Assembly (NCBI GenBank): GCA_950295325.1
Contig: OX485803.1
Span: forward strand, 37,401,554 to 37,465,553
DNA length: 64,000 nucleotides
Reading direction: 5' to 3'
Source: Polytrichum commune
Lineage: Eukaryota; Streptophyta; Polytrichopsida; Polytrichales; Polytrichaceae
A program made the position numbers and the translations under genes. Position 1 is the stretch's first letter, and each line of letters opens with the position of its first letter. The notes beneath the pieces are model-generated. The model did not search any database, had not been told where the DNA came from, and was given only the letters and a program-made list of their open reading frames with translations. Below, piece by piece: positions 1 to 64,000 of the stretch.

Positions 1-482
1 CCTTGACCACATCATCTCTTAACAAATGTTGTATGTGGAGCCGTTGTTCGTAGGTCTCTAAGGTTGGATTATTCTTATATCTTGATCCTTCGTGTGTGTT
101 GTGATGGTGGCATGCAAACTCCATCCATTTATAGCCCTAATACACAAATAACCATCCGTATTCGTCAACAAACCATGAAGCATGCTTGATGAAGACATGT
201 TATTGGACATATCCAAGAACAAATTTATTATTTACAAAACTAAGAATTTGATATTAGTCTAGAAATACATAGGTAGAGAATATAACTACCATGTCAAGTA
301 AGGTGAGTCTTTGAATAATGAACAAGGAATACAAAGTTTAGGTTGTGATAAAAGTTACCGAGTCGTGAGTCACGTGGTGTTCACCAAATAATTTTACAAG
401 TAGTTGTCCAAATTTGTCTGCCCTTCTTTTGAAAGCAAAATGTAATTATAGCTTCAAGGTTAGTCTTGCAAGGGTAAGGAAG
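1..482. other. Intergenic, AT-rich, nothing recognised
   Basis: No coding signal, RNA gene or clear repeat boundary is visible. The end of this stretch runs into the left arm of an inverted repeat at 483. Confidence 0.5.
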
Positions 483-627
483 CAATGGATGAGTGGTGGC
501 ATGAACGGAGGAGATCAGGGGAGGAGGGTTACATCGGTCAAATCCGACGGTCCAAAAAACACATGCAATGTGGCCTCACCAGAAGCCAGAAGTTGCTTTC
601 ATCGCCCATAGACTTCTTCTCGATAAT
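483..627 (+). repeat. Left arm of a ~145-bp inverted repeat
   Basis: The segment reads from GCAATGGATGAGTGGTGGCA to GACTTCTTCTCGATAA. Its reverse complement recurs at about 1411-1557 with scattered substitutions. Both arms translate to similar peptides (WMSGG.NGGDQGRRVT), but neither is a convincing gene. The similarity is by eye. Confidence 0.75.
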
Positions 628-730
628 CACTCTAAAGTTGTCCAACAAACCATATGGTCATGCCAATTAGCCCCATATGTTGATGTAGCTCTCTCAGCCA
701 ATATTACATTTTGCCACACCCGATCACAAC

Positions 731-1345
731 CTCAGGGAGGTCACTAATGAAAATCTTAGAAACAACATGCGATTAAAAAAAAAGGTCTAATATATTCATT
801 GTAGACTTTTTTTGCAAAAAAACATACATATAATATAGGGGGTTTTAGAATAATGAAACATGTTTACATGTAAAATACCACCACATATAATGGCCTCTTT
901 TATCTAGTCAGTACATGTAAAATAGAGTGGAAATAATTAATAGGGGTGGCGGGTCTAGGGTAGGGTTTGTGCTTGTGGATGAAAATAAGTAATTTTATGT
1001 TGAAAAAGTTTGGATGGATGACTTGGCATGTTGGCTAGCTTGAACATTACTAAACCAACGTATTGAATGTGGAGTTAATGTTCTCTACCTATTTCATCGC
1101 GTTGTTTGAATGGCAATCTTCTTTCCAATTTTCTTTGGTAGTTTAAGTAAAATAGGGTATATTAAAATAATTCCCCAAAAATTTATAATTATTGATAGGG
1201 TGTATTAAAATACAAGCATCTACCTTTATTTGGAAGAATATCATACCTTATAATCTTTTCTACAAGGTAAATAGCCCCCCCAAAAAATAAATAGGTCATG
1301 AGCGCACGTGTATACATTAATAAAAGAGGGAGTGACCTCCATGAG
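731..1345. mobile_element. TIR element with 8-bp target duplication (CACGGGGAGGTCACT family), no ORF
   Basis: The left end reads CTCAGGGAGGTCACT. The right end, reverse-complemented, reads CTCATGGAGGTCACT. The element is flanked by a perfect 8-bp direct repeat, ATCACAAC, at 723-730 and 1346-1353. The ends match those of the elements at 6489-6898 and 19376-20873, and a subterminal CGCACGTG-type motif is shared. Eight-base duplications are known for hAT and P superfamilies; which one applies is inference. No transposase is encoded, so this copy is non-autonomous. Confidence 0.85.
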
Positions 1346-1410
1346 ATCACAACTTATGGGAAGATGTGATTTTTGAAAAAGTTTCACAATTTTGGCACCG
1401 TTCAATGAAG

Positions 1411-1557
1411 GTTTATCGAGAAGAAGTCTATAGGCGATGAAAGCAGCTTCTGGGGTCTAGTGAGGCCACGTTGCCTGTGCTTTCTTGACCATCGGATTTG
1501 ACAAATGTAACCCTCCTCCCCTGATCTCCTCCGTTCCTGCCACCACTCATCCACTGC
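1411..1557 (-). repeat. Right arm of the ~145-bp inverted repeat
   Basis: This is the reverse complement of 483-627. The two arms bracket the TIR element at 731-1345, so either a larger fold-back element was later invaded, or two copies of one repeat lie in opposite orientation. Confidence 0.75.
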
Positions 1558-1639
1558 ATTGGGCACATTGTTGGATGGACATGCGTTATCACAAGTTGGA
1601 AATTCAAGAAATGTTTAGAATTTAGGATCGCAGACAACT

Positions 1640-2745
1640 TGTTTGTTGATGATTCAAATAGAGGAACTCAATTAGATGAATCAAATAAGATAGAACTTTG
1701 TTGTTGTTGATACATGTTTGATAATATTTACCTGATAACTCCGCATCCTCAAACATCTTAACAACTCCACCATGCATGCTTGTGGAGGATAACATATACT
1801 CTCAATGTTTTCAATCGCCGATTTCTGCACCCCTTTGTCTTGTATTGTCCAAACACATTGAAAGTGTACATTTACCATTTCCTCACAAACTATGTTTAGA
1901 GCATGCAAGGTACATATATGAACATTGTCATTACAAAAGAATAAATGCCAACATTGGCTAAGGAATTATCACAACTTACAGTAGGGGCTGGTGGCTATAG
2001 GATACAACTTTCCTACCAAGTAACTCACATTTCATTTGCCAAGTCACTTACATCACAATACAATGCTCGTACACGGCCGTTAGGAACCGAACCCTAGCCA
2101 CTTAACATGTGACACTAACCCTCACATACAATGAACCATTGAGAAGTTCTATGACTCGGCAACCACCTCGCAAAAAAAGTGATCATATACCCCTACAACA
2201 CCACAACCACACTAACCCCACCGATACAAGGATCATCCAATCGCTCAGTTTTCATGGTCACTATGGTTACCTTGGTTACTGTAGTGCCCACCCCGAGAGG
2301 GGTTAGTAGTCATGCACCACTAATATTATGTCCAATGGACATAATATCAAGGGTGGGTCGAACAAGCATTTCAATCACGTTGATCCCACTAAGGTCAACA
2401 TTTCTTCTCTCTAAACCTTGTCTAATGAAGTATTCCATATATCTAAATGAATTCATTCCCAACTTCTCTACATGGACGATTTCGGCCTCATCCATCTTTA
2501 ATACGAAGATGAGAGGTGAACCGTGTAGTTATGGTAAACAATAAACGAAAATTAGAATAACTTGCCTTAGAAGTAGAAAAATCCTTGATCACCACATGCA
2601 ATTGCAAATCTCCAATTGAATTTAACAGTCCACCCTTTTCATAATTTTGCATCGAGTCGTGAACTTGAAGACAGTAGCAATTTAAGAATGTACCCTTCAT
2701 AAGATTCTTTCAACGCTTATAATATGAAGTGTTCAATCCTATTGC
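1640..2745. other. Intergenic, nothing recognised
   Basis: Short ORFs of 61-121 codons exist on both strands, but none shows a family motif or a codon pattern that sets it apart. No repeat boundary was found. Confidence 0.4.
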
Positions 2746-3510
2746 CAATGTCCAGGTCATTTTTGGCACAAGTGGTCAAGATCCTAGTGCTTCCAAATCC
2801 AACTAGTTGCAAGTTGACATTCTTAGGGCCACTTCACACACGAGCCAAGGGCCGTGACCATGAGATTGTGAGAGCCCAAAAGAAAGTGTCCAAAGGCCGT
2901 CCCAACACATCTCCAAAATCACGTAGTGTGGTCATGGACCCTCAAGTGTAGTGTGAAGTCATATGTGACTGGGCCTCAACCAAATGTTATTTCAATGAAT
3001 TTTTTATTCATGCGGGTCCTCACACATGATAAAATAGAATAAACCAACGGTTGTGAGCGTTAGGAGTGCCATGGTCTCCCAGTTTTGTTTTAGGCCTACC
3101 TCCAAGAGTTAGGTGGCTTTTGAAAATAGTCCAAGTGACCGTGAAACATGATCCATTCGGTGCCATGTAGGAATCCATGTAGACTTTACATCCATCTTGC
3201 ATTCACATACTCCGTTAGTCCCTCGAGCGTACTGTGAAGCGAACTTGGACCGGCTCCGTCCTTTCCACCAATGAGAGTGCTTGGAGTGTAATGGTCACGG
3301 GCTCTTAGTCCTGTGTGTGAAGTGGCCCTTAGTCATTCTTTATTAATTTGAGGTGTATTTTAGAAATTTCTTCTAAAATGTTCAATAATTTTCTTGAAGT
3401 CTGGAACACCAACCAGTGATTTCTCAAACTCAACCGGTTCGTTTGTAACGAGTGGCCCGTTCTCCGTGTTCATTGACTATTGCTAAACCTCCAAATCTAA
3501 GATCCTAGGG
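2745..3510 (+). repeat. Older dispersed repeat split by a MITE
   Basis: The flanks (GATCCTAGTGCTTCCAAATC near 2780, then CTCAACCGGTTCGTTTGTAA near 3430) recur together near 20880-21060 and 31870-31990. In those copies they are not interrupted by the MITE at 2824-3331. The repeat is therefore older than that insertion. Its own ends were not resolved. Confidence 0.55.
2824..3331 (+). mobile_element. Mutator-like MITE, copy 1
   Basis: It has terminal inverted repeats of about 40 bp: the left starts TAGGGCCACTTCACACACGA and the right ends GTGTGTGAAGTGGCCCTTA. The flanks carry an imperfect 8-bp duplication, GACATTCT (2816-2823) and GTCATTCT (3332-3339). About 505 bp long, it has two further copies at 3514-4010 and 18013-18515. 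Long TIRs with an 8-10 bp duplication suggest a Mutator-like (MULE) non-autonomous element. No transposase is present. Confidence 0.8.
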
Positions 3511-3513
3511 CCA

Positions 3514-4010
3514 AGGGCCACTTCACACACATGAGACTGAGAGCCCGTGACCATTACACTTCAAGCACGAGTCTCATTGGTGGAAAAGGTGGAGCTTCAC
3601 ACTAAGCTTGAGGGACCAATCGGAGTATGTGAATGTAAGATGGATGTCAAGTCTGGATGGATTTCTACATGGCATCGAATGGATCATGTTTCATGGTCAC
3701 TTGGACTATTCTCAAAAATCACCTCTTGAAGGTAGGCCTCACACAAAACCATCGAGAGACCATGGCACTCAAAACGCTCACAACCGTTGGTTTATTCTAT
3801 TTTTTCATGTGCGAGGACCCACGTGAACAGAAAATTCATTGAAATAGCATTTGACTAAGAGCCCAGTCACATATGACTTCACACCACACTTGAGGGCCCG
3901 TGACCACAGTAGATGATTTTGGAGGTGGCTTGGGATGGCCTTTGGACACTTTCTTTTGGGCTCTCACAATTTCATGGTCACGGCCCTTGGCTCGTGTGTG
4001 AAGTGACCCT
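3514..4010 (-). mobile_element. Mutator-like MITE, copy 2 (reverse orientation)
   Basis: This is the reverse complement of copy 1 with about the same length and the same ends (AGGGCCACTTCACACACATG / CTCGTGTGTGAAGTGACCCT). It is bracketed by a 25-bp direct repeat, 3485-3509 and 4011-4035, beginning AAACCTCCAAATCTAAGATC, which is far longer than a usual MULE target duplication. Four bases (GCCA) lie between the left repeat and the element. Confidence 0.8.
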
Positions 4011-4127
4011 AAACCTCCAAATCTAAGATCCTAGGACTAGTTCTGTTACGCGGGCATGATTCTTAACTACAAACTTGTATACAATATACCTTCATGAGTG
4101 AAATTATGTAAAGTGAACCATGGTCCT

Positions 4128-4529
4128 CTAGACAACCTTAACATCCAATAACACATTGTTGAAGTTGTCCAATTGTAAAATTTTGTACTTCAATTTCAAG
4201 CTTTCATTGTTGCATCGGACCTCATAGGTACTATTGAGAAACAATGGATTCCCAACTAAATCTTCACATTGATTATGGACTAATTTCCTCAACCGAAGTA
4301 CTTGACAAGGGTTTGGTAGGCGCCCTAAGTGGAGACCTCTTCCAACTTGTTTGATACCACCTTTGAACTTCTTGTATAACTTGTTGAAGTCATTTAAAGA
4401 GATACCGCTTTCGTCATGAACTTGTAGCACTTCATGGGGACTAATTGCGTGACCAACTTTCTCCAAGTTCATGTTGGCCATTTGAATCCCAACCCGTGTC
4501 ATAGTAGGCACTTTGAGCAACAATTGCAC
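4128..4529 (-). CDS. Unidentified 133-codon ORF
   Basis: This is an open frame of 133 codons with a fairly ordinary amino-acid mix (many Lys, Leu, Asn, Val). I recognise no motif, signal peptide or membrane segment. It follows closely on a MITE and has no visible introns or neighbours that hint at a role. It may be an exon of a mobile gene or chance; treat it as hypothetical. Confidence 0.15.
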   Translation of the reverse strand: MQLLLKVPTMTRVGIQMANMNLEKVGHAISPHEVLQVHDESGISLNDFNKLYKKFKGGIKQVGRGLHLGRLPNPCQVLRLRKLVHNQCEDLVGNPLFLNSTYEVRCNNESLKLKYKILQLDNFNNVLLDVKVV

Positions 4530-6480
4530 TTTTGTTGGCTCTGTCTGTAGGGGACAGACTATGCATCAACTTCTATGTTTCAAGAGCAAATTTGCTAACC
4601 AGTTTGCGTTCACGCTTGGACATTACTTGTTCATGCTTATTTTTTTGTCCAATTTATTTAATGTGGACGTTAGCTATAGTTATATATATTTAGTTAACCG
4701 TAGTTGCTCCCTAAACTGTATTGAAAAAAATCTAGTTAACTATAGTTATTTTGTTAGTTTTTAATTATTGATTTAAAAAAATTTGAGTGATAAATGAGTA
4801 GCTTCAATCCTTGACCCGCATTTGAGAAGAAGGTGCACAAAATCCAAGAAAGGTTTGGTTATAAGTATAATAAGTAGCCATGGATTGGCATAAACAAAGT
4901 GGACAGGTACAGTCGTAGTCTTTCACAAGAAAGGACAAAGCCTCACGGTTCTGCTGTTTTCTTGTTTGGGATAGAATGAAAACCCAAAAGAAATTGCCAA
5001 TTTCAACTTGATCGATCGGTCTTGCTTCCACATCATCGCTCGTGTGTTGCAACTTGAGGCATACTCCTCTTGGATTCTTCTTCGCGTAACTTAGTTGTTG
5101 GTGCCAACACGATGCAAGCTAAATGGCATGTGGGCCTTTGCATGGCCACAATTTAGATAGATTGCGTTGTTGTCTAGTTTGACTACGGTGGCGAAATGGA
5201 GTTTTCCTTAAGATTGTTGAGCCTCCCTTGCACTTTTGGCAATTCGTAATTGGCTACGTTGAGACCAGAGTTCGGGAAGTTTTTGAAGCCTTAGTGGCTA
5301 ATTGCCGGTAGTTGCTACGAAGGGTCGGATTTTTCCCAATTTACATTGGCAAGAGCCGGTCTTTTGTAAAATCAATTGGCCAATTGCCTATATTTTCATA
5401 TTTTCATTGGCCAATATCCGATTAAATGGAATTCATATGAGCACTAATTGTTTAAAAAATGTATGAAAAGTTATTAGAAATGATTTCTTAGTACAAAATC
5501 TTGAATCAGTGAAAAGAAAGGCATGTTCAAAACTTTAAATTTGAAGAGTTAATATCCTTGGCAAGAATTGAACCTAGCAATGCCTTCACCGCTTGAAGGC
5601 CAAGGGTCCCCCAATTCTTCATAGAAGCAATTGGATTTGGTCATGGGTCAAAAAGTTGAAGGTTTAGGGTACTTCCTCAAGTGCATCATTAGATGCCCCA
5701 GACAAATAGCGCTCTGGATGCTTCCGGTTGAAATCCAGTAACTCACAAGAAGAATCGGCTACATTTTCTGGTCCATCGGCTAATTGCCGGAGGATTGAAA
5801 TTACAGTCGGATTGCCATCCGATGGTTGGAAATTTGAACCGGCCATGAGGGGAAATCCATCGGATGATAATGAACCAGCCGTCGGTTTTCCCCGAACATA
5901 GGTTGAGACTTGCAACAAGAGCATTCTATTCCTCTTTGTGCAATATTCCCATTTTTCTCATGTTGTTATGCTCCTACAAGTCAACCAACCGAGATTCCAA
6001 TTCTTCTCTATTGGTAATTTCGGCAACAAGATTTTGTGTTCGGATATCGTACTTGCTTTGCATCGTACACATCCCGTTTTGTAAGGAAGTTGGCTATCTT
6101 CTCAAATTTTTTAACTGAATTTCAAATTCCATCGCATCATGACTCGAGCGATGGATATGTTTGTCAATGCCATCTTGCAATCATAATATTATTAAGATCC
6201 ATAATAGTGTTATGTGGGATCAACAATATTCCAAGAATATTCACGGATATTTTCCACATTCCGTATGAATAATGTTATGATATTGTAATCTCAAATTTTT
6301 GATAAAAAAAACACAAAAGTTGATGTTCCTCCCGACAGAGTTTCCAGAAGTTTGATGAAACTAAGAAGACCATTCTCTCCATTGCCAACAAACTCAAGCG
6401 ACTGACTCGGGGATTCTAATTTCGGTTGTTTACCGCTACAAGGATGAATTGGATAAACTATCTGACCACAAATCCAAGTT
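4530..6480. other. Intergenic, nothing recognised
   Basis: AT-rich stretches alternate with short sequences rich in GGCCAATTG/CGGCTAATTGCC words (about 5230-5420 and 5755-5790), which may be remnants of a repeat. No ORF has a recognisable family signature. Confidence 0.4.
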
Positions 6481-6488
6481 TCCAAAAT

Positions 6489-6898
6489 CACGGGGAGGTC
6501 ACTTCATTGTCAAGTTGACACCACGTGCGGACAAAGTTTGCTACCCCTATATTACATGCCATATATAATTTTAAAATTTATGGTATGTTCTCTACATATA
6601 CATAACCATTGATAGTATCTTTTGTATACTTTTTTTTAAAAAAATAGTCATCTTTATTTTTTTTAGTAATTGTTTTAGTTCAATTTTGTGTCATTCTAGT
6701 TAGAAATGGTATGTTTTATGAAAAAAACAAATCATCAAATTTAGTTACCACTTTTGACTATGTCATAGGTACTGTGTATATCTACTCATGAAAAAAATTG
6801 ATAAAATTTTGACCCATTTTGGTGGTGCAACTTACCAAAAGAAGATTTTTTTTGGTCGCACGTGGTGTTCAACTTGACAATGGAGTGATCTACCCGTG
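6489..6898. mobile_element. TIR element with perfect 8-bp target duplication, 410 bp
   Basis: The left end CACGGGGAGGTCACTTCATT is mirrored at the right end (AATGGAGTGATCTACCCGTG), with about 42 bp of inverted repeat including CACCACGTGCGG. The direct repeat TCCAAAAT flanks it at 6481-6488 and 6899-6906. The interior is AT-rich with no ORF. The ends are the same as those of 731-1345 and 19376-20873. Confidence 0.9.
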
Positions 6899-7148
6899 TC
6901 CAAAATGAGCACTGCTAAGTTGATTTGAAGCGACATCCTCAAATGATCATGGGTTTATATTTGGGAGCAATCCATGCTTGAACTTTGTGCAAACCCTCTG
7001 ATTTTTGTAGCATTTTCTATCACCATCTCTAATGACAACAATAGCAAAGACAAAACATGTTGAAAATACGATGAACAATAGCTCCAAAGCTTCGACATGC
7101 TGGACAAAAAACCGGACCAAGAAGGTTGACAAGATTCCCACGTAGATA

Positions 7149-7626
7149 CAGTCCACCCTCTATAAATGTTAGGCTCTGGAGTAAAATTTTCCTAACATTT
7201 ATAGTGAGTTAACATTGTAACAGTTATGAAGGGAGCTTTTTGAATGCTTAACAAATATAAATTCATTACAATTATGGAGGGAGAGTTTTGCAAAATTATC
7301 ATATATAAAATATGTGTATCAAATCAATCTTTTATTTTTATGAAACAGAATAAGAATCAATATAGTCCAAATGAATAATTTGATCACAAAAGTCAAATTT
7401 GGTGGCTTTTGCCACTTTGAGTCAATGTAATGGATGTCATCACACAATATTGGATGTATTTCGTAGGTTAACATTTATAAGTGGCAAATTAACAAAGAGG
7501 GGAGTAAATTATTGTTAACATTTAACATAGTTAACATTCTAGTTAGCAATATGAGGGGAGTACGATTTTGTTAACAAATATAATGAGTTAACGTTTATAA
7601 GTGTAACATTTATCGAGGGTGGACTG
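7149..7626. mobile_element. mariner/Stowaway-type MITE with TA duplication
   Basis: The left end CAGTCCACCCTCTATAAATG and the reverse complement of the right end (CAGTCCACCCTCGATAAATG) form TIRs of at least 23 bp. The dinucleotide TA flanks both sides (7147-7148, 7627-7628). The form CAG...CCTC.ATAAAT resembles plant mariner-like TIRs. It is 478 bp, AT-rich and has no transposase. Confidence 0.85.
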
Positions 7627-7955
7627 TATGTTGGTGTGTACAAGATTCCTGCCTACATCAATCATAAGCTTAGTTGCAATTCAATCACAAACACTTGTTC
7701 AAAATCATGCTTGTTCCCGCTTACCAAACCCAAATTGCTTTGTCACGAGTCTCTATTTTGAATCATGTTCTAACTTCTTCGTTGAAGTAACTTTCCCAAA
7801 GCCCCAATATTCATATGATGGTTACGGGGCCATATTCGAGTGTGCTTATTATGTAAAGATCATCATGTAATGGGGGTGTAGGTTAGTGGTTGTGGTATTG
7901 GTGGGAATGGTATTAAGGGGTTTCCACTAAGTTGTTGATATATTTACTTTGTAGT

Positions 7956-8482
7956 TTAGGGTGTGCCTTGTATGATGTTGGTTTCAACATGTGCATTATT
8001 GAGCGTCATTAGGTTCTTTGTGAGATTTTTAAAGATTTGGTAGCTAGGGGGATGGGTGTTTGTTTGTTGTATACACATACGATGGATGTGTAGTCGCTTG
8101 ATTTTGTGTAGGTATTTTGGCCAGTCAGATGTGGGATTGTAGTGGATGCTATTATGCACGATAGTGAGAATTGTGTGAGAGTTGTCATTTTTATTTGTAG
8201 GGATTTTTTCATTATGAGTGAGTATGACCATAGGTAAGGTGTGGTTATTTCTTTTGGCAAAAATTTTGACCTAATGGATGGCTTCCGTGGCATAATTTGG
8301 GTGGGGGGGGGGGGGGGATGGGCTAATCCTATTTCCACCTTCGCGATTTTGCCAAAGAGGAAGTTTCGGTTGTGTGATGAGTTGTATTGTGTGATCTCTA
8401 GTGGGCACATGACCATTGAAGAGTGGCAAGGGTGTGTGATTTTATAGGCTTTGATTAAGATGTTGATAGTTGTCATGTGCAA
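7956..8482 (-). pseudogene. Decayed fragment of the methyltransferase-like LINE region
   Basis: On the minus strand, two overlapping frames match residues of about 315-445 of the large element at 25.8 kb. Paired motifs are ITQYNSSHNRNFLFGKIAK versus LTQYNSPHTRDILFGSIGK, and HYNPTSDWPKYL versus TYNPTPEWPKYY. The similarity moves between frames, so the copy carries at least one frameshift. It also contains a G15 tract (8303-8317 on the plus strand) within the coding region. The RNase H and endonuclease parts were not found here. It shows that the family has older members in the same region. Confidence 0.75.
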
Positions 8483-8689
8483 TGTGCGGTGGTTGTTATT
8501 GAGTTATGAGTGCTCTAAATAGAAACTAGGTCCATCCAAACTTCGGACCAAGCTAAAATCCACGGTCTCGATGTCTTAACCAAGATCCCACAAAAAAACC
8601 CTTAAATAAGCATGCTTAAGATCAGTATTATGCTAGGATGAGTGAATTATTCTCTATCATTTAAGGGTTAGCACAAATGGCACAAACTA

Positions 8690-8890
8690 TATTCCAGTGC
8701 CAAAAAACACCCAATCCATCCATGTATCCATCCTTATCATCCTTACATAAGTTACATGCTTGCACCCATCCTTGCATGCCACACATTCATCCTAACCTTC
8801 CTCACATAAAATCCTTCATCCATGCTTACCATCCTTACTTACATACATGCCTTCATCCTTACCTACATGCCATGCCTCCATCCAACCATC
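8690..8890 (+). repeat. Degenerate CATCCTTACATACATGC-like short tandem repeat
   Basis: Words such as CATCC, CTTAC, ACATGC and CATCCTTACC recur irregularly over about 200 bp. This forces a proline/histidine-rich reading frame that is not a gene. Confidence 0.6.
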
Positions 8891-8976
8891 GTTACCATAT
8901 CGACCTACTAGAACCGATCCGCTATTATTGTGAAGACGGGGCCGAAGCGCGGGGCGGGCCAATACGCCATGGAACC

Positions 8977-8999
8977 GACCCGACCCGACCCGACCCGGC
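8977..8999 (+). repeat. (GACCC)n microsatellite in a GC-rich patch
   Basis: About four GACCC units lie inside a GC-rich stretch (about 8930-9200) that contrasts with its AT-rich surroundings, some 500-750 bp upstream of the BSD gene. Confidence 0.7.
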
Positions 9000-9199
9000 T
9001 TTCGATGGGGCTCGTGAGGGAACCTGCTTTGGCCCCCCCCTTTCCTTCGTCCCTCCCCTTCGCTCCCTCCCTAGCGTGTCGTCTGCAAGCTGCCCTAGAA
9101 CCCCTCCCGTTCCGTAGCTTGCATCACGATTCAAGCCCGCATTGCACTTCACGGCACCCCGTGAGGCCACGGGTGCCGTTCACGGCCTTTTCTTGATGT

Positions 9200-9706
9200 G
9201 CGCCTCTCTCAATTCGGCTCAGATTTGGTTCACAGACACTCAAAATAGGCTCCCAGGGGGGTTTTGTGCAGGGTCCAACTATTGGCGAGAGGGTGGGTTA
9301 ACTCAACTTAGGGACGCCCAAACCTTTGCAAATCCGCGAGGGCATGTCAATTTGCCGCAATTCCAGATCCCTAACTTAGGTTAAGTAGGGAGGGGCGAGG
9401 TTTGTCCTATTTTTTCTAATTTTGATTTCACAGGGCAAGGGTTGAGGAGTGCAGTGGGTTCTGGACGACGAACAAACGGAGGTAGAAGTAGCTGTAAAGT
9501 CGATACGTGCAAAGATTCCGCTCGAGTGCATATACTGAGAGAAAGAAAGAAAGAAAGGAAAGGAAGGAAGGAAGAGGTGTTTACTTACTTGCATGATTGA
9601 CGAGTTGCGAGGGATTGTCAAGCTTACTAACCGAAGCTCGTTGGGATCCATTTGTAGTCGTGTGTTTCTACGCACAAGAGGGAACAGGTGATTGCGTTGA
9701 GGAGAC
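9200..9706 (+). promoter_or_regulatory. Probable promoter / 5' leader of the BSD-domain gene
   Basis: This is the region immediately upstream of the first coding ATG. It includes a GAAA/GGAA-rich purine run (about 9538-9574), typical of plant 5' leaders. No TATA box stands out, so the transcription start is not placed. The assignment is by position only. Confidence 0.35.
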
Positions 9707-12700
9707 ATGATGGGGAGGAATTCGATCGGCGGTTTCTTCTCGAGTGGAATCTTTGCATCGTCTTCTTCCTCTTCTTCGCCTCGTGCGGCAGAATCTCGTC
9801 AGGTTTGTGCATTTTATCATGACAATTTCTCCTGGTATCAGCGGAACAGCTCCATTTTGTCTGTTTGCTGGTCGGGCCTGGTAAGGAGAGACAGCTCCCA
9901 TTTAGATGCCTGTAACAGCTTCTTTAGGATTTCCTGAAGGAGCCAGGAAGCAGATCATGCAGTAGTACATAAATCATCATGTTTGAGTACATTGGAGCAT
10001 CCCTTGAGATTCATGGCCTCATTCCTGTTTGTAGATCTTTTTTCTGGAAATCTCGTACCGGAGATGACCTCTTTAATGTCAACCCTCATAGTTCTACTCT
10101 TCATAGGGTGTGGCAGCTGCACCGGGATTAGTCTTGTCTCTCCTAGGGTTCGTCAATGCTCGACCTATTTCTCTTACTGAAATGGTAGGTTGTATGCAAT
10201 TATATTGCACATTGAAAGCATGGGATTCAGAATTCTCATGGTTGACTTTGTTTCTGAAAGAAGAGTCACAATGATGTGATCACCCTTTGAATTTCAAGAA
10301 ATTACCAGCTTAGCAAAACTCATGGGGACTAATACCTCACATGTCTCTCGTTACACTAGCAGCGGTATCCATTTTGGTAGCTTGCGTTTCTACATGCGGT
10401 GCTAGATCTTGTACATCTCTTTTATGAAACTTCAAGGGCAATGATGAACGCAGTCACAAAATTGCCTTCACGCACTCAAGAATCTTACAGGTTTCCACTG
10501 TAATTCAGCACATTCGTTCTGGGACTGAACCACTGGATGTTCCTTCATTCAAAACGTAATAGTCGCTGTCAAACTGTCCAACCCACTGATCATTTTGTGA
10601 ACTCCCTTTGTGAGGTCTCGGTCAGTAGCACGTTGTTCAGATGGTTTGTGCCAGGTACATGTCGACTCATTTCCGTGCACGTGACAGTTTTTGCTGTCCA
10701 TGGCCTTCCCAGTTGATATCCTGGGGTGACTGGGACATATCCAGTTGGGTTCATGCCAAATCTCTGTGGAGAGTATTTTCCTTGCCAAGTTAATCTTCTT
10801 TAGAAGAAAAACATCTTGGCTCTTGGATTTCAGAATGTTGTTGTTTTGTGACGTTTTGAAGAAGCAGAAATAAAGAATCTGGTGCCTGTGCTTTCAGGCA
10901 CTTCATACTTAAGCAATGTGTAAATGTGACATCTTTCTTTCTTGAAAACAGGATGATGAGAATGCCGTGGAGGAGGAGGTGGAGCAGGAGCAGGAAGTAG
11001 AAGAATCAAGGTATTTGGAGTGTATCCATTCACTTTACTGCTCTATCTATTATTAGGGATGGAGGGGTGACTGAGATAAACACAAAGGTTAATGTACTTT
11101 CGTTTTTTGTGTGCCTATACAGTGGCTGGAATTTTGGTGGCTTCATCAAGACAATTGCAGAGAAGGTAATTCTTTTTGTTTGCTCCTGGTCGAATCTGCA
11201 TCTATTTTGTACAAATTTACACTTGTCAATGGAATCTGCAGGGAGCCCTTGAAATAGCTCAGGAAAGCAAATTGCAAATTCGGTTGATCATGTTGATATT
11301 AACCTCAATTACTTGAACAAATGATTTAATAAATCTGCATCCATTTCTTTGAATGGCAGTTCTCTAAAAACACATGATATGGTTGTACTTCACAGTCAGG
11401 AGGGGTCCTACAAGCATACCAACATGACTTGAAGGAGTTTGGAATCGGACTGAAGAAGGAAACTGAGGCAATCACAGGAGTCACAGCCCACGTTGTCAAA
11501 GACCTTCCTTTATCCCTAGAAAGTGGTGCAACAGTGGCTCAGGTATTCCTTGTGGAAGGTTCTTCATTTTGACATGCAATCTCTTTGCGAACATGTTTTG
11601 CACATATGTAGCTCCACATGTAGCTCTACATAGAGTTTTCCATATTCGATAGCTCTTCTGTCTCAGGATTTATTTTTTGCCTAGAGACCTCTATCTTTTC
11701 AGCAATACTTGTAAGAATTTGGGATTCCACCTCTATGTCGGTAATATTGTGCATTGTATGTGCTTTGGAGTTTAATAGGTCACAGACATTTTGGTACGTT
11801 TCTGATGTTTTCTTGGTTATCCTGCAGGAATCACTGGAGACTGTTGGTCAAACTCTTGAGGAATTTGGAAGCTCTGTCTGGAGGGGGTATGTCATATTGT
11901 CAAAGATTTTGCAAAAATATGTTGTGTGACTGGAATTTTCTTAATATATGTATCGTACATGCATACAATCTCTCTGGAAGGGCCATATGCAGAGCATGTA
12001 AGGTTCTGTAGGAACTATTTGCAGACAATCACTAGTTTGTAGGATGGTGAGAGATCAAAGTATTAAGAATCTGGTTGCACTCCCCTTATTGCTCCATCAA
12101 TGTTATATTGATTGTTTCCGAGCAGTTTATGCACTAATAAGTTAGTGCACTTTCCATTGGTTTTTTTGCATGGGGTATGAAGTCTATAATTTTGCAGTGG
12201 ATTGACAGCTGTTTGCATTTGGACAGAACCACTGAGATATTTGCACAAGTAAAAGAGGCCGTGCTGACAGTTGATGAGGATACAGCAGGGGGATCAAATC
12301 TGGAGTCTCATCCCTCATCAGGAGATCTGTCTGCATCCCTCTCAAACACGTAAGATTATTTTATGTGTGCAATAGTACGAAGAGTTGCCCAATACTTGGT
12401 TTCTAAGATGCTGTTCATCAATACAGGACTATAGTATAACCTTGCAATACTGCTTGTGTTAAAGACTATTTGAGAATCATTCATGGTGTGCTACGGTTGA
12501 TTGTCAGTGTCACATGCATCCAGTGTTGTGGGAAACATTGTATGTAGATGCTGGTAAGATCTTGTCTTATTGACATGTGTTTCTACTTTCAAGGGCACAT
12601 GAAGTGATTTTCAGTTATTTGCTGGTACTATGCACAATCCATTTGTTTATTTTTAGGCTTTATCCATTTTATTCTGACTTTCTACTGTAGTCTATGTGAT

Positions 12701-15700
12701 TTGAACTGAGGCTTCTTGCATCTTGTTCCTATGAAGTGTTCCAATAAGAATTTTGTATGTTTGTTGGATGGGTGGGCAGGAAGTACAGCCGTTATGAAGC
12801 CCAAGTAAGGCTCTCTTCTTTATTTTAATTTCCAGTTTCTGACCAGGAAATTAATGATGCTACTAGTAAAATTCTAACCCCTATAATCATCTGGGTTGCT
12901 GAAGTCCTATATTCAAGTGTTTCTACTGACTTCATCAATATATAAGTGGTAAATAGTGTTTTCTTGTGATATTTATTACATTTCAAATACTGTTTGCATA
13001 GCATGTGGAAATAGTAGTCCCTTAACAAGATGATTCTGCATGTCTGGGCTAAATGCAGGACAGCCGGTTAGTGACAGTTAGATAGTTAAGCTTCTGAAGA
13101 TTATGTATTGAAAACTTCGTCTCATTTGTGTTATAAACAGGTTAATGCAATGCAACGAGACAGTAGCACTTACTGCGATGAACCTGAGGATGAGAACGAC
13201 TTTGCTTCTTGGGTAGCCACCTTCAATATGGATGACCGGTAATGTATAAGTATTTAGATTCAGAATGATGTCATAATATGAGCTGAATTCTTGTTTCTGA
13301 ATCTGATACTGTCTTGGTTTTGCTTGCTTGATTCAATAGGACTCAGCAGTTGTTGCTGTTGGTATCATTATGCATGGCTGGAGAAGTCACACCAACATTT
13401 CAATAAACACCCTTTCACAATAAGACTTCCAATTCTTGATGGTTTTCTAATTTGTTATTCTTATGCTATGCTATGTCAATGGGTTGTGTTTTGCAGAAAA
13501 GATGAGATTGATGAGATACTATCGAGCAATGCTTTCATGCAAGAACTTCATAACCAGATTGGTATTGCCTTATGCACATTAGTTATTTCTTGTTATATGT
13601 AAATCCCAACATTATTTTAGTGATTTGTTTTGCTTGGATGTATGGGCCAGTGGAGATTGCTTGAAGATATGCTGCAGTCGAGTATTAGAAATCCTTGTTC
13701 TTCATTATGGTGCATATTAAAGAGTTTGTAACTTATGATTCACTTCTTTGTATGCAGTGCCTGTTGTGGTGGAGCATGAGACTTTTTGGACTCGTTACTT
13801 CTACCGCCTCAACAAGCTGCAGCAGATTGAGAATGCCCGAGTCAATCTTGTAAAACGTGCGTATCTCATTATGACTATGCATTCCTCTTTGATACAACTA
13901 TGTCTGTGAAACTCATTCTATGACTATCTTATCAGTTGTTAGGGCTCCTGCGCAAGTGGTAGAGGGTTCTATTTATAAGGGGCCTCTATAAAAGTGGAAT
14001 GGCATGTCATTCCACGGTGTATTGACCTGAATTTTTATGACTTCCTATGCACAAGAAGTGTTGTTGCTTGGAATCTGATCAACCACCTGGTCAGGCCTGG
14101 TGATGGTCATGTCCTATCAAGGACATCAGAAGTCATACTTTGAAGGGTTAGATAGGAAGTTTCTATTGTTTCAATTCAATCAGAGTAATCTGGACAGTGG
14201 TAGAGGCTGTATATGAACTTATTAAGCTGTATGTGCTCATATTAGCAGCTTTTACTACCTGGTTGAACAGGGGCAACTGATGGTGAGGAAGACGAAGACC
14301 TCAGTTGGGATGTTGACGAAGAGAAGGACACCGAGGATCTAATTTTGCCTGCTGAAGGGGTGGTGGAGGAGATCAAGGCAACTGAAGCTACTCCCTCTCT
14401 ACGAAGTATTGAAGTCCCACCAGCTGCTTCTGTTGAGGGTAAGTTTAACCAGCCTTTTAGAATTCATCTATGCTGTTACTAGCCTGGGGTTTTGTTATAG
14501 CTTTTGGAGGAGTCAGTCTTGCCAGGCAATGTGAACCACTGCTGGTAGAATTGGATGGTGTTCAAAGGTTCTTGGCACAAATTTAGGATGCAAAAATTGT
14601 GTCCTGTTTGTAGTCATGTACTCCCTCTGTCCCATAATGACTGTCCTACTCCCTAGAGTTTTCTATTCCAAAATGTTTGTCCAACAAACATTTTAGCACA
14701 TAAAACTCCTAGGGGTAGGACAGTCATTATGGGACAGAGGGAGTATGTGATTATCTGAGCACATGTGATTTGCATTTCGTTATCAGTTGATAGAATGAGA
14801 CTGTTTCATACTCATTTTACGAACCTAATGTCAGATTCAACTGTGTCCTGCTGAAGGTTGTTTACTGTGTATATATGCCAAGCTTGCCAATAAGTGGATT
14901 TGTAAATGCAGAGACACATGAAGAGGAGGAAACAAAAAGTGAGGGAAGTGCAGGGAGCGAGTGGTTGGTTGTATCTGAGGACAAGGGCTCTGGAACTTCG
15001 GAACCTAAGAGCGGACCTTCATCACCTGTTTCGGAAACGTGTGTAAATTTTCCTTGTGAAGTAGCGATGCATTGATTAGTTAACCAGGCTCTGAATTGAG
15101 TGAATCATTGACAAAACTTGTGTCTCCTGTTATACTTGCATTCCTGGTAGTCCACTGCTTGAATTGTTATGGTTTTTTGAGACTGGAAGCAGGCTCAATA
15201 AAGTAAGTTATACAATGTGTTTTACAATGGTGCGAACCTGACAGGTTGTCGTACATGGTCATGTTAGCAAGATTTTTACTCTTTCCACATGCGAGTCTCC
15301 TGTTTTTGTTCATGTGTGTTTTTTGTTAATGGACTTCTAATATCACATTTACTCGTTGCAGAAAGGATACCGAACCCTCAGGTGCAGGGAAGTCTGAGGA
15401 CCATGAGGTGGATGAAGCTGAGCTTGATCAGATAGCTGACTTGACCATCGATGATGATGGTCATGAGCCTATTCCAGCACAAAGAGACCTTGATAAAGGC
15501 TCCACTCAGACAGATGCCAAAGAGCAGAATGAGGAGGTACTTACAATCTATCTTTTTCTGTGGCCACATCAAATATCGTGTAATGTTGTTCATTTAGGTT
15601 AATACTATAATATGGCTTTTGAAAGTAAATTTTTTGAATCGATTCTTGTTTGTTGTGTTGTCTGTGAGTACCTAAACCAGGAGTCCTAGTAGGGAGGATC

Positions 15701-15907
15701 CATCAGGTTTCAGTGCTTATTTTGCAACCAGATTTTGAGGTTTATAATCTTACACACCTGTCCAGACCTGGATATTTACAAATATCCAGTTCTTGCAGAA
15801 GCTTAACCAAAGTGGGCTTTGCTACATCAGATACATCTTTCTGTTTTTTAGTGATCTGTTTTTAACTGCTGGATGGAACTTCGCAGGATTGGGGTGAGTG
15901 GGAGTAA
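9707..15907 (+). CDS. BSD domain-containing protein, 14 exons, 434 aa
   Basis: Coding exons: 9707-9802, 10952-11010, 11123-11165, 11396-11542, 11828-11886, 12227-12349, 12780-12804, 13141-13238, 13497-13561, 13758-13856, 14271-14438, 14912-15038, 15362-15536, 15887-15907. All introns are GT-AG, and the 1305 coding bases keep one frame. The start has two adjacent Met codons followed by a serine run. An acidic patch (VEEEVEQEQEVEES) and the conserved SGWNFGGFIKTIAEK segment lead into a helical region (about residues 50-110). The BSD domain (about residues 200-257) runs from FASWVATFNMDD to ETFWTRYFYRL, which holds the family's FW pair; then come NLVKR and LSWDV. The tail is acidic and ends DWGEWE. 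The family (named after BTF2-like factors, synapse-associated proteins and DOS2-like proteins) is known; the exact role of this plant group is not established, and a membrane-trafficking or SYAP1-like role is inference. The gene looks intact. Confidence 0.93.
14621..14743. mobile_element. Stowaway MITE in intron 11 of the BSD gene
   Basis: The 123-bp element starts CTCCCTCTGTCCCATAATGA and ends with its inverted copy, with TIRs of about 35 bp. TA duplications sit at 14619-14620 and 14744-14745. CTCCCTCYGTCCC is the standard plant Stowaway terminus. It lies between exon 11 (ends 14438) and exon 12 (starts 14912) and should be spliced out. Confidence 0.93.
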
Positions 15908-16560
15908 GTGAAGGAGTTACTGCAGTGTGCAAGTTCTTCCCAACTTTTATTCAGATTGTTTTTCCAAGGTGACACTTCTATTTTGATGCAAGCCAAATGC
16001 ATCAATTTTGCAAGTAACAATCACTTGAGGAGTCTGTACTTGTGATATTTGTATAGATGTGTTTATATGCAGCTCGATTTATGCTACCATTTTAGCACCT
16101 CCGCCTGCAGTTTATACTGTAGCCTTAAGATGTGATTGCCAATTAAAATAACTCAAATCCAAATTACAAACCTGGTCATTTTCTACCACTGACTCGGGCC
16201 TTCTGTGAGTCTGGGTTTATATGTGACACTTCAAAGGTACCTGGGTTTTCTTTATCAAATGAGACTCTGCAGAGCCCAAGTGGAGCAGCATAATAGCCAG
16301 CCACTGAGGCCCAATTGGTTCACAATTATTCTCAGAGTGGTGTTGCTTGTACATCCTGGACCAGAATGAGGCATTCTTAGTGCATTTATCACTTACCGAT
16401 ACTCTCCAGACCTGTGGGCTAATACAATACTCTCTTGTCCCAATTGGCTTCTCATTTTTGAACTATCCTTATTGATAATGTATTTCATGCTCTTTTATAG
16501 CAACGCTGATCAAATCTGTATCAATGATGGCGTTAAATTTGAAAATTTTGACAGTCATTA
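15908..16560. other. 3' flank of the BSD gene
   Basis: This is probably the 3' untranslated region and downstream DNA. No canonical AATAAA stands out as the single polyadenylation signal. No other gene is seen. Confidence 0.4.
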
Positions 16561-16945
16561 CACTAAATATTGTATTTAGTGTCATATGGTATTTTATGTC
16601 ACAGGTAACTGTTCTAGTGACATTATATTATGAATAAATTTACAAGTATTGTCATCCCAACCTACTTTCCGTTCATCCAAATGCCAATCATTGATGTAGA
16701 GTTTGGTATAATTTGCAGCCTAACCAATCTATGATGAAATATTGTCATGGATGATTGAAATTTAGAAGAAAATCACTCAGTAAGTGACAGTAATTGCAAC
16801 ACTGTAGATATCTAATCCCTGAAGTTTTCTACAAGTAATGATAAATAGTTTTGAGTTGACATTTACTGTTAGTGACCCTACACCGGGGTTCACAATTAGT
16901 ATTGAGAAAGACAGTTAGAATTGGTCACACTAAATATATTTAGTG
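16561..16945. mobile_element. MITE with palindromic CACTAAATATT ends, copy 1
   Basis: It begins CACTAAATATTGTATTTAGTG, itself a near-palindrome, and ends CACACTAAATATATTTAGTG. TA flanks both ends (16559-16560, 16946-16947). About 390 bp long, it has a well-matched second copy at 42628-43018 and a partial one at 25135-25297. It has no ORF. The TA duplication suggests a Tc1/mariner-type MITE; the CACTA at the tip is probably coincidental. Confidence 0.75.
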
Positions 16946-18012
16946 TAATCTTTTGAAATGATATTTAGTTTTGGTGTTCTTTCTCATGCCAATATGAATA
17001 TGATGGTAGGCTTGCTGGAGTTCGATTCTGGAAAGTGATGGTTACAAAGTCAATTCTGCAGTAGAACCCAAGTCTTTGCTCATTTAGTGATAGTGTCCGC
17101 CATTTAGAGTAAATATGAGGTCTGTGAGACTGCCATAGATCATCTAATTTTTGGGAAATTTTCAATACAGTAGAATAGAGTTATCCTTCATTCCGTGAGG
17201 ACTTTTGGTTGAGAGTTGGCTTGTGTTGCACATTAAATTTTTCATGTTTGGTAAGTTTTTGGTGCATGATTGGAGTTTGTAAGGCGTTACGAATGAAAGA
17301 ACATTCTATGTTGGTTAATTGGGGGTGAAACTCAATTTGGCAAACTCAAAGCTGCCTTAAAATGAGTTTGGTTGCTAGTGAACCAATGAGGTGTGTGTGG
17401 CAATGAGCGTAGGATTGTATATGAGTTGACCCTAAGCCTAGCAGATAAAGTATGACTTGTTTAAGCAAGCACTAGTTGAGCATGGTCTTAGATGGGTGAT
17501 TGGGCGGATTAGGCAAAGGAATGAGCCACATGAAGCAGCTACCAAGTGTACAACCCATGGAAGATATATCGTTAATAAGAGTACTTTGTCAGCAAATTCA
17601 AGTTTTGGGAACCCTTTCATTCAGAAAATTGTAACTAAATCATGCAATACTTGATTGTTGATCGAATTGTTGCCTCAATTTTAGCTTAGATTCGCAAACC
17701 TAATGCAATTTTTGGGACTCAAATCAGGTTAGTGCAAATAGTAGATCTCAAAAAACAAGCCACTTAACACCCACACACCTTATAGAATGTCCTTCATTTC
17801 AAATCTCCATACCAACTCCAAACACGACAGCTTCTGTATGCAAAAACAACCTAGTCCCAACCAAAACTCCGGTTGAATGAAAGGACGAGTCTAATATGGT
17901 TCTAACACTATGAAAGGGGATTGTTTCTTACCTTTATGCTAAAGTGAATAATGACATCTATATGAGGACGTTTAACTTGTGATACTACATAGATTGCGTC
18001 ATTGGTCATCTT
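16946..18012. other. Intergenic, nothing recognised
   Basis: Only short ORFs of 60-66 codons on both strands, without motifs. Confidence 0.4.
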
Positions 18013-18515
18013 AGGGCCACTTCACACATGAGCCAAGAGCCGTGACCATGAAATTGTGAGAGCCCAAAAGAAAGTGTCCAAAGGTTGTCCCAACACACCC
18101 TCCAAAATCATGCAGTGTGGTCATGGATCGTCAAGTGTAGTGTGAAGTCATATGTGACCAGGCCCTCAACCAAATGCTATTTCAATGAATTTATGTTCAT
18201 AAGGGTTTTTGCACATGATAAAATAAAATAAATCAACGTTGTGAGCATTTGGAGTGTTGTGGTCTCCCGGTTTTATGTTAGACCTACCTCCAGAGGTGGT
18301 TTTTGAAAATAGTCCAAGTGAACATGGGACATGATCCATTGGATGCCATGTAGGAATCCATGTACACTTTACATCCATCTTGCATTCACTCACTTTGTTG
18401 GTCCCTCAAGCATAGTGTGAAATAGCGAACTTGGACCGGCTCCGCCTTTTCCACCAATGAGAGTGCTTGAAGTGTAATGGTCACGGGCTCTCAGTCTCGT
18501 GTGTGAAGTGGCCCT
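18013..18515 (+). mobile_element. Mutator-like MITE, copy 3
   Basis: It runs collinear with 2824-3331 and has the same TIRs (AGGGCCACTTCACACATGAG / GTCTCGTGTGTGAAGTGGCCCT). No target duplication is recognisable, so the flanks have mutated or rearranged. Confidence 0.8.
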
Positions 18516-19367
18516 AATATGCAGTGATGTTCTTAGCTTAGAGGCAATAAACACATCCAAGGATGAAATAGAATTGTTGAGGGTATTGCATGTTCCATAT
18601 GTGTACTTGCTGCAGTATTGCCAAGGCAGAGCAAATATGAGAATTTCTCTGGATATTAAATGCAAAGGTGATTTTGAGTCAGTAATAAGTAAGCTTTGGC
18701 TGGGAGGATGCGAGCTAAAGTTCTCAAATATCAGTTTTTAGCAATCTACTAGGAAGTTGCGAATATTCAATGCAGAAGACGTGAGGTTAAGGTATATGGG
18801 TGTTATTTGGTTTGTTTTCCATGTTCTCCAATTCCTACTAATAACATTTACACAACAAAACTTGTGTTATGTGAGCAAATTTATAATGAAGCATCAACAC
18901 CTGCAGAGGCGGCGCTTCGCGCCGCGAATATCAGATGCTCAGCTCCCTATTGGATGCACTAAAAAAAAACTCGCTTTGACCTCCCATGATTTAGATATGA
19001 TTATTGGAAATGCATGTTTGTTGATTCCTTGACTACATACATAGGTCTTTCCAGTTATTTTCAATACTGAGTGTGAAATAGTTAATACAACTTGAAGACG
19101 TAGTCCAATCTCTTTGAAACGTGTGTCTTATTGGTATTTGTTTTTCGATTTCACCTAATCACACACCGATCAAATATAAATTTCCGCTTAAGAGAAGTAA
19201 CTGAACTTATAAGACCTGGATATCTTATGCCTTTTGGAAATGAACTGAAATTGATTTTGAAGTCTACGAAGCCAAAAGGCTAATGTGATTGATGTCTAAT
19301 ATGCTTTTTGACATCATGGAGTGTTGGATCACTTGGGTTTGCTCCATCTAAACTGCATGGGTACAAT
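18516..19367. other. Intergenic, nothing recognised
   Basis: There are short ORFs only. A brief GC-rich inverted pair (GGCGGCGCTTCGCGCCGC, about 18908-18925) could form a tight hairpin; its function is unknown. Confidence 0.4.
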
Positions 19368-19375
19368 GTTCGGGG

Positions 19376-20873
19376 CACGGGGAGGTCACTTAGTGCATTT
19401 TAAAAACGACGTGCGGCATAATATAGGGAGGATTAAAATCATTTGACATAAAAATTATAAAAGAATTCCAAATAATGAAGGGTCCATTAAAAATACATAA
19501 GCCCATTACAAGTAAAATAGATAGGTCTAAAATATGGGCCATTCCCTTTTAGTAAAAATAATATAGGGGCTGAAAATAAGGATCTTAGGATGTATGTTTA
19601 GTAGAATCAATTTCATACGCATGCCTCACGAGGGATGGATGGAAAATTACTCATCATTCACCTAAAAATGGATGAAATTGGAAGCCTCAGTACAAAGAAC
19701 CGGAAAATTTTGCCAACCGTAGAAGTTGATGGGCATTCCATTTACAAGTCAACGTTTGTCTCGCAACTCAATGATAATGTTTTTCTATCCAAAGATAGAT
19801 TAGCAAGAATTAAACATAATATTCATTTCAACAACCATGATAATTGTCGCCAAGCAAGATCTTCATGTGGATCAAGTTTGTTATCTACAGGATCTGATTG
19901 TGGGGTGCATTTTGTCCAACGGAGCACAACAATGCTATTGTCAACTATAAAATCCGCTGCCAAACGAGAAAGGGGACGTTCAATGACTGATGTTAAAGCT
20001 GGAAATGCTACTAACATATTGAACGGAGTAGATTCCAGTTCATGGTGGGTGGGTAGGGTGCAGGCTATGCGGTGGCGCAATGGGAAACAATTTGGAGTAC
20101 TTAGGCAAGCGGTTGACCTCCTTGCTCGAACAGAGGAATCAGGGAGGAGAAATCCTAATAATCCCCACATGGAAGTAATGTTGCAATATTATAAAAAATA
20201 TCTAGGCCGTAACAAATTTAAGTATGATCACACGGATAGCAAATGGATTGATGTAGATTGCATTATATCTATGGTAACCATGAGCTACAATTCTACAAAT
20301 GAGGTGTACACTCTTGATAGGAATGATTCAGAGCAACTGTCCAAGTTTGTGACAGAACGAACTATATAAGATTCATGACCAAGCTTAAAGTGTTTCACAC
20401 TATATGGTTTTGGTCTTCACTAGCATGTAAAGTGATTTTGAATAAAGGATTTTTATGGAGCGAGTGTTGTGTTTGTGAACACACACACAATCTTGTTGTG
20501 TTTGTAAACACACACTCAATCATGTTGTGTTCCATCCTAAGTCTTCTTTTTGTATTTTCACTTTAAGTTTTTATACTTGGTTTTTGCAATGGTACGTAAT
20601 TTTTATATTTTTTTGTTGCCATGCTTTTCCCATCACTTTTGCATTGCATACATTCTTAAATTCAGTTTTTTTAATTAAAAGGAATATAGACTACAAAAAA
20701 TTTCAATGACATGGGCATTATAAGTAATGGTAGGGTACAAAAAATAGGCCATTTTAGAATATTATGTAATTATAGGGAGCTTTTAATTCGTGCCTTGGAG
20801 GTAAATAGCCCCTAAACAAATACCCCTCCGCCGCACGTGGTACACAAAAATCCTACTGAGTGACCTCCCCGTG
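19376..20873. mobile_element. 1.5-kb TIR element with 8-bp duplication carrying a 244-aa ORF
   Basis: The left end CACGGGGAGGTCACTTAGTG and the right end (reverse complement CACGGGGAGGTCACTCAGTA) are inverted, with a second matched block, ACGTGCGGC, just inside. The perfect direct repeat GTTCGGGG flanks it at 19368-19375 and 20874-20881. The shorter, ORF-less relatives at 731-1345 and 6489-6898 use the same ends and the same duplication length. Near both right ends the word GGTAAATAGCCCC is shared with 731-1345. The element is inserted in the older dispersed repeat that continues at 20882. Confidence 0.88.
19635..20369 (+). CDS. Uncharacterised ORF inside the TIR element (244 aa)
   Basis: This single open frame fills about half of the element at 19376-20873. 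I do not recognise a named family, and there is no sign of an hAT or P transposase (no zinc finger or DDE/D pattern I can place). Conserved-looking stretches are DGHSIYKSTFVSQLND and LSKDRLARIKHNI in the first 60 residues, WWVGRVQAMRWR near residue 140, and KFKYDHTDSKWIDVDCIISMV near the end. The last two have the look of an ordered globular domain rather than chance coding. A frame this long and well composed in AT-rich DNA is likely real or recently real. It could be transposon cargo, the C-terminal part of a larger mobile gene, or a captured host exon. Confidence 0.5.
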   Translation: MDGKLLIIHLKMDEIGSLSTKNRKILPTVEVDGHSIYKSTFVSQLNDNVFLSKDRLARIKHNIHFNNHDNCRQARSSCGSSLLSTGSDCGVHFVQRSTTMLLSTIKSAAKRERGRSMTDVKAGNATNILNGVDSSSWWVGRVQAMRWRNGKQFGVLRQAVDLLARTEESGRRNPNNPHMEVMLQYYKKYLGRNKFKYDHTDSKWIDVDCIISMVTMSYNSTNEVYTLDRNDSEQLSKFVTERTI

Positions 20874-20881
20874 GTTCGGGG

Positions 20882-21060
20882 AGATTTTTGGGCATAATTG
20901 GTCATAATCCTAGTGTTTCCAAGTCCACCCGGTTACATGTTTTATGCATGACATCTTCTAAGTTTTCTTCATATATTCAAAGTATATTCCTTGAATTCCT
21001 CTAAAAAATAATCGGTATTTTTTCGTAACGTCTTGAACTTCAACCGGTTCATTTGTAAAC
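20882..21060 (+). repeat. Copy of the older dispersed repeat
   Basis: GGGGAGATTTTTGGGCATAA followed by ATCCTAGTGTTTCCAAGTCC and TTCAACCGGTTCATTTGTAA matches 31866-31990 and the flanks of the MITE at 2745-3450. Confidence 0.6.
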
Positions 21061-21129
21061 TAATAGCTGGTTGTCTTGTTCATTAAAGAAAAGTTCCAAT
21101 CACTATTTGAGAAGGTAGGTATTAGGTAA

Positions 21130-21500
21130 TATCCATGTCTTTCTTTTGATTGGACCATCAAGTCGATATTATCTCGCGGAGGATACCGCACTCTGCCACT
21201 CTGAGATATTAGGTGCCCATGGCAAAGAAATGTTGTCATAATAAATTTTTGATGAAACTTTTCTTTTGCGAAGAGAAGATGAAGACAAGAGAAGACAAGA
21301 GAATGGTCAAACTTGATTCTTTTGTAAAATTCCCTTTTAGGGCATATATTAAAAAATCACCACATTCGATTTTTGGTGCATGGTCATTCCTCTTGGTCTA
21401 CAATCGGTTTACACCTACCAAGGGGGCCAAAGGCTTTGTAAATTGATTTTTTTAAAGAAACCAGACCATGGATGTTGGACCATCAAGTCGGACTGTCGCA
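21130..21500 (+). repeat. Dispersed repeat, copy 1 (inverse copy at 31300-31620)
   Basis: Shared blocks include TGGTGCATGGTCATTCCTCT, GAAGATGAAGACAAGA and CCATGGATGTTGGACCATCA. The 31.3-31.6 kb copy reads in the opposite direction. Ends near GGACCATCAAGTCG may be inverted repeats, but I found no target duplication. Confidence 0.65.
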
Positions 21501-23898
21501 ACCTTTGCTAGTGCCCCTTAACTTATCTTGACCGCTTCCCAACTCTAGCAAGTGTCACAAGTTAAACCTGCACATCCCACACACGTGCATGGTTAGCTCC
21601 CCATGTTGCGGACCTCCAAGGTCATGGCTTGGTAACCAACCCTTCTACACATGCATTCGGGAGTCGGGACTCTCCCCTTAGTAGGTAGACAATGATTAGA
21701 TGTGAACTTCCATCCATGAAAGTCCACTCTTGAATTGATCATCGAGTTGCCAAATCAACATTACAACAACCCGAAGCATAGTTGTCAAGTATGCTTCGGG
21801 TGGGGTCGGTCGGCAACGCTATCTCACCCATATAAGTCTCTAGGACTTTAAACAGGGCCCCTACCCCCACCGTCAAGTAACTTTTTGTCTCTCTCTTAAG
21901 GGTTGGGGCCAAGTAGACATTTTTCCTTAACCGCTGGGACTGAAAGCCCCCAGCAGCTTCAGACCTGCATAACTTTGTCGTGTGATCTCTGCTTCTATCA
22001 AACGACCACTCCAGTGGTCCGACTTTATGGGTCATGATGTAAACCGGCCTCAAAGAGCATGTCATTTCAGCGTCTTTATTTAATCATGAGTCATGCAATA
22101 TACAACTTAAACATAGGCGGGTAATAAAAAAATATTGACCATATAAGGCCCATATTCCTTAGTTTCTAGAAATTATATGGATGTTATATGTATAAATATG
22201 TCACAAGTACATTCTTCAGATAGTGATCTTGCCGTATTGCTTCCCATTTTGGTAAGCTTGTGGATCCGGCATGTGTATCCATCACGAAGTTTGTTGTGCC
22301 GTCCGGTTAATTATCTAGCGCATTGTGATTGAATGTTTCCAACTTAAATCATATTTTTCTCCAATGTCAGCCTAATTGCGTGCTGATTGTGTTACGTGAC
22401 ATTGTGTCAAGTATCAAGCCATATATTGGTTAGTTAGTTTTTAGGCTGATTAATCATGTTGCTTAGTTTATAGGCTAAGCTTTATGTTAGTTTAACCCTC
22501 AGGGAAATTACCCATGTTAAGAGAGTTGTTTCGGAGTTATTTTTGTCTTTTGGGACCTTGTCACCTTTTAGAAGGTTCCCACCCCCTTGCCGTGAGACCC
22601 ATTTAAGGTTGGGCTTGGCATTCTTGTCAAGTCGAGTCTTGTAGTTGTGTGTGTGTGAGAGAGAGGACTTGTGTTGTAATGTTGCTTCAAATATGACAGA
22701 TTGTAAGTGAGCAAAGTTGATAAGTGTTTTTTCATCTACTTCTACACTCTTGGATTTTCCCCGTGTGGAGTGAGAGATAGCTTGCATATTACAAGTGAAT
22801 AGAAAATTCTTTATGAATATTAAGAGAGGTCATGCCTCGTTCATTACCTTATCTTAGATATATTACTCATTCATTGAGAATGTGTTAGTAGCACACTTGT
22901 TGTTGTTGTTTTGTTGCATGTTTTTTTGGTTATGTTTTTTCACACGACAACTCGGTCAACCGGTCACCAAAACTAAATCAAGGATATACAATTTTAATGT
23001 CTTAGTCACGTGGTCCCTTCTCTCCATCTCATACCCCGATCGCACCAAACTTTCCGTCCAGTTCCAACTATGAAATTGTTGGGGATTATGTTTAGATTTA
23101 GATGTTGGCCCATCATTTTTCACGTTATTACGCCATAGATGCTGATAGATGGTGTCCGAAGTGGTTGGTGTGATCAATCCCTCAGGTTGAGATTGTGGGC
23201 CCGTTCACATGGGGTCCCAAGTCCTATGTCCCGGTTCACTTGAGGTCAATCCGTTCAATCTCAGCCGTTGAGAGCATAGAATTTGGGACTTACCACTTTA
23301 CACGGGGTTCCAAGTCTTCAACCCCCAAGTATGACGTGAATGTCTACATGACATCACTTTTTAGAGTTTAGGTTCCAAACCTGTGTTGAGAGTTGGGTCA
23401 AGCAAAATTTGTTTACATAAGATAACCGAGATATTATAAAAACCCTAATTTCTGATGGGGTCCTTGAGACTCAAAAGTGGGGACTTTGCCTCCATGCTGG
23501 AACTTGTTGACATGAGTGGGACTTGGAACCTCATGTGAACTCGCTCTCAGATGGCATAACATTACTCAACTCCATGGTTGCATTTTGTGGGACCAAGTAT
23601 CAAACAAGCATGATTCTTCTTCTTTAATTACGAGATCCCCGTTTACCATGATTACTCATGCTATGTACTATAGAATCTTTATCATCAACTATAATTTATA
23701 ATATTTAAAAAAAAACCACCATCTCTTTCTTTGTAAATAAATCATCAAACACAATATTCATTAAAATGAGAGTTTTCCAGTGAATTGAGAGTACATAAAG
23801 CAAACTATTAATCCAAGAATGAAATGAAAACCACTGGAAAGTTGTAGAGTACAAGTAAAAAAAAATAACATTTGATTTTCCACCGTAAATTCCGCCGT
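21500..23898. other. Intergenic, possibly LTR-derived, nothing firm
   Basis: No gene is seen. The segment around 22380-22860 has the composition of a plant LTR (GT-rich with CTTGTAATG-like words), but no matching second LTR, primer-binding site or polypurine tract could be shown. Confidence 0.3.
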
Positions 23899-24173
23899 AG
23901 TTTCCATTAAAATGAGAGTATGTTAAGCTGGGAAATCGACTCATTTAGGTCGACTCAACCTAAATTGACAACATATTGTCCTCATTTAGGTCGACTCAAC
24001 CTAAATTGACAAAATATTGTCCTCATTTAGGTCAACTCAACCTAAATTGACAAAATATTGTCCTCATTTAGGTCAACTCAACCTAAATTGATAAAATATT
24101 GTCCTCATTTAGGTTGACTCAACCAAAATGAGTCGATTTCCCAGCTTAACATACTCTCATTTTAATGGAAACT
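23899..24173. mobile_element. Foldback element: 48-bp perfect arms around 41-bp tandem repeats
   Basis: The left arm 23899-23946 starts AGTTTCCATTAAAATGAGAG. The right arm 24126-24173 is its exact reverse complement over 48 bp. Between them lie four 41-bp units starting at about 23939, 23980, 24021 and 24062, plus a 22-bp partial fifth; the unit contains CTCATTTAGGT, GACTCAACCTAAATTGA and AATATTGT. Part of the first unit overlaps the arm. Each unit itself holds a small inverted pair (TTTAGGT / ACCTAAA). No clear target duplication and no ORF. Confidence 0.9.
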
Positions 24174-25134
24174 CCACGTCTGAAGTATAATCTAGTATTT
24201 ATCAACCTAACATGACTTTTAGGTGTCCAAATGGCCAATATTATTTTGAGCGGATCCCACTCTCTCAAAATATTGAATATCGTGTTATCATCATCATCAT
24301 CATCATCAAGAAGTTGCTTAGGAATGTTAGAGGGAGAGAATGTTGGAAATTGTGGATTTAGTTGAACCGTCTAGGGGGTTACCTTAGGCGCCAGGGCACA
24401 CACCGACCTAAACCCCCGACTCAAGAATATTACGTGTGTCGTCCACTCACCACTTGACAAGTGTCATCGAGCTTAGCTGGCGGGCTGAGGGGTCCAGCGG
24501 TTGAGGGTACTAATAAGTTATACTGGCGTACTCAAGGCTCACGTGAACTGTTACAGAAGCCGCAGTTGTCGCCCCAATCTTCCAAAAAGCAGGCCTCGCC
24601 CTTCCATACGCGGCTGGAAGGAAGAGAATAGAATATAATGGTCTTGGGAGCCCAATAATATCATTAACTGTGGAGATTAACTGCTCAGTACGATTAACTG
24701 AGCCTTGTACTACACCGTTTGATGGTGTTTAACTTAGTGCCACGTACACTAAACTAGATGCCTAGAGGTCTTCATAGTGTCATGTTTGCTAATTGCCAAT
24801 ACGATATTATGCATCAACGTAAGTTACTTCTGAGGTTGAAAGTTGTTTGAATTTTGATATTTACTGTAGCACATTGGGAGCCTTGGGATGATACTTTTCT
24901 CTGTTTTAGTGTGTCATGTGTTTATAGTTTAGTATCCAAGAGGAAGATATTGTTGAGCATACTAATGTCAAGTATCATTTGTGTGTACTTTAGTCAATGT
25001 ATAGACTATTGTAACAGAGGCATACATCTCTTAATATTGTTAAGAAATACTCATGTCAAGATATTAGGTAGCACACTTGACCGCATGGTGTCATGAGGCG
25101 ACCCTAATGGTGAACTTGTTGGTCATTAGTGTAA
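24174..25134. other. Intergenic with (ATC)7 microsatellite
   Basis: A trinucleotide ATC run lies at 24288-24308. The following 300 bp are less AT-rich than their surroundings (about 24340-24640) without an ORF; they might be a degraded LTR, but no pair was found. Confidence 0.35.
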
Positions 25135-25297
25135 CACCTTAAAATAAGGTAAGTGACATTATTAGGATTTTTTTTTTACAAGGAATGACAAATAATGGTA
25201 GGTTTGCATCTAGTGTTAGTGACACTACACATGTGGTTTACAATTAACATTTGGCAAGACAAATAGAATTGGTGACACTAGACTATAATATTTAGTG
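25135..25297. mobile_element. Partial copy of the CACTAAATATT MITE
   Basis: The segment CATCTAGTGTTAGTGACACT through GACAAATAGAATTGGTGACA and the ending TATTTAGTG matches the right halves of 16561-16945 and 42628-43018. Most of the left half is missing. TA follows at 25298-25299. Confidence 0.65.
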
Positions 25298-25599
25298 TAT
25301 TGTTAGAGCTGAAAGGTAAGTAAGTCTAAAAAGTCTCAAGTCTTTCTACCAACTTGATCATCAACTCCATACTAGTGGCTATCTCGCAAAAGCCATTGCA
25401 CTTCGCCATTTTAGAGAAATTAGGTATTTTGTCACCTTCATGACTTGTAGTGGCCTGGGTAGAAGGCTTTTGGTTTTTGAACTTCAAAATCACTTTCATT
25501 TCATTTCATTGAGAGGGCTGGGTACGTGAACATGTAAGACTAAGAGAACTTTCTTTGCTTTAGGCCCTTAAAGTAGACAACCCTTGTTCGGTTACTTTT

Positions 25600-25826
25600 C
25601 GATTGGAAAACCTCTGTTTGAGTGGTACATAGTTAAGTGTGGATCTAAGAACTGACACCAATAGACACGCGTTTAAAGGAAGTTGGACTACACGCTCAAA
25701 TTTAACTAACTATGTTAGACTCAATAGTTGACATGAATGAGAAGGGGGGGGGGGGCTATATGACCACTTAATGAGCACAAAAATCTTCACTTTGATGACG
25801 AACAAGACATTCATATGAACTCCAAA
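25600..25826 (+). repeat. Dispersed repeat family R, copy A (left part, split by the LINE)
   Basis: It contains the family words GATCTAAGAAC, GACACCAA, TTGGACTACACGCTCAAA and CTCAATAGTTGACATGAATG. It continues after the LINE at 28978-29110 (CATGAGGAAAGAGACTACAA, GATTTGGGATTTGCTT). Other copies are near 37.8, 38.3, 49.9, 50.9, 54.9 and 63.5 kb. A G12 run sits at 25744-25755. Confidence 0.75.
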
Positions 25827-27374
25827 CTACAATCCCAAAAATACCTAGACAAACTCTATACATATGGCATAACCACTCTATCACAAATCTTAAACAAAAC
25901 TAATACATCCATCCTTACCCCCGAAGAATTCTGCATCACATACAAAAACGCACCCAAAACCATTAAGGCGGCACTACAACAAGCACAAATACTATTTCCT
26001 CAACCACAACAACCCGCACCCCAAACAACACCCCAAACAACACAACACCCGACACAAACCACCGACCCCAACCTAAACCCAATACTTGGGAACGCCATAC
26101 ATAAAATCATTAAAGAAAAAACTATCACAAGAAAGGATAAATGGGGAGCACAAGCCATCAAAACAACATACTTATGCCAATGGCAGACCACGAACAACAC
26201 CACACATCAATGGCGCACAGAAGAAGACTTACTCCACCCGGACAACATATTCTTAAACCATAACCTATTAACCATCACACAATACCACACCGCAACCACA
26301 ACACAAAACACCACTAACACATATGCCAATTACCTTACCAATACCCAAACAAAAGACACTAAGTTTATACATCCACCACTAACAATCACCAACCTCACCC
26401 TAAACATTCATGAATGTAACCCCGACAAAGATATCATAACCAACAAACCGTCCATAACAACACACGCATTAGGAGCAAATATATATGACCAAAAAGGAAA
26501 CTACATAGCTACCCTTACCCTCGAAAGGTTACATTGGCTATGGAACCAATTCTCTCACAACACCCTTCAACACCTCACTAACTTCCTACAACCACCACCA
26601 CAAGATTTTAAAACAGAAATCCTATGGCTCCTTCAAAGATACATAACTATACTCCCCAGGAAAAAGCCAAAAACTATCCAACCAAACAACCTACACCAAA
26701 CACTACCCCCCGAAATCACCAAAACACTCATAGAATCCTTCCAAATTACACACTCATACTACTCATCCCCCCTCACTTGCCCTACCCAACTCACCCAATA
26801 TAACTCCCCACACACTCGAGACATACTATTTGGATCAATAGGCAAAGCAAATTCGGCCAAATGGACAGGGCATGGACTAGTGTTTCCCACGGACCACAAT
26901 ACAACCCTCGAAGCCCTCCACTGGGCTAGAATGGCCGCTAAAGAGGATGCACAAACAATCACTATCCTAATAATAAACCACAAGGATTGGACACCACAAC
27001 AAATTCCACTCACAAACCCGGACATACACATCCTAGCCACAATCCCACCACACACTATAACATACAACCCCACGCCAGAATGGCCAAAATACTACCAATA
27101 CACCGAACCATCCCTTACATCAATCATATGCGTACACAACCAAAGAACCATACTAAATAACACCCATATACCAACCGCATTACAAAGAATACTCAAAAAC
27201 ACTACACATACACACATAGACATCCACCCCATTAAACCCACACCCACACATTACGAAGTTAAATTCTCTAACGCATGGAAAAATGCCCCTAAAACTACCC
27301 CCCCCCCCCCCCCAAACCATAAACACCCACATAATTCCCCTACCAAGCACATTCACAAACACATACCCCCTTAA
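25815..27374 (+). CDS. LINE polyprotein, upstream frame: connector plus PCIF1-like methyltransferase-like region
   Basis: This is an open frame of 519 codons, but its ATG lies in the target-site duplication, so the natural protein begins further upstream and was lost. Residues about 8-55 resemble the connector that follows the reverse transcriptase in many LINEs (LYTYGITTLSQILNK). Residues about 115-140 (YLCQWQTTNNTTHQWRTEEDL) faintly resemble a chromodomain. Residues about 310-440 resemble PCIF1-type RNA N6-adenine methyltransferases: FGSIGK at 339-344, W-rich strands, ILATIPPHTITYNP and a closing SIICVHNQ. The family's NPPF catalytic motif is not intact; VFPTD sits roughly there. Activity is therefore doubtful, and the assignment is a reading by eye. 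The frame ends in proline-rich sequence read out of frame past the C16 run. Confidence 0.6.
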   Translation: MNSKLQSQKYLDKLYTYGITTLSQILNKTNTSILTPEEFCITYKNAPKTIKAALQQAQILFPQPQQPAPQTTPQTTQHPTQTTDPNLNPILGNAIHKIIKEKTITRKDKWGAQAIKTTYLCQWQTTNNTTHQWRTEEDLLHPDNIFLNHNLLTITQYHTATTTQNTTNTYANYLTNTQTKDTKFIHPPLTITNLTLNIHECNPDKDIITNKPSITTHALGANIYDQKGNYIATLTLERLHWLWNQFSHNTLQHLTNFLQPPPQDFKTEILWLLQRYITILPRKKPKTIQPNNLHQTLPPEITKTLIESFQITHSYYSSPLTCPTQLTQYNSPHTRDILFGSIGKANSAKWTGHGLVFPTDHNTTLEALHWARMAAKEDAQTITILIINHKDWTPQQIPLTNPDIHILATIPPHTITYNPTPEWPKYYQYTEPSLTSIICVHNQRTILNNTHIPTALQRILKNTTHTHIDIHPIKPTPTHYEVKFSNAWKNAPKTTPPPPPNHKHPHNSPTKHIHKHIPP

Positions 27375-28824
27375 ATTCCACCCACAACAGTGCACATATA
27401 CGGATGGATCATTCACCCCCCCGACCAAAAACTCCGAAGGCCAAATAGAAGGAAACACTGCAGGATCGGGAGTATATAGCCCTAACAACAACACAAAAAT
27501 CTCAGAAAGACTACCAGGCTACCAAAACATACTTAGAGCCGAACTCAATGCAATTCTCATTGCCGTTAAAAATATACAACTCACTAAAATAGACACACAC
27601 ATATTTACAGATAGCCTTAACAACATATATCTAATTAACAACCACATCCACCGCCCAACATCACAACACCACCACCCAGACAAATTACTCATAGCAGCAA
27701 TAGTACGACATATATACTGGACCCCACACAAAATACACATACATAAAGTACGGGCTCATACAGGCATCACCGGAAATGAAATAGCAGATGCACTAGCAAA
27801 CGAAGGAACTACCAAAGAAAAACCGAATACCACCCCACGTATACACACTGCCCACTCGACCCCATACTGGCTAGCAAGCTGCCCAACAGCCACACACGAC
27901 GGAGCCATCCGTAACTTACGTACATTCATAACCAAAGAACACAAAACAAATGAAGCAGGACTAGCCAAACATAAATTCCCATACGTAGACAAATGGCTAT
28001 CCAATACCCAAATAAACCAAAAACTCTCCAACCATTTTTGGCAAGACGAGAAAATCCCGGATACCCAAATCACCCAAACACTCAAATTCAGATACGCCCA
28101 ATATATGGGTAACCACAGGAAAAACATATTTTGGCCTATCACACACCCAAACCCCAATTGCACGCTATGCCATAAAAATGAACGTGACACATGGCCTCAC
28201 CTACTATCCACATGTGAGCACCCATTCCTTAAAGGACTTAGAATTGCACGACACAACAAAGCAGTACATCTCATCGCCCAAACATTACAAGCCAACAAAA
28301 ATACCAGATTCTTTACACTAACAAACGCAGGTCACTTTAATAACCAACCACAAGAACAAACAGTACCGGAATGGCTGCTCCAATGCACTTGCCACCCAAA
28401 CCCATGCCAATGCCTCGCCAAACTAAGACCGGACATCCTATGCATACTCGGAGCACCAAAACAAATACAACCACCTATATCACCCTCTCCCGAACATATG
28501 ATCCAATTCATTGAATTCACATACTGCCATGATAGATTCCCAGAACAAGCCATCACACACAAACATGCCAAATATGACCCACTAAATAACATCATCCAAA
28601 ACAATGGTTGGAAAACCAACCCCCTCATAACCATCACGGCAGGAGTAAGAGGAGCCATACACGAACAGTCCATTGAAAATCTCACAAAAATAAACATCCC
28701 AAAATCAAATATCAAAAAATTGATGAAAGAAATACACCAAAACGCCATCAAATACCTTACCTACTTAGTACTAAATAAAAGAAAACTAGACAACAAACAA
28801 CAACCCGTACCCCCTCCTAATTAA
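27283..28824 (+). CDS. LINE polyprotein, downstream frame: RNase H, CCHC knuckle, restriction-like endonuclease-like end
   Basis: Frame of 513 codons, one base out of step with the upstream frame; the ATG given is only the first in frame, and translation would have to pass the C16 run. RNase H residues are all visible: D41 in YTDGSF, E87 in RAELNAIL, D110 in IFTDSLNNI, and H159 and D169 in VRAHTGITGNEIADALA. Then follow a C-x2-C-x9-H-x4-C knuckle (CTLCHKNERDTWPHLLSTC) and, close after it, an ARHN motif. This order is known from LINEs that use a restriction-like endonuclease. The C-terminus has LRPDILCI and MIQFIEFTYCHD, which could supply the PD...E/D catalytic pair. It ends with a lysine/asparagine-rich helix. 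This arrangement differs from the usual plant L1 (AP endonuclease) LINE. Confidence 0.75.
   Translation: MPLKLPPPPPQTINTHIIPLPSTFTNTYPLKFHPQQCTYTDGSFTPPTKNSEGQIEGNTAGSGVYSPNNNTKISERLPGYQNILRAELNAILIAVKNIQLTKIDTHIFTDSLNNIYLINNHIHRPTSQHHHPDKLLIAAIVRHIYWTPHKIHIHKVRAHTGITGNEIADALANEGTTKEKPNTTPRIHTAHSTPYWLASCPTATHDGAIRNLRTFITKEHKTNEAGLAKHKFPYVDKWLSNTQINQKLSNHFWQDEKIPDTQITQTLKFRYAQYMGNHRKNIFWPITHPNPNCTLCHKNERDTWPHLLSTCEHPFLKGLRIARHNKAVHLIAQTLQANKNTRFFTLTNAGHFNNQPQEQTVPEWLLQCTCHPNPCQCLAKLRPDILCILGAPKQIQPPISPSPEHMIQFIEFTYCHDRFPEQAITHKHAKYDPLNNIIQNNGWKTNPLITITAGVRGAIHEQSIENLTKINIPKSNIKKLMKEIHQNAIKYLTYLVLNKRKLDNKQQPVPPPN
27298..27313 (+). repeat. C16 homopolymer at the frame junction
   Basis: Sixteen C residues lie between the two halves of the LINE polyprotein. 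The upstream frame before it and the downstream frame after it differ by one base, so C15 (or C18) would make the reading continuous. It could be a replication-slippage mutation, an assembly or sequencing length error, or a programmed slip site. Confidence 0.9.
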
Positions 28825-28857
28825 AGATAGCTTGTTGTATTAAAACCCTAGAGCCCA

Positions 28858-28958
28858 CCTCCCCACAGGAGGCATAAAACCATACACTGCATCATGGAAT
28901 ACCGTGATCAGTGCATGGCTAACGGGCTCGCATTCACGCTGGTATCATATACTAGCGT
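28858..28958 (+). other. Two potential 3'-tail RNA hairpins of the LINE
   Basis: Hairpin 1: CCTCC(CCACA)GGAGG at 28858-28872. Hairpin 2: ACGCTGGTA-TCATA-TACTAGCGT at 28936-28958, nine pairs including one G-U. Between them GCTAACGGGCTC is conserved with the second copy. In many LINEs the reverse transcriptase recognises such a 3' structure; that role here is inference. Confidence 0.6.
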
Positions 28959-28977
28959 TACTTTTTCTTTTCTTTTC

Positions 28978-29110
28978 TGAACTCCAAAAATCATGAGGAA
29001 AGAGACTACAACTTGGATTTGGGATTTGCTTCCCATCTCGTACTATCGCATGTGTGGAATCCTAGGAGAAGTGGGCTAGTTGGAAAAGTAGCCATTCAAG
29101 GGTTGTTTGC
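28978..29110 (+). repeat. Dispersed repeat family R, copy A (right part)
   Basis: This continues the repeat interrupted at 25826. It matches 37790-37905 and 38826-38945, where the same sequence is uninterrupted. Confidence 0.7.
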
Positions 29111-29336
29111 CCTATACTTGAAATGCTAGACACATGTTACTCACTTGCTTCATCGATTCAATCAAGCTAGCTAGGGTTTTAAGAATATTAATTTTCTGAC
29201 TGCATATTTATGTTGCAGACACAAGAATGAGTCAAATCACAAACATGAATCAGCATGTCTGGCTTATTTTTTTAAAGTATTCAGAGCAACTTGAACTTGC
29301 AATTTCTGTCACTGTATCTTATTTGGGAGCATGTTT

Positions 29337-29714
29337 CAATACCTTGCGAAATAATGGATGGCAAACCAACCCCCTTATTACCATCACAACAAGAGTTAGA
29401 GGCGCCATACATGAACATTCCATTAATAAGCTCATCAACTTAAAAATCCCAAAACCGGTCATTAAGATCCTCATGAAAAACATACACCAGAATGTCATCA
29501 AATACCTCACATATCTCATTCTAAACAAAAGAAAACTCGAAAGTACCCCCCCATATAATATAATGGAAACAAAAGAAAAACCCAAGCCCACCTCTCAAGA
29601 GGCATAGCACCTATGATGCTGCATCATGGACATCCGCGATGAGCATTAGGCTAACGGGCTCACATTCACGCCGGTACCTTGCTATGGGCGCTACTTTTTC
29701 TTTTTCTTTTCTTA
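29337..29714 (+). mobile_element. Second, severely 5'-truncated copy of the same LINE family
   Basis: It is flanked by an 11-bp duplication, GGAGCATGTTT, at 29326-29336 and 29715-29725. It holds only the last ~70 codons (NNGWQTNPLITITTRVRGAI, ending NKRKLE) and the 3' tail, both similar to the copy ending at 28977. The open frame at 29227-29607 begins in host DNA and only its second half is LINE. Tail hairpins: CCTCT/AGAGG at 29591-29602 and ACGCCGGTA/TATGGGCGC at 29668-29691. Confidence 0.9.
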
Positions 29715-29803
29715 GGAGCATGTTTTTATGGAGAATATATTGAATGGTCATGTTAGTGTGGGCATAGTAAATCCCTACAATTTACATAATGAGGATAGAT
29801 AAA

Positions 29804-29832
29804 TACATACATACATACATACATGTACATAA

Positions 29833-29862
<30 letters not shown>
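29804..29862 (+). repeat. (ATAC)n and (ATAG)n microsatellites
   Basis: Five ATAC units (29804-29823) and seven or more ATAG units (29834-29862), separated by about 10 bp. Confidence 0.9.
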
Positions 29863-29863
<1 letters not shown>

Positions 29864-31299
29864 TGTGAGCTTCCCTATGTGTGAGGCAAGTGTGAATGAA
29901 GAGCTTCTTTGTCCGAGGGCTACTTCCCCTTTTGTGGGCCAAGTCTATGGTGGCCAGTGAAATAGTAGCAAGGGATCTAACATGTGGTAGGAAGGGAGTG
30001 TAGGATTTTTTTTGGTATGTTTTGTCATAGTTTACATCATCATATATCTCTTTGGTATGGGTGTATATGTTCCCCACATCAAGAATTAATGTGGGCCAAC
30101 TTAATTTCTAACCCATATCAAATCTCCGGTTCGAAATCATCGTGAGCCACGATGTTTGTTTTTCTAGGATATTGGTGCGGGTAATTGCATTGTTTTATGC
30201 TACTTTTGTCCTTGGATTTATACTCGAGGTGTGGGTCGGGAGTCTCGTAGTGAGGGAATCATCACATATGAGTGTGGGCTCTCACCCATCCAACAAGAAA
30301 ATTTTATCACTTATATGGTTTGTGGTTGTTTCATCTCAAATGACTTGGGCTAGACTAGTGCGTGGTTTCGAAAGCCAATTCCACTGCCACATCAACTAAA
30401 ACCAGTGACATCTGGACTGCATATCATTTCAAGACTTTTTGTGTTGGATGTTGGAGAGATACGCCCATATGAGATGATTCCATCTCTCCGGAAGTCTTCA
30501 GGAAGACCTACAGGGAGACCCTGAGTCTTAAGCCCACATTGTTTCCACGAGCACTAGACAACTAGTGTGGCCGACATTGATCATTTCCACATAAATCATC
30601 CACCTGCACCAGTAGGACTATCTAGTGTAGCTCCTAGGTTGAATGTAGGCTTTAGTTGAAGAAACAATTTGGTATCTTGGCCTCATAGGTATATAGAGAC
30701 AAGACCAATGTTGGTCTAGTATAATCTTCTTCTTTGACACCATTTGAGTATCTACAATGAGGATTCCACATCTTTTTGACATCACCAACATATGGATGTT
30801 TGACAACATTATTGTTTTCAATACTGTTTGGAAACACATACCATCCAGGATCCTTTGCAAAATGCCCTAGTATCCATATGGTTTAGAACGATACCGGCCC
30901 AAATAAGAACTTGGATATAAAAAGGATTCTCTCATCTTGACATACCCACCAGCCATCAATATTTGCGAATATCTCAATTATGGATATCCATCCATGAGGA
31001 GGTTCTTGGATACCATTATTGATGGTCATTACTGAGACCCTGCATTCACCTATATACTACCGGTCCCCAACACTGGACAAGCCATTGTGTTCGGTCATTA
31101 ATTAGCCCATGATTAAGCAAGCGAGCGAGCGGTTATAACAAGACATAAATGGACGCCGTATATTCAAATGACTCTCTCACTAACTTCCTGTCCAAGGTCA
31201 TTGGCTTATGTGTAGTGGCCCTTGCCAGGTTGCTTCTAACGAAGGTAAAGGGATCTGGTACTCTGAGGGCCATGGACCATGAAGTCGGACCATGGATGA
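29863..31299. other. Intergenic, nothing recognised
   Basis: No gene is visible. A word like a pol III B box (GGTTCGAAATC) occurs at about 30129-30139, but no A box or folded tRNA could be found with it. Confidence 0.4.
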
Positions 31300-31620
31300 T
31301 GGCCTTTTTCCATGGTCCGATTTGATGGTCCAACATCCATGGTCCGATTCCTTAAAGAGAATCAGTTTACAAAGCCTTTGGACCCCTGGCTAGGTGTAGA
31401 CCGAATGTGGACCAAGAGGAATGACCATGCACCAAAAAAGTGAATGTGTTGATTTTTTTAATATATGTCCAAAAAGGGCAGTTTTGGAAAAAAAATTCAA
31501 GCTTGACCATTTTCTTATCTTATCTTGTCTTCATCTTCTTTTCTCCAAAAACCATTTCATTAGAAAATTTTATAACACCATCGCTCTGCCATGGGCCCTT
31601 GCCTTTTTCTACTAGAGCAT
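31300..31620 (-). repeat. Dispersed repeat, copy 2 (inverse of 21130-21500)
   Basis: It matches 21130-21500 read on the other strand, for example GAATGACCATGCACCA, TTATCTTGTCTTCATCTTC and TGATGGTCCAACATCCATGG. Confidence 0.65.
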
Positions 31621-31849
31621 CTCTTTTGCCTCTCCGACCGCAAAACCCGTTGGACCATTTCAGCGGATAATGTAGGCCTTGTAATATGCCTTTTGGAGAT
31701 CTCAAACTCCATAGTCACTTTAACATTTTTTTCCTTGGTGTGAACTGAAGTCCTTCAGGGACGAGTTCGACAACCAATCATAGATTTTAGAGGGCCTTGG
31801 GACGACCTCATAGTCCATGGTGTAAAGAGCCTGTGAGGTGGTGTGAATG

Positions 31850-31990
31850 GAGAGGGGGAATCACAGTGTCCGGGGAGATGTTTGGGCATAAACCGGTTGA
31901 GATCCTAGTGCTTCCAAGTCCAACCAGTTATGTGTTGAAATCTATCAGTTTTTCATTATTGATTTGAAGTATATTCCACATATTCCACAT
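31850..31990 (+). repeat. Copy of the older dispersed repeat
   Basis: GTCCGGGGAGATGTTTGGGC and GATCCTAGTGCTTCCAAGTC match 20882-21060. Here the region is not interrupted by a MITE. TATTCCACA is repeated about three times at 31971-31998. Confidence 0.6.
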
Positions 31991-32529
31991 ATTCCACATT
32001 AGAATTGTTGCAACATTTATCTTCATAACATTATTTAGCCATGTGGGTTAGTTTCATCAACCCTAGAATATTATATTTAGTGGGGCATGTGAACAAAGTA
32101 ATAATATTCGTTTATTATTCATGCATTTGGGCTGACACTTGAAGATTTGGGTGGAGTTATACTCTTGGCCTACTTACACGAATCACTATTCATCCTTGCA
32201 TTATGCACAAGAAGCACTATTCTTCCATGCATTATTAACTAAAAAGATTATTTATAGTAGCACTATACACTGACCATACCAACATTATTCATAATATTCA
32301 TACTATTCATACCGGCATTGTTCACTATTCATATCAATGTTAGTTTCTTCCTATTGTCTAGGTTTCTTCGCATAAAGGTAAGATAGTGGAGGCCCATGTT
32401 AGAGGCTACATATAGAATGGTACACAACCATGCAACTGAATAATGTTTTGTCATTGCATGTTAGAAGTTTTTTCTTAAGTGAGGGTAATGTTCACCTTTT
32501 GTGGAACACTTATACCATCTCGTTGAGCA

Positions 32530-33240
32530 CCCAGGGGTGGGACTCTTCATTGGAAACCTAAATGACGTGCGTGGGTCACCATGAAATTAAACCCCCTAAA
32601 TATGAGAAGTTTATAGAGAAAAACATAAATGTATATGTACTAATTATAGGCTAGAAAATGGACTCATGCAAATATACTAAGCTCTCCAGTTTAATGTGGT
32701 AAATGCCTCCACTAAATATACAAGATACAAATCATGAATTGAATATGTCTTTATTACATATGAAAACCACTATCATTTCCAATGAGAAAAACATTGAACA
32801 ATTTTTCATCCATAGCATGTAACTCAACAATTGCATCAAAGAAACAAAGACAAAAGCCTAATAACTTAGCCAAAATATGAAGAACAAAATTCAAAGGAGT
32901 CCATGACCACTCCAAGTGCCTCCAGTTTGTAAACACCTAAAACCCAAAATGCAAGGATGGATATGGTAGTCATTGAGGACTATTACCATATGACATCAAT
33001 GAATGAAAACGTGAATTGAATGAAACTAACACATCTATTGTCAAGTTTATCTCTAAACCTTTGGGCCCCCTTTTGTACATGATTATTTCATTTAGATTTC
33101 TTAATAACCTTTTTTGATGTATACACTAGAGAAAAATAATACCTCTCCCTTATGTATACTATGTATGTTAATGCCTTAAATAATATCCCTTCTTACACTC
33201 ACGTTAGTTCATATGTGGTATGAAGAGTCCACCCCCCGGG
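32530..33240. mobile_element. 711-bp TIR element with degraded 8-bp duplication
   Basis: The left end CCCAGGGGTGGGACTCTTCA and the reverse complement of the right end (CCCGGGGGGTGGACTCTTCA) form inverted repeats. The flanks GTTGAGCA (32522-32529) and ATTAAGCA (33241-33248) agree at 6 of 8 positions. It has no ORF of note. A similar right end, GTGGTATGAAAAGGTGCACC, occurs near 35238-35257 without a matched left end. Confidence 0.65.
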
Positions 33241-34932
33241 ATTAAGCAGGTAGACCCTACATTAGCAATTGTGATTGGTCAAAGTGGGTTCAATTTTGAA
33301 AGTGTTTCTACATCCTTCTTACACTGCCATGATGATTGGCCAATGTGGTGCTATTTTGTTCTTCATGCCGCATATGATTAGCCGCTTTCAACAATGGGAT
33401 CCTTTATGGCACCGTTGCACTCACTTGTTGACAAAATAAAGATGAACAATAGGTGTTACCAAAAGGTTGGTGTAACTTCAAGACACGGTTAGCTTAGCTG
33501 AGTTTAGGGTCCATTTTACATTAGGGTTGGAGTCCAAGAAACTTGGGGTCCAAAACACCCCTTAATGGACTATATATTCGCACTCTAGATTGGATGATTG
33601 GTTTCTCAAATTAGGAGGAATATTTTCTTGAGTGGAAACTGCTAAGACTTGTCACTCAAGGGAGGGGAAGGGCATTTGGTGTAGTATGTATGATACATGT
33701 AGGATACCGTGTATGTGTAAGAAGAAAATATTTTGATGGGATTTGATTTACAAAGTATACATGTAGGAATTCATCCACAAAGCAATACTTGCCACCCCCT
33801 ATCTCATACTTCAATGCCTTTGTTAAAAAAAGAAGATTTATGAGCACATATACAAGGACATAGTATAACTTTCCACATAAGGGGACGGGGGGGGGGGGGG
33901 GGGGGGGAACAAGCATTCCACTAAAAAATGCTCGGGGGTTGCACCTTTTGTTGAAAACCAAGAAATATGTGTGTTTGCAACATACTCTTTAAACCCCCTA
34001 TATACAAGTTTTTTTTTTGGTATATCAAAAAATATTTGTATAATATCCAATTTAGTTACAATATGTATACGGTAAAAAAATTACATTCATATATAGTTAA
34101 TAACATAAGTCTAAAAATATACCTTTGAATGATAATGTATAGCACAATTCTATCATATGTATAATGTAAAACCCTAGTATTGATGAATAAAGTTGTTGAG
34201 GACTTTTTCATTTTCCGGATGTAACTCATAGGCATCTAAGCCTACAATATATGTCATAAAAGCTAAAGAAATTATTGTTTCTAAATCTACCATCAAATGA
34301 TCTGTAAGATCATAAGTCAATTATTGTTGGTTCCTTTTTGATACCAACATAAACCAATCTCCGTGCTTGATGGATGGTCCATCAAGTTGATTGGATCCTT
34401 GTACCTCACCCAATGATTACCAAATGCCAGCCTTAATCCAAGTCAATCAATCTTTAGATAAAGTTGGATTTTCATTAAATTGACTAACAAATGCACTTTT
34501 GAAAATTATAGACTCACCTACCTCTACATAAGGCACAACATTGTTTACATTAGATTGAGAAGGCATTTCAACATTTTTGTGTTCATCAATTAGAACATCC
34601 CAAGCATGTCAAAAGCTCACTTTGCAACTCCACATCTTCATGTATATCATTTTCAACTTGCGACTGCATCAATCCATCTTCATGACAACATCCTTGCACA
34701 TGTTTGAATTGTCTTCTCCAACACTACACTTTTCCTTGTCACCACTTTGTGCACTAGAATCATCAATCAATGTGTGATCATAATCACACCCCTCTCCTCC
34801 TTCATACTTCCAAATAAACGAACCTTAATAGGTGACCCTATCATACAAGTACAAACTTGATACATTTTGTAAAGGTCCTCTATACATGTACATAACTACG
34901 AATTATAAATTGTGTAGCATATGTATATGTAA
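33241..34932. other. Intergenic with a G21 run
   Basis: A homopolymer of 21 G lies at 33887-33907. No gene is recognised. Open frames around it are proline/glycine artefacts. Confidence 0.5.
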
Positions 34933-34941
34933 TACAAAATA

Positions 34942-35188
34942 GGCCGGGGATTCGTGGCACTCAAGTAAAATCATCCGTGCGGATGAAAAATACACAAGAA
35001 TCATCTAAATGGCTATTTTTGGGCAATCTGATTCCGGAAATAGAGTCAAAGGCCCCGAATTAGTCTAGTGACGTCACATTCAAATGAATCGGCCCTCAAC
35101 CCCATAGGGGGGCTTTTTTTTATTGGAGCCACTTCATCCATGATATCTTGGATGGATGATTTTACTTGAGTGCCACGAATCCCCAGCC
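34942..35188. mobile_element. 247-bp MITE with 9-bp target duplication (Mutator-like), copy 1
   Basis: TIRs of about 35 bp: the left begins GGCCGGGGATTCGTGGCACT and the right mirrors it. A perfect 9-bp direct repeat, TACAAAATA, lies at 34933-34941 and 35189-35197. The interior contains GGAAATAGAGTC and GGCCCTCAACCCCATAGGG, which identify two further copies at 36327-36809 and 48460-48704. Confidence 0.9.
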
Positions 35189-35197
35189 TACAAAATA

Positions 35198-36317
35198 GTT
35201 CAAATAAATGCCCCTTTTGTGCACTCACATATACTCATACGTGGTATGAAAAGGTGCACCCCGAGGAGAAAATACAGCGGGATAATAGATAGGGTTCGAT
35301 TTAGTGAAAGTATAAAAGTATAAAACAAGTACAAACAAACTATAAATTATGAGTGCTCAAATAAAAAATATAAAAATATACTAGGTGTATGTTTACATGC
35401 ACAGTCTTTTCTTTGCTTACAAAGTATTTGTATAAAGGGGATTTTAATAATGGGTCCGACATGCATGTGGCTCCCACTCTCATAGAAGAGTTTACCCCCC
35501 CCCCCCAAAACCTCTGAGATTTGAGGGGAAAGTGATGCCACAAGAGCTCCACTTCATTCTTTTCGAATGTTGGACCCATACCCTAGTGTAAACTCAAGAA
35601 TTTTGTTGTTGACCAGTGGGATCACATGGGTTTGGAGGTTCTTTCATCTTGGACCCTAGTGTAAACCCACCCTTAGAAGCCATCCCAAAGAGGACTCCCT
35701 TACTACATAACTACCTTAACCCTTGATGGTCACGGGGTGTTTCTTGTAGGTGAGAAAAAAATTAAGATGCACAACTTTCCCTGCTCAAAGACGTTCACAC
35801 AACAAATTTATAATAAAGCACACAAATATTACATTCATACAACTAAGATCTATAATTTGCATCCTCACATGGCATAAATCCATGTATAAGATTTTGATTG
35901 TAAATATTCATAAACAACTTAGATCAAGGTATTTTATAATGAACTAGGGTCCCAAGACTCAACCTAACTTTTGAAAAACATAACTTTCATGATTGAAAAA
36001 AAGGAGTCAATCATGTGTAGAAATGGTAGCCCATAATACTATATACTACATCGATTGTACGTTATATTATAAGCTACCTCTTGATGTATTTTCACCCTAT
36101 TTTCCATTTGTTTCTTTAATTGGAGAAGCTAACACTACAAGGATAGTGTTGTTTCTTATATGTTACACCTTTAAGGATTAACAAAAAATGAAGTTTACAA
36201 CAATAAAATTTTGGTTTTCTTGTCTCCAAACCCCCATTGGGGCCTTGGTGCCCTTTAAGAGTGCCGGATGAATGAGAGGTACTACACTTGTATATGATAG
36301 TACTTCCCTCTCTGCAT
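35198..36317. other. Intergenic with a C12 run
   Basis: A homopolymer of 12 C lies at 35495-35506. No gene or clear repeat boundary is visible. Confidence 0.4.
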
Positions 36318-36326
36318 CAAGAACTT

Positions 36327-36809
36327 GGCATGGGATTCGTGGCGTCTACGCAAACTTATCCATCGTGGATGAAGGGGCTCCAGTAAAAGAAAAAGTACCC
36401 TACAAGATTGAGGGCCGGTTCAGTCCAGTCCAATCCACACCACTACACCGTTTACAACATCTAGTGTCACTTACAGGACGGAGTTACGCTATGCTATAAC
36501 TTTTTGACATAGATTTTTTTTTACGTTTACCAACAAAAGGTCATACACATGTTCTATAAACATCATAAAACAACAAAAAAATCCCTTTCATTTAAAAAAA
36601 ATGTACATTCTAAGTGAAAAGGTATAACACCACGTAACTTCACACAACAACTGACACTAAACACCATGAACGGTGTAGACTAATTCGGGGTCACTGACTC
36701 TATTTCCGGTGTCAAACCGTCTCAAAAGATCCATCAATAATATGATTCTGTACGTTTCCACGTTCGCAATGGATGAGTTTCTGTAGACACCACAAATCCC
36801 TCCATAGCC
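36327..36809 (-). mobile_element. Copy 2 of the 9-bp-duplication MITE, split by another element
   Basis: It is the reverse orientation of 34942-35188. Flanks CAAGAACTT (36318-36326) and CAAGAACAT (36810-36818) match at 8 of 9 positions. The interior is interrupted by a 230-bp TIR element (36446-36675), after which the MITE resumes with GACTAATTCGGGG, in register with copy 1. Confidence 0.8.
36446..36675. mobile_element. Nested 230-bp TIR element
   Basis: The left CACCGTTTACAACATCTAGT and the reverse complement of the right (CACCGTTCATGGTGTTTAGT) form imperfect TIRs of about 25 bp. TA flanks both sides (36444-36445, 36676-36677). The junction is confirmed because the surrounding MITE is collinear with its uninterrupted copy. 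Confidence 0.75.
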
Positions 36810-37016
36810 CAAGAACATGGCCGGGCATCATTAACCTACGTATATGTCTTGTGCCATTGCCAGCTTCTTCAATAGTACACAATATATCATGTGATTGTTT
36901 TGGGTCACAGGCGGGTGTCAGCCACAGCCTCGATTTTGTTCTTTAAACTAGCAGGTCCCAGTGTCTGGGGTCAGTCAATCCACTTTGCTTGTCTTTCAAG
37001 AGACGCACCCTTTTAT

Positions 37017-37018
<2 letters not shown>

Positions 37019-37103
<85 letters not shown>
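37019..37103 (+). repeat. (GA)n microsatellite, about 85 bp
   Basis: An uninterrupted AG dinucleotide run. Reading frames through it give Arg-Glu or Ser-Leu repeats and are artefacts. Confidence 0.97.
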
Positions 37104-37105
<2 letters not shown>

Positions 37106-37291
37106 TACACGAGTTCGAACTTAACCTCCCGAAATCGTATCATGTGGAGTTGTATGCGATTTGGTTTGGTTTGGTTTGGCTTCAAGAACGAATACCAAAA
37201 AGACGTGTGTTTTATATGAGACATCGAAATAGGATAACCGTTCTAGGATCGACAATGAACATAATCGAGGGAATTTATGTGACCTTTTAAT

Positions 37292-37327
37292 CCCTAAACC
37301 CTAAACCCTAATCCCTAATCCTAAACC
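37292..37327 (+). repeat. Short interstitial telomere-like repeat
   Basis: CCCTAAACCCTAAACCC followed by CCCTAATCCTAAACC: two exact plant-type telomere units with degraded neighbours. Too short to mean a chromosome end. Confidence 0.6.
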
Positions 37328-37784
37328 TTGAACTCCTAAGCGTTTAAGAGGTCCAGAGTGGGCCTCTACAAGCAGAAAACATAGCGTATGTGAGCCACGT
37401 GCTTTCATTTTTAGCTAAGCATGTCAGAAACGACCTTATCGAAAATCAACGTATTTGTCAAGTGCAATGTTTGGATGAGGTCAACTTGCGTAGTTTGATT
37501 TTACTGAAGTTTGAGGTTAAAATATGTAGCATGGGTGTCATTGAATGCAAATACATACGTTGTATTTTGATCTACAATGTTTAGTATGAAATTTTATTTA
37601 TTTTATTTTGTCCTCTCCTTGACATGAGGCAATGTAGATAATAAGGTTTCGAACACACAAATATACATAATACGGTTTCTAAACTTGGTGAAGCCCATAT
37701 AAATTGACTACTTCTATCTTTTGGTGGTGGACTCTATGTAACTAATGAAACAAAATAATCTTCATTCTAATACTAAATCAGGTA

Positions 37785-37905
37785 TTCATGTGAGCTCTAA
37801 AAATTATGAGGAAAATGGCTATGGCTTTGATTTGGATTTGCTAACCACCTTGGACTACTCAGGTGTTTCATTTCCTAGAAGAAATGAGCTAGTTGGAAAT
37901 AAGTG
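37785..37905 (+). repeat. Dispersed repeat family R, partial copy
   Basis: GTGAGCTCTAAAAATTATGA, GGAAAATGGCTATGGCTTTG and GAAATGAGCTAGTTGGAAAT correspond to the right end of the family consensus (compare 28978-29110 and 38826-38945). Confidence 0.65.
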
Positions 37906-38329
37906 AAACAAAGGTGGACGGATTCTACATGTAATGCATTCTACATATATGTATCATTTGATTGAAATAATGCGTGTGATCAATGGATTACACTAGAGAG
38001 GCCATGTCTAACATTTTAAGAGAAGTTTACAATTAAGTGATCTCAAACCTCGTTGTATGACATCTTGGGGCCCATAATGTGTCTCTTGGACCTTTACGGG
38101 TTAAGAGAAAAGAATTAGATGTGAGACCTACATATGACAAATAGATATCCTGTTTTTATCCCAATGAATCTTATGATCACTTTTCTTTCTAGTGTGGGAT
38201 TTTGAAACTCTTATACGGGAAGGGACTAGTTGTGTTGAATTCAACCATGCAAATACATTGAACTAGCATCATGTAGACTCTCCAAGAAGAAATGTGTTTT
38301 AGAAGTCTCGAAGGTAAGTGGGCCTAATT

Positions 38330-38945
38330 TGATTGCTCATCTTGATAGGCACTCGTGTAGGCACTACATTTGAGTGGTGTGTGGTTAGGTGTAGATCGAA
38401 GAATAGAGACAAAAAATACATGTGTTTAATTAACCCTTACAAATTGAGAAAGATTTCTTTGTCCAAGTGGTCACCTCTGCATGTCCATACCAATATACAC
38501 ATTTACGGTACAATCTTCTAAATTGGGGCACATGGACAACTAAAATTTGGTGTGAAAAATCCCAAATCTACAAACATGTCATCCATATAGTCGTATCCAC
38601 CATTTAAGGTATAAATTTTCTTTATTAAGCTGTTGAATTAGGATGACGTTTTCAAAGACAAGTTTGAATAGATTTGGGGTTGGACCTTTAGGGGATAAAA
38701 AAGTTTGGACTATGTGCTCAAAGTTTGTTGACCATTCTAGGCTTTATTTGTCAACATAATTGGAAAGATCTACACGATCATCGATAAGAAAGAGAATCTC
38801 CATTGTGATAATGAATATGAAATTTAAATGAGCTCCAAAACGTTATAATGAGGAAAATGGTTACATGCATGATTTGGATTTGCTAATCATCTTGCACTAA
38901 TCAAGCGTGCTTCATGTCCTACTAAGAAGTGGGTGCTGCAACTGT
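38330..38945 (+). repeat. Dispersed repeat family R, copy B (long)
   Basis: It has ACATTTGAGTGGTGTGTGGT at its left, TTTGGACTATGTGCTCAAAG in its middle and ATGAGCTCCAAAACGTTATA then GAGGAAAATGGTTACATGC at its right. This is the longest uninterrupted copy and the best guide to the family's layout, although about 150 bp near 38470-38690 is not found in other copies. Confidence 0.7.
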
Positions 38946-39129
38946 CCAATTAAGACCACTTACCTTGATTTACCTATGTTCACATGTGCACACGCATCAT
39001 TGCATCCTCAATCCCACTACATTGTTTATGGTATTTAGTGTCACTTGTTATTTGGAGTTACAAAATGAAATGAAATAGATTTTAAGTCCATGAAGCCGAA
39101 AAGGCTAATGGGACTACAAGTACATCATT

Positions 39130-39960
39130 ATGGTTTCAAACCAACCTATATGCTAGAGTGGCGGAGTGTGGTAGGCTCCAAGAGATAGAGGCTAATATCA
39201 ACTTGGTGGTTCAATTGAAAGAAAGACTTGAGGCTTCCTAAGAGTACATTCTCAAATAATGATGGAAACTTATCTCCAATGAGCTTATATAGGGGACATT
39301 CCAATACGAAATGTGCCTCATTTTCAGTTGAATTATAGGTGCAAAAGTAGCATAGTCTTGTATATCTAGAGATAGAGATAGTTGAGCATTGTCGATTTTC
39401 AATGGCTAATCTATGGTATGAGGTGTGGTAAGTGGCAATGATCTTGGGTTGTGATGGTGCCATTGGTTCCTTCAAGTACAATTCACATTTGTATTTGAGA
39501 AAATCCTCGAGGTGGAGGTAATATGGCTTCTACCCTGAGAGATGGAAAGAGTACCACTCTTTAGCAAGAAAGGCCTCCTTGATATCATCTTATGTTGTTG
39601 TAGATATGGTTGGGTTGTCATGGGTGTCCCACTAAGATAGACCCCTAATGCCTTTCACATGGTTGTCGATTTGTGACAAGTGAGGTGTGAGCCAAATTTT
39701 TGGCCAAATAGTTTACCTATGAGCGGATAGTGAAAGATGGATGAGATAGCATCCTAGTAGATGAAAATAGTTAAACTATAAGCTAGGAAGGTTGTTACAA
39801 CAATAGGCGTGGGCTTAGGTGCCCATAGTTGGTTACAACAACTATTGTCTTCCCCGCCAAGCTTAAGAGGGTTGGCGAGGGGGAGGCAAGCATACATTTC
39901 CTGATTATTGTTGAGCACATTGTTGAACCATAGACTTGTCTCCCTCATCACAAAGATTGT
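39130..39960 (-). pseudogene. LINE remnant: zinc-knuckle region after the reverse transcriptase
   Basis: On the minus strand, the frame at 39146-39481 contains YHRLAIENR, then C-x2-C (CYFC), then ENEAHFVLECPLY. This is the zf-RVT-like C-terminal module of L1/jockey-type LINEs. Upstream fragments (GIRGLSWWDTHDN near 39630, KEAFLAKEWYSF near 39570) fit the same region but are broken by stops. The reverse transcriptase core itself was not seen. This family differs from the element at 25.8 kb. Confidence 0.75.
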
Positions 39961-41184
39961 GAGAGGATAATTGTTAAACTATTTTCTGAGTAAACTTGGT
40001 GATCGCTGCAGTGATTGCGGGACACCGTTTTCTATTGAAGCATATTTTTATTTTCAATTTTGAGTCGATTGAATGGTTGATGCCTAATCGAATTATTTTC
40101 TCGTTTTGACTATGTGAATGTGAAATTGAAAACTGTTGTCAGTTGACAGGATTGCAAGTGACTGGGACTGAAATTAAGAATGGAATTGATTGAGTGCAAA
40201 TTGCAGAGAGCAATGCGAGATTGAGAGAGGAATTCAATGAGTCCAAACTGTGAGGAGTATCGTGAGATTAAGAGAGAAATAATCAACCTTTGAGTGAAAG
40301 AGGATGCGAATGAGAAAGAGGAATAAACAATGAGGAAACAAGTGATGATTGAGAAATCTAAGAGGAATGAGGAATTGGAGAGGGAAATCAAGAGTGAAAA
40401 CTATGAGTGGTCAAAGCTGAACATTGTGTAACTATTGCCTAAGTGAGGATTCTTGAACATAGTTGAGCCTACTGGAATGGTGAATCCATAGTGCTAAGAT
40501 TGTTATATGAGAGAACTATTGTCTGAGTGAGGAAATACCTTCTGTCAGAGAGAAATCGAGTGTGCAGAACATGATAGGCGAGGAATTAAGTCAAACTATG
40601 AACATAGGGTGTTAATCTAAAACAAAAAGAGGAAGAGTAGAACAATTGTCTGAAGAGAGGTAGGATAATTTAAGAGTATCGTTGAACGATGACCCGAACT
40701 ACCCTGAGAGAGGGAGGAATCTGGAAGGCCAAGAGGTAGACTGGAGATGAACTATTGTTGAGGCCTGTGATAGGCAATGTAGGGAAGATGAACGGCCAAG
40801 TGCCAGTACATGAAATGAAATGATTGATTACAGTTGAGCCTGAGAGAGGCAGGGAGAAGTGAAAGAGTCATAGTTCAGCCGAGTGTGATTATAGTTGAAA
40901 TAAACACCATAGGCTGATAGGAGTAAAATCTGATGCGTCGGTTTAATGGGAGAAGCCTAATCAACTGAAGTGATGAGAAATCACTTCTGATTAGTTGATT
41001 AGCAATGGAATTTGAAGAGTTAAGAGGCATTAAATGAACTTTGGATTATAAAGGAGACTTAGGCATAAGTTGTCCTAGGCTTAATTAGGAGTTTTAAATT
41101 GATACATAGTTGAGAGACTTGATCTTTGAGTGTGTAGTGCAAGCTAACCAGATCAATTATTGTCTTGTGTGTGTGTTACCCTAG

Positions 41185-41227
<43 letters not shown>

Positions 41228-42627
41228 AGGTTGTGCATGGCAATCAAGACTATAGCTTGACCCTGATAATTGGTGTTAGTAGCATAAGTTGTGAGTAATG
41301 ATTAAATCTTGGAATTAATGAATAAACAATTTGTCTTGTATTGGAATTAACATTGACCAATTAATGAAGGAATTGTTGTGATTTGAAGATGCATGGCCGA
41401 TGGTTACCAAAGACAATTGTGATCCTCAAAGACTATTGTTCTCGAAAGATTATTGTTCTACAATCTTGTGATGAGATGGATACTACAGTTACTGACACAT
41501 ATACCCCATTGAATGAGAAACAGTGAGAGGAAACCTTGAGAGAAAGGAGAGTAAAAGATGGATAAGTGATGTTTTGGAGTGAAGATAGCAATCTTATTGT
41601 CTAATCAATGAACTATAAAGTGACAAATGCCTATAATAGACACTAGTTAAGCCTTCCTTGAGAGTCTATACCTTGGGTTTTGGTTATTTCAGTCATAGCA
41701 AAAACCTAACTACATGAGGTTACTTTATTAACTAACCAAGAGGGGAATACATGAGCGAGGCATTTTTGAAAGCCTATAGTGAGCTTGAGAGCATGTAGTT
41801 CTATGGGAAGTTCTCCAAATTCGGCCAACAAAATATATAGAAAACCATCAATTTTATGTAAATTTATCATTATATCTTAAACAAAATTTAGAGAGTTGCT
41901 TGTTCAATATTACCTACTTGCACACCACTTGTACCATCTTTTAAGATATGTAGACTTTTCTTGGAATCATTTTTGTCATCATAAATTGTTTGGCTTAATA
42001 GATCAATATGTTTTTTTAATAAATGTTTATGATTTTTTCTTTCACAAAATTCAAAGTTAGTGTATAGTTTTGAACCACTTTCACTTAACACTAGGCAAGG
42101 ATCAAGAACTATCCACTTTACCGTGCTTGCACCCTAGAAGAAGTGAAAAACTCATATAGCTTGATCATAAGTCTTTGTAGACTTGCTTCATATTTAGAGA
42201 GTAAAACAACATTGTCAACATCAAAAAGGATGAAAATCATTGTGTTGAATAAGGATGAAGAATGACAATGCTTTAATGGCTCATTGAGAATGTCATATTT
42301 TACCAAATAAAATCATAAATATGTTCTATAAATGTCCGAGCAACCTATTCAACCTTTTCTAATAAAACCTGACTTTTTTTGAGTAAGAAGTTATTGCATC
42401 ACGTAATTCCAAATAGTAGTTACCACTAAATACCATACACGGCACAGTGTCAGAAAACATGTGTTAGATATGTCTATCTATGCTGCTAAATACAGTACCA
42501 CTTCCGTAAGAAATTGATTTCTTTCTCTATCAATACAGCTATATTTGTACACTCAAGAAGATAGTCCTTGCTAGATGACAATTTGGGTACATCCACAGGT
42601 AATGCTAGTAGTACTAGTACATACCTA
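39961..42627. other. Intergenic, GA-rich on the plus strand, with (GTT)n
   Basis: About 40110-40900 is rich in GAGAG/GAAATGAG words without a clear period. A GTT microsatellite of about 14 units lies at 41184-41227. No gene is recognised. Confidence 0.5.
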
Positions 42628-43018
42628 CACTAAATATTTTATGTAGTGTCATATGGTAGTTTATGTCACTCTGGTAAATTATCTAGCGACACTTCTTATG
42701 AATAAGTATACATATATTATCACCCCAGCTTACTCTAAGTTCACTCAAATGTCAATTATTGAAACAAAAGTTTGGTATATTCTGCATCCCAACATTTTTG
42801 TAATGAACTCTTGTCGTGACGATTGAAACTTGGATGAAAATCCACTTAGTATGTGATAGCAATTGCAACATTGTAGATTTATAATGCCCAATTTGTTTCA
42901 CGACGAATGACAGATACTGTTAGGTTTACATTGAGTGTGGGTGACACTACACAGGCGGTTTACAATTAGTATTGAGCAAGACAAATAGAATTGGTGACAC
43001 TGAATACAATATTTAGTG
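42628..43018. mobile_element. MITE with palindromic CACTAAATATT ends, copy 2
   Basis: It is collinear with 16561-16945 over its whole length (for example CATATGGTAGTTTATGTCAC, CAATTAGTATTGAGCAAGAC). The left flank is TA (42626-42627); the right flank is CA, so one base of the TA duplication has changed. Confidence 0.8.
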
Positions 43019-43930
43019 CACTCTTGCCAGCAGGTGACAAGGAAGGCAAAGGCCGCAATAAACAGATGCCAGTGAAGGGGGAGAAATTAGGAGCGAACTG
43101 GGTCAATCTCCGTACTTCTTAATTATCAATCGGCTATTCGTTGAATCGCTTCGGTTATTTCTTGTATTTCAACTTGAAATGATAAATCGTGGGTTGAAGC
43201 ATGTAACCTTCACAGATCTTAACGTTGTGTAATAGTTTTGCAGAATCAACAGGCCGTTCGGTTAATTCACAAGAGTTGTGATTTTGAGCCGGTAATTTAG
43301 GAAAACAAACCAGTTGATGGGTAACTAGTAGCCGGTTCTCCCCGTTCCATCGATAGATGCGTTGCCATAGAAGTACCTAGTGCCTTGTCCCATTGATGAT
43401 GATCTCAGCCAGAGATCATTTGGAAGCCAAGCAACAAAATTGTCAGCCGAAACAGATCAGAGTCACTCACTGTCCACATTCGTCTGCCAACAAATGGCAG
43501 CAAATCATGCAGGCAAAACCAGCACCAGAAGCAGAATCAGAAGAGGACAATTCCAAGTTAGTGTCCCTCTCATCCTAATCTTTTCTTCAGTGCAGGCTGT
43601 CGCATTGCTCCTAGCCGTCAGATGGACGGAAATCTCCAGGAAAACCAGAATTTGAGGGGGCTCACCAGATTCTTGGAATCCGCAGTATAAAACATGACAC
43701 TCAACTTGGAGCACTTCATTCTACACTGCTTCGTTCTCCTTGAACTTTGCCTTCTTGGCTTGTTGGACGTCTTGTGGCTGAGGTTGATCCATGAGTCCAT
43801 CATTGTGTGTTTTGTGATATTGAGATTGTTGGCCCTTGTTGATATTGGGTATTGTTTGCTTAATGTGGATGCATATTGTAGACTGATCTGAGAGGAGGAG
43901 TGCCTTCACAAAACTGGTAGCTGCGTCTGA
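43019..43930. other. Intergenic, mixed composition
   Basis: Open frames of 61-91 codons lie on both strands around 43380-43910, with a fairly gene-like base mix (for example the plus frame at 43380-43655), but no motif, splice pattern or neighbour supports a gene. Confidence 0.3.
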
Positions 43931-45740
43931 TGGCCTTAAGTTGAAAGCTCCTGAGTCCTACTAGTTCTAGACCATCTGCGACTTTAGATTGGAAAGAGTG
44001 TGGCATTAAGATGGATATGCCATGTTGATTAGAGTGGCCTTCGTGGCTTGTTGTGTAGAAGTAGCAGCAACTTCAAGGTTTCCCATGCCATCTTTGGTTT
44101 CCATTCAAGGATTTGCAAGATCGTTTACTTGGGTCGATCAGTGATGAACACTTCGGACCTTAAGTTGAGGGCTCCTGATGAGTCCTTGTAGTACTAGACC
44201 ATTTGCCGACTTCGATTGGAATTAGTGTGGCATTAAAATGGATATGCCATGTTGATTACAGTGGCCTTCGTGGCTTGTCGTGTAGAAGTAGCAGCAACTT
44301 CAAGGTTTCCCATGCCACCTTTATCTTTGGTCGCCATTCAAGGATTTGCAAGGTCATTTACTTGGGTTGATCAATGATGAACATGTCGGACCTTAAGTTG
44401 AAGGCTCCTCATGAGTCCTAGTACTAGACCATTAGCAACTTTGATTGGAAATAGTGTGGTATTAAGATTGATATCCTATGTTGAGTAGAGTGGCTTTCGT
44501 GGCTTGTTGTGTGTAGTGGCAGCAATTTCAAGTTTCCCAAGCCATCTTCTTTGGTTGCCAATCAATGATTTGCAAGATCATTGACTTGGGTCAACCAGTG
44601 ATAAACACTTCTGACCTTAACTTGAAGATTCTTGAGTCCTCGTAGTATTAGACCATTTGCAACTTTGATTGAAATTAGTGTGGCATGTTGATTAGAGTGG
44701 TCTTCATGGCTTGTCATGTAGAAACAACAACATCAAGATTCTCATGTCATCTTCATCTATGGTTCGCCATACAAGGATCGCAAGATCAGTATCCTAGGTT
44801 GATTGATGATGAGCATTTGTAACTTTAACTTAAGACTCTTGAGCCTTGTTATTATTAGTCCACTTACGAGTTCAATTGGAATTAGTGTGGCAGTAAGATT
44901 GATATGCCATGTTGATTAAAGTGGCCTTCATGGCTTGTCATGTAGAAGTAGCAACATTTTCAAGGTTCCCATGCCACCTTTGGTTGCCATTGAAGGATTT
45001 CAAGTTTCCACGATCATTTATTTGGGTCGATCATTGATAAATAGTGTGGTCCACACTATATTAGATTTATGGTGTAGACATTGTTGTCCCAAGCTGCCTT
45101 TTTAGTTGCCATCAACCAAGTGATTGCAAGATAATTTACCCGGTTCAATGATAAAATAGCATGGGCGACACTATTTCAGATGTATAGGGCAGTTCTTGTT
45201 GTTGTGAGCAGTTGCATCAAATTTTCCACAAGAGTAGAGTTGTGTCTGTGCATTGGTCTATTATTAGACGAGAGCCTTATGCATAGGATGATGCATGTGT
45301 GGTTGTTTATACATATGTATAGGTGATGCTCCTACTCATCTTCAACTCAACTAGTAGGATATTGTGGAAAGGATCATGGTCATGCTTGTACAAGTTCATT
45401 TTGTCACGCGTGCGCAATGTTTAGGTTTGCACTTGATTTAAGTGTGGCATTCAATTTGATATGCCACATTGATTAGAGTGGCCTCTATGACTCATCCTGA
45501 ACAACAACAAGCATCCCATGCCACCTCCTTTGGTTGCCATCGACAAAGTGATTATAAGATTGTTGACTTTAGTTTAGTTGATGATGAATAGTGTGGTGTC
45601 ACCCAAATGCATCTTTGATAATACTTTAGTCCGTTGTCCCATGTTGCCACCTTCAATTCTTTGGTTGTCATCAGTCCAATGATTGCAAGATCATCTACTT
45701 GGGTTGATTATAAATAGTGTGGCCACATTATATTAAGTGT
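43931..45740 (+). repeat. Degenerate tandem array, period about 208-233 bp
   Basis: Units start at about 43931, 44155, 44388, 44612 and 44820. More eroded units continue to about 45740. Each holds in order a CCTTAAGTTGAAGGCTCCTG-like start, AGACCATTTGC, TAGTGTGGCATTAAGAT, GATATGCCATGTTGATTAGA, GTGGCCTTCGTGGCTTGT, a CATGCCA..TTTGGTTGCCAT block and GCAAGATCATTTACTTGGGT. Spacing varies through small indels. There is no ORF across units. Confidence 0.88.
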
Positions 45741-48450
45741 ATATTGTAGTTGTTCGAATAAGTATGCTAGAGTATTGTTTGCGCGGTGATCGATTATAAG
45801 GGTAGATGGTTGCAGAGCCTCATCCAGAGGGAAGATGGACTAGGTAACTCCCGAGGACTGGGAGACATGAGGTATTAATTGACGGACATAACCATTTGGG
45901 TGCCATCTCCCCTGATCCCTCCAGTCAATCATGGAGATCTTGTACCACTTCGATTGAAGCTGGAAGACCTTACGAAGATTATTCATCATCTTCCCCGATC
46001 CTCAGAAATCGCCGAAGGTGCCAAACGATTCTGTGTAGCTGTTTATGTGGCTGAGGAGCTCCTGATTTGAATGCAACACAACTCATACGATGTGGAAAGG
46101 ATCGTGGACATGCTCGTGCAAGTTTATTTGGATCTGTCGGGCTAGTTGCCATGCACAAATGAAGTGAACTTGAACGTGCAGTCCAAGACTCTTCCACATC
46201 TTATATTCGATTCCTCGAACAACTACAAAGAAATGGGATTGAGAGCCAGCTGATGGAGCAGACCCCAAGCAATTCATGGCAGATCCAGGCATGAAACATC
46301 GGACAAATTCCTGCACAGAATACATTTGTGTTGGTGAATATTTCAGAATGTTTTCATAGATTCTAGGTAAATGAGCACCGCAGGTGATAAGCAGTTTCGA
46401 CACAAGTTAATTCAAATTCAGAGAAAAGTACTGCATGTCGGTTTTTTTTACTAGTCAGAATTCCTACAAAATCTCATGTGTCACCTCAATAAATTAGCAT
46501 TTCGACACCAGAGTGCCGAATCTACTTATCACCTATGGTCATTTTGTATGCTTGTGGTTATTTTCAGTCGAGACATTGCATTTGTGGAGCACTCTGGCAT
46601 TTTCAATCTATATTGTAGATAGGTTGGATAAACCTTCACAAATGCCAATCATGGATTTCCATATGAGATCGCCTTGAGCAAGATGATGAAGCCTCCATGA
46701 AGCAATCAGACACCTATGATCATCATTTTAAGAAACTGAGCATAGTGCCTATCAATAGGATGAATTGGTTTTACTACGCAATTAAAAGGGGTTAGCATGT
46801 ATTATTTGGAATCCATATGAATAGGTTGAATATGTTTCCTATAAGTGGAACCCAAATTGACCCTAGTTTCTCATAAGTTTTCATGTTCCAGTTGTATACA
46901 TCTTTGTGGTTGATATCTAGGATTTAGGGTTTTTTTGGGTCAAAGTAGGTTTTGGATGTTTATACCTTATCACTAGTCACACATTGTAGATTGGTTCTTG
47001 GTCCACATCGCATGACCTAGATTTCTAGGTAAGGTAGAAGCGCTTTGAGCACTACAATCCCTTAACTAATATGGAATATGTCATCAGTTTTAAAATTTTA
47101 TAAAAACTTAAATTTATTTAAAGTGACCTTAAGATTGTTTAAATGAAAGCAAATCTAATTTATGCATAAATCCTCATTCACAATAACATTTAACCCAATT
47201 ATTAGTTTGAAAAGGGGTTGGACATAGGGATGGAATTTTGTAGCTAAAAGAACATGTAGTTAGGTGTGATAATGGAACTTTTGCTTGTCTTCTAGAAATA
47301 GCCACGTGGCCCCAAGAGTTCCACAAAATGATTCCTCTCACCAGACTCACTAACACTTAATATTATCACTTCACATCTTCCAATCTTCTATCTATAATGG
47401 TGTTGAGTTCACATATGCATCCAATCGTTCAAAAAAATTGATGTTGCATGGAATTTGGTACATATTTTTAAAATTGGTTGTGCAATTGTATGTATTGGGT
47501 GAGCATAGGTTGGGTGGTCAAAAACACAAAAATGGAAATTAAAGCAATTCATGTAAGCACCCAATTTGCACTAGCATGCATGACTCAATAGAAATCCAAT
47601 CCACCATATAGATATATATATATAATATTAGTTTGCTTCAATTGTGCAGTTTGCCTCTTCTACCATATTGTTTGCAACACCGGAAACTATCCTAGTTGAA
47701 AACCATTTTTTTGCCTCATAACTGAATGGTTTTCAATTATTTACAATTGCAAACAACTTGTGTCTGTTGAAATGATTGGACTTAGACATGCAAGGTTAGG
47801 TTTACCTCAATAGAGCATAGATGAACTTCAAATCAATATTTGCTACATTGTATATTAACATATTTCAATCTTCTCATTCATATGATACACATCAATTTAC
47901 TGATTATCCATGTGGTACTAATTCCCAAAACAAGCACTATTTTGCCTAATCTCGAAATTAGTGAGGGCTGAATTTTTTAATAAGTGATACTAGAATCAAG
48001 AAGACATACTCATTACCACACTTGTCAAGAAAATTAGTGCGTGTTCTAAGGTGTTTATAGAGTGCATAATCTATTTTCAGTTGGTGCTACTCACTCTGGA
48101 AGCATCTCCTAACACTAAGAAACTGAAGAGAGCATGCACTGAGAATTTCCGGCACTTTCAGCTCCTACAACCCTAGATCTACTAGTGGCACTAATTTCAT
48201 AGCATAAAGAAATTTAGTATCTCCTTCACTAATTTCCCACACACACGAGTAGCCCACCCCTCAGTAAATGGGATAATCCCTATAGTGAATTTTCACTAAG
48301 CTCTTTCAAAGCAACCTGGAAGAGACATTGGTGAGGGAACATACTTAACCAGTCTCAACACCTCCTTATGGTGAAGATCTTTGGAGAATGAAGAGATAAA
48401 AACCAATGTTGTGTGGGTATCTACAACCACCATTGGTACCATCACAGGTG
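45741..48450. other. Intergenic, nothing firm
   Basis: Plus frame 45879-46070 and minus frame 46083-46403 are open and moderately gene-like in composition, but I find no family motif or splice logic. The rest is AT-rich. Confidence 0.35.
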
Positions 48451-48459
48451 CCCAATCTG

Positions 48460-48704
48460 GGTTAGGGATTTGGGGTGTCTACATTAACTCATCCATTGCT
48501 TAGGTGGAAACGCAGTGAATGATATTATAGCATGTAAATGATGAATTTTAGAATGTTTTCCTCCGGAAATAGAATCAGAGACCCCACATTAATGTTGTGG
48601 AGTTTGGCTGGAATGAATAGGCCCTCTATCTTATAGGGGATTTGTTTTTACTACAGCCCATTGATCCACAATGGATGAGTTTACATGGACCACGATGCCC
48701 AAGC
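48460..48704 (-). mobile_element. Copy 3 of the 9-bp-duplication MITE (degraded)
   Basis: The TIRs GGGTTAGGGATTTGGGGTGT and CACGATGCCCAAGCC and the interior words GGAAATAGAATC and GGCCCTCTATCTTATAGGG match 34942-35188. The flanking CCCAATCTG and CCCAAACCG agree at only 6 of 9 positions, so the duplication is uncertain. Confidence 0.6.
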
Positions 48705-49029
48705 CCCAAACCGGATGGGATTGTATCCTTCAATACCAGGGTTGATACCCTTTTGATATTAGCACTTGTACCATTGAAAAAATAGCTGGTTTCACCTGTA
48801 AGCCATTGGAAATTCAAAGAACATTTTAAATACTATGACCATTACCCACTAATATAAATTCAAAATTTAAATTCCCACCCAACCCCCCCCACTGACTGCG
48901 ATAAGATTAAAAGGACCAGTGACCACTTGTGAGTACTTCAAACTGGATCAAATCAGCAACCAACATATCATGCGCAGTATATCTGTTCAACAGAAACATG
49001 GACAACTGACATTCCAAATCACTGGGTTT

Positions 49030-49150
49030 TCAAACTGCCTCAGTGCTGCCACTACACTAGAGTGTCCACTTAGTGTGGGTGGAAAATTAACATGATAATA
49101 ATCAATGGAGGCCACTCTAATTGTCTAGTCGAGGTGGAAATAATGTGAGC
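49030..49150 (+). repeat. Short dispersed repeat, copy 1 (second at 53290-53360)
   Basis: GTGTGGGTGGAAAATTAA, GGCCACTCTAATTGTCTAGT and GGTGGAAATAAT recur at 53290-53360 in the same orientation with small changes. The second copy lies in an intron of the farnesyltransferase gene. Confidence 0.6.
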
Positions 49151-49615
49151 AAGACCCCAGGTCTTCCCCCAAGTCTTCATGGAGACTTAGGTAGCATAAA
49201 ACAAAATAGTTACCCCACATCAATGTCCTACTTAACAGTTAATGTAGCTCTACATAAAATTAAAGTACGCAGTTATACCATGGTATCCAGCAAAATACTG
49301 AGTTTAAAATACTGATTGAGCTTTGGATGTTGTTGCACTGGAAGTTAACCACACCTATTGGTAGTTTCCAGGTTACAAATAACCCAGAAAAAGGTATGTA
49401 TCCCTTACCGTTCTCCAGAAAGCATACAAGTGCACTAACTACCTTCACACTCATTGGTCCAAGTACAAAGACCACAAAGGTGCACTACACAAGCTAGCTG
49501 TATTCACAAACCTTTTATAAAATGTGTACATCCATCCTCACATTGATCACCTCCCAAAGAAAAGAAACCAGGGTGAAAATTTACAACTCTTGTTAGAACC
49601 CTAAACCAAAAATAC

Positions 49616-52600
49616 CTAGAAAGGTTGGTGTTTGAAATACCGGACAGCATCATTGTATTTGTTGAGATCTACATTGCAGAGAGGGTGCACAGGCTCGAGC
49701 ACGTTACTGTAGGGGCCGAGCACAGCTTTGGGTGGCGGAGGCGCATTAATACGGTGGGCTGCACTATTTTGTGCTAGTGTGAGGCCACTAAGACAGTAAC
49801 AGGTATGGTAATAGTCTGGACTTTTCCCCGGCTTGTCCCTTAGCCCTCCATCAAGTACCTGCCCAAAGCAAATAAAAATTGTTACTGAAGTTGCAAAGAA
49901 GGCGTACTAGCATTGAAACTAAGGTATGTGGGCCTCCCGTGGTCACTCTTCTTAATTGGACATTGGACACCTATATTGAGTGGTATATGGCAAGGTTTGT
50001 AGTTGAGAACGGACACCAAAAAGATTTGTTACAATAAGATTGAACTATGTGCACAAAATATGTTAATTGTTCTAGGTTCAATAATTGACACAATTGAGAT
50101 GGCCTATGTGATTGTTTAAAGAGAAAGTGAATTTTCATTCTGACCTCTTATGACTTTTGCATCTCAAAGATTTGAGACACTTCAATTCTGTAACTTGAAA
50201 TGAAAAGCTGTGGGATTCATTGCAATTGCTAACCACACGACACAATTCCTGATCTAATCCAACTGCCAAAAATGTCTGCAGAGTTGGAAGTGCCCATGAG
50301 AGGGCCACATTAGCTTACATGCTGCCACTTATGTTAACAACATTCGCTAGAATATCTGTGTGCTATACTAACATCACAGACATCTGAAATTGAGGCATTT
50401 CATAAAGCATGGGTTTCATTGATACGCTAGGATGCAAGAGGAATCCAACTCTACCCTGTGCTGTCATCTTCAGGATTCTAATAGAGAGGAAGTGGATGTG
50501 AAGTTAAATATACTCTACCTGGCAGCAAAGTAAAATGTATGCTTGTAAAGCTTGAGGATTGTCAAGAGGTCCATACAGAACTTGTTTATCCTCGTTCAGT
50601 AACTGGTCCACAATGGAACATCGTTTTTTCAGAAGCTCGGGCTTGTCAGAATTACAGGAGGTGTCCAATACTTCATCTGATACTTCCTCAAAAGTTACTG
50701 AAATGGGTGCCCTCTTCACCTGGCCATCCACAACTGGAAAGAGGCACTCAGCTGTCATCCCTTGCCTGCTTGAGAAACCTGGAGTGGAAGCACGAAGTGG
50801 TCAAAAGAGACAATAGCATTTGTAACAATGTCAAATGATTTCACTGGCCACTAGAATTTAGTAAACCTGACACAGTTTTAGCTATATGGCAACCAGCCCC
50901 AAAATGTGTAGGGTGAACGCGCCTAATTCCGTCTCATAGCTTGATCGGTCACCTATATTTGAGTGGTGTGTGGTTAGGTGTGGATCTAAGAACAGACACC
51001 AAAAAGACATATAGTCGAAAGAGTTTGGACTACATGCTCAAAACCTGTTTAACCATTCTAGGCTCAATAGCCAACATAATTCAGGGGGCCTACTTGGTCG
51101 TTTTATGGCTCTGGTACTTTTGACTTTAAAAAATCTTACCAGCAACAGGGGAGATCAGAAAGTTCCATAGATTGCTGCTAGAATCTCAACTCACATCCAC
51201 AGATACAAGAAAGATCCTAAATCTGATATCCAAGTTAATGATCATGGCAAACAACAAAAACTAGCCATTTATGACACATTTACCTTAGTAGACAAAAAAG
51301 GCTACAAGTCGCATATGAAGAGTTTATAATATACCAGCTGAAGTTGCCTCCGTTTTATCACACCGTGTATTCACTGATGAGCTCGGTTGATGTTGGACAC
51401 CAGCTATTGTCGATTTCCTACTTCCTTCAGCCGCTTTTCTGGTACTAGATGTTTCTTCCAACTCAGAATCATCTTGAGCTTTGCCCACCTCCCTAACAAG
51501 ACATTCTTCTGTAGTTTGAATCTCCGTTTCAATGTCTTTGGAGGAACTGGAAGGAGTTGCATCTTCTCCTGGAGGCTCATCTGCAAGCAAATGCTCCAAG
51601 ATGTCAGGAAAGATTCTCTCCCATAACTGAATCTCTTTTTAATAGAGTGCTTAGCATTTATCTTGTTCTCTGTCATTCTTATCCCATTTATTTTGAGCAA
51701 CATTAATACTACAACACGTCATATTCATAGATGCAGTTTATAATCTTCACGCAAGAAAATGGTTTGTTTTATCCTGAAAGGAGTGAAGGTCTCACCAGTC
51801 TTTGAAATTGAATAGGAAATAAATTGCTCATGGAAAGCCCACAAAGGGCCATCAGAAGCCAATTGTTGACGGTTAAGTTCAGGCATCATCTGTTGGATAA
51901 TTGAAAAGATACCTCCCTGCACATCTTCAATGTGTAAGAAACTCACTAACCGACAACTTGGACACCTGCCCCCTGATCTCTTGAGAGAAATGGTATGAGA
52001 CATAATTAGGACTCCAATCTAGCTCCGATGATAAATCAACTCACCAACTAATAATAAACAGCTACTCCACATCCATTCATTACTTTCGAGACAATGTCCA
52101 TCCAGCCATGTCATTTTGGGTGTGGGAAAGACCTGCCACAACGAGTAGCAGCCATCAACTAACTTATTGGTGCGACCCTGGAATCCTCCTTCCACTCTCC
52201 CTTGTCGAAATACCACCCAGTTCTGCTCGTCGTCCCAAGATCATTCAAATTATTTCACATGAGTTCAATAAAGACCAAATATCATCATTTCTAAACAGAC
52301 ATCAGAAAATGGTGCAGAAAAGGGTAGAAGTTTGATGCCACTAAGTTGTTAAGAATGTCAAGTCCCTGCATACATCAAACTATAGCCTTTTTACCTGAAA
52401 GATAGAAGGATGGAAGGCGAATTTCCTCACACCCAAAATAGGTATCTCAATAATACTCAAAAACTTTCAAGCCTGAAGTCTTAAACCTCTCTTAAGTTAA
52501 ATATAACGTTCAACTCCTAAGTGATAAACTGCTGACTGGAGGAAAACTATTATTCTACATTTCACAATTTTCTATCAGGACTCAAAAATCTTCAACTTAA

Positions 52601-55600
52601 CAAGTCAAAGACCACCACAATCATGACACAAGACCTCTATGTATTGGACAAAGGAATCCAATTCTCACCAAAAGAGCAGGAAGGTCAAGTGCGTGAACTT
52701 TATCGATAAGTGCAAGTGCTGCCAGCCCACAGAATGTGTACCTACATCATGACATCCAAAACTGGGTTCAAGAGCGACACCAAATGCACAAGAACCACTA
52801 ATACAACAAGATGATGAAGACAACACAGAATTAGAACCCCAAGTTAGAAATGGATAAAACTATCAATAGACAGAACTGAGGTGCCATTACTTTTAGAAAC
52901 CCTTAGCCTATGATACAGACAGGTAACAGATGGCATACCCTCCATGTGCCTCTCCACCTGGTTCAGCACCAATGCCTCCTTCATACGTCTGGCAGCTACA
53001 TATCAGCAACAAAATTATGAGAAGATGAACAGATCGATACAAGAAAATGATTCATACGTAACTTGTCACAAAATTTACTTCAAGAAGCGAGAAAGTGGAA
53101 CAACCTGGACATGTATTCTGGGACATTCTCAACAAGTTCAGGGGTCATAATATTCACAATATGCGCCACCTGGTCAGAGAACAAAATGTGAGGTGAGAAA
53201 AAGTAACACATCAAAGACAAAAACATCATACTTTCTCTGCATCTCATGATTCTACAATCTAAGTAGTTATATGCGTATCCCAACCACACTAGTCCTATTC
53301 ATGTGGGTGGAAAATTAATGTGGGCCACTCTGATTGTCTGGTCGGGGTGGAAATAATATACTATTTAGTATACCTTGCAGAGTTCCACAGTATGCAAGGC
53401 CACAGTGAAACCTTCACTTTGATGAGATATTAAACCCAAGTCTATCCTATAGGGTATTGAGAAGTCCACATCTTTCCTACCCACTTCATTAAATTGCAAC
53501 AGAAAACATGTACACCCTGCAACGAGTTTCTCACACATCAAGAGAAATATTAACACCAATATGCCATGCTGTCTATTTGAAATATGAATTATTTGAGCAA
53601 TGTGTGGTGCACAAAATTTATATAATTAAAAAACTAAAATTAAAAAACTAAACAAAAAAAGTTTATGTGGTGAACATACAGATATTGCTGTGTAACAACC
53701 TCGCACATCAATCTCTCCCCCTTCATGCATGGCGAAGCCCCCAGATGGTTGCTTCATACGCAGCAGGAAACCCAGCAACTTCACCCTGCTACCTGCAAAT
53801 GCCTCTTAACACAGCTATTCCTTGAACTTTTGCATTTTCCTAGCAATCTCATTTACTACTTCGCTTGTAACAAGTGAAAACAGCATAGTAAACCCAAAAA
53901 ACAATCGACTGGCCATTCATCATAGTGAACATATATTCACACTTTTAAAAAGAAAGGATCATGTTCTATTGGAGGAAGTTAATCAACACAAGAATCACAC
54001 CAGATTTAAGAGAATGCTGTTCGAATCATTGGCTGTGAAAATCATTTGCCCAAAAATGACTGGAGTTGTAGGGCCAATAATTTTCACAGCTTCCAAAGTG
54101 ACAAAGCAAACAGCAAGTACCTGTCAATGGAACCTAAAGCTTTATCCCCACCCACAGTCACAAGAGCATTCACTGCTGCATATGTTGTTGCCAAATGAGC
54201 CATCTGTGAATTTGCAAAACATAAAGATTGTTCAAATGAGAAGTTCAACAAATATGTGACTCCACATAGTCCAAGTATGTTCTAGAGTAAGAAACAATTA
54301 AGAAGTTCAAAACAGTTACTTTTCTTGCATCTAAAAGAAGATATCAATCAGTCATATACAATGGCCATAAGGAAACTACAGCAAGATTGGAAACTGATAA
54401 TGACCACTGGGTCGATCTCTTATAGAATGGAAGTTCTTAACAAAATTCAACAAGTTTCACTATCTAAACCTATCATTTATCTTGCTTAAGTACCTGCCCT
54501 GGTCCACCACCATATCCACCATGTGGATCCTGCACCCATAGCAAAATAGAAATATTTTTCAGGTGTCAAGGCCTGAATCCTAACACATGTACTGTGCTGA
54601 CATCCCAGAACTTGTCGTTTCAAATTTGCTAGACTTGGACACCGATGCACAGCTAGATATTACATGTAGAACTAAACTTCTTGTTTGCATGAAATTGAAA
54701 CCTAAGCTGAGCTGGCCAATGTGTATGAAAGGCACCTGGCATCTGGAGAGGAAGTCAATAGTTCTCTTATTCATCACTGGTCCAAATGGTTGGTTGAGCA
54801 TTGCAAGCGAGTGCAGGATCCAGTAGCATAACCATGGTCGACTGCACAATCCACAAAATCATTAATTCTACACTACATTCTAAACATCAACCTCAGGTAA
54901 GCAGGCCTAATTTATTTACTTATCTTAATCAAACACCTACATTTGAGTGGTGGGCAGTTAGTTGTGGATCTAAGAACGGACACCAAAAAGACAAGTGTTA
55001 GAAAGATATTGGACTACGTGCTCAAGTTTGTTAACCAATCTAGGTTCAATAGTCAACATATAAAGGGGGGGACCTATGTGGCCTTCTTATGGCTCACTGT
55101 CAGAGGTCTTTGATGATTCATAACAATTCAAGATTAGCTCCAGAACTTTCTGGAATTGATCTTGGCTTCTTCAGATACATTTGCAGACCCACATAAATTT
55201 CAACCTCACGAATCCAAGTTGTATAAGGTAGAAAACAACAAAAAGTAACCAAATAAGGCCTATCTACCTTACAACAAAACCCTAATTTATTATTCTGAAG
55301 TGCACTATCCTCCCGCACTTATTTCAAAAAACAAACGTCTACCTCAGTGATTAATTACAAGCAGTCCTGGAATTTAAGTTTAAACCGTACAATTGTAAGA
55401 ATGTCACATACCGGCAAGAACAGTGACATCACCGAAAAATCTAGCCCAAGCATATGCTCAGCAAACCATCTGATAATTACGCTCGTTAAGATTGCTTCTT
55501 TTAATTTTAAAAAAGTGCCTGAAGAGCTACATGCCCATCGTGATTGTATATGTGTAGAGAGAATTGCTATTAGCAATTTCCAAGTGCCGATGTGTCTCAC

Positions 55601-56054
55601 AAACGTGAGAAATAGAACTAACCTTATACCAAGCCAAAATTTCGTGATCACTCAAATTTCCCAGGTATGGATAGATGTTGTGAGTACCTACCTTGAATCC
55701 AGAGAGACGAAAGATTCTCCCAACCCATGGTACCCCTTCCTCAAGTATCTCACATGCTCGTCCCGACAAAGCTCTAATCTGCAAAACCACCAAAAAATTA
55801 CAACCAAAGAGAAAAGGAAAAAAAGGTCAAAAACAAATGGAAACTTGTGTTCACACATCCTGGAATCGCTAAACCGCATCAATTACCCCATGAAAAAAAG
55901 AAGACCACAGAGTTTGAGAGATTGGAAAAAATTACAGCATGGAGGAGTGATTGGAGGCAACAGCGAAGGCGGACAGGAGGACCGACACATCATGCTCCAA
56001 TTTTTTCTGCTCCCGCTCCGTCTTCGGAGTTGACGAGGAAGCTCCAGACGCCAT
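49616..56054 (-). CDS. ERA1 (FTB): Protein farnesyltransferase subunit beta, 14 exons, 581 aa
   Basis: Exons on the minus strand: 56054-55936, 55778-55692, 54841-54736, 54529-54494, 54203-54121, 53785-53680, 53169-53105, 52995-52939, 52741-52669, 52222-52133, 51916-51796, 51634-51335, 50778-50519, 49858-49616. They give 1746 bases in one frame. The enzyme, with an alpha subunit, attaches farnesyl to CaaX proteins in the cytosol. Diagnostic stretches: RPWLCYWILHSLAML (about residues 70-84), GGYGGGPGQ, HLATTYAAVNALVT, GGFAMHEGGEIDVRGCYTA, EGGIGAEPGGEAHGGYTFCGLAAL, EGGFQGRTNKLVDGCYSLWQ, DGGLRDKPGKSPDYYHTCYC. Zinc ligands D267, C269 and H519 are present. The protein is longer than most plant homologues because about 150-200 residues rich in Ser, Glu and Lys (exons 12-13) separate the two halves. 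The acceptor of exon 12 (AAAAAG/AG) has a poor pyrimidine tract and is the least certain junction. Confidence 0.93.
49920..50115 (+). repeat. Dispersed repeat family R, copy C (farnesyltransferase intron 13)
   Basis: TTGGACACCTATATTGAGTG, GAGAACGGACACCAAAAAGA and TTCTAGGTTCAATAATTGAC match the family. It lies antisense to the gene. Confidence 0.75.
50905..51115 (+). repeat. Dispersed repeat family R, copy D (farnesyltransferase intron 12)
   Basis: CACCTATATTTGAGTGGTGT, GGATCTAAGAACAGACACCA and CATTCTAGGCTCAATAGCCA. It matches copies C and E closely and lies in the same orientation. Confidence 0.8.
53290..53360 (+). repeat. Short dispersed repeat, copy 2 (farnesyltransferase intron 6)
   Basis: GTGGGTGGAAAATTAATG, GGGCCACTCTGATTGTCTGG and GGGGTGGAAATAATAT. 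It pairs with 49030-49150. Confidence 0.6.
54897..55100 (+). repeat. Dispersed repeat family R, copy E (farnesyltransferase intron 2)
   Basis: ACACCTACATTTGAGTGGTG, GATCTAAGAACGGACACCAA and TCTAGGTTCAATAGTCAACA. It lies about 55 bp from the acceptor of exon 3. Confidence 0.8.
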
Positions 56055-56300
56055 AGCCAGAAATTTTGTGCAACCCTAATTCTCCAAAGTTCCCAACTTT
56101 ATGTAAACAAGTCGACCACAGGAGATGCAGTGGACTCTCTCAACCTTTTGTCCAAGTTAGTAACTTCGCTATGTCTCTCACATTCGTTCATCCATCAAGC
56201 ATGTGAAAATCCTTCTCTTCTCTTTTTCTTCTGTGAGAGACTGCACCTTGAGGGTTAACTTAACCAAACCTCGCCGCTACCTAAGTGATCAAAATTGAGC
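56055..56300 (-). promoter_or_regulatory. Probable promoter / 5' leader of the farnesyltransferase gene
   Basis: This is DNA immediately upstream of the ATG at 56054. No TATA box or named element could be fixed; the assignment is by position only. Confidence 0.35.
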
Positions 56301-59300
56301 TCGAGATCATATGAAAATTTGACACAATTGCCATCACTCTGGCCAAATTTTCTCAAGGTTTCTGCTTCCTTCTATCTTCAATTGGGACCTTTCAAAACCC
56401 TCCTGAGCTCAATTTTTGAGTGACTTGAGACTGGAGCACCAAGAAAAGCACCCTTGCCCTAATTTGGCTGCCCCATCACCATACAGACTTTGACTAGCCA
56501 CTTCATAAAGCGCCCAATTCCGTTAGGCAGTGTTCAATATTGAAGTCTTCAACACCTGTCAAATGCCATTTTGGCCGTCAAATCATTTTTCTTTTGGGCA
56601 CTTGACAAAAACATGCTCCGCAAAGTTTTCACTAGTCGCAATGAAGGCCTCTCCAAAAACTGCCTATCACAAAATACAGTGGCTGCGATTTGCAAATAGA
56701 AACATAGCTAGACTCCAATCTTGGCACTCTAGCAGACACTTCCAAATTCCAATAACTCTTGCAATTTCGACTCTGCAACTTCGACTCGGCAGTGATTGCA
56801 ACTTTGGCTTGGCAAGCACAATTATATGTGAACGTGAATTTTCCAGACATATTGGATGAAGAGTGATCGCAGAAGTTGATTGAAACTTTAAACATTGGAT
56901 GCATTAATGCGAGTGCCATTATGTGGTCATCTGATGGAAAATATGGATTGGGCTAAAATTTTTAACACTTGGAAATCAACCAAAAACCAGAGGACTTTGC
57001 CTTCGGAGTTGGATGATGATTAAGTGCATTATGCAAGGAATCTAAATAATTTTAGTGCATCATTTTATTGCATGTACTTCTTCAATATAGTGAGACATCA
57101 TATTAATTTCGTATTCAATACAAAATGGCCATTATCATTTATTTTTTGGTGAAGTGTTGAAAGTTTGAGTGAAGTGTGATTATTTTGAAGCATTTCACAT
57201 TGAAATGCATGTGCACACTTCAAACTTCAAGTAATGGCGTTAGGGCCTCAATTTTGACAAACACTATTCAAATACTATTCCCGCACATTGAAAGTGGTGT
57301 GGGTCTTAATTGCTGAAGGAAATTCTAGCCTATGTTTTCCACGATGGATCTTCAATTTGCTTATATTGCAATATAGGGTTGTTATAGTCCAAATTCAACA
57401 ATTCTGAGATTCAAATTTGAAATCCTAGACCTCAAATTAGCTTATGGTGATTTATTTTTAAGTACATAACATTACCAAATAGTTTACATGATGGTCTTTT
57501 TTCCAAAGAAAGAGTTTGCAATTAAGAGAATCTAATAGTTTATAGTTACTTGTCAAAAGGTTCACACATAAAATTATCCAACTACGATTGTAGGTTGGGT
57601 AAGGCCCAAGAATAAGTCAAATACTATTCAGAGCTATGCCATGCTTATTCTCTCTTACCAATAGGTTCAACTTGATAAACTCGGGTGAAGCATTGTCATT
57701 GAATATTTCTAGAATGAATTGGATGATAATAGTTGAATGATGTTATCCAATACACACCCTAGTGCTCCCAATGAATGGAGAATCCCATATTTAAAGGAGA
57801 TTCATGTTGATGAGATATATGGTCCCACAAAACATAACCAAGGAGTTGTGTATTGGTATGTATGTATATATTTTTGTTTGTTTGTTTTCAACATGTAACC
57901 TATAAGCAGTTTGGGGTGTGATTTAAGGGTGGACCCACCTCCCTTTCACATGTAAGACACATGCCGCTTTTATTGTTTGGGTGTTAGTACAAATACATGA
58001 CTTAATACTTTGGTATGTGGCCTTGTGTGGGCACTTTCAACTCCATGTGTGTGCTTGTTGAATCGAATCAAGATTTATCTTATGCAATTAGTAATTGTAG
58101 ACTAGGTAGACAATCCTTTCAAGTTTTAGATTGGAAGTCTCCCAAGATGCAAGATTGTGAGAGGAAAAAGTGGGGATTAAGGGATCTTACTTTCAAGGAA
58201 CCACATAGACCCTCCCAATAGTGTTCACTATTGAACTTATGATGGTTATTAGAATTTGAGCACATATTTCAACTTCATCGTCATGCGTGTCATTTTGGTG
58301 TCCATTCACAACCACAAGCCTTGCCATATAGTAATTCCAATATAGGTGTTCAATTAGGAGGAGTGGCCACATGGTTTTATTCCAATATAGCGATACTCAG
58401 TCATAACTTGTGCATCATACATGGTGATGAATTTAACTTGAATTGGGCAAAGACTGTAAACAAATATATGAAAAATAAATTCTTAAAAATATTTGGTGAT
58501 CTCAGAAATTAGATACATTTCATGTCCTTAGAAGAAGCATAGTTAAGATGAAAAGATACAAAATCAAAAGGTGCAAGTAGAATTCAATAACCATGTAGAA
58601 AATAATATAAGTAATTTGGATATTGCATAGTCCAAAGAAAATATTGTTGAAACAAGAGTAGCCGTGACGAAAAGATTGAAAATTTGTTGAAAATTTTTAT
58701 CCAAGTTTATTTGATGTTGGAGCAAAACTATTACATAGAGCAGTTAGGAAAAAAAACATTTATAGCAGATACTAGTATTGATATAGAAGAAGATTAGATT
58801 TTGTCAGTAAGCCGATTCATTTGATGATCAATCTTTTGCAGCAATTCATTGGTCTTGGCAAAATGGTCCAACATTACAATTCTATTGTCTACCATGCTCC
58901 CGAAATAAAATAAAAATTTGATCTTGAAATTTATTATTCTTTAAAGTTAATGACAGATTGGATTGTGAATTGCATTCTACTTGTATATCTTGAAATATAT
59001 CTTGATTTGCATTCTCATTATTGCATTGTGCATTATCATTTATATTATTTATTGTAGTTGCACTCACATGTTTCATTGCAGAGCCAGCTTAGTGCGACCA
59101 CTGATCCAAAGAATCATAAAATTTATATTCATGTCTATTTTGCTATGAAACCAAATTGGCCAATTTGTCCTCCTTATATAATTTAAAAATAGTCTCAAAA
59201 TTCTTGTGACATGCTTCAGCAGTTGACGAAAATTCAGGGATTGCAACTAAAATTTATCCTTGAAGTCGGATCTATGTAACAACGCCTGTTCAAAATGAAT

Positions 59301-60798
59301 TATAACATTAGAATACTATGCAATATGATGTGTTGGGACATATTAAAATGCTTAAAACAAGTCCTAAACCTTCAAAAATGACCTTGAAGTATGTAGGATA
59401 GTACATACTTGGATAGTATATAATGAATATAAAAATAATATATGGATCTTTTAGCATCAATGAAAGGGAAGGAATGTTGGTTGGTGAAGTGTAAGCATAA
59501 AGCTTTAAACTTATGAGGTCCATGATTCGATACTTTGTGGCGTTGTTTTGATTGAAACCCCATTCGATTTGAAAATCAAATGAGGGGGCACATATCGAGG
59601 CCAATCTGGTCTTTCCTGGCTGTGAACAAAGGCATCAAAAGACATATGCATTTTGCTAAAAACATTTGTTATATAACAAACAAAATTTAAAAATTTCTTG
59701 AAAAGATTGGTGACGTACCTTGTTTTTTATATTGTTCTCAAACTCCAACTGCATATTCCCTCAAAGCGTGATCAAGTGTTCAACTTCGTTGTCCAACTAA
59801 TTTTTCTTCTTTTCGTCTTTTCTTTCTTCTTCTTTTTCCCTTTCCACCTTTATTTTTGTAGTTTTCTTCTTTGTCGGGTCTTTCTTCTTTCCTATTACAT
59901 CACTCTTCATGTTTGTAGGTTTTGTTGAAGGTTCTATAATTTGCACGTCACTCCCTTCATTTACTTCTTATCCTTCAACATCTATGTTATCTTCACATGA
60001 TTTAAACTCTCGAATCAAGTTTCTACTAGTTGAAGAAGAATTCGGATTGTAAGATCTAAAGGCAGTACTTGGAAATTGATTTGGATGTTGAAAAAAATTC
60101 TTACTACCTGCGTAAACCTCATCTTTGCTACAAATAAATGGAAGATGCGAGTAACCAACCATCTTGCAAAAAAGATTCTACACACAAATTTCTCACACAC
60201 GAACCTTCAACTTGCCTCTACAACCAAGCAAGAGAGCGTCGAAGTGAAAGAAGGAGAACCAACCACCTTAATAGATTTTGAACATGGGAGGCTTTCAATC
60301 TAACGGTTCAAATATTTCTAAAGAAAAAATGTTTTATTCAAGTTGGAGTTCTTATGAGGCCAAGTTTCTTGTTCGAGGGTTTGAGGTTGCCCAAGAAACT
60401 TGACCTTCAAAGAACTCCCTTTCAAAAAAGTGTCGCCACGTTGGCAACCATGTCATTTTTTCATCCATGTACAAATTTCTCCACCAAAGGACTCTTGGCT
60501 GTAGTGTAAACCACCAGCGGACAAGAGTGTCACTCTCGGCCAATCAAATTTCAGAAATCCCCTCGAATTCATGTCCGGTGGACTTCTCCATTGTAATGTA
60601 AAGCGGCCCTTAGAATGCCTTCAAATTTGTGAGAGTGGTCATGGCACGGGTTGAAATGGAATCAAGCCTTTCCATCATCATCAAGATACCTATCTATGTT
60701 GCAAGTACCGAGTCTCCTCCCAATCCAATGTCATGTCCAAATTTCTATGATCTATAGGAGGAGTCAATGTTTTCTTATGAATAAAATCATTTTATGAT
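56300..60798. other. Long AT-rich intergenic stretch
   Basis: No gene is recognised. A minus-strand fragment like the left part of repeat family R (TTTTGGTGTCCATTCACAAC, near 58290-58350) is possible. Near 60360-60405 AAGTTTCTTG is followed by its inverse CAAGAAACTT, a small hairpin. Open frames are short and without motifs. Confidence 0.4.
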
Positions 60799-63465
60799 CT
60801 ATTCTAATCTAAGTTGAGCTCGCAATCTTTCAAATGTAATCATGCCCAACGGCTTAGTAAGGATGTCGGCCAGTTGGTCTTTGGTGAAAACATAATCTAG
60901 GGTAACTTGGCATGACTCTACTTTCTCTCGAATAAATGGTGTGAGACGTCCATGTGTTTTGTCCGAGAGTGAAAAAATGGGTTGTGAACTAACTCTAAAC
61001 TTCCTTGATTGTCCCCAAAAAGCATTGTTGGAGTTGTATCTTGAAGTACTTGAATTTCTTGGAGTAGTGTGCGCAACCATATGGCCTCCTTTATGCCTTT
61101 TGTAAGTGCCATATACTCAGCTTCAGTTGAAGATAGTGCTACTGTAGTTTGTTTTTTTCTATTCCAGGTAATAGGTGTCTCTCTAACCTAAACAAATATC
61201 CAATAGTAGATTTCCTATCCTGCAAATGTCATGCCCAATCTGCATATGCATATCCAATTAAGAAATATGAATCTCCTTGTTTGTAGCACAAACCCAAGTT
61301 CTTAGTCCTCTTTAGATATCTAAAAACTGCTAGCATATGAGGTACTTGAGGTTGGTTCATGTATCTACTGAAGATACTGACTGAGTATGCTATGTCAGGT
61401 CTAATCTAAGTTAAATAGATAAGTTTCCCCATCATTCTTTGATATAATTTTGCATTAACGTAGGGTTGCTCCATATCTATTTAAAGCTTAGTTCCTTCCA
61501 ACATAGGAATGGGGGAAGAATTGCAATCAATGAGTCAAAATTCCTCCAATGTAGTTGTTATGTACCTCCTCTGAGTCATAGTGATTCCATGCTCATGAAA
61601 TATGAACTCAATTCCTAGTGAGTGAATGAAAATTCCTAGGTCGGTCATGGAGAATTGTTTCTTGATTTCTTCTCGCAACCAATTGATCTTCTCCGCATGA
61701 TCACCAATCATGTAGAGATCATCTACATACAAAATAAGTATTGCTATTCTTTGTCCTTCCCCAAAATAATAGAGATTGTAGTCAACATCTAATTTTAGCA
61801 ATCATTTCTGACTAAAAAAGGAGTCTATCTTACTATACCATGCTCTAGGGTCTTACTTAAGCCCATAAAGAGCCTTAAGAAGCTTGCATACAATTTTTTC
61901 TTTCCATGGCACTCCATACCCCTCCGGTAGCTCAATATAGAGATCTTGAATAATGTCTCCGTTGAGAAATGCAATCACTACATCCAGATGAAAAATCTTC
62001 CACCCCCTATGAGTAGCTAGAGCCACTAATGTATGCATAGTGTTCCATTTAACAACTGGTACAAGAGTTTCTTCAAAATCCTCCCCTTCTTTTTGTTGGA
62101 ATCCTCTAGTTACGAGTCGGGCCTTCAATTTTGCAATATTACATGTGTGATCCTTCTTCACTTTATACATCCATTTAGTCATAATAGGAGTACATCCTAG
62201 AGGCAAGGGAACTAAATCCCATGTATGATTGTCATAAATTGATTGCATTTCCTGGTCCATAGTTGTTGCCACCTTGGATAAACAATAGCCTCAAGAAAGT
62301 TTTGAGGTTCAGGAACTGAATCAAATGAGATAAGAACATTAGAACATATCTTCGGGGAAGACAGAAGGGCTAATGAAACCAAAAAATTGGAAGATGGAGC
62401 AATTGTAATTGCCCCCACCTCATAATCTGCAAGTCGAGGAGGTGGGATACTAACATGTCCACTTCTGGTTCTAAGGCTAGAAATTGATCCTAGGTTTGAT
62501 GATAAGTTTGTTGATCGAGGCCTTCTGTAATAAGTATGAAAAATAGGGAAGCAAGGAGGAGGAGTGTCTTCTTGATAAATGGAAATCCAAACGTGAAGTT
62601 GAATGTTTGGAATAGATTGATATACAAAGCCTTCAGGATGAGATAAATCTCATGATTCTTAGACCTGTTCACTTTACTTAGATGCGTGAGGTGGAAAGTG
62701 AGAATTTGAATTCGCGGTTGGGTCATCTACTAGGTTGTCATTAAGCTGAGTGAAAATCAAGGGATTTGATGAAGGTTCATGGGGTTTTGGAAGGTAATTC
62801 CCAGGCCATGCGACTGTCTCCAAGTGAAGTTCATGATTTGAAGTGATTATGGACAGAGCAAAATGAAAGCACATCTCATCAAAATGAACATCCTTGGAAG
62901 TCCATGTACATTTGGTCATGGGGTTGTAAACCCGATATCCCTTAGTGTTTTCATCGTAACCAAGCAATACACATTTAATTGCTTTGTCATCCCATTCCTT
63001 GCAGGTATTAGCTGTCACAAGAGTGTACACTAAAACAACCAAAGATTCTGAGGTGATCTACACTCGGAATACATCGGAAAAGTCGTTTAAATGGTGTGGT
63101 GCCCTTATTTGCACAAGTAGAAGAGCGATTAAACAAATAAACAGTTGCTTTATTGCTTCAGTCCAAAGTGCAACAAGAAGATGTCATCCAATAACCAATG
63201 ATCTAGCATCTTCAAGAACAGTTTTTTTTTTTTTTTTTCTCTCTCAGCCACACCATTTTGGTGTGGTGTGTGAGGCTGAAATTTTTGGTGAATCATGCCA
63301 TTTTCATGCATGAATTCAGCAAGTGACTTTGAGATATATTCCCCACCCCCATTAGATCTCAGCATTTTGATTTGTTTTCCGAATTGTAGTTTTATTATTT
63401 TGTTTGTGAAATATTCTAAACTTGGACAAGGTTTCACTTTTCCTTTTGAGAAAAAACACCCTGGC
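60799..63465 (-). pseudogene. Broken Ty1/copia retrotransposon polyprotein
   Basis: Read on the minus strand: integrase core (63437-63150) with LRSNGGGEYISK, HTPHQNGVAER; integrase C-terminal end (63042-62880) with KCVLLGYDENTKGYRVYNP; reverse transcriptase (62272-61853) with KWMYKVKK, KARLVTRGFQQ, DVVIAFLNGD, and (61801-61535) the ILYVDDLYMIG active site; RNase H (61112-60799) with DNQGSLELV, SRTKHMDV, DQLADILTKPLG. The order integrase-RT-RNase H defines copia. Defects: at least five frame breaks or stops, the second integrase catalytic Asp replaced (RSN instead of the usual RSD), an expanded A run (63221-63238), and gag, protease and the first part of integrase missing beyond 63465. No LTRs were found. 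Inactive. Confidence 0.9.
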
Positions 63466-63475
63466 CCACCTTCGC

Positions 63476-63800
63476 CTAGGATATGAAACGAGTGATTAGT
63501 ACAAGATGGTTAGGCACATGCAAATCGAAGCTGTAGCCACTCTCCTCATTATCTTGGAGCTCATGTGATGTCATAATCATTACCAAAGTGAAGATTCTTG
63601 TAGTCATTAAAAGGTCACATAGCCCCACCATAATTAAGTTGACTATTAAGCCTAGAATAGTTATCATATTTTGGACACATAGTCCCTTATCTTTTAAAAA
63701 CATGTCATTTTGGTGTCCGTTCTTGGACCCACACCTGCCACTCAAATATAGGTGTCCAATCAAGACGTACCTTTCATCATTGGTTCTACATCTACCAGAA
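63476..63800 (-). repeat. Dispersed repeat family R, copy F
   Basis: On the plus strand it reads CATTTTGGTGTCCGTTCTTG, CACTCAAATATAGGTGTCCA and AGTTGACTATTAAGCCTAGA, which is the family reversed. On its minus strand the layout is collinear with copies A and B, ending with CATATCCTAGGCGAAGGTGG. It abuts the truncated end of the copia sequence, within about 10-15 bp. Confidence 0.8.
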
Positions 63801-63876
63801 ATTATGACCAATCATAGACATTTCACACCATGCATGGTTCCAATGCAAATATCATTGGTTCTACATCTACCAGAAA
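63776..63876 (+). repeat. 26-bp direct repeat spaced 75 bp
   Basis: ATCATTGGTTCTACATCTACC plus AGAAA occurs at about 63776-63801 and 63851-63876. It may be a partial tandem duplication of a 75-bp unit or a long insertion-site duplication. Confidence 0.75.
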
Positions 63877-64000
63877 CCAAATTTTTATTTCATTTTTAAA
63901 GTCTACCACTGAGTTAAGTATATCTAGCACCATATTAAGCCCCCAAGATGAATTCTGCAGACTGACAACTGTACCTGGAAAATGAACAAGACTCCTGCAG
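63877..64000. other. Window end, nothing recognised
   Basis: Short AT-rich sequence without features. Confidence 0.4.

Follow-up and report, generated by a model that had tools for sequence, protein, structure and literature searches.

Several described systems bear on the element reported here. PCIF1/CAPAM is the cap-specific adenosine N6-methyltransferase that animals use to methylate the first nucleotide of mRNA. Its structure has been solved (PDB 6irv-6irz and 6is0), its methyltransferase domain corresponds to the Pfam family PF12237 (named PCIF1_WW, a misnomer according to PMC7641849), and mutation of its catalytic NPPF motif lowers its activity (PMC6318281). Among non-LTR retrotransposons, Dualen (Kojima and Fujiwara 2005) and RandI carry both an APE and a restriction-like endonuclease (RLE) (PMC4640811, PMC3636483), together with RT and RNase H, and Dualen also encodes a cysteine protease. 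Retroelements that carry methyltransferase-fold domains under purifying selection include SymbioLINE-Dnmt and DIRS and Gypsy elements (PMC5890265), and chromodomains have been captured by the LTR elements Chronos and Chromovirus (PMC5348765).

We analyzed a window of 64,000 nucleotides from Polytrichum commune (assembly GCA_950295325.1, contig OX485803.1, positions 37,401,554 to 37,465,553 of the forward strand), in which a retroelement had been proposed at positions 25827-28977. The original prediction described an RNase H, a CCHC knuckle, a restriction-like endonuclease and an upstream block resembling PCIF1, and this observation was confirmed. The sequence TGAACTCCAAA stands at 25816-25826 and again at 28978-28988, forming an 11-bp target-site duplication, and the inserted copy is therefore exactly 25827-28977; its features are all on the forward strand. 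Eighteen other places in the genome matched it at 85-98% protein identity, some covering only part of the query. The copy is 5'-truncated and its reading frame is broken once, at a run of 16 C (27298-27313). The two frames are nevertheless one coding region, as two related loci, L020 and L022, are open through their whole 1,391 codons.

To identify the encoded domains, we searched the translated copy against Pfam. RNase H (27391-27807) matched PF00075 with an E value of 8.7e-16, and its D/E/D/H/D residues are readable in YTDGSF...RAELNA...FTDSLN...VRAHTG...EIADALA. The CCHC knuckle (28159-28215), CTLCHKNERDTWPHLLSTC, has the spacing C-x2-C-x9-H-x4-C, one residue longer than the CX2-3CX7-8HX4C given for RLE LINEs (PMC5678591), and is followed by ARHN. 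RPDILC...QFIEFTY is at the end. The candidate restriction-like endonuclease (28426-28821; PD...E...K..KY) was recognized by motif only: PD, E, K and KY, preceded by R or K, were invariant in 8 of 8 copies, while PDB searches gave no statistical match to a solved RLE and a search with the 356-aa C-terminus of the long copy L018 returned 0 matches. Downstream lie a predicted structured 3' UTR (28851-28961), consisting of a junction with two hairpins and then a terminal hairpin (fold z -8.1, from single-sequence folds only), and a pyrimidine-rich 3' tail (28961-28977). Rfam gave 0 matches in the window, and a search with a 20-mer from a guessed back-translation gave 0 hits.

The upstream block (26397-27206, the outer limits of the structural match) matched PF12237 at E 8.4e-8, with 32.4 bits against a curated cut-off of 31.1. 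In the host genome, the 150 candidates scored, of 697 found in a first pass, were all over this cut-off, whereas none of 14 control genomes gave a signal, and PF12237 was found in 18 of 18 members of an alignment of related copies (A1). Sequence-only matches to PCIF1 in the PDB were weak (E 0.033 with a single sequence, 0.00015 with a profile). We compared AlphaFold models of the block with solved structures. Although model confidence was low (mean pLDDT 56.7 and 59.6), the six best Foldseek matches of both models were the six PCIF1 entries (1.1e-8). Structural alignment gave VIA Z scores of 11.7-12.1 to PCIF1, with 195-227 residues aligned at an rmsd of 4.4-5.8 Å, against 9.6 for the next fold, RlmJ, which is also an N6-adenine RNA methyltransferase. 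A chance profile hit was rejected on the basis of the genome-wide scores and these structural matches. No cellular PCIF1 gene of the host was recognized, the best PF12237 score listed being 55.6 bits, in a search that reads exon by exon and scores only the best candidates and so does not show absence.

Just before this block, positions 26073-26333 encode a predicted chromodomain-like fold of three strands and a C-terminal helix. In the AlphaFold2 models, blocks of residues 11-80 had a pLDDT of 72-87, and the fold aligned with the Rhino chromodomain 4u68 (VIA Z 6.9, rmsd 2.2 over 63 residues) and with 3mts (Z 6.5, rmsd 1.7 over 57), although a Z under 8 can reflect a common arrangement. Seven of nine PDB profile hits were CDY-family chromodomains, at E 0.03-0.14. 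On the other hand, Pfam Chromo scored only 14.1 bits in the window against a cut-off of 25.1, and 9 of 18 members of A1 had hits, with a best E of 0.012. One W is kept in the YLCQW strand in A1, while by eye the other positions of the methyl-lysine aromatic cage were not consistently aromatic.

Longer copies in the same genome showed what the truncated copy lacks. Their ORF2 is ordered 2A-like peptide, APE, RT, chromodomain-like fold, PCIF1-like fold, RNase H, CCHC and RLE. The strict 2A motif D(V/I)ExNPGP occurred in 3 of 8 long copies (L016, L018 and L029) and the relaxed D(V/I)xxNPGP in 8 of 8. In three long ORFs, RT (RVT_1) and RNase H (PF00075) were found in 3 of 3, whereas the APE reached its Pfam cut-off in only one (PF03372, 25.5 bits against 24.5); the same region is 48-99% identical between copies, and its ExoIII-like PDB match had an E of only 0.19. 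The RT was closest in the PDB to R2 (1.1e-29) and then to LINE-1 (1.8e-16). ORF1 (L018:8717-10000) matched no Pfam family. RT-to-RLE spacing was 3,700-3,800 nt in 66 of 73 paired copies, with none below 3,459, suggesting that the insert is usually present. The element is abundant and recently expanded: many RLE places are 98-100% identical in protein, three open frames of 2,625 codons were found, and the loci L020-L024 are 98.1-99.2% identical to each other in DNA over 1,173 bases. Outside the host, none of 2 pattern stretches in a collection of viral contigs and none of 21 in a collection of genome contigs was confirmed as a relative, in searches that cover viruses and prokaryotes and find close relatives only.

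We next asked, as the original prediction had proposed, whether the NPPF motif is intact in other copies. Its place (26883-26894) reads FPTD in the window and HPHN, FPTD or similar elsewhere; in the copy L017, YAHPHN is aligned with EANPPF of PCIF1. Of 109 rows from 107 of 108 loci, none had NPPF and none had N at position 1, which was H in 79, F in 23, Y in 5 and P in 2, while position 2 was P in 106. In contrast, neighboring pocket motifs are conserved. SSPLTC (26763-26780) is aligned with ASPLNC of PCIF1 and the FGSxG loop (26829-26843) with FGSRG, and S119, C124, F141, G142 and G145 were invariant in 46 of 46 sequences. The dN/dS of the PCIF1-like core was 0.05-0.15 between moderately diverged copies within subfamilies, near the values of RT, RNase H and RLE, but rose to 0.26 between the two subfamilies (L017 and L027), where dS is above 2. 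Decay of a dead copy was rejected because of the low dN/dS within subfamilies and because long open copies share the same replacement.

The interpretation offered in the original prediction is partly supported. The resemblance to PCIF1 was supported by sequence profile and by predicted fold, an RT does lie upstream in longer copies, and the statement that NPPF is not intact holds beyond this copy. The suggestion that the element marks its own RNA or DNA is not supported, because open copies lack the motif too, and its alternative, that the fold is reused for binding, is what the evidence favors. The APE, the chromodomain-like fold, the 5' truncation and the structured 3' UTR had not been seen.

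Taken as a whole, we hold our reading at a probability of about 0.5. That 25827-28977 is one truncated copy of an abundant, recently expanded non-LTR retrotransposon with the ORF2 order given above is highly likely (about 0.9). What the extra block does is more tentative (about 0.4). We favor a pseudo-methyltransferase that keeps PCIF1 core loops (SSPxTC, FGSxG and GxG.A.P) but has lost the N and F of NPPF, and so would bind an RNA end or nucleotide without methylating it. In this view it would hold the element's own RNA beside RT and RNase H, as METTL14 serves METTL3 as an inactive RNA-binding scaffold, and the adjacent chromodomain-like fold may tether the complex to chromatin. The anatomy, the conservation and the absence of the motif in the copies read come directly from the sequence analysis, whereas RNA binding, cis preference, chromatin tethering and the loss of methylation itself are inferred. 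It could further be speculated, although we consider it unlikely, that the dead CAPAM fold is a cap clamp that grips the m7G-capped first nucleotide of the element's own mRNA, so that RT and RNase H work on full-length, self-encoded templates while the chromodomain-like fold directs the complex to chromatin; this would be a transposon-encoded reader of the mRNA 5' end.

Another possibility, less likely but not negligible, is that the block is a purely structural or dimerization module, a stable spacer without a ligand that places RNase H and RLE relative to RT. The near-constant RT-to-RLE spacing and the variation among H, F and Y at motif position 1 are consistent with this, and a merely structural role would give the same conservation. 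Among the four stretches whose columns we inspected, those aligned with the PCIF1 core loops hold invariant or nearly invariant residues, which argues against a mere spacer; however, so does the HWAR..A helix next to them, which a structural role would also explain. An adenine methyltransferase that uses a non-canonical motif (HPHN/FPTD) to mark the element's RNA or cDNA is improbable: the fold and core loops are retained and other retroelements carry methyltransferases, but position 1 varies among H, F, Y and P, unlike a catalytic residue, and disruption of NPPF lowers the activity of PCIF1. It is similarly improbable that the domain binds SAM or SAH and senses methylation state to switch retrotransposition, since, although the loops are conserved, ASPLNC of PCIF1 reads SSPxTC here, with N changed to T. 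Convergence, in which another Rossmann-type domain only resembles PCIF1, is the least likely; model confidence is low and middling Z scores are common, yet the curated cut-off was exceeded in all 150 scored matches and the PCIF1 entries ranked first by two methods, with a Z gap of about 2 to the next fold.

If the anatomy is right, a retrotransposon lineage has captured an RNA cap-methyltransferase fold and a chromodomain-like fold, and keeps the former under purifying selection without its catalytic motif. This provides a natural, abundant pseudo-enzyme for asking how LINE proteins recognize their own RNA, an open question for cis preference and full-length insertion. It also shows a PCIF1 homolog outside its known cellular role, and a census that counts PF12237 hits as m6Am writers would be misled by such elements. 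Literature searches, which covered mainly titles and the openings of abstracts, showed no element with a PCIF1 domain, although Iyer et al. 2016 (BioEssays, on adenine methylation in eukaryotes) reportedly discusses PCIF1-like proteins in mobile elements, so that priority remains open.

Compared with PCIF1/CAPAM, the block shares the profile match, the best predicted fold match and the SSPxxC and FGSxG loops. It differs in that NPPF is replaced in the 109 rows read, no WW family was found among Pfam hits at E up to 1 in the three long ORFs, only about 195-227 of 467-494 residues are aligned, mainly in the C-terminal half, and the block is embedded in a LINE polyprotein. The overall layout follows the dual-endonuclease plan of Dualen/RandI, with the RLE recognized by motif, and the microsatellite-like 3' tails resemble those listed for RandI (PMC3747384); chromodomain-like and PCIF1-like folds lie between RT and RNase H here. 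No peptidase family was seen by Pfam at E up to 1 in the five frames scanned, a search that does not exclude a divergent cysteine protease. SymbioLINE-Dnmt and the DIRS/Gypsy elements likewise carry a methyltransferase-fold domain under purifying selection, but theirs are cytosine DNMT or Dam-like, whereas here the fold is that of a PCIF1 RNA methyltransferase and is catalytically degenerate. Chronos and Chromovirus captured a chromodomain as Ty3/Gypsy LTR elements, while the present element is a LINE. Finally, choanoflagellate eTudor-DCD-CAPAM fusions join a CAPAM-like domain to reader domains (PMC7641849), but these are cellular proteins and not mobile elements.

To define the limits of the element, we examined the sequence on either side of it. 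The interval 25827-28977 is exactly an inserted copy, as TGAACTCCAAA precedes it (25816-25826) and also follows it (28978-28988). Two overlapping frames cover the copy (25764-27374 and 27220-28824), and they are one coding region broken at a run of 16 C at 27298-27313. A Pfam search identified PCIF1_WW (PF12237) in the first frame (E = 8.4e-8, 32.4 bits against a cut-off of 31.1) and RNase H in the second (E = 8.7e-16). The CCHC knuckle, the RHN and the RPD...IEF motifs lie where the original prediction had put them, and its observation therefore held. The knuckle is C-x2-C-x9-H-x4-C, one residue longer than the spacing given for RLE LINEs (PMC5678591). A second, much shorter 5'-truncated copy of a related element, consisting of the end of the RLE plus the 3' UTR and tail, was found at 29337-29714, flanked by GGAGCATGTTT at 29326-29336 and 29715-29725. 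A small inverted-repeat element that looks like a MITE lies at about 23900-24170, with arms sharing TTTCCATTAAAATGAGAGTATGTTAAGCTGGGAAATCGACTCATTT around tandem units.

To assess the abundance of the element, we searched the 407.8-Mb host genome, which consists of 64 contigs, one of which (C8) carries a RuBisCO large subunit beside a frame that looks like accD. The sequence looks like that of a land plant, perhaps a moss. PF12237 scored over its cut-off at 150 of 150 scored places (from 697 first-look candidates), in frames of up to 2,924 codons, and in 0 of 14 control genomes. When the window's own PCIF1-like block was used as the query, 106 of 2,920 candidates were scored: the window itself, 18 others at 85-98% identity (some over only part of the query), and 87 at 59-74%. 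An RLE query gave 149 scored places of 5,520 candidates, at 89-100% identity. The candidate counts are rough.

We next examined longer copies in the same genome. Three of these loci, L016, L017 and L018, have ORF2 frames of 2,919, 2,924 and 2,625 codons, respectively, with RVT_1 (3 of 3), RNase H (3 of 3), PCIF1_WW (3 of 3) and Exo_endo_phos/APE (1 of 3, L016, E = 1.3e-5). Five further long copies, L025 to L029, show the same order of motifs in one or two long frames, except that the long frame of L025 stops before the RLE. A 2A-like D(V/I)xxNPGP stands upstream of the RT, and before the APE where that was located, in 8 of 8 long copies, while the strict D(V/I)ExNPGP is present in 3 of 8. Two 2A-like motifs about 150 residues apart occur in one copy (L025, ORF 430-7656). 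2A-like peptides have been documented in non-LTR retrotransposons (PMC4981915). An ORF1 of at least 428 codons, incomplete in the stretch read, was found on the minus strand of L018 (8717-10000) and had no Pfam match.

Among solved structures, the RT is closest to R2 and then to LINE-1. In contrast, the RLE rests on motif: PD, E, K and KY are invariant in 8 of 8 copies, preceded by R or K, but profile and single-sequence searches of the PDB gave no RLE match, and the profile caught only the R2 knuckle and RHN region at E 0.77. APE plus RLE is the pair that marks Dualen/RandI (PMC4640811, PMC3636483). As this comparison relies on the endonucleases rather than on a phylogeny of the RT, we refer to the element as Dualen-like.

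To determine the nature of the additional block, we modelled two alignments: A1 (18 sequences; two subfamilies, 37-40% identical to the window across them) and A2 (46 sequences; 45 of 102 open copies kept after clustering at 93%, plus the window). Model 1 (401 aa, mean pLDDT 56.7) has a confident N-terminal part, with blocks at pLDDT 72-87, that consists of three strands and a helix. This part matches chromodomains (4u68, Z 6.9, rmsd 2.2 over 63 residues; 3mts, Z 6.5, rmsd 1.7 over 57), although sequence support is sub-threshold: Pfam Chromo scored 14.1 bits against 25.1, and 7 of 9 PDB profile hits are CDY-family chromodomains at E 0.03-0.14. Model 2 (285 aa, pLDDT 59.6, pTM 0.58) matched the six PCIF1 entries first, both by Foldseek (1.1e-8 to 3.1e-6, with the next match at 1.3e-2) and by VIA-align (Z 11.7-12.1, with RlmJ next at 9.6). 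The aligned ranges start between PCIF1 residues 188 and 436 and run to residue 668 or 673, with 195-227 of 467-494 residues aligned. The match is therefore mainly to the methyltransferase core in the C-terminal half, and the rest of PCIF1 is not shown to be present. By sequence alone, PDB PCIF1 was reached at E 0.033 with a single sequence and 0.00015 with the A2 profile. The Pfam name is misleading, as PF12237 is the methyltransferase and not the WW domain (PMC7641849).

In PCIF1 the catalytic motif is NPPF, and its disruption reduced activity (PMC6318281). In a single-sequence alignment, YAHPHN of L017 is aligned with EANPPF of PCIF1. To ask whether any copy retains the motif, we read 108 loci: 79 of the 150 places from the PF12237 search and 29 of the 106 from the search with the window's block, the window included and the duplicates L002 and L019 dropped. 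Of 117 domain hits, 109 rows from 107 loci had the motif columns filled (one locus, L088, had none). They read HPHN in 46, FPTD in 22, HPHT in 17, and rarer forms in the rest; none has N first, while P is second in 106. In A2, on the other hand, SSPxTC, FGSxG and GxG.A.P are conserved while the first, third and fourth positions of the motif vary. This sample is not the whole family and an NPPF-bearing lineage could remain unread, although the five best PF12237 scores belong to HPPN, HPHN and HPHT copies.

To assess selection on the block, we calculated Nei-Gojobori dN/dS between long copies. For the PCIF1 core it is 0.05-0.09 within the L017/L018/L029 set and 0.15 for L016/L028 (dS 1.95) and L025/L027. 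In the same kinds of pairs, RT is 0.04-0.07, RNase H 0.04-0.14, RLE 0.06-0.19 and the chromodomain-like part 0.03-0.29, while the linker after the block is looser at 0.20-0.70. Pairs whose dS came out infinite give no ratio, and the near-identical L025/L026 pair has too few changes. The most distant pair, L017/L027, gives 0.26 for the core, 0.39 for the chromodomain-like part and 0.24-0.25 for RNase H and RLE.

We also used the distance between RT and RLE to ask whether the insert is ever missing. Of 86 RT matches, 73 could be paired with a downstream RLE match; of these, 66 have a spacing of 3,700-3,800 nt, three are shorter (3,459-3,641) and four are longer. No spacing as short as loss of the roughly 1.2-kb insert would give was seen, although these queries reach one subfamily well and 13 RT matches were unpaired.

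The two divergent subfamilies keep an analogous 3' UTR, predicted to be structured (window 28851-28961; L025, 8375-8486; L027, 8079-8189; L016, 9678-9798; L017, 9558-9678; L018, 400-520; L028, 8133-8254). It consists of a closing stem, two hairpins and a terminal hairpin near ATTCACGCCGG, followed by a pyrimidine or CTAT tail. The window copy, its neighbour fragment and L025-L027 share one such 3' UTR, with fold z-scores of -8.1 (window), -2.8 (fragment), -8.2 (L025) and -6.5 (L027). The other subfamily has the analogous arrangement with different letters (z-scores of -3.2, -3.3, -3.8 and -5.3) and CTAT or CTT tails. No Rfam family reaches its threshold in the window.

The target-site duplication, the 5' truncation, the RT and the endonucleases imply target-primed reverse transcription, which is established for LINEs and inferred here. 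For the block, methylation is disfavoured, and the interpretation in the original prediction, that the element may mark its own RNA or DNA or that the fold is reused for binding, is thus supported only in part. The best remaining reading is a pseudo-methyltransferase that binds RNA (perhaps the capped 5' end or a flipped nucleotide) next to RT and RNase H, with a chromodomain-like neighbor for chromatin contact. In this view the binding step, its ligand and the chromatin step are all inferred rather than demonstrated.

A PCIF1 fold in a LINE was not seen in our literature searches, which covered open papers only. Methyltransferase domains in retroelements are already known, including Dam-like domains in DIRS elements and DNMTs in LINE, DIRS and Gypsy elements (PMC5890265), and so are chromodomains in LTR elements (PMC5348765). 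It may therefore be the combination found here that distinguishes this element from these known systems.
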